Positions 1 to 64,000 of a stretch of DNA of 64,000 bases are shown piece by piece. Below the pieces are notes generated by a model. The model was not told where the DNA came from and ran no database searches. It saw only the letters and a list, made by a program, of their open reading frames with translations. The DNA comes from Viridothelium virens (Eukaryota > Ascomycota > Dothideomycetes > Trypetheliales > Trypetheliaceae). The position numbers were made by a program, and so were the translations under genes. The stretch lies in contig ML991785.1 of assembly GCA_010094025.1 (NCBI GenBank), forward strand, positions 1-64,000, read 5' to 3'. The stretch's first letter is position 1; the number at the start of each line of letters is the position of its first letter.

Positions 1-733
1 AAAGAGAAATAAAGAAGTAAAAACCAGACTATTAAATTATCTAAAAGATACTTTCCTTTATAACAGCAATAGGATATTTAAGAAATGCTAATAGGCCAAA
101 AGTCTAGCAATAAGCTGGCAATAACTCTCTAAGCAGAATTTGGATGCCAGGCTGTATGCAAGATTGGCATCACTTTAGAACATATCCTAAAGCTTAGATA
201 GAGGGAAGGTTCAGCTTGTACAGGAGCTTATAATATCGAGGGCATTCTCACACTGTATATTAGTCAGCTAGTTCCCCACATGGGCCTGCGCTAGGCCTGA
301 CTGGGTGTAGGACATAATCAATCAATCAATCAAACTCCGAACCTCTTACCACAGGACTACTCCAGCGAATGACTCGGTCGTCGCCTAAGCCAAAGCCGAC
401 ACCATCTCTCTAAGAGGAAATCGACCCAGTTTCCGTCCCATAGTACGGACTTCGACTCGGCGATGGCACTGGTAGCTTCACTTGCCCCGCGTTTGACGAG
501 GCAATAAAATGCATGCATGCGCAAGATACGATACTGTACTTTACCAAATAGGTGAAATTCACACGCGGATAAGTTTCCTTCTCTCTTTGCCTAACTCGTC
601 TCAGGACTTCTCGGATGACTCGAGTTGCTACTCTTGAGTCAGAACCGGTCTTCCTTATTAGACTACGTAAAATCGGCGTAGCCTCCAAACAGCCGACAGA
701 AGCCATAGCAAGACTATAAGATCCCAATTCATT
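1..733. other. Left-edge non-coding stretch, AT-rich at its start
   Basis: No convincing gene. About the first 300 bases are visibly AT-rich and poor in open frames compared with the DNA that follows, which would fit a decayed repeat, but I recognise no family. An AATC repeat of four units lies at 316-331. The part from about 400 to 733 is the probable promoter and leader of the dehydratase gene starting at 734. Confidence 0.4.
316..333. repeat. AATC microsatellite (4 units)
   Basis: Four consecutive AATC units followed by AA, at the boundary between the AT-rich left edge and more balanced sequence. Confidence 0.7.
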
Positions 734-2781
734 ATGGAATTTCATAACGTGCAGAAGCAATGGGAACCGGAGGAACCGAGATATCTCGAGTTTCCTTGCC
801 TACCTGTAGGCGCTGTCCGTGATGGAAAGCCAGCGTTGAATAGGTTTTCTTCAACTCTTACCAAAGATCATGACTACCCTGCAGCTCAAGCAAGTCCCTT
901 TTTTTCTACTTCCTCCATCATCGGTTAATGTTGTTCCAGGCCATGCTTTATGCCGCGGGTGTTCCAGATGAAAGGTCCATGAAGAAGGCTCCGCATGTTG
1001 GTATAGCATCTGTCTGGTGGGAAGGCAATCCATGCAAGTAAGCACGCTTTTTCGAGTCAAGACAAAATCAAATGGGTACTAATAAAACGCCGAAGTACGC
1101 ACTGTCAGTTCACCACTAAATAGAGAAACTCGCAGCAGACATCCAACAGGCGTCTCCTGATACTGACGAACGTAGTGCTTGAACTTGGAAAGACCGTCAA
1201 AGACGCTGTCATGAAGCAAGACATGCTCGCATGGCAATATAACACCATTGGCGTCTCGGATGCCATTACCATGGGCAACGAAGGTATGCCCACATGACTA
1301 AAACTCGAAACAGAGGGGAATGTTGAGACCTACTAGGCATGCGATTCTCCCTGCAAACCCGCGAAATAATAGCAGACAGTATAGAAACCACAACAAGTGC
1401 GCAATATCATGACGCCTGCGTGGCCATTCCCGGCTGTGACAAAAATATGCCAGGCTGCATAATGGGCTTCGCTCGTCACAACCGACCATCGTGCATGGTC
1501 TATGGCGGCACAATCATGCCGGGCTACAGCAACCTCCTTCGCAAGCCTATCAACATCGCAACCGCCCTCGAAGCCCACGGCGCCTATCTCTTCGACACCC
1601 TCGCCAACCCTGACAACCCGTCTCAAAGCAAGGACGATCTACTCGTGGACATTGAAAGGCATGCCTGCCCCGGCGCCGGAGCCTGCGGCGGCATGTACAC
1701 TGCCAACACGATGGCGGCCGCAATCGAAGCACTTGGTCTCAGCCTCCCTGGCTCGAGCAGCACCCCAGCTACTTCACCCGCCAAGATGCGCGAGTGTGCC
1801 AAAGTCGCGGAAGCGATTCGGACATGCATGGAGCAGAATATTCTCCCCCGGGACCTGTTGACAAAACGCTCCTTCGAGAACGCCATGGTGATGATGATGG
1901 CCCTCGGTGGGTCTACGAACGGCGTCCTGCACCTTCTAGCCATGGCGGGCACTGCGGGCGTCGCCCTCACCCTCGACGACTTTCAGCGCGTTAGTCGTAA
2001 AATACCCTTCATCGCCAACTTAGCGCCCAGCGGGAAGTATTATATGGCGGATCTCTACGAGATTGGAGGTGTGCCGTCCGTAATGAAATTACTCGTGGCG
2101 GCGGAGTTGCTCGATGGCGGTATCCCGACCGTGATGGGCAAGACGCTGGCCGAGAACATCGAGACCTGGCCGTCGTTGCCGCAGGGAAACGAAATCATTC
2201 GGAATCTAGACAATCCCATCAAGAAAACAGGCCATATTGAGATTCTGCGCGGGAATCTAGCGCCGGGGGGTTCGGTGGCGAAGATCACGGGAAAGGAGGG
2301 CCTGAGATTCACCGGCGAGGCGCGCGTCTTCGACAAAGAGCACCAGCTCAGTGCCGCACTGAATGCGGGCCGCATTCCACGAAATCAGAATCTCGTTCTC
2401 ATCGTTCGGTATGAAGGCCCTAAAGGCGGCCCAGGCATGCCAGAGCAGTTGAAGGCCTCGGCCGTGATCATGGGCGCAAAATTGACCAATGTTGCGCTCG
2501 TAACGGATGGTCGGTATTCAGGGGCAAGCCACGGTTTCATCGTTGGACATGTGGTTCCGGAAGCAGCTGTGGGAGGGCCCATCGCGGTGGTAAAGGACGG
2601 AGATGTCGTGACAATTGATGCAGAGAATAATCGGATTGATATGGGTGTCTCCGATGAAGAAGTTGAAGAGAGACTGAAGCAGTGGAAGCGGCCGAAGAGG
2701 ATGGTAACAAGAGGCACTTTGGCCAAATATGAAGCGTTGGTCGGCGACGCAAGCCACGGAGCGATGACGGATTTGTTTTAA
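734..2781 (+). CDS. Dihydroxy-acid dehydratase (IlvD/Edd family)
   Basis: Fe-S dehydratase of the branched-chain amino-acid pathway (dihydroxy-acid to 2-keto-acid), or a close paralogue. Modelled exons are 734-889, 940-1037, 1150-1283 and 1337-2781, giving 610 residues, the usual length. Cluster cysteines expected for the family are present: GNPC at residue 84, GCDKNMPG at 163 and PGAGACGG at 246. The active-site region [10 protein letters not shown] and the C-terminal end [12 protein letters not shown] are also present. The first intron is GC-AG (GCAAGT donor at 890); it alone keeps the frame [11 protein letters not shown]. The third exon gives [10 protein letters not shown] directly after GNPC, where relatives usually have Asn and a shorter link, so this junction is the least certain part. 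The N-terminus is acidic and does not look like a mitochondrial presequence, so this may be a non-mitochondrial paralogue. No biosynthetic gene cluster is visible beside it. Confidence 0.9.
890..939 (+). other. GC-AG intron of the dehydratase gene
   Basis: Fifty bases from GCAAGTCC to TTGTTCCAG. The GC donor has the strong flanking consensus AAGT expected of GC-AG introns, and removal joins codons in phase 0. The nearby GT (two bases further on) would break the frame. Confidence 0.8.
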
Positions 2782-5700
2782 AACGTCCGCAAGATAGCGA
2801 ACGATAATGAAGTGAAGCCATTATGGGATAGCTGCCACAGTCTCTAAAACTTTGACGTTTCCACGTCTCATTTTTCATCCAGCTTAGTCCAATTTCTTTT
2901 GCATTTCTGAGCGAGATCTGGGAAGTCTCCGGTTAAGGAGCGTGAGGATCCTCAAAAAGCAGTCATGAGATTTTCCAGCTTCGGCAATGCTCCAAAGGGG
3001 GTAATCACAGTATCTTTGGCGCTTCGATGAAAGCCACGTTCCGGCGCTGTGATTCACGTTCCCCTCAAGTCTTCCGTACTAATGTTAGACCCGCAATAAC
3101 CAAAGCTCGACCCGATCACATTTTGTCCGGGAATAATGGCTCGCCGTGCTGGTGAATGGTTTGATTTTCAGCAGCAAAGATGCAGTAAACTGTTGCTTCA
3201 ATGACGAATAACAGCTTTGCTTGATCCGCTGTAGATGGATACAGCATAAGACGGGAAAATCTCTCCGTACCAGTCTAGCATGCTCCATTCAACTATTCAC
3301 CAGTTATCGTGACCTTGTGTGTTATGCTCCAGAAAACAACGACGTGTCCGAATGTGTCATCATTGTAGTAAACAACGTGACAAAGTTACAGCAATCAAGC
3401 TGAGAGCGGCAGTAGGTGGAGAAAAACAGCATCATAGAAAGGGGCGCCTTTGAAGGAGTTCCTGACCATGTCCATCCCGCGGAGGAAAGGCGTCGGTGTT
3501 GCCAGGAGCGGTGCCTCAGCTCCCGATATTAGTATTCAGCGAGATGCAGGATCCGTGGAATCCATCAACCACTATTCCAGCGTCCAACTACTCTCCTCAG
3601 AAACCATCCTGACCACTTCATCAAGCCTCCATTTTGCAAGCTTTCAAGCTTTCCATCTGCTTCGCTCCAATCATCTGTAATCTTTTGTTCCTTACCAAAG
3701 CATCACACTATGCAGTAACATACTGTCTTCAACATCGTAGCTCCGCTCCGCCGCTTTTATCGGGGCCACGACGCAATAGTGTAGGGTCGATGAATCCGGT
3801 CCCAGTGTTGGTGCAAGATGATCCAGGTTCACGGGTCCAACGCCACCCTTTACCCATGGTCGTTTTCGATGCCCAATCAATCCCACGCCGGTATCCTCCA
3901 AATCCCCTACGCAAAGTCAAGGCTTTCTTTTATTCGCGCCCTTCTCTTTTCCCCTTACCCAGCGTCCATCCATTCCTGCTTCCGCCTCCTGTCTCCCTCC
4001 TCTTCTCCATCTTTTCCTGTCCTGACTGAGCCATCGCCTTCTCCTTGCACGGCAAACATTTTTCATCCCGGCCCCCCAACCCGTATCTTCGCCTTGATCC
4101 AGTGCCCACCCCTCGTTCGTGCACCCAGAGGACCTAAGAAAAGCCCAGTCGTTGGGACCAAGCAAACGAAATGGGATCTCACTACTGATATACAACTCGG
4201 GTTGGTTGCCAGTTGTCCCTTCACTCTTTTGTAAGCGAGCGAAGAGCGTTGTTATCCAACAAGAACAAGGTGTGAGTAACTGAAGGCATGTCCAAATTGG
4301 GGGATAGAAAGGGCGAGGATATTGTTGCTGTTTTGTTGGCAAGAGGCTCTTTTTGCGGATTTGGGTTTAGTGAGTTGGCCATCCTACGTTATCATGGGAC
4401 AGTTGTTATTGTGAGGGAATGACAGGTGGAATTTAGTTAGGAAAGGAAGACGCTGGTTGAGATGGACAGCGACGAGAAGTTCCTGCATTGACTGATTTGG
4501 TGTTGCGATAGTGAAGAAATCCACTCTCCTCACAGCTTAATAGACGCAGCCTTTTTCCCAGTTCGAAACGTGCTTGTATGTCTACCTTACGCATGAAATC
4601 CGCCCACACGTGATGGGGACGAGATACCTCTTCGTCCAGCCTCCATGTGTCATGACGCCACATGCGGTTGTTCTGCCCAATGGCATCTCTCAGCCTCGCC
4701 CACCGAACAATTTTGGGTAAGATTTGGGGCACGGGATTCCTATGGTGGCCTGAAGATTACCAAGACGGGAAGCCTAAGTGTGGCAAAGTTTACGTGTTCA
4801 AGGGAAAGCGGCGCAGAGGATGCCATTGGCTCAGATGCGGAAGTGAATAAGTAGATTAAATTTGGGACTCACAATTTGCACCCTCAATTATTACCGATAC
4901 TTGTAATTAAGAGCGCTTGTCAAAGATTGCATCCTGCATGCCTTTTACCACAAAAATGGCGTTTCTGGGCTCAAGTACTCTGTACTGAGTGCTCCGTACG
5001 TGCTACTAACAAGTCTTGTAGAAGTCATATCCTCGTAGTCCTTACTTCTACCGGTAATTATTCGCATAACCTTCATGCGCGACGGTTCCGCAGGATGCCT
5101 ATCCTAAAAGCAACTATGCGCCAGATACATTTGCAGAAAGTGATTTAGGAATGCCCCATGTGGGCGGCACATTTTCCATACTTGACAAGCAAGAAAGATA
5201 ATCAAGAGCTGAAATAGATGACCAGCTGATACTGTATGCGGCGCGAAAGAGGCGTCGAGTGGCAGGTCGACAAATTCGGATCATGATTTGACATCGATAG
5301 ACGTTAATAATGGGAGAGGACGGGAAGAGGATGGAAGAGATCACGCTGGACCAGGCCAACCATTGGCCCTTGCGCAAAGCTCCCCTTGAACGCAATGAAA
5401 GTTTCCTCCCGTGCCTCCTCCGTCTGTGCCACAAATCTTCATGCGTATAGCACCACCATCATGCCACCAGCCTGGTCGTTTGTCAGAGTAAAAACATCGA
5501 GCAGGAGTGTCTCGTTTCGCATTGCGGCTGGCTGCTCCCAGAGAATATCAAATCTTCCCTCTGGACTCTGAACCCGTGCAGGAACCGGTCCGAGATGCTG
5601 ATCGAGCACGCCTCAAGATACTCTGATACCAGCTCCTCCGGTGAACTTGTCCTCATTCGGATCAAAATTTGTAAATGGATGGATGCGCCGTTTCGGCCTG

Positions 5701-6789
5701 ATTCCACAACAGAATCGCTAACGTCTGGAGGCACTCCACGAGCTCGGAACGATCTGTTTGAATGCGCTGAGATACATCGCTTTGTGTAGATCATCCCATG
5801 CGGCTGGGTCTCCTCCTTGCGCCACGGCTGCCAGCAAATGCCGTGTTTGTCATTATGGTCTTGCGAGCTGCTGAGAAGAAGTTGCGGGCCTAGTTTCAAT
5901 AGACGATTCCAGGATTTGCTGGGCCTCCAAGAGCTGCGGAGGAAGCAATTGCAGGAACGTGCTCCAGGGGTGGAGATTGTCACATGCCCTGTGTCGATCT
6001 TACAATCTGATGTGCGCCTAATTACTCTGGAAAGACTGGCTTATAGAGCCCAATGCGAGTTAACACCGTGCCTAAGAGTACATCCAAAGGCCGCTAAATT
6101 TTTCTCACAACATGGCCGAAAGATCTAGGCGAGCAGTGGCGAGAACGCACTGCATGTCACAGGTTGACGAGGCCTTCCTGCTGCGCATCTGCGATATCTT
6201 AGAATTTTAGTGGGAACTCGCTTCGAAGAGGAGCATCCTTCTTTGAGTAGGATTCGGCCGACGGCCGACACTTGGGAAAACTGAGTGGAGTTCAGATAGG
6301 CAGGTATCACAAGATTGAGAGGTTGCAGGTGCGCACGAAGATTTGAGATGCACCGTCGATCCTCTGACTGCCCGGTCCAAATTCATTGCACCAACGTCAA
6401 GTATGCTGTGGAAGTAGGCACAGTGCAGAAATAACGTTGCTTCCATTAAACCGAACTATGGGCAAACAATAAGGACGAGAAATCACAAGCACCTGGACGC
6501 ATGTCAGACGGTTACCTCTGCATATGCAAGACATCATAAGCCCCTCCGGATCTTGTTTTCACCCATGCAGGGCAGTAGAAGATTAGATAACCGTGTTGAT
6601 TGTCGGCCGAAAGCTTTACCCTACTTACTCCACATCATCTTTCCCACGCCTGCAAGCCAGTCAAATTTCTTCCTTCTCTTGTCCTCATTACGCCAGGATC
6701 TCGGAATCCATGACGGCACCTTTAATCTCACATGGCGTCTCCCGTTCTCGCCTTGGCCTCCCTCAGATGCTTATAGCACATGGCCAGCC
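2782..6789. other. 4-kb interval without an intact gene
   Basis: Only short frames on both strands, none with a recognisable motif. A pyrimidine-rich plus-strand tract lies around 3930-4030. A possible decayed gene lies at 5304-5960 on the minus strand (separate entry). The end nearest 6789 is the 3' flank of the amine oxidase gene. Confidence 0.5.
5304..5960 (-). pseudogene. Possible decayed protein gene, family unknown
   Basis: From about 5668 down to 5304 one minus-strand frame reads about 120 codons of protein-like, GC3-rich sequence interrupted by two TGA codons (near 5617 and 5440). It includes FDPNEDKFTGGAGIRVS before the first stop and MRNETLLLDVFTLTNDQAGG later. Immediately upstream, other minus-strand frames carry protein-like pieces such as ECLQTLAILLWNQAE and LLPPQLLEAQQILESS. 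A separate frame stays open across 5483-5983, so which frame was coding is unclear. I do not recognise a family. It could also be a working gene with introns I cannot place, or chance. Confidence 0.3.
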
Positions 6790-9007
6790 CTACACATCGC
6801 CGATCGTTTGGAAGCTGCTCACCATCCACCCATTCTGACTCCTATATTCCTCCGGCTGTGTAGTCCCATGTAGCACTTCGTACCTGACTTCTTGGCTCGC
6901 TCTACACTCGGCCGAGCCAGCGCCACCATCGCGTACACACACCGCAACTTTGGTGCCGACCTCCTGGCCCTCGAAGTAAGCCCCGTGGAGGAAACCGAAG
7001 TACTCTGCACTCGTCGCCTCGCCTGCAAACCACAGGCTACCCCCGATGTTCGCGCGTAAGTTCTGGTGCATCTCGAGCGTCATGCCTGGTGGCCAGTTGG
7101 AGTAGGACCCGTAGGCCCAGGGTGTGCTGCTCCAGCGAGGGAACATGAAAGCCGTAGGCTCCGGTACGTTGTCCTGCCCGAACATGCGGTAGAGCACCTG
7201 GAGGACCTCTGCCTGCACCGCGGCGTCCGACATGCGCTCGGCGCGGTAGGCTTGCTGATCGACGACCGTGACGAAGATGATGCCGGAACCGGGCAAGAAA
7301 CCGGGGGCATCGAGAGATTGCCAGACGGGATAGTAGCCGCGTGTGGATGGGTCGGCATAGAGGAAAAATTGCGTATCACGGGGCCAGAAGACGTAGGGGA
7401 ACTGTAGGAAAATCTTGGTATACGTGCCCATCTGGAATATGTCAACCGCGTCGCGTTTCCAGGATGGGAGCGAGGGTTCGAAGGTCACTTCATCGTTTTG
7501 GAGCACACCAAGCGAGAACGTGCAGATCGCGTACGAAGCTTGAACACAAGTCCCATCATGAGTCTGTATATTGATAGAAGAAGGTTTGTAGGTGATGTTG
7601 GTCACCCGGGTGTTCAGCAGAAGGCGAGGGTCATCCTCAGTGAGGAACGTCGAGGCTTCGCCTTGGATGAAAGCATTGAAACCGCGCTGGTCGAAGACAT
7701 AGTTGTTTGCTTCACTGTATTGGTAAAATGTGGTATTGTAATTCACCACGCCAAATTCCTGGGACGACTCTTCTGGTGGATACGCATATTCCCAATCTTT
7801 TCCGACGTCGACACAGTCAGCGTGCGCCGTTACGATGATCGCATAATTTTGCGAATTTGGAAGGAGACACAATATGGTGCTTAATGAGATCAGAGACTAA
7901 AACAGTGCAGGGCATGCAAAGACAAATACGAGACGCATGAGGCTGAAAAGCACATGGCTCTGCATGATGTAGTAGGGAATTAAGGGAAAGAGACGCATCC
8001 ATGCGAGACATACGTACCCCAGTTCCACCACTCAACGGCCTGTTTCTTCGTGTCTCGAGGCTTCCAAGCTGCAAGGCTGAGACCGGCCCTGGTCGAGCGG
8101 TCTTGCAGATTTTGGCTTAGGATGTACCCGGCATCTTGCTCAAGGGTAGCATAAGCGCCTTCAAAATCATCAAGTAGATCGCTATAATCGGATGCTCCAG
8201 TTTCATCGTAAGTCAAGATGTCTGAGTAGTTTGAGTACGTGTTCGTCACATTATACTTCTTAGCCTAGAGATCGCCGACATCAGCTCGTATCCTCGAGAA
8301 TCAGGCTGAAATCTGCACCTACAAGCGTCCAGATGGGATTTTCTGGTCCTCCAGGCGAGCCTAATCCCTGGACCTGAACGTTGTTGTCAGCACGTACGGA
8401 GCTATCCCAAATGACATTCGAAAAAAAAATTTTGGATCAAATAAATTTCGATGGTCCTACCCAGTTAGCGCCTAGTTCAACTGTAAATGTTTCGTTCCTG
8501 GCCCCAAACTCTGTGTGCGCAACACGACCGCCAACGTAGTCGTTGTACTCTACAATCAAAAAATCCGTGACGGAATGATTGGTCAAGGCTTGCTGCGATA
8601 CGGCACGATGTGTCAGATGGTCGAAACTCGGTCAGAGTACCCTCTCAAGCGACGTTTCATGGCCGAAATCAGTAGCGATTGCTACTACTGAGAGCCGGAC
8701 GAGATGGAATAATGGACTCACAGCCGCTGTGATACCTGCAACCCCAGCTCCACTGCCGTTTTAAGACCGGCCATGCATTTAGCTCAAGTCTGCCCCTCTC
8801 AAATCGAAATAGAAGAATTGGGAGAGACAAGGCTTCTTACAGAATTACCACGGTCGTTTCACGACATGCTGGGCCATCAATGCCGCCTTTTCCGGCCAAT
8901 TTCTCAGCCTCGCTTGCGCCCATCCATCCAGCAGCGAGCAAAACAAAGTTCAGGATGGTGGTGGTGAAGAAGGCGAAGGCGCGCCGGCCAATCGCTGACA
9001 AAGGCAT
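6790..9007 (-). CDS. Flavin-containing amine oxidase (polyamine oxidase type)
   Basis: FAD-dependent oxidation of amines, probably polyamines. Six exons on the minus strand: 9007-8841, 8752-8722, 8592-8461, 8373-8323, 8264-8018 and 7796-6790, giving 544 residues. The N-terminus (FFTTTILNFVLLAAG, residues 14-27) is hydrophobic and looks like a signal peptide or anchor, suggesting a secreted or endomembrane enzyme. The FAD dinucleotide-binding motif VVILGAGVAGITAA has GxGxxG at 57-62, followed by VEYNDYVGGR and VELGANWVQG. The C-terminal FAD motif is LWFAGEATSAEYFGFLHGAY. All five introns are GT-AG and phases agree; sizes are 88, 129, 87, 58 and 221. The fifth, at 221 bases, is the longest. The 31-base second exon is needed to complete the Rossmann motif. 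Substrate cannot be told from sequence. Confidence 0.92.
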
Positions 9008-11318
9008 CCCGGTCAGCCGTATTAGCTCTTACCAAAAGGTGCGAGAGGAAAAGATCACCCAGGGGCAGTACCACTATGATGGATGCGGTGGATGCCTTGA
9101 GTTCCGATTACTCCCCGTCTTGCTTTTCAAAATGGACGAAAAGGCTAGTCGTTGCTTCTTCTTCGCCCTAGAGATGCTCGATATTAGCTCGTAACTGCAG
9201 GGGGACCGTGTCATGTTTATGCCTACCGACACCGTGACAAGCGATAAGACGATGTCCGAGCAAGCAAATGGGGTTACGACGTAGCCACCAGCGACCAGAG
9301 CACCGTTTCGCTATCGCCAGCCTGGTAGTGGGGGATAAGCAGGCTCCTCCCCAGCATGTGGCCAGCCGCTCGGTCATTGTGCGTGAGTGGGTAGCGGCGA
9401 GGCAGCCCATTCGTCGCAGCCGCATGAGGCGGGGAGGAGCTAAACCGGCTAGTCTAAGCTGGTACCCTGGCCTGATGCAGACATTGTGCAGACAAGGTAA
9501 AGGCTTGCGAAGGCGCATCGCATCCCAGTAGGAGCACGCGCAAGAGACAGCTAGCTCGTACCAAGGCTTCCCACCAGTCCCCTCCACGCGAGATGATGGT
9601 GATGTAAGGTAGTAAAAGGGCCCAGCAGCCTCGCGAGATGGCGGCCTCTTGCAGGCGTGGTGGAGGACGATCAGTCTCGCGTGTACGACTAGGGGGCCCG
9701 GCGGGCAAATCCACGCCACGGCAGCCGGCGCACAGGCCAGTCGATGTCGAGCAGAGCCATGAGGGAGGAACAAGAGGGTCTTGGTGGTCTTGGTCAGTCT
9801 CAGCCGTGCACTGCTCGAGGAGAGCATCGCCGTTCGCCCCGGTGGTGCTGAACGATGGATGGATGAATAAGGATAGCCACGCCAAGTCTCAGCATCGACG
9901 CCGCATCATCCATCTCGTCATCTGACGTGCGCCTTCCGATCTGGAGCCCATCGCGACAGAGTCATGTCGATGCCGCTCGCAAATGACGCCCTCGCCTGTT
10001 TCATTACTGTATTATTTTTATTCCTGTATGACTATCATTATCATAATAGTCATCAACATCATCACCATCCTTAGCATCCGCGACCTCAGCAAAAAATAGT
10101 ACGCGAAGCCTTCACGGCCCAAAGCCCAAGGACGCATTCACCCATTTTTATTTCCATGCCGCTGAGGGCGTGTGCTCCGCCCCGTTCCGTCAGTTCCAGG
10201 GCGCGACAGCCAGCGAGGAAAGGCCCGGGATGCAGAAAATAGTACATTAGGTACTTAGTACTTACGCCCGGCCGCCTGCTCGCGCCTGGTTCGGAGGAAT
10301 TCGTGGCTTTCCCCAAGCGCAGCGGGAGCGGCGCTCAGCCTCAACGGCACGCCCAAATGAAGCAACGCTTAATCGTGTCCAAGCTCCGCGGCCAATCGAT
10401 AGTCTGCTGGAAATTGGGGGAATCTGGAAATGAGGAAATCATGGGGCGATTCCTGCTGTACCTCGCCGAAATGAGCTGCTTTTCATCAATCAGGACCTGT
10501 TCCCTGAGTCGCAGCCTAAGCTAGACTTGCGCGGCCGACTAGGTTCCCAACGTTAGGCTGGCATGTCACCACTGGAAGGATTGCACCGTGGTCGCACTCC
10601 CATGCACGCGTTCAAGTAGTGATGCAGCAACTGTATTGTCTAAACGTTTACAAGATTGCTATGTACAGTACCGCAATAGACTCTGTGCATGAAATAGACT
10701 GCCAACCATAATCGTGTAGACAGTATCGGGACCTGAACCTGGGGGTATCATAATGCGAACGAGAGATTCGAAATGGAACGAAGACCTCGCAGTCTTGATC
10801 TTTCAACGTGGGGATGCAGATATGAGGTAATGAAAGTATCGCGGACATTGCAGGAAAATAGCAGAAATCGCAGGAAACCCAGGTCATGCCGCAGCGCCCT
10901 CTCAAATGCAAGGTGACGAATCCACCGGAAAACAAAGACATATAATACAGTGGGGATACCATCCCCTGCAAGATTTCGACTTTTTGCGCCACATCCAGTT
11001 TTGGGAACTCCAGGTATGCACAATGCCCGCGCTGGGCGAAAACGATAGGTGGTATATGAACAAGAAGCCCGAGTAAAAAAAAAAAAGCCGCGAGCTCGGC
11101 AAATGCACGAAGCTGTCGTGGGGGCGGAAAATCGCGCCATCGACCCCGCCCCGAAACGAATGGGAATGAGGATCACCCAAAATCCAACGTTAGAGCACAT
11201 GAGACATTTCACATCGAAGGTTAACGATTTTTGGCGCCAGGCTCAGCTGAAGCCGACAGCTGCAGCGAGCTGGAGACACCACCCCCGCGGGTGCGGCCCC
11301 TCTCGGATACCAGTAAAA
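9008..11318. other. 2.3-kb intergenic region
   Basis: Promoter side of the amine oxidase and 3' side of the Myb-like gene. Frames up to about 219 codons open on the minus strand near 9168-9885, but they overlap each other in different frames, lack ATG starts and show no motif, so I read them as chance in GC-rich DNA. A homopurine A11 run lies near 11076. Confidence 0.5.
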
Positions 11319-12597
11319 CTACTGCATGTGCAGGAATGGAGGCATGTAACCACCAGCACTTTCGATCGGGGTAGACATCTGAGAAAAGGCAGGCGTCGTG
11401 CCAGGATGTGCCATGTAGCTGTCGTACGTTGGGTTGATCTCTTGCCATTTCTTGGCGCAGAGCTTAGCAGGCCATTTTTCGAGAGCTCCAAAGTCAACCA
11501 TCTGCGGGCGAAATCGTTAAGAAACGCGCATACACGAAAGGGCGTATCAAGCAAGCTTACCTTGGCGCTGATAATGTCGAATTTGTTCTTCTCCCAGTAC
11601 TCGTGCGCCATTCGGAGGGCGTTGATGTCGACATCGGTCCATGGTCGAATTCGCTCACGTAGGCGTTTAAAGCGCATTTGGAGAGCGGGCACCTGATACG
11701 ACTTTCCGAGGTCCGATTGGAATCTTGCAGCGATATCCTTCCAAGGGAGATTTTCCTCCTCCTTGAGTCTCATCAGTAGCTGATCTTCCTCGCCGAGCTC
11801 GGGCGTAGTCATGCTGCAAGATGACTTTCTCCGCTTCTGGGGGGCTTCGGGACTGGTTTCCTCAGTTCGTGATCGTTTGAGAGAAGACTTCTCGAAGACT
11901 CCCATAGGGTTGGGCGCTATTGCTGGATAAGATTTCCGAGGCTGTGGCGCGTTGATTTCTGACACGCCGAAATTGCCGAAGTAAGGGCTGTGGCTGCGAA
12001 CTGGGGGTGCCGGACCATTCGAGTAACCAGACGATGTGGAATAGTCCCCTGTTTGTGCGTGCTTGATACCAAGAGGATTGGGCCACACGAAGTCCCCGCC
12101 GTTTGGCCCGAATGCGCTGGGACTACTGCGTGGTCGTGGCGGAGCGTGATCGTTGTACGTCGAAAATATTGGCATCGGAGGCAAATCAATAGTCTTGACA
12201 AATGTCGAGGCCGGATATGGCTCCGTTCCAGCTGAGTAAGGTGTCAGATATGGGTTCTCGTAAGAATGCTCGCTGGACGGAAGCTATTTTGCACGATCAG
12301 TGGCTATCGTAAAAGGGGGTCAACGTGCGTTAAGCTTACTGTGCCTGGCGGGTAGCCACCCCATTCCGAGCTAATCGTCCCGCTGCTCATGGCAGACGAT
12401 ACCTGGCTGTGATCCATAAGAGGGCCGGAGACAGCGTTCTGCTCGTAGGCGGAGTCGGCAATAGGGTTTGGGTCGAGAACGCCATGGTGGTCCAGCATGT
12501 TCGGTGGAGGAATGGAGGCGGATGGGTGGTGATGGTCAAGCATCCCGTGCAGAGCAGGAAAGGGCTCGGTCTGGGCAGTCATGGGAAAGTAGGGCAT
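11319..12597 (-). CDS. Myb/SANT-like nuclear protein
   Basis: Probable DNA- or chromatin-binding protein. Exons 12597-12340, 12283-11561 and 11501-11319 (minus) give 387 residues; introns of 56 and 59 bases are GT-AG and phase 0. The first 230 residues are low-complexity, rich in Pro, Ser and His (LDHHHPSASIPPPNM), as in fungal regulators. Basic clusters KRSR and QKRRKS (about 222-240) could be nuclear localisation signals. Residues about 248-299 (EEDQLLMRLKEEENLPWKDI followed by FKRLRERIRPW) resemble one Myb-like helix-turn-helix, and about 300-345 (WTDVDINALRMAHEYWEKNK, then WPAKLCAKKW) a second. The last exon ends with SAGGYMPPFLHMQ. I do not recognise a named orthologue. Confidence 0.8.
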
Positions 12598-15500
12598 GAA
12601 AGAAGATTGGAAGCGGTGTTCTTATATCAAGGGCCAATGGAAAGGGAACACTGGACGGGAACTGGTTCTGAAGGCTGTTTGAATAGAAAAAAAGAAGCGT
12701 GAATGGAGGGGGGATCCACGAGGTAGATAAACTGCATGCTGTGACGCTAGGGTGGGACCTGAAATTGGGCACATGCGCTCGTGGGGTAGAGGGAAGGCTT
12801 GAGACTAGTCGCGGATTCTCAGAATATCTGCATACAAAAATAAAAGGAACGCGTGCGTAGTTAGAGGTACTTGCCAGGTATGCAGGTGTGCCGCATGGAC
12901 GACGTCGATGGGCCCATGTCGCTGGGAGCGAGGACCATGTCGGTGCGATGGCCGGGGGTGTCAGGGATGCCTCGAGCGCAGTATGCACGTAGGCGCCCGG
13001 CGCCGCGTTGCTCCAATTGGGGCCTAGCGCGTGTAAGATCAGGATACCTAGCTGGAATTATTAGCAGTCAATCTGTACACTCGGTTGCTGCCGTGCGGCT
13101 TGACAGCTCCCCACGTGTGACGCCAGGTACCTGCAAAGGACAAGTGTCGAGGGATTCGAGGCTCAAGGCCCAGGAGTTTCAGGTTGGTCGATCACCGCCT
13201 ATCATACGACCGACTACCGGGGCTAGATGGGAGTCGAGATACAACATCTCGACGGCACGGAACAACAGGCGATGACGAGAGAAGATTGGGGTCGCGAACG
13301 GCGGGCTTTGCAGGGCAGCTCGGGACGAAGCAACGCAGAGAGACGCGGACGTGCTCAGGCTCCGTCGGTAGCGTCGTCGGCCTATATCGCGATCTCCCGC
13401 TCGCTCGACGTTTCAGTTGCCTCCCCAGGACCTGCTCGCAGGGTTCGCGGCCTTGCAGCCAAAAAGGCGCGCGAAGGAACGGTTGCGGCTGCGAGGGTGA
13501 GCTCCCCAGCTGGCCCATGTTCCTGTGGTGGCTGAGAGGGCCAATCCTTCGCGCCATCAAACCCTGACGCCAGCACTGGAGAGCTTAACCTCAATCGGGC
13601 CCACACCAAGCACCGTCGTGATGGTGGTCATCGGCGAGGTGAATTCTTTGTCATTTTCCCCCGATCCCGCCGCGGAAGAGCGAGGCGCAGCCGCGCCATG
13701 ACCGCTAATTGCCCGTTTTGAGCCTGGCGCGCTGGCACTGGCGCATAAATACCACCAAATTCAGTGACTCAGCCTGCAGAGCGAACTAATTTGCGCACCT
13801 CGCAGCGGCGCCTGAGGCAGTTCGCAATATAGTAGCGATTGCAGCTAGAGGCCCATCTGCGCAGCGTGCTGAACTCGTCAAAGCCGGTTGAACGCTCATC
13901 GTTTCCGTTTCAGGTCGGTACACCGGCCGGATATTGAAGAGCGATCGTAGACGGCGAGACAGGATAGAAAGGTCCGCGCAGGCTGCTGCTCCCTGGGCTA
14001 ACTAGATTTCATCTGCGGTACGTACCTGTCGCGGCGCACGTCGGCCAACAGATGGACATCGGCACGTAACCGGTGCCTGTCCTGTCTCGATGTATTGGCT
14101 AGACGTGCTGGCAGAGACTCATCTCATCAGCAGCACTCGTGTAAGAAAGTGCCTGGGACTGGGCGGGGAGCCCAGGGTTGCGGATCCTTCGCGCACAGCG
14201 GGCTGATGAGCAGGGCGTACACTCGGTCCCAGGTACTCTCCACTAGGTAGAATCTGGAGGGCACTCGAACCTGCGCATTCAACCTCGCCGGTGTAGGGAG
14301 TACACCAAGGCTAGCCAGCGGAGAGATGGGAGGGAGGGGCGCGCGGGCGGGATACTGCGACTGGCTTCACATCGCTCGAGCTCAGTAACCCAATGCACGT
14401 ACGCACTCGCTCCCACGTACACTCTGCTGAGTGGGTGTCGACTTGTTTCGAGCTCGAACGCTGATCCAGAGTCAGGCCGGAACCGAATGCAGCCGGACCG
14501 GACAGTATGGAGCCCATCGACTCGCCCTGATTGTCATCCTCGATAGGATAAGGTAAGCTGGAAGAGGTATTGAGCGACAAGCGTGGGCGAGCGTAGTCGA
14601 GCGTGGTCGAGCATGCCTGGCTGCTAAAGAAGGCGGGCACCGCGGGCTTGGCCAAATGCGAAGGTAAGGTCAGGTAGGTAATGCTGTAATGCTGTAATCA
14701 TGGCTAATAGAGCTCCTTCCGGAATGATAGTAGAAGACTGCGGCTAATGGAATCCGAAGGCGGGACGCGGATCGTGCGGGAGTTTGGGCAATGCGGCTCG
14801 CAGCGCCGATCCCCGCCGAACGCATGCTCGATCGTCATGTTTCAGCATTCGGCATGCCTCCGTCGATGAGAGGCTGGAGCGAGGCTGCTTTTCAGCAATT
14901 GCTGCTTGGCCCAAGGCCAAATATTCGGCAATGCGCGCCGTCTGACTGGCTACCTCAGAGCGAAAAAGCATCCTCTCCTCCTATCGCGACTCTCCGACCT
15001 ATCCGGATCAGCCTGCCCGGCACAGGAGGGTGGGATGGTGCGACGACGCATCTCAGCGCTCCTCCTCCTCCCCCAGCCACGCACGCGGTACCGCTGCCGC
15101 TACCCCAGCGGGCCTGAGAACTACCTTGACGATCTTACCCAGCTCGGACGCTCCTCCAGCAGCCGGCACTACTCACCTCACCACATGCTGATGAACGTTG
15201 ATGATTGCGACAGCAAAATTTTCTTGCAGCGCTGATCTGGCGCCATCCAGGCAGACCCCAGAGTCCCTGCTTGCACGAGGCATGGCGCTGGTGGCGCTCA
15301 TGATCGCCAACGTCTGCATTGGTGTCGCAGCCTCCACCTGTTTCATACTGTTTCCCATGATTGGCTGCTTGCTGCAAACATTCATCTCAACGGGGCCGCC
15401 GATCATCATTGGCCATTCTTAGACGTTTGTCTGGACATGATAGGTCTAACAAGCGCTTGTGAAACAAATTGTAGCAATGCCCAACCTCGATGTCGGCAGA

Positions 15501-17571
15501 TTGTCGCAGTGCGGATGATGTTGAAGGCGGCTCCCGTACATGGAGTCCTCTAGCAGGAAATAAGCTTGTAGGATTCTTTTCCTGGCCCACCCCAAAGAAT
15601 TTACCGCGGCGTCACCCAATGCTTATCCAGGTCTTCTTAAATTGAAAACTCGCAAATCTGAATTCGACGACTACTAAATGCATATCAAATTATGAGCATG
15701 TACATTTTGACTTCACAGTAAAATCAGGAAACCGGCGTATGTCGTGGCGGCTTCTTTGTCGATTCACTTTCATCTCATGACTGCTCTTCCGGCCCCGCTA
15801 TCATCAGGCCAGCTATGGGGGATTGCATCCATCGTCGTGAATTCCAGAGCCCGGGAGACTGATGATACTTCCTGGGACGCAGATCTCCCGCCCTACACTC
15901 TCGGGAATAAACGAGGACCGAAGGATGATTATGCTACTCTGTCTTCCTGTTGGTCGCAATTACTAGGGTGACTACTGTTGGAATTCACATGCCAGGCGAC
16001 AGTCTTCTCGACTGACCAGCAATTCCCTCTGCTGCTAATCAATTCGTAGTCTAAATGGCTACCGTCTAGACGTGATGAGGGTACACTACCCCACCGAATA
16101 TCAAACGACAGTGTCGCCGGTGCATCATGTTGATGCTGAGGATTCTCCCGAACCCCTCCACTTTTGACGGCTCGGAAATAGGAATAGCACCCAGGTATCT
16201 GTAGATATCTATAGATGATCTTTGAAACAGCAGACATTCCGAACCCTAAATCTTCCCAATCTTGGCCCTGCTGACCGGTGTACCGACTCTTCCGAAGCAG
16301 GCTACTGGCGAAATACTGGACAGGGTATCTGTAGACGCGCTGCGGTATACCAAGCGGTAAAGGATCCCTGCCGCCAAGGAGATATAGGGCTCAAGTTACA
16401 CAGAGCCTCATCACCCGAAATAGTAGCCGTTGGACATCTGCGTATACCACTATACACACGAGTCAGTGCTAGTCATTGTCAATATAGTCGCGTTTGTGAT
16501 GGTTAGTGTACAGTTGGGAAAGGGCTTTGAGGTAAATTCGGCAACATCGCGCCCTCAGAACCATCCCTTTGTTGGAGTTGGACGCGATGAACGTCGCAAT
16601 GACTCGGATCGTTTTTCATAAATTCGGAAGACCTTGATACTCTACTACTTCACGAGTCCAAAGATCATGGGTCCATCCAACATGTGCAAAGACCTTCACA
16701 ACACCTTCGCAACTCGTATCTCTCCATAGCGTACCTTTAGCATTCATTAGAATAGTGGAACACTAAACTCGCGTCTCTTGTTTCCAGGAATATTAAAGCC
16801 AATTGTTGCGTATTCTCCGATCGATTCACCTTGAAGATATATCTGTCCAAACTTCTGCCATTGTCAACGCCGTGGCGAAGTCCACGTCGGCAAGCCTGCA
16901 ACTTAGTGTTGATAGTATATTCGTAGTCATGCAACTGAAACAAGACATAGGCTTCGGGTTGAAGGATTAAATGAGAAGGTGGCTACTCATTTTCACATGG
17001 GTTGAAGTGCTGATTATAGGTGTAGCCAGTCATGAGGATATTTTTTGGGATTCAGGATGAGACCATTTCGTCATTTCGAAGATGCACTGAAATTTTGACA
17101 GCAATCTGTACACGTTATTCTCCTGCTACTGTAGCCTGGCAAAATCAAGATTCGTGGACAAGAGCAATGCCCTGCGCACAATAGCTCTCAGTGCGGTGGA
17201 TGAGCTCTCGGGGAAGGCGGCGAGGAGCGGAGCTTCATACCGTAGCCAGAAATTGACACTATGTCAACCTCTCAACCTCACGCGATCATCCTCTACTCCA
17301 GCACGCTTCGCATCCCATCCTCATTACACATGTGAGTGGTTCTATCCCATTGCATGTAGCAGACATAGCGAAGCCACCGCGCAGCCTTCTAGCTTGACCC
17401 GGCTGGGAGGTTCAGGCCACCACTTGCCGAAGGTTGACGACAAGTCATCTTTGATCGAGAAGCCATCTTGCTCGGCCAGGACCTTCGACTGCTGCCGTCG
17501 AAAGACAGAAAACACTACTTCGACAAGCTTTTACTTGATGCAAAGTTCTGCAAGTCTGCATACATGCGAGC
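12598..17571. other. 5-kb gene-free interval
   Basis: Long upstream region shared by the minus-strand Myb-like gene and the plus-strand KDEL-receptor-like gene. From about 12.9 to 15.1 kb it is GC-rich and many frames stay open on both strands without motifs, ATG starts or splice support. A 9-base direct duplication (TGCTGTAAT) occurs near 14680. Sequence from 15.4 to 17.5 kb is more AT-rich. I see no RNA gene. A long regulatory leader for either flanking gene is possible. Confidence 0.45.
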
Positions 17572-19014
17572 ATGGCCTACACAGTTAATGCGTTTCGAGT
17601 TGCCGGCGACGTGTCGCACGCGCTTTCGAAAGTCATTCTGATATGGGCAATCCATTGGAACAGAAGCGCCGAAGGTGTGCCGATCCCATCGAACCCTCAA
17701 ACTCAAAGACGCTGACCATAAACTGTCTGATGTTTAGGCGTCTCCCTCATTACGCAGACCCTCTACACCTTGGTTTTCGTCACCAGATATTCAGATCTGT
17801 GGCTACCACATCGGATCGATTTGCCAAGTCCGCATCACGCACTGTGGTACTGGAATCTGGTTCTGAAGCTGCTTTACATCGCAACGTCTCTCTACACCGT
17901 GGTTATTATGATGAAAGTGTTTGCGCGAACTCGAGAACGAGAAAAGGCATGGAAGATGGGCACATACTGCCTAGGGGCAGCGATCGTCTCGGCTCCGTTT
18001 ATCTGCATGACCTTCGAAGATAAACAGAAGTGGACTTTCTTCGAGGTGAGTAAATATCACTCGACCTGGAGATTTGCATATTAGGCAGAATTCTTTACAA
18101 AAGAAAGTTGCATCCGCGTAAATCGCCTTGCGGCACAGTTCTGCTTGAGCCTTTCAGGTGCAGCAGCGGGCGGGAACGGGTTAAGGCTCGATAGCGCAAC
18201 CACAGAAGCAGGTACACTATCGACTTGTTGGAGAAAGGGGCTTTACGTCTTTGTGGCCTACAGTTGGATTCTACTACATTGCAGCGCTAATTTGTCATTG
18301 ACCCTGCAGATGCTCTGGACTTTCTCGATCATCCTCGAATCGGTTTGCGTTCTTCCTCAGCTGCTCTTACTTCGGCAGACGACAGTGCCCACAGTCATCG
18401 ACTCCTATTATTTGGTGACCCTTGGGTCCTACCGGGCATTTTACATTTTGAATTGGATCGTCAGGGTCGCAAAAGAAAGTGGCTACTGGGATCCAATCTC
18501 ATGGATCTTTGGTGTGGTCCAGACTGCCTTGTACCTAGACTTTGCTTGGGTATACTGGACGCGCCAACGGGTCAAGCTCAGGGGCGGAGGCATCGTCGAC
18601 TCTGAAGATCTAAGCCGTGGTTGGTTGGTCAGTCGTCTGATAGGACCAGGGAGGCAGGATCTAGAAGATGAGGAGAGACAGTCTGCATCAAACGACTCAA
18701 CTGAACCGGGAAACGGCTCGGCTAGAACTGGCTCTCGCTCGACGCACAATAAGTGGGGTCCGCGCGGCATTTCAGTCTCAGCAGATGAAAGTGTAGCGGA
18801 GGCAAACGATCGAGCATCGAGAACGCAAGATACCAAGCTAAACACCGTGAATGGCTATGTGGGTCATGGCCAGAATGGTGCTGATGGGTTGGCCGATCCT
18901 TCTGCATTTGAGGACGACATTGACAGTACCGACGAAAGACATGCCTGGAATCACGAAGCTTCGGGTGAGACAGGAATTCGTGGTGTGGGCAACGGTGCTG
19001 AATGGCGAGAGTGA
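17572..19014 (+). CDS. ER lumen protein-retaining receptor-like (ERD2/KDEL receptor family)
   Basis: Seven-helix membrane protein of the early secretory pathway; family members return escaped ER-resident proteins from the Golgi. Exons 17572-17674, 17738-18045 and 18310-19014 give 371 residues. Introns of 63 and 264 bases are GT-AG and phases agree. Conserved blocks include LVFVTRYSDLW, ILESVCVLPQLLLLRQT, DSYYLVTLGSYRAFYILNWI and LYLDFAWVYW. Canonical receptors have about 212 residues; here about 144 hydrophilic residues follow the last helix (from about 228), rich in Asp, Glu, Ser and Gly, with no motif I know. The 264-base intron contains no clear extra exon. The tail could be a regulatory cytosolic domain. 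The start at 17572 is the first ATG in frame with the conserved N-terminus. Confidence 0.87.
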
Positions 19015-22000
19015 TGGTCCATAGTCGGAAAATAGACAGTCCTCGAAACCAACACAATCCTCCCTCGCCAAGCGAAGGTCCAGCAGATTCGGGATATGCA
19101 AGGGGTTCTTTCATGTAACCTGGAGCACCATGCACCACATTCTGCTCAAGTCACAGGCCTGTCTTCCATGATCAGCCTTGCTTGAAACTTGGGTTGATCA
19201 GTGGCGACACAGGTACATTTGGAGGACAGCTGATCTTAGAAGGGGAGACTCGGCCCCCAAATCGTCTACGGTAGTGGTTCGGAGGAGAAGGTCATTCTTC
19301 GGGAGAGACCGTGGAGAAGGGGTCTGGAGCGGGATGCTGATCTTGGATTGCGTGGATGGGTAGGTGGGTAGGTACATCACGTTCGGCTACGTTTCAGACC
19401 TGAATCCTCCGCGGATCGGGCAAAACGGAGTGTTTCGCAACCACTCACAGCCAGCCTCAAGTAATTGAAGCCTCCGCATGCACCCTTGAGTGTCTTAAAA
19501 AACTGGCATGCATAATAGAAGTCTGCACATTGCTCATGCCGCTTGAGGCCGCAATCCTTCCGTGCCCACCGTGCTTCACACCATCATTTCCATTGATCAA
19601 GCTGCCTGAGCGCCTGAAGATCCCGCGATACCCGTCCTGGAGCCTTGGCCCTCTTCAGCAATGCCCCGTGGTGCCACCCAGGGGTGCAGGCGTGGGTGAG
19701 AGGGTGGGGTGAAGGGACCCTTGAGCTTCGTCGAGATTTCGCATCGATTTAGCCTCTCCCCCATCCTAGGTACCGTGCCTACCTAAGCGAAATCCTTCGC
19801 CGTGTTGTTGTGCGGAGAACAGCCGGTGCGCGAGCACATCACGCCTTTTCAATCTGACGGAGTATTCCATCTCATCGTTTTCGCCTACGCAGGCAGTGTC
19901 ACTCTGCCACACGTGAGCCCTATCTCTGCCTCCATTTTCGTCACAGCACGCTAATAATATTTCGAAGCCAGAAACGGATGAGGCAGAGATGAGGTTACTT
20001 CTTTAGCGTTTACTCGGTGTCGACGTGGTTGTCAGCCAGCGTTTGGATGCGTCTGGACGGTTCACACTAGATCACCCCTGTTGAACCAGTGCCACCAGCT
20101 CAACGGCTTCTTGGTGCACAATGCTAAATTGGGTGCAGACCAATTATTTCCGAGCCGTCGTGAAGCCAAAAAGGCTCTGGAGCTATAGCAGTCTCTATAA
20201 TGGCGCCTCTTATATCATCAAATGCATCAATCATAATTTTATTACCCCTGCTTTGCTGCGCCTTGTAGTTTCCATCACCTCCAGACACTATCTATCTCCT
20301 GATGTCTGTATGCTCTGCAAGAAAGATGTCTCCATCGTCAGTCGGCATCCAGGTTTGCTGTCTCTTATTGAGTCAAGTGGGTAATCCATGCCGATCGCAC
20401 ATCAGCAAATTAAGCCTAAATCATCGACTGCCAGTTAGTTACTATCTATTGCGATCTACAACAATTCGAGAGTTCTCACAAGCCAACGACATCACGTACA
20501 GTCTCAAATGTTTTGGCTCGAGAATAAGACACGTACTTAAACTACTTGCCAAGATCGAGTATTATCGGAATACTCTAGACGTGCATGGGCTGACAACAAA
20601 ATCACCAACCACACTAGGGATTTCAGTGCTATTTAGGATGAGTCGCTCAGCCCATATCCTTTCTACAGGTAAACTAAATTTTAACATGTCGGAACGGTGG
20701 TTGCTTCTTCACCGGAAATTGCTCTGATGGCATGGTTTCGTCTACTAGTTGCTCCATCCCTGCAACCTTTCCTTAGGAGATGGATCCTTCATTGAAATCA
20801 GGTCTCGCGAAAACGTCCTCCATTCTTCCGATGTTGTCTTATAGATACTGTTGAGAAAACTTGTCGTTCTCTTGAGTTTCGCTCTGATTTGTCTTGATGT
20901 TAAATCCGCCCTTCTCTACATCCCATGTTCCATCTTCATTTTCGTAGTGCGATCAGTAGAGGATAGACTACTGCTGTCTACCAAGTACCTTTGTGTCCCC
21001 GGTAGACCGTGAAAGTGGACATCTGGTCTCTCAATGATCTTATTGGGAAGTCTTAACATAGATAGTACTCCGTCTTCTGGTTGGATCAAGTATATGGGCT
21101 GCTCTATTCGATTAGGCTGCTGGTCCTGCGCAAAACCAAGCCAATCCTCTCTGGAATCCCCCGTGCTACGCTCGCCAAGCTCTCAATGAATCTTCACCGG
21201 TCCAAGCTTAAATAATTAACCCATGTGCGCGAATCGGCAATATCGTTGCCGCTCACGGGCAGTTTAGTCGACTGAGATTCGCGCTTCTACTGCTTCCTTT
21301 ATCCCTTGCCCGTTCAAAACGCATAGTATCTGCAACGAAAGCTAACAGGTGACGATTGCAACGGAAGAGAACCATGATTAGATGATCAACAGTCCTGTTG
21401 AGGCTTCTCAAGAAGCAAACGATAATGACTCCCTTTACTCCGCAAGCTCGTAAGAGACTTCTCGACGAGAGCCGATCATGACATTCTTTCAGACTTCACG
21501 ACGACTTCTACAGTGGACGATACTTGCGTAATGAAGATAGCCTTGAGGTGCTCCTCTACCATCTTGTGTAGATGTACCGGTTCCAGCTTTTCTATGGTGT
21601 TGACAGTACTGTGCTAAGTCACAGCCCTGAGTTAGCCCAGCTATTGCCGGCTCTCAACTAAGCTAACCACGTGTAAAGCAATTTGGCAGATGTGGATTTT
21701 AGGATTAGAGCACATCGCCTAGATAGCAAGAGGAGTTGTTTCAACCAGACCTAACAATCTTGGACCTCATCATTCCCGTGTAGAAATGACCGTGTGAGGC
21801 CATTCAGTAAGAACACTGGTAAAGTCGAAAATACAGAGTAACTGGATGTGAAACATGTATTGACGTCATGCATCTATAACTGTCAATTTCACCTCCATGA
21901 GCGCTCCTGAGATCATATGATCTTATCCTGCCCCTCTACAGTAGACATTACTTCGCCTCTGTTCCGGGCATTTTCCTTCTCAGGCCGTCTAGCGTGCAAG

Positions 22001-22248
22001 TATACTCACAAGCTGAAGAGTAGTGCGAGTTTGCCACTTCGCCTTTTTCCGGTTGTTACTGACCACCTGAGAAGACTTCGGAGACTTCAAGACCACAACT
22101 GTTTCGCCTAAAGCTTCAACAAGCTGCATTGACCCTTTCAAGTTTTCAAAGTGTGATGTTATTTGCGCCTCCCGTACTTCGGCTACCCTCGATCCACAGA
22201 CAATATTTTTATGCCTCGCAAAGGCAGTTTAACTCGACCATCACCACT
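19015..22248. other. 3.2-kb intergenic region
   Basis: No supportable gene. A G-rich stretch GGGTAGGTGGGTAGG lies near 19358-19373. From about 20.1 to 22.1 kb stops are dense in all frames. The last 100 bases before 22249 contain an in-frame upstream ATG (22156) for the aldo-keto reductase. Confidence 0.5.
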
Positions 22249-23560
22249 ATGGCAAAGCTCGATGTATGGTCAAAATATCGAATGAACTCTGGGTGGGTCT
22301 TGCACACATCCGGCGCAAGGCAATAGTGTTTGTATGTACTAATTGTGTACTCTCTAGTCATGAGATCCCAGTACTGGGTTTTGGTGTAAGTGTGGCCCTG
22401 TATGGACTATCAAGATATCACCTTCTGGCCACTTGCCATCACGGTGGATGTGACATGTTCAGCTCCGGATACCAATATACTGCTCATCTCATTGCTCTTG
22501 ATAGAAAGCATATATTGACTTCTTTGCTCAACATAGGTCTATCAAACGTAGCTAAGAGCTCGATACATTTCTCTTCAAGCACTGCTGAATAGAGGATAGA
22601 CCCGCGAACGTCGCTGAAGACGTGACTCAATACGCTATAAAGACAGGATATCGCCATGTGAGTCACTTCGGCTTTAAATTCGTTCAGATCTTGTGTTGAT
22701 CACCTGTTACACCAAGGTTGACTCGGCAACGGTCTATCGCAACGAAAGTTCCTCCGCAGCGGGCATACTCAGAGCCGGCGTTCCCAGAAGCGAGCTCTTC
22801 TTCACGTCAAAAGTCCCTCCTCGATCAGTCAACTACAAAGATGCCAAAGCTTGCGTTGATGAATCCTTGAGGAAGACCGGACTCGACTACATTGACCTCT
22901 ATCTTATCCATGCACCATATGGAGGAAAGTCCGGGCGCCTGGGTGCCTGGAAAGCACTGACTGAAGCAGTCGAGGAAGGAAAAGTAAAGTCGATCGGTGT
23001 ATCCAATTATGGAGTTCATCATTTGGATGAGCTGGAAGAGCACATCAAGAACATAGAAGAGAAAGAAGGGACGGGAAAAGGAGGTGTACTAAGTATCAAC
23101 CAGGTGGAATTGCATCCATGGTTGGCAAGGGGCGATATCGTACAGTGGTGCGAGAAAAGGGGGGTTCTGCTTGAGGTATGTCCTCTACCCAAAGTTAATG
23201 ATGTAATATCGGACTGTTCGTCTAATTGGGTGACAAGGCATATTCGCCCCTTGTAAGAGCGCAAAGGATGAATGATTCTCGGCTCGTATCTTTGTCGAAG
23301 AAGTACAACAAGACGCCGGCCCAGATCCTTGTGCGGTGGAGTCTACAGATGGTAGGTGTGGCTGTTGAACTGTATGCTCTCGACTACTGACACGAGTCAC
23401 TACTCAGGGATTCGTGCCACTGCCAAAATCGATCACGCACTCAAGAATTGAGGAGAATGCTAATGTGTACGATTTTGAGTTGAACGCTGAAGATATGAAG
23501 CAATTAGAGACTTCGGAGTACTCTCCGTGCGCTTGGGATCCCACAACAAGTAGGGATTGA
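22249..23560 (+). CDS. Aldo-keto reductase
   Basis: NADPH-dependent reductase of the AKR superfamily. Exons 22249-22292, 22358-22385, 22595-22657, 22717-23175, 23238-23351 and 23408-23560 give 286 residues; every intron is GT-AG and phases agree. The catalytic tetrad is visible: Asp47 and Tyr52 in [10 protein letters not shown], Lys77 in FFTSKV and His110 in YLIHAPYG. Cofactor-site elements [15 protein letters not shown] and [14 protein letters not shown] are present. The second and third exons code for only 9 and 21 residues (HEIPVLGFG and [21 protein letters not shown]), and the 209-base intron between them ends at an unusual AATAGAG acceptor that alone keeps the frame. An in-frame ATG at 22156 would add 31 residues with arginines and no acids, possibly a mitochondrial targeting form. 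Substrate unknown. Confidence 0.9.
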
Positions 23561-24180
23561 CGGACATTGTGTGTTGAATACGATAGAGAGAGGCAAGTGC
23601 TCATAGAGTAATTGGTTCAGGGCTATATCGGCGCTAGCTATCCAACAGAGCGATACTTGTCTGGTACAACAAAGGCATTTCACGAGGACCTTGCTTTTCC
23701 CGTCTTGAACGTCAGTCAAGAAGCAAATGCAGTGGATGGAAAGAGACAGGTTTGGAAAAGTCGGCCTACCAAGGCTTACTGACATTGGAGGTGGCCAATA
23801 CAGTTTGATCTTGCTCTTCCTGAGTTCCAGAAGGTCGTCATCACAGAGGAAAGAAATGTTTAGCTTGACTGAGTTGGGCCTCTGATAAGAGCGAGACTAA
23901 AAGCAAGAATAGAAAGGATAGGTATTTATAAATCGCAGTGCTCCTGTTTCTGATGCGAAGGCCAACCTAAAAGTATCGGCCACCTCCAATGAATGTCCCA
24001 CCGTCCTTAGGCCTTTGATCGTCCCCCCACATCATTATTCATGAGACCCCGCCCACCATCCACCAGCTCACCATGAAACTGCAAACAGCATCACTTTTTC
24101 CAACACCTCGCGTATCTCTACCCTGAGTCAAGGGCGAGTGACGAGCTTCTCGCTTCGCCGGCCCACCTAGACCGCACACC
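23561..24180. other. Intergenic spacer
   Basis: 3' flank of the aldo-keto reductase and promoter of the Dom34 gene, which is read in the same direction. No motif or gene seen. Confidence 0.6.
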
Positions 24181-25498
24181 ATGCGGCTCATCAAACAAAG
24201 TATTCTACAACGAGATGGATCCGGAAGTGCAACCCTGCTGCCGGAAGACCCAGAAGATATGGTAGATACCCTACGCCAGACACACGAGCGGTCATCGCTA
24301 ATCTGCCCAGTAGTGGCACCTCTACAACCTCATCCGGCCCAACGATTTGCTCAGGGCGAGTGCCATTCGCCGCATCACTAACGAAACTGCGACTGGTTCC
24401 ACAGCATCTCGACGCGTCACCCTCAACCTCCTGATCCGAGTCAAGTCCACCGACTTCGACGCACAGGCTTCACAGTTGCACGTTTCGGGGCAGGTTGCAG
24501 AAGAGAACCAGTATGTGAAGTTGGGTGGCCATCACACTCTTGACCTTGAACTTCACAGAAATTTGACGTTGGAGAAAGCGGAGGGGTGGGATAGTGTTGC
24601 TTTGGGAATATTACAGGATGCGCTTGATCAGACGAAGAAGGCGGAAATGTTCGCAGTAGTAATGCAGGAGGGTCTGGCAAATATATGCTTGATTACAGAG
24701 CACCAAACAGTGTTGAAGACAACGGTAGAAACTAAGATGCCAGGCAAGAGGTCCAATTTACGTGGAGAGCATGATAAGGTACATTCGAGAGCCATAGGGA
24801 TTTCCTTTGAAGGTCGTCGCGGCTAAAGCATGCCTTTTAAGGCCCAGGAGAAGTTCTTCCGCACCACCCTCGACACTTTACTCCGGCAAATCGACCTCTC
24901 CGATCCCAAACCTCTCCTCCTTGTCTCACCGGGTTTCACAGCGTCCAGTTTCCAAGCCTTCATCAAGCAAACTGCCACTCAAGCCAACGATAAGCCTCTC
25001 CGCAATTTCCTCCCTCAGATCCTTACGGCACACGCTTCGAGCGGACATCTGCACTCACTCAACGAAGCGCTGGCATCGCAGGCAGTCAAGGCTCGGCTCA
25101 AGGACACCAAATACATGCGCGAGACAGCGCTTATGGATAAGTTGATGGAATTGATTCGCAAAGATGACGGGAGGGCGTGGTACGGACATAGGGAAGTTAC
25201 TAAAGCTGTCGAGAAGGGCGCTGTGGGGAGGGGAGGCGGAGTCCTGCTGATCAGTAATGCTTTGTTTCGTAGCCATGATATGGACACGAGAAGAAAGTGG
25301 GTGGGCTTAGTGGATAAGGTGAGAGACGTGGAGGGCGGCGAGGTAAGAATCTTTAGCTCGGAGCATGAGAGCGGGAAAAGATTAGAGGGATTAGGGAACG
25401 TGGCCGCGATTTTGACGTTTCCGTTGCTGAATTTGGAAGAGGACGACGATGAGGGTGGCGGCGGGGGACTCGAGAAAGGTACAAACGGAGTCAATTGA
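24181..25498 (+). CDS. DOM34: Dom34/Pelota, no-go mRNA decay factor
   Basis: eRF1-related factor that, with Hbs1, enters the empty A site of stalled ribosomes and promotes their dissociation. Exons 24181-24261, 24314-24778 and 24842-25498 give 400 residues, close to the family length; introns of 52 and 63 bases are GT-AG and phase 0. The N-terminus MRLIKQSILQRDGSGSATLL, WHLYNLIRPNDLLRASAIRR and the central QEKFFRTTLDTLLRQIDLSD are typical, as is the C-terminal eRF1_3 domain (GGGVLLISNALFR to NVAAILTFPLLNLE). There is no GGQ peptide-release motif, as expected for Dom34. The tail is acidic and Gly-rich (EEDDDEGGGGG). Divergence in this tail is common. Confidence 0.95.
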
Positions 25499-25934
25499 TG
25501 GGAATAAATGTGCGGAAATGATACCCAAACAGTAGACAATCTTCAAATCAGGAGAAACGTATTAGAAAATAAAAGAAAACTGAATGTATGGTTATTGGTG
25601 TTTGAATGTCCGCTGGTCAAGCACTCTCATACCATGCCTACCGTAAGATCTGCTTCGGAAAAATGGAAACCCAGCCGAGTACCTAATATATTTTACGTCA
25701 CTACTCCGTACAGACGTGAGTTGGATTTCCACAGTACCTTAAGCATTAAGAAACTGTTGCATTGATTCCAATTTGCCCAGTCCTTCGTGTAACTTGATCC
25801 GACGTCTAATTTATTGAGCACGTCTCGAAAAGAAGCTCTGTGCGGGTACGACGACTTTATTTACATCAACATTTCTCCGACGCATTCGATACTAGAGACC
25901 AAAAGTAAAGAATTCCAGCCCGTTGCAAGCGACA
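25499..25934. other. Intergenic spacer before the permease leader
   Basis: Separates the Dom34 stop from the riboswitch-bearing leader. It presumably holds the permease promoter. No TATA box or gene seen. Confidence 0.5.
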
Positions 25935-25982
25935 ATGAAGCCCATTCGTCTAGGAATATCAATCGATCAAGGTATAGATTGA
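25935..25982 (+). other. Upstream ORF in the permease leader
   Basis: A short ORF starting ATG AAG CCC that, in unspliced leader RNA, ends after 15 codons at TGA. If the candidate leader intron 25972-26179 is removed, the frame instead runs on past the permease start (26183) in a different frame. Such an arrangement would let splicing set translation of the permease. Its use is inferred. Confidence 0.35.
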
Positions 25983-26179
25983 GAACTGCATGTAACCGGT
26001 GTTCGCTCTTTCCTGTATTGCTATTCACCCAATCCTTCGTGCCTCCCATGAAAGGATATGGAAATGGTGTACGACTGAGCGTTCTGAGATCATACGGTTG
26101 AACTTGATCTGGATAATTCCAGCGAAAGGACTCATGCATCTCTGCCCGCCGCTATAAAATCATCGACTGACTATATCAG
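25972..26179 (+). other. Candidate 5'-leader intron enclosing the riboswitch
   Basis: Donor GTATAG at 25972, branch-like CTGAC at 26166-26170 and acceptor ATATCAG ending at 26179, four bases before the permease ATG. The whole TPP aptamer lies inside. Known fungal TPP riboswitches sit in introns and act through splice-site choice, so this fits, but other donors are possible. Confidence 0.5.
25987..26138 (+). promoter_or_regulatory. TPP (thiamine pyrophosphate) riboswitch
   Basis: The conserved THI-box core is present: CTGAGA at 26084-26089 and TGATCTGGATAATTCCAGCG at 26105-26124. Helices can be drawn by hand: P1 TGCATG (25987-25992) with CATGCA (26133-26138); P2 AACCG (25994-25998) with CGGTT (26095-26099); P3 CGCTC (26004-26008) with GAGCG (26077-26081), enclosing a long insert as in other fungal versions; P4 CTT (26103-26105) with AAG (26126-26128); P5 CTGG (26109-26112) with CCAG (26119-26122). 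It lies 45 bases upstream of the NCS1 permease start and on its strand. Known fungal TPP riboswitches control thiamine genes such as NMT1 and THI4 by alternative splicing. Here it predicts repression of the permease when thiamine is plentiful. Confidence 0.9.
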
Positions 26180-26182
26180 GGA

Positions 26183-27897
26183 ATGTCAAAAATGGATGTG
26201 GAAAAGGGACGTGTGGATCTCTCGTCAGACCACCAGCATGTTACCGATTCTCGTCCACTCGACTCTGGCCACCATTATGAACCGCCTCAACGACCTGTGT
26301 CGAGTTTCAGACAATGCCTTCAGCGGCTTGAAGGTCAAATGGTGGCCTACAATCTCGAAACCCGCGGTATCAAGCGAGTAGAAGCCGAGGAACGACACGA
26401 TCTCAAATCTCTGGGCTACGCACAAGTCGCTATCCTTTGGTTCTCCGTCAATCTTGCCGCGAACAATATCACTCTTGGCATGCTTGGGCCTGCAGTATAC
26501 TACCTCAGCTTCCGTGATGCTGCCCTTTGCGCCGTTTTTGGCGTCATTCTTGTATGTTCACCTTCCCATCTGTTCCAGGATATCTTAGACCCATTCTTCC
26601 ACCTTTCCATTCCTGTGAATATTCTTTAACTTTTCTCATTAGGGCTGTCTTCCCGTAGCCGCTATTGCGACCTTCGGCCCTATTTCCGGAAACCGGACCA
26701 TGATTCTGACGCGCTATACCATGGGCTATTACCCGAGCAAACTCATCGTCATCCTTGAACTGATCACCCTCCTCGGTTATGCCCTCATCGATACCGTCGT
26801 CGCTGGACAGATCTTGTCTGCTGTCTCTCCCTCTTCTCACCCTCTCACGATCGTCGTCGGCATAGTCATCGTCGCTATTGTAACCTGGGCCATCACCACT
26901 TTCGGGTATTCCATATTCCACTACTACGAGCGCTATGCGTGGGCCCCCCAATTGGTCGTTCTTTGCATCCTTGCTGGCGTGGCGGGGCCATCCTTCGACC
27001 TCACGACTCCAAGCCAGGGTTCGAACGCTGCTACCATCGCTGGCGACCGCCTCAGCTTCTTCAGCCTCTGCTTCAGCGCCGCCGTGACCTACGCCGGTGG
27101 TGCAGCAGACTACTTCGTCTACTACCCCTCTCACACGCCTCGCCTCCCCATCTTCGCAGTCACTCTCCTGGGCCTCACCCTCTCCTTCACCTTTGCCCTC
27201 ATCCTCGGCATCGGCCTCGCGTCGGGGCTGCCCAACCACGCTGCTTGGAACTCCGCGTACGGCGTCTCACAGGGCGCCCTCATCGTCGAGGCCTATCAGC
27301 CCCTCGGCGCGTTCGGTAGCTTCTGCGGCGTCGTGGTCGCGTTGGGCTTGGTCGCGAACCTGATCCCCACGACGTACAGCTCCGGCGTGGACTTTCAGGT
27401 CCTCGGCAGAGTGTTTGCACGCGTGCCACGCGTGGTGTGGAATACAGTCGGAGTCGTCATTTACACGGTATGTGCCGCGGTGGGGCGCGATCACTTGGCC
27501 CAAATCTTTACCAATTTCCTGGCGCTCATGGGGTACTGGGTCTCGATCTGGTTTGCGATCTGCGTGGAGGAGGTCCTCATCTTCAGACGGCGGAGGGGCT
27601 TTGATTGGGAGGCGTGGGCGGAGAAGAAAAAGCATCCTCTGGGCGTTGCAGCATTGATTGCATTTTTAATAGGCTGGGTGGGCGCGATTTTGTGTATGGC
27701 GCAAGTATGGTATATTGGGCCGATTGCGAAGTTGGTGGGAGATTATGGCGCTGATGTGAGTCTTGCGTTCTTGCTGACGAGGGTGGAGAGTTCTTTACTG
27801 ACGCTCGATTTAGATGGGAAATTACGTCGGCTTTGCGTGGGCGGCGCTCGTCTTTCCGCCATTGAGATGGCTTGAAGTAAGGAAGTTTGGCCGTTAG
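26183..27897 (+). CDS. NCS1-family permease, probable thiamine or thiamine-pyrimidine transporter
   Basis: Plasma-membrane nucleobase-cation symporter 1 family, nearest in feel to purine-cytosine permeases (Fcy2/Tpn1 group). Exons 26183-26551, 26643-27755 and 27814-27897 give 521 residues; introns of 91 and 58 bases are GT-AG and phase 0. A hydrophilic N-terminus of about 75 residues is followed by WFSVNLAANNITLGMLGPA (first helix), ISGNRTMILTRYTMGYYPSK and about eleven further hydrophobic segments. The last 28 residues come from the third exon and start MGNYVGFAWAALVFPPLRW. The family carries purines, cytosine, allantoin, vitamin B6 or thiamine; the TPP riboswitch in the leader points to thiamine or its aminopyrimidine (HMP). 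Bacterial CytX, also NCS1, is a riboswitch-linked HMP transporter. The next gene, convergent with a 452-base gap, carries a TenA domain. Substrate remains inferred. Confidence 0.92.
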
Positions 27898-28349
27898 AAG
27901 GCGAGCGGAGTGGAAGAATAGAAATTATCCGACAGAATAATTGCATGACCATTATCTCCCGGAATTGGTAGAATGGAAAGAAAACCAAGAGCGACAAATA
28001 TTTGGCAAGGCCAAAACGGAATGATTTATTTCTGAACATTGACTGAAGCAAAAGAAGATGCTGTACCGTAAATTTACTCGGATATCTTCGCCGTACAAAA
28101 AACATCGGAGTCAACGCTGACGCCTTCGACCAGTACTCGACCATATTGCTCTTATCAGGGACATGCTCAGCTCAACAAACCGTGGCTAGTAAGCCGTAAT
28201 GGGTAGATATACTAGATAGAAATCAAAGTCTTTCCGAAGTGCGTTTTGTTGCTGAGCCGCTTTTCGTCTTTCTCCTCCCCACTCTCTTCCATTCCCCTCC
28301 AAAGCCATCCTCCTCTTTCCAAACCTCTCCGCCTTGCCACTTCCTCTAT
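27898..28349. other. Convergent spacer between permease and TenA-domain genes
   Basis: Holds both 3' ends. The part nearest 28349 is a pyrimidine-rich tract (28238-28349), which is 3' UTR of the minus-strand gene. No gene seen. Confidence 0.6.
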
Positions 28350-29620
28350 CTACGACCCGCTCCCACCTTCAGCAACTCTTCCTCCGTCCTCGCCATCCCT
28401 CTCCTCACCCATACCATCCACCACCGGCCAAAACCTCTCCTCCAACCACAACACCTGCGCAAACTGCTCCTCGCTCCTCATCTGCACCTCGCGAACCTTC
28501 GTGTTCTCTGCCCCAGCCAGCTCATCCACCATCGCGCGACACGCATCGACGAACTTGCCAAAGGCGGGGGTGGTCCAGTTGGGGATGAGGGCGTGATGCA
28601 GCGCGAGGATGTGGTTCTCGGTGGAGGGCGCGGGCGGGGGCAGCGAGTTGCCGAAGCTGGCGGCGTAGCTCCAGGCGCTGCGGTAGCAGTGCTCCGTCGC
28701 CCACAGCACGACCATGCCCTCGAGCAGCGTCGCGCTGGTGCTGCCCACGGCGGCGAAAAGGTCGAGGTAGGCGCGGCAGATGGGGTTCGGTGGGGTGGTG
28801 GCGGCGGTGTCGCTGTGTAGGTCGAGGCTGTACTTGGTCGCAGTGATCTCGAAGAAGGACATCTCGCGCCGGATGTTGTTCAGGGCGGAGATTAGGAGGT
28901 CCATGGTGCGGTAGAGCACGTGGAATTGCGAGTTGGCGGTGAAGGGGAGGCGGACTTTGGCGATGAGGGAGCCGATGAAGGAGACGTAGCCGCGAGCGTA
29001 GTGTGAGTCTTGGATGAGCCATTGGGAGAGGGCGTTGCTAGAGAGGGTACCGCAACCGGCGTGGGAGAGAAAGGGTTGCTGGGTGGCCGACGTGAAGGCG
29101 TCGTTGTACTTGGAGAGCAGGTGCTTGGTGAGGGAAGGCATGTTGACACGAGGAATGGATTGAGGAGGGATCGGGGAAGAAGAAGCTGCTAAGGCTTGAT
29201 CGGATTTTCTCTTGAAGCCATTCGGCCCTCGTCGTTGAATTTGGAGATTCGGATTCGGCCTCGTGCCATTGTATATTTCAGAGCCTCCATGATTGGTGGT
29301 GCTGCCATTGACCACATCGCCATTTGTTTCGGACTGGCCTGCTTCTTGGGCCGCGGAGGAATTGAGGTATTCTTTACATGATTGGAGGTGTTCAATCTGG
29401 CGGGTCGTGTTCTTGGCGCGTACGAAGCCGCAATAGGTGCATCGAACTTTGCTGCACTGGGGAAAAGGCCGTCAACAGCATAGAATTGATGGAGGAACCA
29501 AGGGACGGTATGGTTGTGTGTTGAGAAGGAGTAAAAGGAGTGTGGTACCTTTGCGGAAGTATCGTCGTCGCTGAACTCGACGAAAGCTCGCCGAATGTCT
29601 GGATTGGCCTGGCGCCCCAT
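28350..29620 (-). CDS. TenA/THI-4 domain protein with N-terminal BED-like zinc finger
   Basis: Exons 29620-29549 and 29456-28350 (minus) give 392 residues; the 92-base GT-AG intron has a strong TTTTCCCCAG acceptor and is phase 0. Residues 30-51 carry a C-x2-C-x13-H-x3-C finger (Cys30, Cys33, His47, Cys51; VRCTYCGFVRAKNT then HLQSC), resembling BED fingers. A Ser/Asn-rich linker runs to about 129. From residue 130 (MPSLTKHLLSKYNDAF) to about 365 the sequence is TenA/THI-4-like and all-helical, with LSQWLIQDSHYARGYVSFIG near its start. TenA enzymes hydrolyse thiamine or amino-HMP in thiamine salvage, but some fungal members have no proven activity. A shorter product starting at the internal ATG 29141 would be TenA alone. 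The gene converges on the TPP-controlled permease. The finger suggests a nuclear or regulatory role, or a fusion with a domesticated transposase finger. Confidence 0.85.
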
Positions 29621-30732
29621 ACAGGTCGGCTGTGTATTGCGGTATTGAAGACGATGTTCTTGGGAATGCGGTGTGGGTTACGATACTGTACCGTCCGTAT
29701 TGGTGAGGGAATTGTAACATTTCAGCTCCGAGAGCTCCGGAGCTCGCCTCCATTAAGATTAGCGTGTGAAGTATTACAATCCAAGTCTGCCGTAAACTTG
29801 CCTTTCCGTCCCCTTTTTGATCATTGCTATTATTCAAGGCATTAACTACCTAAATGATGGTCCATGAAGATCAAACTTCGATGTCAGGGTGACCATATCT
29901 TGAAACCCGTTTTTTCCGGGTTATAGGACTGCTGAAGACGCAAGGATGCAGTGCAAACGTATAGTTACCCTGAGATAGTAAGTTGGCTAGATTGGTATTG
30001 CAATCAGCACAGACGTTTAAAACACATGTCAGAGCCTTTAGTATGACCGTTCTGGACATGTCAGATATTTCGGACACTAGGAAAATTCAATCGAATCTCA
30101 TCAAGCCTTGGACCAAGAGTGTCTTTCCCTGAGATTCTCATTTTCTCTCCTGGGACCATTTTTCTCTTTACACATATGTCCAGCTCTTCGCCTCAGGAGC
30201 CACCCGATGAGCATCGCCCAGATGTCCAGTTTTCATCGCAAGCTCGATTGGCAGTTTGTGAGATGGCAGAAGAATAATACATTTGATTACTCAATGATAG
30301 CCTATCCAGTCATTAAATGAAACGCTGCCCCTCCGAACGTTGTCCGACCTAGTTCACCAAAGGTACTTTCTGGGCTCATCGCTTTTCAATCTACATCCGT
30401 ATGACTATCGTCCTCAATGACTCCTTCAGCGCATCGACACTTGTTTCCTACACCAATGGCATTTGAGTCTGGTGGATGTCCACAACGCCGCGTAAATGCG
30501 TGTAGTTCGCCTTACAGGCACGACCGGTCAAAGGCTCGAGATTGCGTACCACCAAATCGTTCGATCGAGCCCAGAACTTCATTTTCTTTGCCCGTCTTCC
30601 ATTTTCCGTAAACCCCGACGAAGCGAGGAAGACTGCTTTGGCATTTTGCCAGCCACGGCGCACTCGATGGCGACAGATGGCCACCAAGGATACGCAAAAT
30701 GGTCTTGCTAACGAGCCAGTCCTGAGTGAAAG
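29621..30732. other. Intergenic region
   Basis: Promoter side of the TenA-domain gene and 3' side of the small zinc-cluster gene. I looked for a second THI box on the minus strand and found none. Short frames only, without motifs. Confidence 0.5.
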
Positions 30733-31292
30733 CTAGGGGTAGTGGACGAGGTCGGGTGGTGTGTTGCTCTCGCAGCGGAGATCGTGGGCGGCACAGTATG
30801 CACAGGTGGCGCTGCGAGAGGTGCAATGGATGCTGGACAGGCTATGGTCGAATCTGTCGCACTATCAGGACTTGTCAGAATGGATGGTACGTATCAATGC
30901 TGAGTATAGGAATGTCAGAGACGGACAACTATATTGCGCCAGTAGCAGTGGTCGCATTTACCCGAGTAGGTGCCTTCGGAGGTATGAATTTCGATACTCC
31001 AGTTGCCCGCATGTGGTCTGAGGTGTTCGCTTCTAGGATACTGGGCCTTGAGGTAGTCCGGATGGAGGCGTTTCATGGTCTCCTCGAAATGGCCGTACTC
31101 CGTCGGGGTATGGCAGTGATCGGTTCCATGGTCGCTGTGATTGTTGAAGCCGTCGCCGTTGCTGGGTAGGTTGTCCTTGGTAGATGGGGAGCGTTCGGTG
31201 GCCTGTTGACTGACTGGTCGAATAGGGCTCGGGAGTTGACACGTCTCACGGATGGTATTACTCTGAGCCTTGCCTTCCTTTGTGCGCCCCAT
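30733..31292 (-). CDS. Small protein with a C-terminal Zn2Cys6-like cluster
   Basis: Exons 31292-30927 and 30861-30733 (minus) give 164 residues. The 65-base intron (GTCCGT donor, CTGATAG acceptor, phase 0) falls inside the cysteine motif. Spliced cysteines lie at 113, 116, 123, 135, 142, 145 and 152; without Cys135 the spacing is C-x2-C-x6-C-x18-C-x2-C-x6-C, close to the fungal Zn2Cys6 pattern but with a long middle loop. KCDHCYWRNIV and ATCAYCAAHDLRCE are the two halves. The first 110 residues are polar and rich in His, Ser, Thr and Pro. Zn2Cys6 domains usually sit near the N-terminus of large factors, so a 164-residue protein with the cluster at its end is unusual. A donor three bases earlier would give x5 instead of x6. 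No long regulatory domain follows. Confidence 0.55.
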
Positions 31293-32229
31293 TCTACGTC
31301 AGGGCATACAAAATTTGGAGATAGAGAAACGGCTGGTTGTTACTGATGCTGTCTCTGAGTAATATTTATTATTAGAGAAGAACGCGTCATTTCTGGTCGT
31401 GAACTTGGCGGTGTGTGCTTGTTACCTGCACGACAGTTCTTACTACTTGACTCGTTATGTCGTTAGGGTAGTGACTATGGTACCTTTGGGGTGTGGATCC
31501 TCTCTTGAGTGATTTTGACATAGCGCAAACCTGAGATTCTCAGAGCGTGAGGACAGCAAAAACGACAACCGAGGAATGGTTAGAACTCGAATAAAAGGGT
31601 GACGAATGAGGTATTGGATTACATGATAACGTGATAGGAGGAAAAGAGTTTTTCAGTGGCTAGCTTAAGATGTCTCCACAAATGAGAAAGACAAAGGTAC
31701 TCTACCACGAGTGCCCATGATAAAGTGCTGAGAGTATACTGAAATGACTCCAAACGGACCACCAACGTTCACTTGTACTGAATACATAACGATGCTGCTC
31801 GCTCTGATACTCTGGAGCACCCTTCGGTATATGTGGCTCCAAGAAGTGGATACTGCGCTAGCTTGCAGCACTGAAGTTAATGTGCTGAAAAGTGGACGGT
31901 CGGCTGAGAAGCAGCGAAGGAGAGTGAGATCGAGATGTGAAGGTTTGCGGACTTTCTTGAAACTTAGGGTATCAACATATCACGGTGGCATAGTCATCAT
32001 GACAATGGCACTGGTCGCTTACGCTTCACTGACTGTTCCGTATGTCGTGTCCATACAACGATTGTCTAATTATAAAGGTCGCAGCAGGACCATGTTTGCA
32101 GCCCAAGATTGTCTTGTTTACAGAGTATATCTACAAATTCCTACATACTCGACATTCAAAGCAAACACCGCGCTGCTCACTAATCAATGACAACCGCCCG
32201 TCATCTAGAACGCCAATTTATGCATATGC
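31293..32229. other. Intergenic region
   Basis: Promoter of the zinc-cluster gene and 3' flank of the mannosidase gene. A 148-codon plus-strand frame (31744-32190) opens with ATG but shows no family resemblance or codon bias, so I do not call it. Confidence 0.5.
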
Positions 32230-35200
32230 CTACAATGCAAACAAGTTACTGATCTTCAGCCCTTGACTAACAAAATGATATCTTCTCTTCACTCCCACCG
32301 CTTTTGCCCTCCCCAGCATCTCCCACGTCTCGTCTCCTCCGCCCACCATTACCATACTTAACGGATGTGGACGCGGCATCCCCGCAGGAGTCTTCTGCAT
32401 CTTATCCAACAACGGCCTCACTAGCCCTTCCTCCCCAAACCCATCGTCTCGCCCGTCTCTCCCGCCCGCATATCCACTCCCCATCCGCATGCCCATCGGC
32501 TCGTCCTGCTGCTCCGAATACGAGACCACGACAACCAGCTGCAGTGCCGACGCCCCCGGTGGGAATGATGGGACATTCTGCAGCTTGTCGCTGAAGCTGC
32601 AGCCTCCGCGCTTTACGACTAGGACCTGGTGGCTTCTCACTACGGACGCTGGTAGTGGGGATTCGCAAAGCGTATCGGTGACGTAGATGCTGTTCCAATC
32701 GAGATCGAGGTCTCCGGTGGAGTCTGGAACATTGGGAAGAGGCGCAGCGCCAGGGCCGACTGGAAGGATGGCCGGGAGCAGAGATCGGATGACGGGGAGA
32801 GATTGAGAAGTAGGAAGGGAAGATGCGGACGCGGAGGCGGAGGAGGATGAAGAAAGTGAGGCGGAGGCGGAGGCATTAGAGTCGAGATCAGAATCGGAGA
32901 ATAGTGATTTCATGTCGGAGAGACCTCGGAGAAGGCTACTCATAAGATTGGAGCCGTCCACCTTGGCATCGTTGGAATGTGCGTTTGTGAAGAGCTGGGA
33001 CGCGAATTGGAGGATAGACTGTTCTACTGTGCCATCCGCATTGACAGCTTTGCCGAGATCTTTCTCGTTGATGGGGAGGTCGAGAACGAGGTCTAACATC
33101 TCAGTGTCTCGGATCTTGCTGAAGTGCGGGTCGATGGGATTGAAACCGTTGATGGAGCTTTCTGAAAGGAAGACTTTTTCATCCCGCCCTAAAGCGACAT
33201 TGGAGACGGCGTAGACGCGGAAAAATTCATCTGGTACAGGTTGGCCAGGGAATCTCGGGGTTGGTTCCCGAACCATGCCGAGGCGCAAACCGCTGACAGA
33301 GTTGATGAGGATACCTTCGGAGCTGCGTTGAAGCACAGCAGCATTCATTACCATATTCGGTAGAGTTGGGAAGGAGAGGTCGAATGTATTTCGTGAAGTC
33401 AGCTTCGAGCTCGTGGCATTGGCTGGGATGAGCTCGGGAGGTAGAGTCCAGGGATAATACGTATAGTTCGTGGGAGACACGAGATCAGGCTGGGATACGC
33501 TTGGATGATCATTTGTAAATTCTAGAATCGGAGATTCTGCTACGCCGATCTTTGGCATCAGGTGCAGGCGAACCAGACTAGCCGCATGGAAGATATCCTG
33601 CCTAGCAGCCGTAGCAGATATGCTTAGTGGAAGCATAGGTGGAGGTAAAGGACATACTGCTTGCGACACTGAACTAGGAATGGTGGGAATTGCTACCACA
33701 TCGGTCGTGTTGACTTTCGTCGGTGTGGCAGTGTGTTGTGGTTTCCGTCGGAACGATTTCGGGAGGATCAAAGGATGACCTTCGGTAGAAAAGACAAAAG
33801 GTTCATCAAGATGATTGAGAGGATGCGCTTCGTCGTATAGCAAGTGAAGATATTTCACAGTCTCGCCGAGGAAGAAACTTTCCATGCGATCGCTTTGTTG
33901 ACCACTGCGTACGTCCTGGAGACCAGCCCATCCACACCGCGTCCAGCAACGCCGCTTGAGGTCGCGCATCACCATTTCAGCAACATGCAGGTACCAAGGA
34001 TCCTTAGTCGCGCGGTAGATGTACCAGGTGGACTCAATGAACTCAGGTCGACCTGGCCACCAGGTAAGACCATGCTCAATATTGCCGGTCGCCGTAGACC
34101 ATCGTTCCGGAAGCGAAGAAAATCTTGTCCAAAGCGCAGAATATACTAGATGGGCCTCAATGGCTTCCTCCAATTCACCAGAAAAGGCAAGTAGACCAGG
34201 ATAAAAAGCTGCAAGACTATCAAGCCAAAATGCTCGCATTGCTCCAGTGTGAAGATCGACCTGGATGTAATGCGGATGGTGGAATGAATGACCACGATAG
34301 ATGTGTCGTTTGATTGAGGCATGGACCTCTTGCCAAGCTGCACCAAAGGCTTCGGGTGAATCAATGCTGTAGTTGGTGGCGTCAAAGGAAATGCCCGAGA
34401 GGAGAATTTGAGACTTGAAGGCATATTCAAAGAAACTGTCTATTCCAGCACCAATGCCAGTGACTGGCGATATCCACTGTCCAGTTTCGGGGTCAATAGA
34501 ACTTCCAATTAGGCCGGCACGACTACGCCTTTCCCAGATTGCCCAAAAAGCTCGCTTTGCTAATCTCTCGAAGCGATCGTCGCCAGTCAATCTGCTCAGT
34601 GTAGTGAATTCAAGGACAAGACTTCCAGCGCCAGCAGCGCACGATTCAGTACTATCGGCAGGCCCTTTCTCGCCTACGAGGCACTGACCATGCTCGGCGT
34701 CAGTATTCAGAGGAGAGTTCTCGTAGAACGGAATTCCACGGCGCAGATTCACCCGTGGGTAGGGTATGCCGGTTGGAGTTGAGAAGGCTGGCAACAGTCG
34801 AGTGGCAAGGTCTAGAGCAAGTCTGAGTAGCTGACCGTCATAGATAATACCATTTTTCCAGAAGATACCCCATCTACCATCTTTTTCCTGTTCTGTAGGG
34901 TCATATCCCTTGATTGGTAGTTCACCGATGGCGAAGAGATGAGCGCTCAATAAGCCTCCAACTCCACGAATCGTCGTCTCGAACACCTGTACTTTACTAT
35001 CAACGTCAAAGCCCCGACCTCGTAGCCCTTGTCCACCTCGGTCCTTTTTGCCATCTCCGTAAAGGAGGATCAATGCTGCAATCGCATCTTGAAAATCTTG
35101 TAACTCTCTATTGCGGCCGTCTTTGCTTGGTGATGGTGACGAGGCTAGGATAGCAAGCGTGGAAAGGGTATCTATCAGAGTGACAGAATAGTTTCCAAGT

Positions 35201-35488
35201 GGATCATTGAGCTCCACATGAGCGGGATTGGAGTCATTACGAGTCAATGGCTTGCACAGCAGTGGACGTAACTCGTCCTCGGGGAATGCGTACTTCATGT
35301 AGCCGTTATATCCATGATAGAAAATGTCTCGTGTCTCTTGTCTATGCTAACAGTAAGCACATGCCCGCTTGCGAAAGAGGGCAAGGGATTCATATGAACC
35401 TTAGACTTGCAATTGCGTCGTCGCTCATGCAAGATGCAGCGGTTGCAAAGAGAATCACAAATAGAAAATCGACCCATCTTGCGTACAT
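32230..35488 (-). CDS. MNL1: ER degradation-enhancing alpha-mannosidase-like protein (GH47, Htm1/Mnl1)
   Basis: ER enzyme or lectin that trims mannose from misfolded glycoproteins to mark them for ER-associated degradation. Exons 35488-35400 and 35341-32230 (minus) give 1066 residues; the 58-base intron is GT-AG. The N-terminus MYARWVDFLFVILFATAA is a signal peptide. The GH47 domain (about 30-520) begins RQETRDIFYHGYNGYMKYAF and includes DPLGNYSVTLIDTLSTLAIL, ELPIKGYDP, GAGSLVLEFTTLSRLTGD, GIGAGIDSFFEYAFKS and MESFFLGETVKYLHLLYD. A Ser/Ala-rich low-complexity run lies at about 850-875. It is followed by a protease-associated-like region (VLVVKRGGCSFSDKLQNV), as in yeast-type Htm1/EDEM3 proteins. 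It shares a 394-base divergent promoter with TIM50. Confidence 0.93.
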
Positions 35489-35882
35489 GCTGCCCCCGTC
35501 CGTTCAATCTGCGGTCAAGTCTGAGGCACTATCCTGGCTGATGAGATGACAACATCGCTAGCGCAAGGCCGCGGGACATGGCATGAGAAGCACAGAGCAG
35601 ATATAGAAGGGAGAGAAGCTTGCATAAGGAAAGACTGGACGGAGCAATCAGGTTCACATGGCAGATAGGTGTCGTTCTCGAATATAGTAGAGTAGTGGAG
35701 GCTAAATGTTAAGGTCGGTGTCGGTCTCGGCAGACCTTCCCGTTGCAAGATCCCCTATGGCATCTTCAAAGATTTATCCTCATGTCGGGTCGGTCTCTAC
35801 TTCTCAACTATACTAGCTTGTAATTTGAGGTTCGAAGGCCGTTCCTTCCCTTGTTTTCTTCTACCTTCATTTACCTCCTATA
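35489..35882. promoter_or_regulatory. Divergent promoter between MNL1 and TIM50
   Basis: Exactly 394 bases separate the two ATGs on opposite strands, so both promoters and leaders lie here. I see no clear TATA box. Pyrimidine-rich sequence precedes the TIM50 ATG on the plus strand. Confidence 0.6.
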
Positions 35883-37953
35883 ATGCTCTCGCATGCAGCG
35901 GCAAGAGCATTTGTCGGTCGCACGGTTCCAGCATCTCTACGAATAACCCCAACATCAGCACTCCGCACTTATGCAAAAGACGCTCGACCTGCGAATGCCC
36001 GGCGCACCCCCCTTCGAGAGCAACGACAGAATAGGGACGAGCCTGCACGGTTTGGGGGATTCGGGAGTGTGACAACAGCAGGAAAGCAACCGGCGGCAAG
36101 TGGGTTAAAGCATAGTTCAAATGCTACACAGGAGACAGATACAGCAACTACGGCAGACGTAGGAGAAAGGGCAACATCTGCGCGGAACGGTGGGCCGAAA
36201 TCTCGGTCTGCAACCCAAAACGAAACATGGAAGAAGGGTGATCCAATCAAGTTTGCTGGTGCAAGTGCAAGTACTGCTAGTGGAGCCGAAGTTGCATCAA
36301 GAGCGCGCAGGGAAGGAGCTGAACAAGAGATCAAGTCGAGAGAGACAGGCGAATTCAATGAAATGGCTACTCCGGCCCAAAATACAGAGCCATCCGCACA
36401 GCCTGGTCCAGAGAGAGCGAACGCTCGCCCTGCGCAAAAAGGCGACAAGGCGGAATACTCTAGAGAACAGGAGGAATTCTCAAGTCCTCAACAACCCAAA
36501 GCAAACACAGCACCGGCGCAGCAACCAGCGCAACCTTTGCCTGATCTACGGCAAGGCATTCCATCTACTTTCGACGCCGAATTCTTGAAGAGGGCAGAAT
36601 CTGTACAAGAGGATAAGCAAGGTCTTGACATCACCGAAGCCAAAGAAAATGAGGACCCAGCATCGGCAGAGGGAGCTGGGAGAGGTGGCGATAGAGAATA
36701 TCCAAGCTCAGCCTACGAAAGCTCGGTTGACCGCAGAAGAAATAACGTCGCGTACTACGCGTATTTGATTATGGCTACACTCGGGGTCACGGGAGCAGTA
36801 TATTTTGGAAGGAATTGGGCGAACGAGCAAGAAGAAAAGGCGCATCCTGATGCGCCATCAGGGTGGAGCTTTTCACTCATGTGGAAGCGCATCAGGGCCA
36901 GGTGGAGTAGCCAAGTAAGCTACTACACGGAACCTGCATTCGAAAAATTATTGCCCGACATGGACGCGAATATGAGACAACCAATGACGCTCGTATTGAG
37001 CTTGGAAGATCTCCTCATCCACAGCGAGTGGACGCGAGAGCACGGCTGGCGAATGGCCAAGCGACCTGGACTTGACTATTTCCTACGCTACTTGAGTCAA
37101 TATTACGAGCTTGTTATCTTCACCACCGTTCCATCTCAGAGCGGAATTCCTGTCATTCAGAAATTGGACCCCTTCCATGTCGTCATGTGGCCCTTATTTC
37201 GTGAAGCGACCCGCTACGAAAATGGCGAGTATGTTAAGGTAAGTATCTTACCATCCCACCTCCACTATCCTTATCGTCTGCCGTACTTACCGCTCATTCC
37301 TTTCCCAGGATCTTTCCTACCTAAACCGCGATCTCTCCAAAACTATCATTCTCGACACAAATCCCACGCACGTACGAAAGCAGCCCGAAAACGCCATCAT
37401 CCTACCGCCATGGAAAGGCTCCCCTCAGGATCGTGACCTCGTCTCTTTCATACCTTTCCTCGAATACGTCGCGACCATGGCCACCACGTCCGATGTCCGG
37501 GCCGCCCTCAAATCATTCGAGGGACAAGACATCCCTACCGAATTTGCCCGCCGCGAAGCTAACGCGCGGCGCGAGTTCCAGGCTCGCCTCGCTGAAGACC
37601 AGAAGCGGCGTCCGAAGTTCTCAGGTCTCGCGAGCCTGGGAAATGCACTCGGGATCAAGGCGGAACCCGCACCTGGCGGGCTTATGCTAGGGGAAGGGGA
37701 GAGCGTCTCGCAGGGGCTTGAGCAAGGAAAGATGCTGAGCGATCAAATTAGAGAGAGGGGCCAGCGGGAGTATGAGAGGATGGAGCGAGAGATTCGGGAG
37801 AACGGGGAGAAGTGGTTAAAAGAGATGGCAGAGGAGGAAAAGAGAGCGCAGGAAGAGCAGATGAATAGTATGAGGAGCGGGGCAATGAGCTGGTTTGGGA
37901 TGGGGAAGAAGGAAGGTGGTGAGGTTGCAATGGGGGAGAAAGGGACGAAGTAG
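35883..37953 (+). CDS. TIM50: Tim50, mitochondrial inner-membrane translocase subunit
   Basis: Receptor of the TIM23 complex that takes over presequence proteins in the intermembrane space. Exons 35883-37238 and 37309-37953 give 666 residues; the 70-base intron is GT-AG, phase 0. A basic presequence (MLSHAAARAFVGRTVPASLR) is followed by about 265 residues of Ala/Glu/Gln-rich linker. One transmembrane helix lies at about 289-307 (YYAYLIMATLGVTGAVYFG). The FCP1/NIF-type domain starts at about 368: TLVLSLEDLLIHSEWTREHG, RPGLDYFLRYLSQYYELVIF, then DLSYLNRDLSKTIILDTNP. The DxDx(T/V) phosphatase motif is degenerate (SLEDLL), as usual in Tim50. The C-terminal part is long and charged (REIRENGEKWLKEMAEEEKR), probably helical. 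The linker is longer than in yeast. Confidence 0.95.
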
Positions 37954-39800
37954 GGAACTAAGGAGAGGGAAGGGGGCAGGAATCTGTAACGCATATATCG
38001 GGTCTGGCAATACCTTCTCCTACTTTGGCCCAGATTTCGGCTGCGAGCATATCATTGTGATATCAATCATGTAGCGTTGGAAGCGTTGGGGACCTTTTAG
38101 TTAGCGGTCCCCGAATCTCCGCCCTGTATATTCTATCTACTACCATATCTACGACATATCTTAGTGACCCGAATATGCCTTGCTCATATGAACAATAATG
38201 TTTCGTGGCAAACGTGCGAGATCGTGTCGGCGTTCGCCAAGTATGCACAATGGGAAATGTCAGCTATGCACACTGGGCCTCAAGCACCGGGTAAACCTTG
38301 TGCATGGTCCATAACTGAACACTGAAGGACCCCTTTGACTTGCATGAAGTTGAAAATACCAACCACTGTGAAAATCAGCCAGTCTTCTGAGCAACAAGAC
38401 ATCTTATTTCACCGCCTATTATGGAGCATGTTCAGTCCACCGAGTTGTGTGATAGTGAAGAAGCGCTATAGATTGGCGACTTGGGCCGAGCCGGGGGGGA
38501 CGTGCCGTCGATTTAGGATATGGGGTCAGCTTTGCTGACTGCATTAACATCAGCCTATAGACCGGTGACCAGTTTCATCCGCTATGGCTCATTTCACTCA
38601 TTTGGCTCATCGGCTAGGGGTATGATTGAACAAGGGGCTGGACCCGCTGCTCTATGTGCATGTCACATGGACAATCAACAAGTACATGTACGAGAACGGC
38701 ACGTCCACAATTGAAGCCAGGTCGTGCAGTGTCTGCTTACAGAGGAGTCTTCCAATGGTGCAATGTCTGATTCGTCTGCATTGTGCAGGAAGAAATGGGC
38801 GTTTGAGGAAGACGGGAAGGATGTCGACAAGGGCAGGAACTTGGTCTCTCACAGATGTAGAAAGGATTCCCGTGATACCCATTGCCTCGTTTGCACGGGC
38901 GGCGACTCTCAGGCTTGGCGGCTAAGCAGAATTCAGGCCTTGTTCAGGCCTCGTTCAGGCCTCGTTCAGGTCTCGTTCATCAGGGAGGCTGACGCTAGAA
39001 CAAAAGAAGGCTATTTTTAGCCGAGCGATCAGGACCTTGACGCCTTTACGTCGGTCTACGGCGTGGTAGCGCATAGCGGGGCGTGGAGGTGATTAGGTGA
39101 CTACTCGCGTTTCTGCTGTACACAGGAGTACGCTGCGTACGGCTGAAGACCAGACGATTCCCCCATCCCCCACCACCCTTCCTGCAAGCGGACCGTAGCG
39201 TAAATGCGACGCTTGGTGATTTGGTCAAGCCTTGTATCCTCGACCTCTTTCGAGCCCCTTTGAATGCATCAGGTGCGTTGCATCCGCCAGGGTGTTCGGG
39301 CTCTCCCGCTGACGATGGCGGTACAAAGTACTTATCATCTCAACAGATTTTCATCCCACGGACACGGCGAGCCTTTGACACATGTGTGAGAGAACCTGCC
39401 ACTAGGACCAGTCGTCTCAATGCAAGACTGATCCCAATCCAAGACTCTGTGCCCTTCTTACCTGCGCGCTTTCTACAACCTTCGTACTCACCAACACCTG
39501 TCCAAGGTTTACGCCGGAGGTGACTACCGTTTGGGCACAAGCCCCGGCGTCTGGCGTGCGTGCAACCTTGGAGTGAAACATTTGGCTTCGCGAGATGCTA
39601 TTGACAAGATACTATGCTACACGTAATGGGAAGACATGCTGAAGAGATACAAGCACCGATTGCTGCGAAATTCTCCTGAACAAACACCCCAATACCTCGA
39701 TACCTACCCCGTCGACCTGCGTCCATGATCGGTAAGCGATAACGCATATCATCTCTCAGGAGATAGCGCCGGTCAGATTGGTAGGAATCTGGCATCGAGA
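37954..39800. other. Intergenic region with a minisatellite
   Basis: No gene supported. The one clear structure is the 11-base tandem repeat at 38932-38975. Bases nearest 39800 are the promoter and leader of the CaaX-box protein gene. Confidence 0.5.
38932..38975. repeat. 11-base minisatellite, 4 copies
   Basis: Unit TTCAGGCCTCG repeated four times in direct tandem; copy 1 ends TTG instead of TCG and copy 4 has T for C in the middle. Copies 2 and 3 are identical, which suggests recent slippage or expansion. Confidence 0.85.
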
Positions 39801-42497
39801 ATGTCAGATACTGGATATTCGGCGGATAATGACGACTTGTACGGAGATGGGGACTCTGCGCCGGGGGGACGGACGCCCGTTGGCGGCTTGCAACAAAATG
39901 GACATCTCAAAGAGCAGGACAGACCACTATTGCCAGTCACTCGACCGCCTGCAATCGTCGTTCGCCTTATCACTGGCACTTCCTCAAAGATAGCATTGCC
40001 ACTAGGTGAAGCGCTTGTGATGTCCACCTCCGCCAGGGGACGTTACATTACCGCGTTCAACTCTGGCTACCTTCATATCATTGACGTCCGTTCGCTACCG
40101 GACAAGAAGGTCAGAGCATTTGAGGTTTCAAGAAGACCAGTTGCAGCGGATATTCATGATGATGGAACACTCATGGCCGTGCTATCAACCAAGCATGTCG
40201 TCAATGTCTACGATATCAAGATCGGCCCTGCCCCGAGATTGGTAAGGACAATCCAGTTAGAGCTTCCTGCTGAAGCAGTCACATTGGATAGAACGGGGCA
40301 TCTGCTCGCAGTCTGCGGGCCAAATAGCGTCGACGTATACTCGCTTCACCCTGACGCTGGAGACGCGACTCGGCGATGTGCTACTGCTGGCCTTGAATTG
40401 GATCATGTCGAATTCTCGCACAACTCCAAATGGCTACTGGCGACGACCAAGAACATCAGCAGAGGCACTCTTGTCGTCTCCGTCCCACTATTTGCGGAAG
40501 ACCCACGCCATCCCACTGCGGAAGAACTTCGACAGGTCTGGACGGCTGAAATGCTTGAGCCAAAGCTCAGCAGCAAGCTACAATCAGCATGCTTATGGCA
40601 GCATGATGGTATGGTCGAGGTTGTTGGTACCGTTGACGCTTCCACGAATCTTGTAGTTGCAACAGCTCCCGAAGATAATTTAACAACGATCGCTCGTTGC
40701 AAATTGGAAAAGACGTCAAAACTTCGGGAACTGGGCATTCGGGACTTTCCAGTCGTCACAACAACACAGGATGGGCAGCTCATTGCCAGTCTGACCAACA
40801 GAATCTGCGTGCGAGTGCTGCAGATACCTAACAATATTGCTGCATCTGACATCAAAGTGAACATTGAAGAGACCTATGACATTCCGGAAATGGACGAGAA
40901 CACCACTCCAGGCCTCAAATTTGTGCAAGACAAAGCCTCACGACGACTGCTCATTCTCAGTCCTGCAATACCGGACATCTCAAGGTTCTGTAATGTCGAC
41001 GAGAGTTTCTCGGACGATGAAGACACTGCCGAGGGAGGCCGGTTTATCGTACTAGATTTTGACAAATCTAGTCAGCCAGGTCTCGAAGACGAGCATGTGA
41101 CCCTCGTACTTGACACTGGTAATGCAAGGGTATTGCCCGAACAGCAGCTAGACTTGAAGACTGAAGTGGCGTTGGAACGACGAAGAACGCTCACGCAGAA
41201 AAAGCATCAGTCTCTACCCACAATCTCATCCCCTCGCCGATCTCATACTTCTGGCGACGTTCGCCGCCGATCTCATCATCACCATAATCGCAACCATGTA
41301 CCAAGCTCTGCTCCTCCTGTCCCGGCTCTCCCTGATGATGACCTCCCCATCGAGGCTATGGAAGAGCCATACACGCCTTCGCAACCACGATCGCGCGCCT
41401 CCCTCGTCCGAGCCGCCTCTGTCTCACAGTCTTCACCTTACGTGCGTCAACGTCTGCGCGCGCGCCCTACGGCACCTGTTGAGTATAGACGGGCAGATGG
41501 TTCAGACCGACGGCTTGCACGGGACCCACCACATGAGAGTGATGCGGATAATTGGGTACCACCGCCACCCATGTATACTGCTGAGCCAAACGCTCCTTTG
41601 CCACTCCGATATTGGGAGCTAGCTGGCCTCCGAGGCTCCGAAACAAGTTCACCGGCTCCGGGAGCATCAGAGGAAAATTTACGGCCCAGCTCAGCCACGG
41701 GTAGCTATGCCGCTCCTCGGACGCAACCACATGGCTTCTTGGGGATCCCACCTTTAGCAAGCGAAATGGGAACATGGAGCGGTAGGGTGGGAACGCAGCA
41801 GCAGATGAATCTCAATATGATCCGGCGGCGTCCCGTCCCTGGCGGCGTGGGAATTGGCAGAATGGACACGATACGCAGCATCAGCAGTCCCTCCAGCGGC
41901 GGCGCCAGTGCGCCCATTGTAGCGCGATCCAGCACTGCTCCCTCTGTCGTCCCGCTCGCTCTGGCTCCTCCCAACGCCGCTGTTCCCCCGGAACCCTCTA
42001 ATCCCTCCGCTTCTGCCAACCCCGCCAATCCTACCAACCCTTCCAGCCCTCCCGAACGCTCTTCGCCCACCCGAACAAGGGACACGCCCATCTCTCCCCA
42101 GACCCCCGCCACGATCCCTCACACGCCCATACAATCTCGCCAAACCCCACTACCCCAAGCTTCGCAACCCTCTCGCGCCCCTCGCACACCTTCCCACATC
42201 TCCACCGCCCGTCCGACTTTCCAGCCAACGACTCCGTATACCACCGCCTCCTGGGCGACCACTCCGTCGCCGAATCCGTCGCACCCGGCCGTGCGTCCCT
42301 TGACACCCTACGAGGAGACACGGGCACGGATACCGTCTCGTGCTCCGAGCCGAGCGAAGCGGAGCGCAGCGGCGAATGTGGCGGGGGCGAAGCGGAAGGG
42401 ACTGTTGGGATTGAAGGGTAGGAAGGGAAGGGAGGGCGTAGGTAGAGGTGGAGGTGGAAGTGGGGGTGGAGGAGGAGGGAAGTGTGTTGTTATGTGA
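39801..42497 (+). CDS. Beta-propeller-like protein with disordered tail and CaaX box
   Basis: Single exon, 898 residues. Residues about 60-440 look like WD40-type blades: GRYITAFNSGYLHIIDVRSL, DDGTLMAVLSTKHVVNVYDI, GHLLAVCGPNSVDVYSLH and HNSKWLLATTKN. Fungal relatives exist with a similar N-terminal propeller, but I know no function. Residues about 470-850 are Pro/Ser/Thr/Arg-rich and disordered, with many SP and TP pairs that could be phosphorylated. The C-terminus is basic and Gly-rich (KRKGLLGLKGRKGREG, then a GGGG run) and ends CVVM. That fits a CaaX prenylation box with a polybasic second signal, so the protein is probably farnesylated and held at a membrane. The prenylation is inferred; the rest is directly visible. 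Confidence 0.85.
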   Translation: MSDTGYSADNDDLYGDGDSAPGGRTPVGGLQQNGHLKEQDRPLLPVTRPPAIVVRLITGTSSKIALPLGEALVMSTSARGRYITAFNSGYLHIIDVRSLPDKKVRAFEVSRRPVAADIHDDGTLMAVLSTKHVVNVYDIKIGPAPRLVRTIQLELPAEAVTLDRTGHLLAVCGPNSVDVYSLHPDAGDATRRCATAGLELDHVEFSHNSKWLLATTKNISRGTLVVSVPLFAEDPRHPTAEELRQVWTAEMLEPKLSSKLQSACLWQHDGMVEVVGTVDASTNLVVATAPEDNLTTIARCKLEKTSKLRELGIRDFPVVTTTQDGQLIASLTNRICVRVLQIPNNIAASDIKVNIEETYDIPEMDENTTPGLKFVQDKASRRLLILSPAIPDISRFCNVDESFSDDEDTAEGGRFIVLDFDKSSQPGLEDEHVTLVLDTGNARVLPEQQLDLKTEVALERRRTLTQKKHQSLPTISSPRRSHTSGDVRRRSHHHHNRNHVPSSAPPVPALPDDDLPIEAMEEPYTPSQPRSRASLVRAASVSQSSPYVRQRLRARPTAPVEYRRADGSDRRLARDPPHESDADNWVPPPPMYTAEPNAPLPLRYWELAGLRGSETSSPAPGASEENLRPSSATGSYAAPRTQPHGFLGIPPLASEMGTWSGRVGTQQQMNLNMIRRRPVPGGVGIGRMDTIRSISSPSSGGASAPIVARSSTAPSVVPLALAPPNAAVPPEPSNPSASANPANPTNPSSPPERSSPTRTRDTPISPQTPATIPHTPIQSRQTPLPQASQPSRAPRTPSHISTARPTFQPTTPYTTASWATTPSPNPSHPAVRPLTPYEETRARIPSRAPSRAKRSAAANVAGAKRKGLLGLKGRKGREGVGRGGGGSGGGGGGKCVVM

Positions 42498-43160
42498 AGG
42501 GGCCATTTGAGAAGGGGGATGTGATAAGAATAGACAGAGGGCATGAGGGCGTGCTTGTGTTATATCTCGAAAGTTCGTGGTGACTCTGCAAGACCGAGGG
42601 AGCACCATGCGTGAACATATATATAGCATCTGTGTGGACGAAAGTGACGGTGATACCCCCTTATGCGGGAGTCGACATGGCGGCGCGTTGGCGAAGCCGT
42701 CTTTTATTTGTATCTTTCTTCACTTCTATTTTCTTTCTGCACAAAATTCTTTTTTATTTGGCCCTCCGTCTCATCAGAGGATGCACTTCCTCATATCTCG
42801 TATTGTGTATCCTTATCTGTATCTTACAAGCGCATCTCTTATGCAAGAGCGTTGCGGCAGCCAAATAGCGAGGTCTTCTTTTCTACGAAGAGTTTGGGGC
42901 CGGCGCTGGGATTACCAAAGAGACGAATGATTTGGTGTACGAGCGTCAGGCGGCATTTTGTGATTAGCGGAATGCTAAAATATTTCCCTTTTCCACATTA
43001 AAGTGTTCTTGCGTCAGATGGACATCTCAACTGGATATATCGCGAAATCTGAACAGCATTTTCGTACAACTACATTCCGCCGTTCCCAGCTTTGATATGC
43101 ACCCATCACTGTCATAAGCTCAATACCAGAGTTCCACTCATTATACCCCTTTCCAGCAAA
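42498..43160. other. Convergent spacer
   Basis: Contains the 3' ends of the CaaX protein gene and the aldehyde dehydrogenase gene. T-rich sequence around 42700-42790 gives hydrophobic-looking frames that I read as 3' UTR. No gene called. Confidence 0.55.
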
Positions 43161-44826
43161 TCAGTCAACCTTTCCTTCCTTATACGTCACCGTCTTTGTC
43201 CTCACAAACTCTTCTAGGCCCCATTCTGCGTTGAACCTTCCCCACCCGCTCTCCTTCACTCCTCCATGTGGCAATCCAGGCTCATCATGCACACTCATCC
43301 CATTAATGTGCACCGCCCCACTCTCAACCTCCTTAGCCACGGCCATTGCCCTTGCCAGATCTTTCGAGAAGACCGACGCGCTCAGCCCGTACTGCGTATC
43401 GTTCGCGATCTTGATCCCTTCTGCAGCGGAGGCGATGGGAAAGAGACTGACGCTGGGGCCGAAGGACTCAGTGTGGTAGATCTGCATCTCTTTAGTCACT
43501 CCAGAGATGATGATGGGGCGCATGCGGTAGGCGGAGGTTTCGTCGATGTGCTCGGAGGTGTCGGAGGGGTAGAGAAATTGCGCGCCGTGCGACTTGGCGT
43601 CCTCAAGGAGTGAGGCGTTCTTCTTCTTGCCTACGGAAGAGACGAGGGTCGGGGCTGTGGAGGAGGCTGGGTAGAATTTGGCGAGGGCTGATTGTAGGGC
43701 GGAGGTGAAGGGTTGGAGAATGGATTGGTGGACGAGGATGCGTTCGGTTGACATGCAGATTTGGCCAGCCTAGGCGGGGAAGAAACATGTTAGCGGATCA
43801 TGTGGTAGAATGGGTGAAGAAGGGGTGGAGTGCTAGGGATACACGTACGTGCAGATAGGCGCCTGCAGCGCATTCATTCGCTGCCAGCTCAATATCCGCG
43901 TCATCGAGCACAATTGCGCTTGCCTTGCCTCCTAACTCCATAAGCACGGGTTTCAGGGCTTTGCCCGCCTGCTCGCTTATGATCCTGCCAATCGCCGTGC
44001 TTCCGGTGAAGTTTATCTTCTTCACTGCCTTGTGGTTGATGATGGCACTTGTAATTTCTGCAGCGTCTTCCGGGCGGTGGACAATCACATTGAGGACACC
44101 GGCAGGGAGGCCCGCTTTGTGGAAGACGTCGCCAATGATCCAGAAGCATTTAGGGGAGAGTTCAGAGCCCTTGAGGACACAAGTATTACCCGCAGCAATG
44201 GCATACATGCAGGCGCGGATGCCAAGGATGAAGGGGGCATTCCTAAGACAATGCTGTCAGTGTAATGCATTCTAAAGCCACTCCATCGCCCCATCTCATC
44301 TCATTGCCAAGGAATAGGACGACTGGGGTAGGGGTCAAACTACCCACCAGGGAGCGAGTCCAAAATTGACCCCAAGCGGCTCTTTCCATACCACCGCTCC
44401 CGTTCCGTCTGCCTGCGCGGTAGGAATAGCTCCCATAATTGCTGCTATCCTCCCCGCCGTATCGCGTAGCCCCTCCACCGCCGTAGGCACCATGAACCCC
44501 TTGGAAACACCCGCTGGAATGCCTGTCTCTTCGATTTGCGCCCGTGCGGCTTCCTCAAGTCGTTGCTCCAGCAAGTCGGCCGCGCGCAGCAGGATATTGC
44601 GTCGGAAGATAGGTTTCGTCTTGGACCAGGCGGGGAAGGCGGCCTCGGCAGCGTCGACGGCGGAGAGGGCATCCTTGAGGGAGGCGCTGGAGGAGTGGTA
44701 AATAATTTGTGAGGTAGAGGGAGAGTTGACGGGGAAAGTGGTGGAGGTAGTGTGCTCTTTGCCGTTAATCCATATGGGAAGGGCATCTCCTGGCGTACCA
44801 TTCGCTGTGCCGTTAGAAGTTGCCAT
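43161..44826 (-). CDS. NAD(P)-dependent aldehyde dehydrogenase (salicylaldehyde/vanillin-type)
   Basis: Oxidises aldehydes to acids. Exons 44826-44348, 44242-43849 and 43769-43161 (minus) give 493 residues; introns of 105 and 79 bases are GT-AG. Catalytic Cys296 lies in AGQICMSTERI and general base Glu262 in VLMELGGKAS, 34 residues apart as in the family; Asn161 follows LAPW in LAPWNAPFILGIRA. NFTGSTAIG is the cofactor loop, and GLPHGGVKESGWGR near the end is conserved. LAPWNAPF with ESFGPSVSLFP is typical of aromatic-aldehyde members, so aromatic substrates are a fair guess. The first ATG in frame with the family N-terminus is at 44826. No targeting signal is seen, so it is probably cytosolic. 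Confidence 0.93.
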
Positions 44827-46026
44827 GATGTGGATCAAATGTCAATTCACTTTATTTCCCGCGAATATTCTTTCAGCAGAAAATAAAAAAGAAAGGGAGC
44901 AGAATACAGAGTGAGGTGCGAACAAGAGCAGAGCAAGACCAGCTTGAGATAGTTGTAGAACGGAATAACGATAGTGGACGAAGGAGACTTATTAAGCCAG
45001 GAACCAGACCCCCATGATGTAGGTCTGGATGATTTGAGTTGAATGGGATGTGGTACTTTGATAGATCCCGCTGCCATTTGCCGGTCTTTCTGCGTGGATC
45101 TTCCCTAGCAGTGAAGCTCACCCAGCACCCCAAGGTGGCGGCCAGGGAAGCATCCGCATTGACCTTTCCTCGATGGGATTGGGGGAGCCAAGCCACACGC
45201 CGATGGAAAGAGGAAAAACTGCACACAATACTCGGCTGATGGTGAGCACCATTGCTGCTGATTTGAAGCGTTAAAGTACTCTCCCTCATCAACGTTTCAC
45301 TCCAAGCATCGCGACATGAGCTTTTGGTGGTAGCAGGGTCCACTTATGGGGCTAATTTATGCGATACCTCGTACTCCACAAGGCTGCTCCCTGCATTCTG
45401 CGACACTATCAGGGGACGACAGAAAAATTGTCAATACTATCAGACGTGGCCGGATCTTTGACATCCACAGCTTTCAGTGCTTCCTCAGTAGACTCGGTTA
45501 CGGGTTAAACAAAGCGCTCAGTAAGATTTTGAAGAACAATGGGCAAAAGAGGTTCTCAGATATTCTATTTGACGTCATATGTATTGCGAGGGACTCGCAG
45601 ATTTAAGTCAGGCAGTGATCTGAGCCTGGATAAGACTTGTCGAAATTCCTTGTTGCATCACTCGGCGACACAGCAGATAAAACGGATAGTTGTCAGTACA
45701 TGCATATTGAGCGACTTCGTCCAAAAAACAAACGAAAAAAGCGGAGTAATACTTAACAAATTGACGTTGTTGAGAGACAGTGGTTCGGACAGCAAGTATA
45801 AACATATTGAAACTGAATGTATCACAATAGGAAAATTCCTGCGATAGAACGCCAATGCTCGATGCCCAAAGAAATACAACGTTTGCGAAAAGACTGGATG
45901 ATTTCCGAGTAAAACATGCTCAAAAACACCATGATCGCTCCAGACAGTGATGCACAAAAACCCAAGCCAGCCTTAGCTATGTACAGAGCCACCGTCTACT
46001 TTTTTCTCTTTCTCTCCTTTCACATC
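44827..46026. other. Intergenic region
   Basis: Promoter of the aldehyde dehydrogenase gene and 3' flank of the GPI protein gene. An 86-codon plus-strand frame starts at ATG 45346 but has no motif or bias. Nothing else seen. Confidence 0.5.
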
Positions 46027-46981
46027 CTATAACATCATCGCGGCAACCGCACCCAAAATGACCATGCCCGCTCCGGCACCCGTCACTCTCCCCGCTGCAT
46101 TCGTCGGGTTCGACAACGGCGCCGAAGTCGAGCTCCCAAACGGCGAGCTCGCTGTCCCGCCCGTTGCCGATGTCGTCGCGTTCAGAGCGAGACTTGGAGC
46201 ACTGGACGCACTGCCCTGGACTGGCCTGCCGGATGCAGGACCCGATGACGACCCATTCGCTGGTGCTGTCACTTGAGCAAGCGACGCAGAGGTTGAGGTC
46301 CAGCTCGTGCAGGAAGAAGAACTGCCCGAGGGCACACAGGCACTGCCGGCAAGCCTGACCAAGGTGGTACTGGCGATGACGGCTGATGTCGCGGTAGTCT
46401 GTGAAGTGGAAATGGAGGTGGAAGCGGAAGAGAGAGAAGAAGAGGTGGTATTTGTGCTTGGTGTAAGAGTTGTTGTGCCTACGGGTGGTACCGGGCTGCT
46501 GGATTTGCCAAGGCCAAAATTGGGTGAATCTAGACAGGGTCAATTGGATTCATGCACATTCGGCGGGCAAAGCATCTGAGTACTTACATTGATAGTCGCC
46601 ACTGTGATCGCAGACAATCTGGATGCCATGGGTGTATTGATTGGGCGCATCAGGCGCGATAGAGGCTGGAACATTCCATGAGACGAAGCCGTTGTTGTCA
46701 ATGGATTTGGCAATCAGGTCCCCTTCTTGGACACAGTTCTTCGGGCAACCTGAGAGAAGACGAAGCGAAACTTTATCACAGCCGGTAGGCTTCTGGTCCG
46801 AGTTCCATTTGATACTGTATGGGGCGCCAATAGCGACCGTCTCATTTTGAGCGGGAGAGATTGTCGGATTGCCCACTTGAGTGGTAGGAGGATATGGCAG
46901 GCTTTGCTGGGCCGAAGCGACGGAGACGAAAGCGGCAAGTCCAGCAGTAAAGAGAGCAAACGCAGAGAAGTCTTGAGACAT
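46027..46981 (-). CDS. Ser/Thr-rich GPI-anchored wall protein (Kre9/Knh1-type domain)
   Basis: Cell-surface protein of the fungal wall. Exons 46981-46588 and 46529-46027 (minus) give 298 residues; the 58-base intron is GT-AG, phase 1. The signal peptide is MSQDFSAFALFTAGLAAFVS followed by VASA. A Kre9/Knh1-like beta-sandwich occupies about 40-135 (VAIGAPYSIKWNS, RLLSGCPKNCVQEGDLIA, GFVSWNVPA). A Ser/Thr-rich stretch from about 140 to 270 should be heavily O-glycosylated. The C-terminus NAAGRVTGAGAGMVILGAVA fits a GPI-addition signal. The next gene on the same strand is an exo-beta-1,3-glucanase, also a wall gene. Exact function unknown. Confidence 0.88.
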
Positions 46982-48256
46982 GGTGATTAAAATACTATGT
47001 GAACGAGCTTTGAAGACAGAAGCAAGAATGCAACGAGAGAATCTAGGAAAGAAACAGAAAGAAAATGTTATTCAAGTGAACAAACTGCTGGAAATTGTTG
47101 ATGGTATGGTGATGGGAAATTTCCGTGTAGCTGCGTTTCATCTTTATACAGGAATATTAATTCAGGCCCACCTCAGCGTGCTCTTGCTATCTTCTTATTC
47201 TTAGTATCAGAGCGACAATAATTGCAATGCTACCCTACTGACTGCGGCTCAGCCTTGTCAATCATCGTCAATCAGGCAGTAGCCTAACGGAGGCAGAGTC
47301 AGTAGGGAATACTGGATATGCAGCTGGCGAAGCTGCAGAGGTTGTGCAGTGCAGTTGACAGTCAGCCGGAGGAACCATGTGCAAAATCACCGAGCACGGT
47401 TGACCTCGCCAAGCCGCTCTGTTTATGTGGGATGATTAAAGGGGCTTTAGCTTGAAAGGGTATTTGGTGCAGGAGCTCACTGTCCGACAATGCGGGGGAC
47501 AGTGAATGGTCAGCCGGGTAATCATTGGGAGACAATGGCAAAATGCGGCAATCTGTGCTATTCATAGCTTGGTATGGGGCCGGCCAATGACAGGGCTCGA
47601 CCTGGGCTACTTCTCGTATTCATCCTTCATATTCCTGGGGGGCGCATAATTCAGCGCAATGAAATAAGCACTATCTAGACCTTCTAGGCCATCCAACAGT
47701 ACGCCAGTGTAAACTGCATATAAAGAAAACTAGCCTTCGTGCTTAGACTGCGATGGAAGCAGTGCTGAAGCTGAAAACAATCCCTCCAAGCATGCCTAAA
47801 CTGAGAAGTAGTCGAGTTTGGTATATGCAAAGAATTTCAGGAACAATTTCCGTATGTACATTTGCAATCTTGTCCAGTATATACAGTCATCCATTGCTCC
47901 TAGCCTCCCTACCGATCAACCAACTTCTTAGTCATGGAAGGTCGTGACATGACTCCGCTACCTGTCGCAGAAACTTCCAGCACAAAACAAAATCCATCCG
48001 AAATCCAGTAGCATGATACATGTGCCCAGCTTCTATAACTTTTGGCACGGCATACGCGTGCAGCGAGGGTATCAAGAAGAGTAAGAAACGATTGACGATA
48101 CACGTTGGGAAGACAGAATGAAACCATCGTTACTTGTACAAATCATGCTAGCACGTAAGAAATCGGTCATGCGCTTAACTGCACGGGTGGCCCGTCTGAC
48201 CGTTGGGCAAGGTAGCTGGAGAGATAATCAGCAACGGACACGGGATACAAATGTAA
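46982..48256. other. Intergenic region
   Basis: Promoter of the GPI protein gene and 3' flank of the glucanase gene. No gene or RNA recognised. Confidence 0.55.
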
Positions 48257-49572
48257 CTAGAATATCTTACTAGGTCGATTGCCCGGGTCCTTTGGAAAGA
48301 GACCAGCAGCTGTTAAGTTCTGTAAATGCCACTCCGGAGCAGATTCAGTCTTCCAAGTCCACCAGATCCATCCTGCCGCTTTCTCATAAGCATCGAGTTG
48401 CGCGGCAATAAAAGTTTGGATGTTGTCCTTGTCGACTTGCAACATGCCATCGACGGTGCCTACAGATTTGGCTGCACAGTCACCAATGTAGTATGAACCG
48501 CTGCCAAGCTTGTAACTTCCATCGTATCGAGCTCCGATGCCGTAGCCATTGAGGTATTTAGCGCAGTCGGTCATGGCGCCAGTCCATTCACCCGCAATGG
48601 TCCATTTATTATTAGTAGCCATCTGACTACCAAAACTGCAAGCTGTTGAAGTATGCTCCGACGGGGACATGGCCAACGAGCCTGAGTCAAAAACTTCATA
48701 ATGATGAGTGTCTTCCAAAAGATTCCACATGCCAGCACCCCAGTTGTTCCAGCTGTTTACACCTTGGAACGCATCATGGAAGGTGATTGCGACATTGCTG
48801 TCTTGAAGGTTGCCCCACCCATCGTTGTAGAATTGGGTCACTTTGCCCATGTCCAGGTCAGAACCGAGAGGCTCATTCACCAACTCAATAGCAGCAAGAG
48901 CAGGGTGAGATGCATAGTCGTCGCGGATCTGGTTGAGAGCGTCCTTGGTGTTCGTGATGAAGCCGTCATTGCTTGTCCATAAGACGGAACCATTGTGGCC
49001 ACTGTTGTCAAAGCCGTTCTGCGAACCCTGAGCCCCATGAACGTCAACAAGGACCTTGAGACCATGGGTCTGAGCCCAATCAAGAGCTTTTCCAAAGCGG
49101 TCATAGGCACCCATGACATAAGGATCGCTAGGATCATTGGAATTGGGGATGGACCAGTAGCCGATAGGAATTCGGACATGGTTCAGATTGTTTGCAGCAA
49201 TTTGCGCAAAATCATCTTCAGTGATCCAGCTATCCCAGTGTTGCGAGAGGAGAGTTCCGGCGGCATCTTTCCCAAGATGGGAGGTGAGAGTCCATTCATC
49301 GACAACACCGCTCCCAGCGAACTGGTCGAAGATGGAGGGAGTAATCCATGCCTCAAGTACGAACCAACCTCCTAGGTTCACCCCGCGAACCTTTTCTGAG
49401 CCGTAGCCAAATTTCAGCGTATCATCACGTCTCCAAAAGGTTCTAGAAGACTCAATTAGATCAGGCTTAGTTTGAGGAGAGAATAAACTCGGACGACTCA
49501 CTGAGGTGCTGGAGCGGCGTTGGCCAACGCTGCAGAGAGCAAAAGAGTAGTAATGGTGCTGCGGAAATGCAT
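48257..49572 (-). CDS. Secreted glucan 1,3-beta-glucosidase (GH5 exo-glucanase)
   Basis: Releases glucose from the ends of beta-1,3-glucan; acts in wall remodelling or feeding. Exons 49572-49502 and 49442-48257 (minus) give 418 residues; the 59-base intron is GT-AG, and the two exons lie in different frames. The signal peptide is MHFRSTITTLLLSAALANA. GH5 landmarks: VNLGGWFVLEAWITPSIF, NHVRIPIGYW, VDVHGAQGSQNG, acid/base Glu214 in IELVNEPLG and nucleophile Glu309 in TIAGEWTGA. The Trp-rich GWIWWTWKTESAPEW near the end is conserved. Length is typical. Without the intron the N-terminus reads a long chance frame lacking an ATG. Confidence 0.94.
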
Positions 49573-51025
49573 AATGGCTACCGATAAGATGATTTAAGAA
49601 TGTGACACGAACTACTTGCAATATCCCACGCTCCAGGCAGGGCCATTCAATAGAAATGAATTGATGAGCTGGAGACACGGTGGAGAATGCTGCAAGCGCG
49701 TGTGATGGAATACGAACTATGTGGGACCTGCCTCTGTACTTAAAACAAGAGCTCACCAGCTCGTCGGAAAGAGCTCATGCAAGGACCAGCGTTAATCGTC
49801 ATTGCTGGAGGCACATGTTGCGAGGTGGATCTACAACATTCAGTAAGGCATGCACGTCCTGGCCTGTTGGCGCTTTGATCGTCTTGACATCGTGACCTTT
49901 TCCCCGCCGACTTTCGTAGGGCGACCAAAGGTCACAGAGACAAAAGTGACAGAGAAGTCCTTAGAGGCAGTGGCAAGCACCAATGAGGATTCGACGGTGA
50001 CGGCCGACTTTCTGAAAAGCTCCAACGGGCCACACGCTTGAAGCTGAGCATCCCTGGCGATAATGTGATTCAGGGACCAAGCTGGCGTCGTTGGCGCAGG
50101 CACCGCAAAAAGCATGCGTCATGATCCTTGCCGTCGGGCGTGCGGGATGGGCTTGGATAGGCTCACCAGGCTTGCAGACTGGAATCTTGGAATGAGCCAA
50201 CGAAGTTGTCGCGGTTGTTTCGTTTCTTACGCCGGTCGCTCTTTTTTGAGCAAGGCATGTGCACATCACCACCCCGGATATAACACCGTTCCGGCGGCCT
50301 GGCCGATTCAGTCTTTTCTTTTTCGGCATTGACTTTGGTAGAAGCTAGTAGCGTTCAGTGAAAAGCTGACGAATGCTTCACCCTTGATATGCTCTGGCTG
50401 GTGTGAAGTCGGTCAGTCTGACTTGACTCAGGTACGAAGCTCGTGAAGGCTCTGGGTGAAGGCTGCATGACGTCATGCGACTATTGCGTTTCCCTCTTGA
50501 TCCTGCTTGCTGAGGGAATGGCTTCGAAGTCATGAGGAGCATCTTGGACCATGCTTTGTTTTTGGATTCAAGCGAATGTTCGTCGTGAGCTACTGTAGGC
50601 AATGTGGTCAATGATGGTTGAGCGCTTGTGAGGAGTTGCCGACAAGCCAATCATTTGTGTTTGTCGTCTGCAGACAATGATCCCTCCCCAACCGGCCATC
50701 TCGGTGATCTCCACAAACGCAACTAGTAAAAGCTTGGCGTCTCCAAGATCCGAAGACTTATCCCGGCGACTTGCGGGGAAGATCTACCAAAACTTCGGAC
50801 AGCTCGTGTCTCACTCGCAGAAAGCCTTTCCTTTACTCTAGCGCTAGTAGATCATCTCGAGAGGTAGTGACCAATGAGACCATCACACATACATGCGATG
50901 AGATCAGCGTGGCTCGACATAGTAAATTCCCTACTGTTCCACGCACTATAGCTAATTTTCTGCATCATCACAACACCTGTGCTTGCCCGAGGCTAAGCGT
51001 GAGAGGTCATTTTGCAAGATGACCT

Positions 51026-51055
51026 CATCTACACTGACCCCATCTACACTGACCC
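51026..51055. repeat. 15-base tandem duplication
   Basis: CATCTACACTGACCC occurs twice in immediate succession (51026-51040 and 51041-51055), identical copies. Confidence 0.8.
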
Positions 51056-52187
51056 TCGTCTGAACTAGCAACGGGACGGTGACATGTCCCCTTCGCGTGT
51101 CATGGTAGATGTTCTGCACTTTCGAAAGTCGAGACCTGGTTCTTGTAGTCATCCACAACTTCGAACGACGACCACGTGACTACGGAAAGCTAGGATCTGT
51201 CCAGCTCGTTATGGCTACAATGCATCCTGACACCAATGAAGCTCTAGGCCGAGTGAAAATGCTGGGACTCCAGGAGGGTCCAGTGGCTCCTAACACACGC
51301 GCGGAGAACTTGCTATTTTTGGGCTGCTTAAGAGCGACAGAGTCTGTCAGTCATTTTCACAGGATGAATTGAGTAAAGAAATCAACTCAAAGGAATATGA
51401 CCCAATCCTGGGAAAGCTCTCTCACTTTCAGGCGTACAATTTCCGATCAAAGTGGTTAAGTGGAAAAAGACCAAGTATAAAGATTTGGATGTGTCGATGC
51501 GTTTGACCATTGGAAGAATCGTCTGACTGCATCGCAAGCATCTCATCTTTGGATCCTGCAGAGGGTAGACAGATGTTATGTTACAGAGCGTATTAGCCAA
51601 TCTTTGACATGATTGAATCATCTTCCTGTGTCGTGCTGTTCTGGGGGCAAAACCACTCAGGGTCTGTATTACTGTCGCCGACAAGCTCGAGAAGGAATAG
51701 TGCTCCCGCAGAGCACGAAGGAAGCAACTGCCCTTGAAGTTTCTAGGAAAGCATATCCCCACATCCTATTCACCATGCTCGCATTAAACTTTTGGCTATC
51801 TAGCTATGCCACCTCCAGTGCCGAAAGCTTCAAGAAATTCAAATGAGAGGGCGGATGCTCGGATACAGCCTCATTTGGAAAAGCAAGAGGGTGATCTTAC
51901 CTTGCATCAAAATGAGTTGGAAACAAATGATAACTGCTTTGGAAAGATGTTTCAAACTTGTCCGAAGATAGATGTCGGAGATAGTCCAAGCCTCAATGGG
52001 GTCATCAATTCCTCGATGTCCGGCGACAATCCTGGCCCCTAGCATTCCCCACTCTTTCTACGGTAGAACACGCGTCACCATGGTGTGAAAGAAAGTGGAA
52101 AATGAGTAGGCAAATTTCTGGCGTCTGGCGTATGATGCTCTGTGATGAAGGGACGCTTGGCTTCCTCGAAGCATGTGATCGCCAAAG

Positions 52188-52197
52188 TATATATATA
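52188..52197 (+). promoter_or_regulatory. TATA box of the small gene at 52257
   Basis: TATATATATA, 60 bases before the ATG at 52257, a plausible core-promoter distance giving a leader of about 30 bases. Few other genes in this window have so clear a TATA box. Confidence 0.5.
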
Positions 52198-52256
52198 GCT
52201 CGCTGCCCGGTTCTTTTTACTCCTTCACAAAGCCACCGACCCCACTTCCCTTCTGC

Positions 52257-52572
52257 ATGTTTGAACCCCAATTCAGGAACGTTTTTCAGATGGACGTCTT
52301 AAGGGACTTGATGACGAAATATGTGCGAAGAGACGCCGCCAGGCGGCGTGAGCAAGAAGCAGCGAGAGTACAGCAAGTCGCTGCACTTAACTCCGCAAAC
52401 GCCTCAGGTGAGGCACGTGAAGCGGAGCAAACATATAACAATGGGTGAGTTCGCCATAGCAGCGAGGAATGATACGCTTGTAACGGAGACTAAATCCAGG
52501 AAAAGCCTCTTTCGAGCTCTTCTCGCAGCCATGGAGCAGCGAAATGGCGGCAATGCCATTACCTACGAGTAG
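52257..52572 (+). CDS. Small two-exon gene, 86 residues, unknown function
   Basis: Exons 52257-52444 and 52500-52572. The 55-base intron runs from GTGAGT to ATCCAG with a branch-like GACTAAA, and its phase agrees. The product begins MFEPQFRNVFQMDVLRDLMT, continues with a strongly charged, probably helical stretch (YVRRDAARRREQEAARVQQV, Arg/Glu/Ala/Gln-rich) and ends FRALLAAMEQRNGGNAITYE. No signal peptide or membrane helix. A TATA box stands 60 bases upstream. I know no family. The long helix could form a coiled coil. Support comes from promoter, intron and frame agreeing; there is no homology evidence. Confidence 0.5.
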
Positions 52573-52948
52573 GCCTATCGATTGAACAGTGCCCATTCAG
52601 ACAAGGTTTGCTCATCGGATTACAGGGATTTCCTAGCAGTCGTGGCGGCCTTAATAGCACAAAGGTGATGTTCCATGAGTGGACAGCGTTTGGTTAGCAT
52701 ACCAGAGAAACTTCTCTAGAAGTTCGCCCGTACTAACCTAGCCGCTTCTAGGATACCGGTGGTCATGAGTCTGATGCATTTAGTGGCGCTGCACATTTCG
52801 AAAAGCCTGCGTCGCTTTCCCATAACCCCTGAAGCGAATTCTATCACGGTATCGGAAGGTGCATATGATTAGTGCGGCAGGTTCCTAGGGATGGAACCGA
52901 TGGTAGCGATAGAGATTAGAGGCAGTCCTACCCCAGCCCACCTTGGTG

Positions 52949-52956
52949 TATATAAG
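52949..52956 (+). promoter_or_regulatory. TATA box upstream of a hairpin
   Basis: TATATAAG, 41 bases before the left arm of the inverted repeat at 52997. No convincing ORF follows, so the transcript, if any, is undefined. Confidence 0.3.
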
Positions 52957-52996
52957 GCCTAGCCACTCCAGATCCAATAATTTATCCCTCTTCTTT

Positions 52997-53050
52997 TCTT
53001 CATACAAGATCCAGACTAAGTTTGAGTAGGGTCTGGATTTTGTATGAAGA
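52997..53050. repeat. 20-base inverted repeat (hairpin) with 14-base loop
   Basis: Left arm TCTTCATACAAGATCCAGAC (52997-53016) and right arm GTCTGGATTTTGTATGAAGA (53031-53050) pair over 20 bases with one non-Watson-Crick position that would be G-U in RNA. Together with the TATA box just upstream, it could be part of an old LTR-type promoter region or a structured RNA. I cannot define ends or family. Confidence 0.75.
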
Positions 53051-56000
53051 GAGAGCATAGAGAGATAGCTTGTAGCTACCACATAACCATCTGTTCCTCA
53101 CCTTCTTCCTTCTCAGATAGACAAGAACTATAAGAATGAATGAACCTTTGTGACCACTCAAATTTTCATTATGTGACCCTTTATCACGTTAAAAGCTCAG
53201 AGACACTTTGCTGGACCAAAGTACTAATACTTCATCAAGCTTACTGGGAAGCATTGATGTAAATACTCACACATTCAGGGTGGACGGCATGGAATTGTGT
53301 ACTTATGCACCGAGGAAATACCATATTCATTCCTCTGCTCGCCCACCTAAGAAGCCACAGAACATGAAGTGGTAATCGTGTTCATTTCGCCCCAATTTCC
53401 CATCTAGGTCCCGTCATCCATCTCTGCGGCCTGGCAAGGAAGTGGAGAAGAAGGATGATTCCCTAGATCTAGAGAGGCTAGAAACAATATACATCGAGCT
53501 GCTGTGGGATGAGACCACCTCCGTGTCCACCCTAGCGACTACCCTCTCTAGACTGAACCATGGTTCACCTGCCACTCCTACCACAATGGATAGTATCGAT
53601 CCTTCCTGAACCCATAACACGGCCCCTGGCTGAATATATGCATGCCATCGTCTTTCAGAGAGTACACCATGATTATAAGCGGCGGAGGCGGAGAATTAAG
53701 AAGCTGGGGGTAAGGATGACCATTTGTGAACTCGATTGTAGTCTCATGACTAACAGCCATTATCCTATCGATCGCAGGAGAAGTTGAAATTGGGACGGTT
53801 GTTGGGCTGTAGAAAAGGTATAAGTTCACGCCATTCGTAGCTCTAGTCACGCGTTAGCTTTTAGTATTCCATAGAGAAGGGTTGATAGCTGACAAAACAG
53901 ATAATGGAAACCCTGGTGAAGGCCTTCATGCCCAATTTCTATTGTTTGTCTGAATCGAGCGTGCTGTGGGAAATTCTCTTTTAATCCAACAGTCGCTTTC
54001 AAGGACATTTTGCTGAGCTTGGGTCGAGGCGTCACGCCAGATAACTTATCTGTTGCACATCAAGCGCTTGCGTATAAGAGAGTTCGTCTGGTCGCCTTTG
54101 CCCATATCCTGGGATTTTGGCTTCTTGACTCTTCTCAGAGCTTCAAAAGATCCAGAAAAATAACGAAAATTCAAGTTCCTGACCTGCCCGACAGCACTAT
54201 TCAATAACCGGGTTGACATTTAGGTCTGAACCGTTAGAGCTCGATGCAACTCTGTATGAGGCCATGGGACGACGTGGGGAGAAGTGCCGCTTGTATTGTT
54301 CTCATAGAGGAGGGCTACTCTTATTGCTAAGAGTCAGGATCAAACAAAATCTGGGAAAACCTTGAGAAGTTCACAACGTTCGGCTTTTGGAAATCTTATA
54401 AGGATGATATCGTGATCACTCGAACTGTTTGTCCTGCTATGGAAATTTCGAGCTGAATTATTGTTGTCCATAATGTTGATGAAGAAACACCGGCAGAGGA
54501 TAATTTGCCACCACAAGAGTCTTTGAAATCCAGAATGTTATGACTGTTGTAAATGCGAAGGAATGAGTGAGATCCCTTTGCGGAAGGGACACCTTTTGGT
54601 CAGCTTTATGAATAGCTTTGAGAGTGTATGACCGTTCATCATTGGATTGGCCGGTTGCCATGACCGTTTCGACGGGCTGGGCTTGTTCTGGGAAGGAGTA
54701 GAACACGAGATTAGAAATATATTCTTGTTCTGAAAATTCGATTTGGAAGAATTTTCACGGCTAGCCAGAACGGGTGCGCCAAGTATATGTTAAAAAAAAT
54801 AAGGGTAATGCTTTCACTGATGCAGCACATGCCGATGGATGGAGAAATTTATCAAAGGTTGACCCGCCAGCAAGCTTACTCACCTACTTGCTATCCACAC
54901 CTCTACACCACCCCCATGTGTTGACCACATATAATCAAGCCCCAGTGCAGAAGTTGAGCAGCATCTTTGGCTATCTTGCTATCCTTGGGACTGTTTCATC
55001 CATTTATCGATGGGGGCGTCAATATTTGTTGCTGAAACCCGCTCACCCTCCGAGACGCGTCGACGGCATATCTCCTGGATTCAATACCAAACGACTGAAT
55101 TATCACGCTATTTCTCCAAACATGTATGGTTACCTCCTGGTGTGCCTCCACAATCTCTTTAGTCGCAGAAGGAGAATGGACTACTTTCCGAAAGGAAGTT
55201 TGCACGCACCTACGTTTGCTCATCGGCAAGCTGCAGCTTGACAAACGACCAGTCTCGACTTGAGCACACGAATCGGAGAGATCCAGCGGCAGGGTTCTGC
55301 TCTACAGGACTGCATTGTTATCCGTGCCGAGCCTATAATTCCCAAATTCTGCGCCAAGGAGTACCAGAGGTGGACTTATCGGCAACGATAGAGCAGGCGT
55401 CATCCGAAAGCAACCAGGAAGACGAAAGCCAACCAAAGGAATCTCTGAATGTGTCTCTGTAACTTTGGAAAGACCGTTAGAAGTCGCAGGACTCGCTCAA
55501 CGACTCCTCAGTAGCCGATTGTTGGTAGCCACTCGACCGTTACAGCGGCTGAAGGGAAAACGAACATGAACACAGTCAAAGAGGGCTTCATAGGGATACT
55601 AGGCGACAGCGTTAATTCAAATTCGAGTTCAGGACATCCGAATAAACATGAAGGCGTCATACCTTCTGAGCGATCTTGACCACTTTACGGTGTACCCAAC
55701 CTCAACGCTCTAGTCATAGGTCATGCATTCATCGATGAGAATGGTCGACAGCTTTTCCAGGACTGTCAATGTTGGAGCAAGTCCTCAATTGTGTCGATCT
55801 CGCCTTCCAACGATTGGAGATCATGGTGGCCTGGCCACAAACCATGGCATGCTCCCATACTATTCGCACTTCGCACTTTGCATCGAGCCTTGAATTCAAC
55901 AGTCTCGAAGCGAAAAGCAGATCCTGAGCTAGGCGATGCCGATATCTAGAAGAATTGGAATACAGAAGAATCAGCTCCTTCGGAGGCTACGACTCTGCAT

Positions 56001-59000
56001 GAGGGATACGAGAAGTCTTAAAGATCGAGTGGCTGATCAAGATTTTGCTTTGAGCATAGCGCTCTCAGTCTGTATTCAAGGGGAGAACTTCAGGTCGAAA
56101 ATGGGACGGACGAAGAGAAAAAGAATGTTGGCATATTGCTTCCAGCAACATCTCCAAAGGAGTCTCTTCATACATTGTCAGGGAACGACACAAAGATAAA
56201 GAGAATTGAGAGGGACCAGAACTTGCCACCTACGAATGGATATAAGAATAAGCCATATGAGAGGCTTTGCTACTTCATCGTCCAACGACTATCTGAGACA
56301 ATACAGAACTCTTCAGTATCTTCAACGGAACAACGCACCGTCTGATTATGAGACCAGAAGCATATGTGGGAGCAAAGTCTCGAGCTGAGAAGAGCCAGCC
56401 TATATTTACTTCAGGATAGTCTAACCTTCAACCTTGAATAGAGCCAAGTCGTCTTACTGAGGGGAGCAACGACTTTCCACGGTGATGTCAACAACAATAA
56501 CACTTAGCTCGGGCGAAATGCTCTAATCAAGCGACTCTGAGCTTCTACAGACCTACCTCCGAAGATGTGCGTCACAGAAACTCCAACCTCTTTGCGACGA
56601 GAGCTCCTCTGTCTTGATTATTGACAACAAAGACTCGACCTTTCTCGCAATGACCACACCTCGACGTCCACTGAGATTCTTCGCACAGCAGATACACCTA
56701 GTCTGACCACAACAATCTGGGAGAATACTGCTAGCTACAAGGGACGTAGGAAACTCCCAACCCCAGGCTTCGGCGCAGTGGCGCCCTCTCTCAAAGCTGT
56801 AGCTACAAGCGCACTCCAGCTGGGTCATCAGGGCCTGGAAATTATCGATGCATGCTCCACCCAGCCTGGCCCAAGTACACCGACCATGAAAAGAAAAATG
56901 CGCATAGCGAAGGCGAAAGAAACCTCAGACGGAAGGGTCCCCGTGAGAAGGCCTGCAACCAGAAGCAAGATGAATGAGGATGAAGACGAAGACTTGAATA
57001 AGAGGGAATCAGCGAATGTGCTTTCTCATGAAGCCTTACAAACTCAGTGGGCTTGTGGACCGGAACTTGATCTGTGGACCTGCTAGGAAAGAGGCTGGAT
57101 CAGTACGATGTCTTACTGAGGACGTGAGACAACACCTCTTCTACCCGTTTCTTCAGATTCGTCATGAACGGTGATCAAGATGATCAAGTAGGAAGAGGAG
57201 TGGCAATGCCATACATTAGTCTCACATTCGCATGCATTTTGCATTTGGCCGTGATTTTAGCGCCGTCATTCCCTTCTCCTGCAGTATTTCACGCTTGGAG
57301 GTTCTTTTCGGTCCCACAAAGCATATTCTAAGCTAGAATCACGCAGTCCGGAGGCATGAACTTAAAGGAAAAAGCTGAGATCATATCACCCAAGCGGATA
57401 GATCTGGCCCAAGAGGAGCTAGGATTCCACGTTATGAGTTCAGGGAGCAGGACACACAGCAAACTCACGCAGGTTTCGATTGTGACTTTGTGGAATGGAA
57501 GTTGCCTTTGCGACCAAGACCAAAGCCCTAGCAACGACGAGACGTTGGAGGCCAAGAGTAGCAGAGAGGTCTCAGCTCCAGCTGAAGTAGAAGACTTCTG
57601 CGTCGCGAGAGAGAGAGGAAGGCGGAGAAGGGAGACCGAATAACTGACTCTTTCCCCGACGCGCGGAGGAACAAGAATACAGATGCCTGCCGACGCTCTT
57701 TGACGCAACAGCTGAACTGTTTCATGCACGCCGAAGGCTGAAGGAATTGTGGGTAAGGGCTTGAGGGCTCGTGAACTGTCTTTCATCACTGCCCGAGTAT
57801 ACGGTGTCAAATTCGGCGCGCGCCCTGGCCGTCACTTAAACCAGGAACCTTCAAGCCAGAATAAAGACGACTACAAAGTCGGCATTCCTGCCTCGAGCAA
57901 GATCGAGACAGAAAAGGACGGAGATAGATCATCCGCGTTATGTATCCCTCGTTCGTTTTTATGTCCAGTCATTTCCTGGTCTCCAGCGTGCCTCCGTTCA
58001 GCTTTCGTCCGACACATCAGCATGATGAGCTAGGACCGAGTGTCATGGACAAAGTCACCACGATTGTTCCGACCAGGCCAGGGCTAGTCATAGTACAGTC
58101 CGAGAGGACAAGGTGGCAGCGATAAGTCCGATATGAGCTGCAACTCCGTATCAGTCCACATCTCTCGAAGACGAAAGGGGCTCGAAGGGATGGACGCGAC
58201 AGAGAAAAGTGAAAGAGGGAGAGGAAGGACCGAGTTGATAAGGAGAGATTTTCCTTAGGGGAATCAAGATTCGAGCAGATATTGCAGTTCCAGGCAAGTA
58301 TGGACTGCATGAAACGGCTGCGAACAATGGAAATTCAACCAGTCTGAGCGGTTCGAAATATCTTCAGACGGTAACGAAGGGTCCTGGTGATTACATTCCT
58401 CAAATCAACATCTGACATCAAGCAATGATGTCTTCTGCCCTTGCGACCATGTTTCAGGGTAGTGGAGTTCTCCGCTCTCATGTATGGAATGGCATATCGC
58501 CGGACCAAGGTTATCAACGCGTCTTTTGGGATCTTAGTTGATCGTCCAACAGTGCGGCGAATGTTCCAATAGCCAAGGCGGTAAGGATGAGAAGCTCCCT
58601 ACTTAACATCGTTATGAGACCGATGAAACGCAGTGGCAATCCTGTAAACAGGCTTCTGAAGTATTTTCCAGATGCCGCCGCGACTTACACACTGCTCCAG
58701 CTGTCAGGCCGTGCTGCCCCCCAAGGAAAGCATTCTCTTGTTCATGAATGGATCAAGGCTACCGACCGAAGAACTATGTGCTCAAGATTTGAGTGCACAA
58801 AGCCAAGGCGTATTTTGCTGCTCGATCGATGTCGAAGATCCATGAACGACCAATCTACCCCTCCCGACGCCCGCTTTTCTCGAGCCAAAGGCAATTGCAA
58901 AGAGAAGGAAACTATACGTGAGACGGAGTATTAGATGTTTGTAAATCATGTCGGAGGACTTAAGGAGATGGAGTAAGCAGAGCAAAGAGGCATCTTGAAG

Positions 59001-62000
59001 AGGAGTGCAAAATCCATGGCTCCCATAACAGGGCATGAGCATTAAGGATGAACAAGCCAAGGGCAATTCCAGGTTCCGCGGACATACACGAAAGAGGACA
59101 AAATTTATGAGGCAGACGGCTGCAAGGAAGCATTTGAAGCCGAGACGACATGCTGGAACTCGGGAGTTGCTCCTGGATTGGTATACGATCACACCAGAGG
59201 TGTTGTCCCAAACATTTCGAGCATCGACTGGTGGGGTTGTAACTGATGGATCGACAAAAAGTTACCGGAGATCCTCGCATTTCCCACAAGTCCAATAAAG
59301 ATAGAACCAATGGTTTGGTACACTCCGGCGGTGTCAAGCCACGCTCCCGGTCTTGGATCCTGGCTGGGCAAAAGAGACTCCGGATTGAGGTGTCCGTTGT
59401 GGGAAAGATCGAAACATCGCACTGTCACGAACACTGCTGGACATCTTGTCTTCGATGTTTGCTTGTATGGTTCCTGCAAGAATACCAAAAGATGAAGGGC
59501 CCGAGGACCCTAAGCAGGAGCTCCTGAATTGTGATGAAAACTGCGCTATCAAAAGATGAACGTACTTCATTTCCATAGGTGATACGAATTGGAAGAAGAA
59601 GACGCAATCAAAGAGTTCGTGCACCATACGCAGCTGGCCAAAGCGGGCGGGATTGATTGCGCTGAAGTATCTGCTTTCGCGTCCAGGCCCAATGGTGAAC
59701 CTCCATGATTCAAACAAGCCATTGCTCGTCCTCGTCTAGAGCAGCCGAGACTCCTGTCGAGTTCAGCTGTATTGTTGCATTTCGAACGAGGAGTTCAGAT
59801 ATTATCCACCAACAGGAAAGAGCGACGTTCCATCACAAAGGAATCCGGGCTGTGATGGTTAGTGTACGGACTTCTTTATGCTTCTGTGCTCTTGCTTAAG
59901 GCTCTCAGATCATGTTGAAAAGGAGCACGACCTAGCTCAGACTGCTCATCGAGAATGAATTCTGGGATCCGGCAGATACTGACTTCGGGATTATGCTATG
60001 ATGGAAAATGTTAGGAAGTAGAGCTCGGGATTGTTCTCCGCTAAGAGTCCTCGCAGTCTTCTGAGGTCTGAACACACTTGTTGGGCCTCCCGTCATCCAT
60101 TCAACGTCTCAGCTGATCCTTGCTCTGAGGCTTCGAGTTAGCGCAAGTCGGCATGAGGCCGATTGAGATTTATTGCCTGTCATAAAGACAGCCCACTGAC
60201 TTTCCTTCGGAGATTCGTCTGAAACGATCCAGTGGAGGGCTTAGTACCGGCCAGTTCCCAAGCATAGTGCTCAGGGATCCGTGGACTTTACGTTGAAGAC
60301 ATCAATCCGGTGCATTCTGATCCAAGCGCGAAAGTATTTCCTTTCGTGACCCTCTCCCCCTTAAAGCACTGTCATGTTTCCAATGTCCCCGGGAAGTAAA
60401 ATGTCCGCTGCTTTACGGTTCCGTCCATGGTGCACTGGTTTTGACAAGAGTTTTCGGTCCGTCCTATCCACTACCTTCGATTTACGGGGCTGTCAGAGTA
60501 CCATACGAAGTGATCGAGACATCCAAGGGTCGTCTACCGGTGGTGTGATACTTGGATAACTCGTTCACCAGGCATCCTGTCGTATCAATTCCTCTCATCT
60601 GCGGAATCAACTTCTCGTATGCTCTGTCGCCACCTCCTCCGGAGAAGGAAGTATTTCACAACAGGCTGTCACTAAGCTCAGCAGCTATCTCTTGTCCAAC
60701 TCACTGAATATAACCACTGGAGTGATCCAATTCAGGGTGAGGAAGCAGGAGCGCCTCCCTCCGGATTGACCAATGACACACGAGTGCACATTCTTGCACC
60801 ATGCGAAAGTTGTTGATCTGAGAAATGCAAGGCCTTTATTGTTCTTGGCGTGGTGTTTGTCCAATTATTCTATTCTCATCTGCTTAGGAGGTACGGGAGC
60901 CGGAAGGTACAGATCTGGAGGCCACAAGGCGCATCGCCAAGAGGAAGAGGAGACACAATAGGGAGGCCCCGGACATGAAGCAAATCTCTTCATGTTATTC
61001 AGTCGCCCTCAATTGTGAGGCCGTGTTGTTCGATGATGATCAACTTGCCGAGGGTCGATTCGTCAGCTGCCCGAGGTGGAAGTCGCCGCAGCATACGGTG
61101 GCTCAGGTGGAGTTTGAGCGAGAATTATGATAGTCGCTGATGAATCTGTATTTGAAAGGCCAATACGTCCGGTGACTGATGCTTGTCTCGTAGCTGGGAA
61201 AACACGTTGGATACGGTCCGCTCGTGCATCGGGAAGTCTGTTGGCCAGAAAGATCAGTATTAAGCTGTCCCGCCGAATTGAACCCACTAACGATACGAAT
61301 GCTACCATACATGAAGGAGTTAAGGTCGTTCTTTAAGAAGATGCATGAGGCAGCTGCTTTTGGTGTGGCAGGGAAGCTGGGATGGAATCAAGGTACGAAG
61401 CTCTCTTGATGTTTCGCTTTCCATTGCTGTCCAATTTCAGGTCTGATTATTATCCGAATGCCGTAGAGTCGAAGTATACTCGCAAGCATCTGTATACGAC
61501 TCATTTGGCAGCTGAAGTTGTGGAAGTTGACGTGGTTGGGTGCGGAGGTGAGTCGGACTTGAGCGGAAAGGTAAGTACGGATCTGAGGCCGAGGGAAGGA
61601 GCGATGACGGACGGTGAGGATATTCTGAGGTTCTGACTCGAGGTTCTGAGGGTAAGTCTCTATGCTGCACGAAGTCTGATAGGTCAACAGCCTGGCGCTC
61701 CTGGAAGGTTGCTAACAGTATTGTAGGAGATGTGCGGAAGGAGTTGCAGAAGCAAAGATTGGTTTCGATGTTTACAAGGAAGCTATTATTGCACCAAACG
61801 ACCTTTTCAGACACAATATCTTCTACCTAGCTAATGCTCCGTTACGATGTCAAATACTCAATCAAGCATCGATCACTATCCATCATTACAGAAAGGGCTG
61901 ACTTGTCTCTCGTGCCTCGATGACTTTCCGTTGATTTACTTCATGGCGTTGCCCTTGCCTGGAGCCGAAGAGCCGCATGCAAGTGTGAGCGATGACCACT

Positions 62001-64000
62001 TAACAAAGCGCAGGATCATTTGGCCAAGTCCTCACTCCCCACACCTTCCCGTGGCTCCGTTCCAAGCTTTTGCCAATCAAGCCCCTCCACCCACCTTCCT
62101 AACCTACCCTACTTGCCCCCCTCCATCCTTAGCACTGACTTCACGTCCCTCGACGCTGATCCTCTACAGCTGAGCATCGTCTGGCGTTCCTCTAGCTTCT
62201 CTGCTACCTCTTCAGGCAGCTTCAAGCATTTGAGGACTCACTCCAGAGGCTGTTCGGCATGGCGTGGACGACGCGAACGCGAAGCCGCGAAATCCTCAAC
62301 CCCTTCCTTCGCCAGCTTGTTTTTACCTCTTCAGTGGCCCTGGCATCAATCTGAGCACAAAGTAGCTCTCGCTGAGGTCATCTGCATCTTCTGGAAGTGT
62401 TTACAATGCACGACTGTTCATCGCCGCCGATTGTTCATCGCCGTCGACTGGTCGACCTTGCTTCAGCATCCCGGTCGCAAAGCATTGAAGTCACATCACA
62501 CCCACTTCATCGACTGTTCCCACCACCGGCTTGCATCCAAGAAGCTCTGCTTCTTTGTTTCTCCATCTGAAATTAGTAGATGACCTCACTTCTCCGTACT
62601 AACTTGCCGCGTGAATCGCCTTGCGGCTTCACTATGAGCGTCTGTACTCTCTCTGGGGAACGGCAGTCCGACGGATCATCATGAACCTGTGTTTGATCAC
62701 ACATATCTCAAGTATGGGACGGGGGTTCGACCACTCGACAAAAACGACTTAGAAGGAGGAGCTTCTCATCAGCATTTACTCCCTACCATCGACGTCGACT
62801 ACGGTCTGCTACGGTGGCCTTTCCATGATCTCATCCCGGCATACTTGCTCTCTAGGATCCCCGGTGTCTTTTCATACTTGAGGTTGAATCGTAAGTCTGC
62901 TATCACGCTCATGCCAAGCGCAGATCTATTTTATTCTTCATTGTCCCTGAGCGACAAACTCCTTCGAACATCAGTGACTCAGCTTGGTCAATGGACTTAC
63001 CACTCTATTTAGTCGTCAAACTATTCAAGAACCCTTCACTTTCGGCATCGCCCCGAAAAAAACAGCATTTCGAGCACAAGTTTACTCCCTTGTCCGTCCT
63101 ACAGCGTTTCAACTCCATCTCCCCTGGAACAACGACGATCTTTGGATATTACAATCCCAATGCGAATTAAATAGACCAAAACACAGACATTATCACCCCA
63201 GCGATCATCCTGCATGACGATTTGTCTTCGGAGAGATCGTGCTTGCAGTGTTCGCTCAACTCGGATTCGAATCTACCGCAAGCCTTACAGAAGGGAGGAA
63301 TGAAAGCCAAGCGGAGATGTTTCGATAGCTCCCCATCCAGGTTATGGCATGCTCATGAGGCCCGTCTTTTAGTTGGCTCAATTTTGACTCAAAGTGAGCC
63401 CAGTCCCGGAGTATCGTCTTCCTCGAATCAACGACGCGGGATCACGCCTGAGACCTTACGTCTGCAAGCCGATGCACTGTACGCAAAACAGCCGGCAAAC
63501 TTCGATCGCAAATCTCTGGAGTTTTCGTCAAGAACCTGTTTTTCGAGCCGACTTTTCCGGATCGGCAAACACCAAATCGCCCCGGAACAATCCAAGCCAA
63601 CGACCAGGGGTTCCATAAAGAGACGAAATCCCCTGTTCATCATCCAGGTCGGGAGTTCTAGGATTGTTCTTGGTGTTGGTCAGCGTGATGCCCCTATTTG
63701 AGTGGACGGGAGGACCATGTTGAGCGAATCCGACGTTCCCGCTCTCTCTTCCGCGGATCTCTGAGACAAGCTGTGATATCCAGACCACTTGACCTTGAAT
63801 CGTGGGAGTTTCACGATAGAACTTGATTACGACCCAACTTCTCATGAGGGTGTTGATGGGCGGCGATTCGTGTCACCTGGAGTGCACATTTGGGCGTTTG
63901 GTGCGTCGGGCGGCCGCAGCTTTAGTTAACCTCAGCAGTTTCTTCCCCCCCTCGAGACAGGATGAAAATTCCTGCAGCACCTGACGGTTGTCACTTTTCC

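What the first reader, a model, noticed from the sequence alone, without database searches (positions are those of the whole stretch)
25972..26183. TPP riboswitch in the leader of an NCS1 permease
The THI-box core CTGAGA and TGATCTGGATAATTCCAGCG is present with all five helices drawable by hand, including a 6-bp P1 and a 5-bp P2 formed by distant segments. The aptamer is on the gene's strand, 45 bases before the ATG. Known fungal examples control thiamine genes through splicing, so this permease is very likely part of thiamine homeostasis although its family is usually labelled purine-cytosine permease.
Basis: partly seen in the sequence, partly recalled or inferred. Interest (0 to 1): 0.85.

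Follow-up and report, generated by a model that had tools for sequence, protein, structure and literature searches.

The report
Fungal vitamin B1 switch before permease
The leader of a fungal membrane-transporter gene carries an RNA switch of the known vitamin B1-sensing kind, apparently wired to turn the transporter off by changing how the messenger is spliced; it is a new example of a known class, with hints about what the transporter carries.

Summary
A complete TPP aptamer lies at 25987-26138, + strand. Rfam RF00059 matches at 49.7 bits (E 9.7e-7), below its gathering score of 54.3; the model misses the true 5' half because the P3 arm is long, a reported failing for fungal aptamers (PMC11683625, passages).

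The aptamer sits inside a predicted leader intron ending three bases before the permease ATG. The exon side of the proximal 5' splice site (25942-25971|GT) is complementary to the aptamer's P4-P5 strand (-24.1 kcal/mol; 3 of 2000 shuffles as good); aptamer and blocked-site folds differ by 1.5 kcal/mol. Use of that site creates an overlapping upstream reading frame from 25935. This fits the published "Type I" (NMT1-like) design: TPP frees the site and shuts the permease off. The distal site is not fixed and longer folds give no support.

TPP switches before such permeases are known (TPPsw-NUC; AN4526.2 family): a new member of a known kind. New here: the adjacent gene is a TenA_E-like thiamin-salvage protein, suggesting a pyrimidine cargo. 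Function and conservation are untested.

The parts
25987..26138 (+). TPP riboswitch aptamer, P1 to P1' (152 nt, P3 element 78 nt)
   Evidence: RF00059 match 26053-26147, 49.7 bits; free MFE fold draws P1-P5
26004..26081 (+). extended P3 arm with inner hairpins
   Evidence: RNA fold
26084..26089 (+). CTGAGA, pyrimidine-binding junction motif (role recalled)
   Evidence: exact sequence; aligned to RF00059
26103..26130 (+). P4-P5-P4' segment, pyrophosphate-binding half (GCG at 26122-26124); alternative partner of the proximal 5' splice site
   Evidence: RF00059 alignment; duplex
25942..25971 (+). anti-aptamer: last 30 exon bases before the proximal 5' splice site, complementary to 26103-26129 (23 bp in the predicted duplex); 25965-25971 GATCAAG is a perfect 7-base complement of 26103-26109
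   Evidence: -24.1 kcal/mol, 3 of 2000 shuffles; 7-base match in 182 of 5000 shuffles
25972..25977 (+). candidate proximal 5' splice site S2, AAG|GTATAG
   Evidence: sequence; inferred
25716..25721 (+). candidate distal 5' splice site S1, GAC|GTGAGT (rivals at 25643 ACC|GTAAGA and 25789 CGT|GTAACT)
   Evidence: sequence; the same GTGAGT begins permease intron 2; inferred
26167..26179 (+). branch point CTGAC (26167-26171) and 3' splice site AG (26178-26179) of the leader intron, three bases before the ATG
   Evidence: sequence; inferred
25935..25971 (+). upstream ATG (25935) and the 5' part of a 45-codon overlapping upstream reading frame formed when S2 is spliced to 26180; no ATG starts at 25664-25934
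26183..27897 (+). NCS1-type permease, 521 aa, introns 26552-26642 and 27756-27813
   Evidence: gene model and PF02133
28350..29620 (-). convergent neighbour: TENA/THI-4 family protein, 392 aa, intron 29457-29548, TenA_E-like active-site residues
   Evidence: PF03070, PDB match 2f2g, alignment, gene model

Best explanation
It is a fungal TPP riboswitch of the splicing type (published Type I, NMT1-like) that represses an NCS1-type permease when TPP is plentiful. Shown by sequence or computed fold: the aptamer, the long P3, the splice-signal sequences, the upstream ATG and the complementarity. Inferred: with little TPP the P4-P5 strand pairs with the exon side of the proximal 5' splice site (25942-25971|GT) and hides it. 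The spliceosome then uses a distal 5' site and removes the ATG at 25935, so the permease is made. With TPP bound, P4-P5 is locked in the aptamer and the proximal site is free. The mRNA then keeps the ATG at 25935, whose frame runs across the permease start in another frame, and permease synthesis falls. Most likely cargo (inferred, weaker): thiamin or, given the TenA_E-like neighbour, its pyrimidine part (HMP, amino-HMP or formyl-amino-HMP).
For: RF00059 49.7 bits, E 9.7e-7; the only other match listed up to E 1 is glmS at E = 1. Free MFE fold equals the five-helix aptamer; P1+P2+P3 geometry in 8 of 5000 shuffles. In 25940-26179, probabilities are 0.81-0.88 (P1), 0.67-0.72 (P2), 0.88-0.99 (P3), 0.81-0.89 (P5). 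Duplex of the S2 flank with P4-P5 -24.1 kcal/mol: 3 of 2000 shuffled flanks, 2 of 829 other + strand and 2 of 819 - strand GTA/GTG[AC]G sites reach it. Aptamer -59.5 and blocked-site fold -58.0 kcal/mol for 25940-26179. CTGAC and AG three bases before the ATG. 45-codon overlapping frame from 25935 in the S2 form; no ATG over 25664-25934 where base-shuffled sequence averages 4.1 and 30 of 2000 have none. Type I layout and P4-P5 pairing beside the proximal 5' site described in PMC5882874 (section 5 part 1 and passages). Permease PF02133. TenA_E-like neighbour.
Against: Below the Rfam gathering score. The transcription start and S1 are not identified: three candidates, none with RNA evidence. If transcription starts before 25634, the S1 (25716) form would itself carry a 60-codon frame across the permease start, and in the 25643 form the ATG at 25606 does the same. 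Without a ligand term, P1 has probability 0.36-0.39 in the fold of 25716-26179, 0.50-0.55 in 25789-26179 and 0.00 in 25640-26200; the S2:P4 pairing has 0.09 in 25940-26179, 0.10 in 25789-26179, 0.04 in 25716-26179 and 0.00 in 25640-26200. A second CTTGATC at 25793-25799 pairs with the same S2 segment at 0.88-0.90 in 25716-26179, 0.28-0.34 in 25789-26179 and 0.00 in 25640-26200. A shorter S2 flank gave no significant duplex (317 of 2000 shuffles; 160 of 829 other sites as good); the longer flank was chosen after the constrained fold had suggested it. No comparative (covariation) evidence could be gathered. PMC8786325 (passages) raises the possibility that TPPsw-NUC elements have lost function.
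Confidence: 0.77

Rival explanations
1. A real TPP riboswitch that acts by another route: it controls whether the leader intron is spliced at all (retention leaves five ATGs at 25990-26134 before the permease) rather than choosing between two 5' sites.
For: Five further ATGs start between 25990 and 26134. S1 is not pinned down. The CTTGATC copy at 25793-25799 can pair with the S2 segment (0.88-0.90 in 25716-26179), which would hide S2 in either state. PMC5997356 saw little evidence of regulated second-site access in Candida DUR31 (passages).
Against: The long complementarity between the S2 flank and P4-P5 and the single ATG placed just before S2 fit site choice better.
Confidence: 0.15
2. A decayed TPP aptamer: the fold persists but no longer regulates the permease.
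For: Sub-gathering score; P2 AACCG/CGGTT departs from the GGGG/ACCC of the RF00059 consensus; PMC8786325 offers loss of function as a reading of TPPsw-NUC because of weaker conservation (passages).
Against: P1, P2, P3 and P5 perfectly paired, core exact, matching anti-aptamer, splice-signal sequences and upstream ATG present.
Confidence: 0.07
3. Chance resemblance to the thi box.
For: Gathering threshold not reached.
Against: E 9.7e-7 over 64 kb and 4227 families; five helices; position in the leader of a transporter class known to carry this switch.
Confidence: 0.01

Closest known systems
TPPsw-NUC: TPP riboswitches of fungal 'nucleoside transporter' genes (AN4526.2 family, Fcy21/Tpn1-like; PMC5997356, PMC5882874, PMC8786325, PMC11683625)
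   Same: TPP aptamer, long P3, purine-cytosine-permease-like transporter; Mukherjee et al. infer alternative splicing with a uORF or intronic stop
   Different: Orthology to AN4526.2 not testable here. The S2:P4-P5 pairing in this class and the TenA_E-like neighbour are not described in the passages that I read.
Neurospora crassa NMT1 riboswitch (Type I; as described in PMC5882874 and PMC5997356; the primary paper, Cheah 2007, was not read)
   Same: 5'UTR intron, two 5' sites around a uORF, P4-P5 pairing beside the proximal site, AG just before exon 1
   Different: Controls a permease, not HMP synthase; here the upstream frame overlaps the main start after splicing
N. crassa NCU01977 / DUR31 riboswitch (Type II)
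   Same: TPP switch on a transporter gene, long-distance pairing
   Different: There it lies in a coding-region intron and the pairing promotes the distal site through the P1' strand (PMC5882874); transporter is SSS/urea-type (PMC5997356)
Bacterial CytX and plant PLUTO (HMP carriers of the NCS1 family; family name recalled)
   Same: cytX of Neisseria has a TPP riboswitch and is described as the HMP importer (PMC7237195, passages); PLUTO, called CytX in bacteria, transports HMP (PMC11452348, passages)
   Different: The fungal protein matches the CytX model only as a remote relative (31.6 bits against cut-off 309.85)

Membership tests
TPP riboswitch (RF00059) | CTGAGA and TGATCTGGATAATNCCAGCG-type core | tested here: met
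   exact at 26084-26089 and 26105-26124
TPP riboswitch (RF00059) | five helices P1-P5 in the standard order | tested here: met
   free MFE fold; P1+P2+P3 geometry in 8 of 5000 shuffles. Not drawn in the fold of 25640-26200 (P1, P2 probability 0.00)
TPP riboswitch (RF00059) | Rfam gathering score (a curator's score cut-off, not a feature of the RNA) | tested here: not met
   49.7 against 54.3 bits; RF00059 is reported often to give incomplete fungal aptamers when P3 exceeds about 60 nt (PMC11683625, passages)
TPP riboswitch (RF00059) | binds TPP | not testable with these tools
   needs in-line probing or ITC
Fungal Type I splicing switch | aptamer in a 5'UTR intron whose AG lies just before exon 1 | tested here: met
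   predicted from sequence: CTGAC and AG at 26178-26179, ATG 26183; no RNA evidence
Fungal Type I splicing switch | two 5' splice sites, one on each side of a uORF | tested here: inconclusive
   proximal site and uORF start present; distal site is one of three candidates
Fungal Type I splicing switch | P4-P5 complementary to the region beside the proximal 5' site | tested here: met
   -24.1 kcal/mol, 3 of 2000 shuffles; flank length chosen after the fold; a shorter flank was not significant (317 of 2000)
NCS1 / purine-cytosine permease family | PF02133 above cut-off | tested here: met
   72.8 bits, cut-off 23.5
NCS1 / purine-cytosine permease family | NCBIfam ncs1 model TIGR00800 above its cut-off | tested here: not met
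   158.2 bits against 353.1 (protein with two residues swapped by typing); the library is made for bacteria and archaea
TPPsw-NUC / AN4526.2 family | orthology of the permease to AN4526.2 | not testable with these tools
   no fungal genomes or proteins of that family held
TenA_E | TENA domain, Glu aligned with A. thaliana Glu140 / P. furiosus Glu129, second Glu, no active-site Cys | tested here: met
   PF03070 35.1 bits, cut-off 22; D44, E149, E233 invariant in A1; counting along the chains puts the aligned Glu at 140 (2f2g) and 129 (1rtw); the Cys-Glu-Glu of 1rtw reads Ala-Thr-Glu here. That 2f2g is Arabidopsis and 1rtw P. furiosus is recalled. B. subtilis TenA with Cys135 was not aligned. 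NCBIfam salvage_TenA 16.2 of 130 bits
TenA_E | amidohydrolase activity on thiamin breakdown pyrimidines | not testable with these tools
   needs enzyme assay

The most novel reading that the evidence does not exclude
The riboswitch-controlled fungal permease and its TenA_E-like neighbour form a small salvage locus: the permease imports the thiamin pyrimidine moiety or its degradation products when TPP runs low, and the TenA_E protein remakes HMP from them. That would give the orphan TPPsw-NUC transporters a substrate and make them a third occasion (with bacterial CytX and plant PLUTO) on which the NCS1 family serves HMP uptake.
Probability: 0.33. Interest if true: 0.55.

Novelty: new member of a known kind. 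Interest (0 to 1): 0.36.

Why it matters
In the papers seen here the TPPsw-NUC transporters are putative, without a proven substrate (PMC5997356, PMC8786325, passages), and one suggests that their switches may have lost function. This locus gives a concrete, mutable expression platform (a 30-base anti-aptamer directly against a 5' splice site) and a linked salvage-enzyme gene, so that both questions, whether it switches and what it carries, can be tested in one gene.

Tried and rejected
Rfam at gathering on the whole window: no match. Relatives: an exact fungal-type core pattern found 0 viral contigs and 8 stretches in genome contigs of bacteria (by title; not read further). The permease found no relative in viral contigs: 6 stretches matched a pattern, none confirmed. 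phmmer of the permease against PDB gave 3 weak chains of unrelated name, best E 0.029. No genome is held for the window, so other TPP switches in this genome, the organism's name, orthologues and conservation of the permease-TenA pair could not be tested. Pfam was run on 20 of the 54 stop-to-stop frames of 150 codons or more, besides the permease.

A decayed second aptamer upstream was considered because 25764-25789 resembles part of P3 (19 of 25) and is followed by CTTGATC at 25793-25799. 10 of 500 shuffles reach the alignment score; left as unexplained.

A short S2 flank (-15 to +9) gave an unremarkable duplex: 317 of 2000 shuffles as good, 160 of 829 other + strand sites as good, and 5 of 31 GT sites in the leader scored better. 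The longer flank (-35 to +2) was tested after the constrained fold suggested it.

CytX as orthologue: rejected, far below its cut-off. Searching the genomes behind L001-L008 for CytX (2 of 8 with a match, 0 of 8 over cut-off) added nothing. Kyte-Doolittle counting of the permease gave 8 broad segments, fewer than the 12 helices recalled for NCS1 carriers, and was not used.

Full report
Setting. The window is eukaryotic and probably from a filamentous fungus (inferred from short introns and gene content; no genome is held for it). The permease gene on the + strand follows an eRF1/Dom34-like gene (24314-25498: eRF1 domain 1 and the start of domain 2 in one stop-to-stop frame, the rest of domain 2, below cut-off, and domain 3 in the next). 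It is convergent with a TENA/THI-4 gene on the - strand. Pfam was run on 20 of 54 frames of 150 codons or more.

The aptamer. RF00059 matches at 26053-26147 (+), 49.7 bits, E 9.7e-7; the only other match listed up to E 1 is glmS at E = 1. The alignment shows why: the model took a short local stretch at 26053 as the 5' half, with non-standard pairs. The better-paired 5' half lies at 25987-26008, beyond a 68-base P3 interior. PMC11683625 (passages) reports that RF00059 often gives incomplete fungal aptamers when P3 exceeds about 60 nt, with mean fungal P3 near 150 nt. The unconstrained minimum-energy fold of 25980-26150 equals the fold with P1, P2, P3 and P5 enforced. For 25986-26140 it is -45.6 kcal/mol, with 3 of 200 shuffles as low. 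With the 3' half fixed, 8 of 5000 shuffles of the upstream 297 bases hold a P1+P2+P3 5' half. In the 240-base context 25940-26179 the pair probabilities are 0.81-0.88 (P1), 0.67-0.72 (P2), 0.88-0.99 (P3) and 0.81-0.89 (P5).

The gene. Exons 26183-26551, 26643-27755 and 27814-27897 give 521 residues that match PF02133, Permease for cytosine/purines, uracil, thiamine, allantoin, E 3.2e-20. NCBIfam ncs1 and CytX models match below their cut-offs (158.2 of 353.1 and 31.6 of 309.85).

The expression platform. Before the ATG lies CTGAC, then AG at 26178-26179, which fits the usual fungal branch point and 3' splice site (recalled); permease intron 2 begins with GTGAGT and contains CTGAC. Inside the leader, AAG|GTATAG at 25972 is the last 5' site candidate upstream of the aptamer. 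Its exon side, 25942-25971, can form 23 base pairs with 26103-26129, that is P4-P5-P4': -24.1 kcal/mol, reached by 3 of 2000 dinucleotide shuffles of the flank and by 2 of 829 (+) and 2 of 819 (-) other GTA/GTG[AC]G sites. The last seven exon bases are an exact complement of 26103-26109; 182 of 5000 shuffles, 6 of 829 and 11 of 819 other sites have a complement that long. The pairing excludes P1 and P4-P5 of the aptamer; the two folds of 25940-26179 differ by 1.5 kcal/mol (-59.5 and -58.0), the blocked-site pairing having probability 0.09. This is the arrangement described for NMT1 and generalised as Type I (PMC5882874, section 5 part 1 and passages): S1, uORF, S2, aptamer, AG before exon 1.

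The upstream frame. If S2 is used, the ATG at 25935 (A at -3) opens a 45-codon frame that runs across the permease start in another frame. If a site further upstream is used, this ATG is removed. In unspliced RNA the same ATG gives 15 codons. The 271 bases 25664-25934 contain no ATG; base shuffles average 4.1 and 30 of 2000 have none, as if scanned leader were kept clear of starts.

What speaks against. The distal site is not fixed: GAC|GTGAGT at 25716, CGT|GTAACT at 25789 and ACC|GTAAGA at 25643 all qualify. Earlier ATGs (25606, 25634, 25663) would be in the S1 form if transcription starts before them; with S1 at 25716 the one at 25634 opens a 60-codon frame across the permease start. Folding longer stretches without ligand lowers the aptamer (P1 0.50-0.55 in 25789-26179, 0.36-0.39 in 25716-26179, 0.00 in 25640-26200) and does not favour the S2:P4-P5 pairing (0.10, 0.04 and 0.00). 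A second CTTGATC at 25793-25799 competes for the S2 segment (0.28-0.34, 0.88-0.90 and 0.00 in the same three stretches). Such folds ignore TPP, proteins and the order of transcription, but they are no support. The short-flank duplex test was negative, and the flank was chosen.

Known or new. PMC5997356 (passages) lists TPP switches in predicted nucleoside transporters similar to Tpn1 and Fcy21, including A. nidulans AN4526.2, and cites Moldovan et al. (not read) for more. PMC5882874 classes them as nucleoside transporters controlled by splicing in almost all cases. PMC11683625 counts 26 TPPsw-NUC among 378 sequences. PMC8786325 models the A. oryzae example and suggests loss of function as one reading (passages). 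The finding is therefore a new member of a known kind.

What may be new. The convergent neighbour (392 aa) has a TENA/THI-4 domain (PF03070, 35.1 bits, cut-off 22). Its best PDB match is 2f2g (E 4.4e-6), recalled as the Arabidopsis TENA_E protein. By alignment it keeps the Glu that counts as 140 in 2f2g and 129 in 1rtw, an Asp (D44) and a C-terminal Glu (E233), with Ala-Thr-Glu where 1rtw has Cys-Glu-Glu. PMC5635689 (passages) uses the Cys and Glu residues to define TENA_E and describes its amidohydrolase role in pyrimidine salvage. The N-terminal part has a CxxC...HxxxC pattern that Pfam does not name. The NCBIfam salvage TenA score is far below cut-off (16.2 of 130), so enzymatic identity is only likely. 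Bacterial cytX, an HMP importer, carries a TPP riboswitch in Neisseria (PMC7237195, passages), and plant PLUTO transports HMP (PMC11452348, passages); both are NCS1 carriers (recalled). Together these make HMP-type pyrimidines a better guess for the cargo than purines or cytosine. One locus cannot show that the neighbourhood is conserved. Three literature searches (4 of 4 papers listed, 12 of 19 listed, 2 of 2 listed) showed no paper that, by title and opening abstract, reports this pairing in fungi; I read passages of three of the papers listed.

Noticed in passing
28350-29620 (-): TENA/THI-4 (TenA_E-like) gene convergent with the riboswitch-controlled permease, with an N-terminal CxxC...HxxxC stretch that Pfam does not name.
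   Followed up: partly
25764-25799: Partial repeat of the aptamer's P3 segment (19 of 25 with 26017-26041) followed by a second copy of AACTTGATC (P4 5' strand), beside a candidate 5' splice site at 25789; possibly a decayed duplicate, a competing pairing element, or chance.
   Followed up: partly
24314-25498 (+): eRF1/Dom34-like gene (eRF1 domains 1, 2, 3) directly upstream of the permease leader.
   Followed up: no
1327-2781 (+): Dihydroxy-acid dehydratase-type gene (ILVD/EDD).
   Followed up: no
39754-39930 (+): Chance-level glmS ribozyme match (21 bits, E = 1), inside a long reading frame with DUF7165; probably nothing.
   Followed up: no
32230-35346 (-) and 48257-49774 (-): Glycosyl hydrolase family 47 frame of 1038 codons and a family 5 (cellulase-type) gene.
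   Followed up: no
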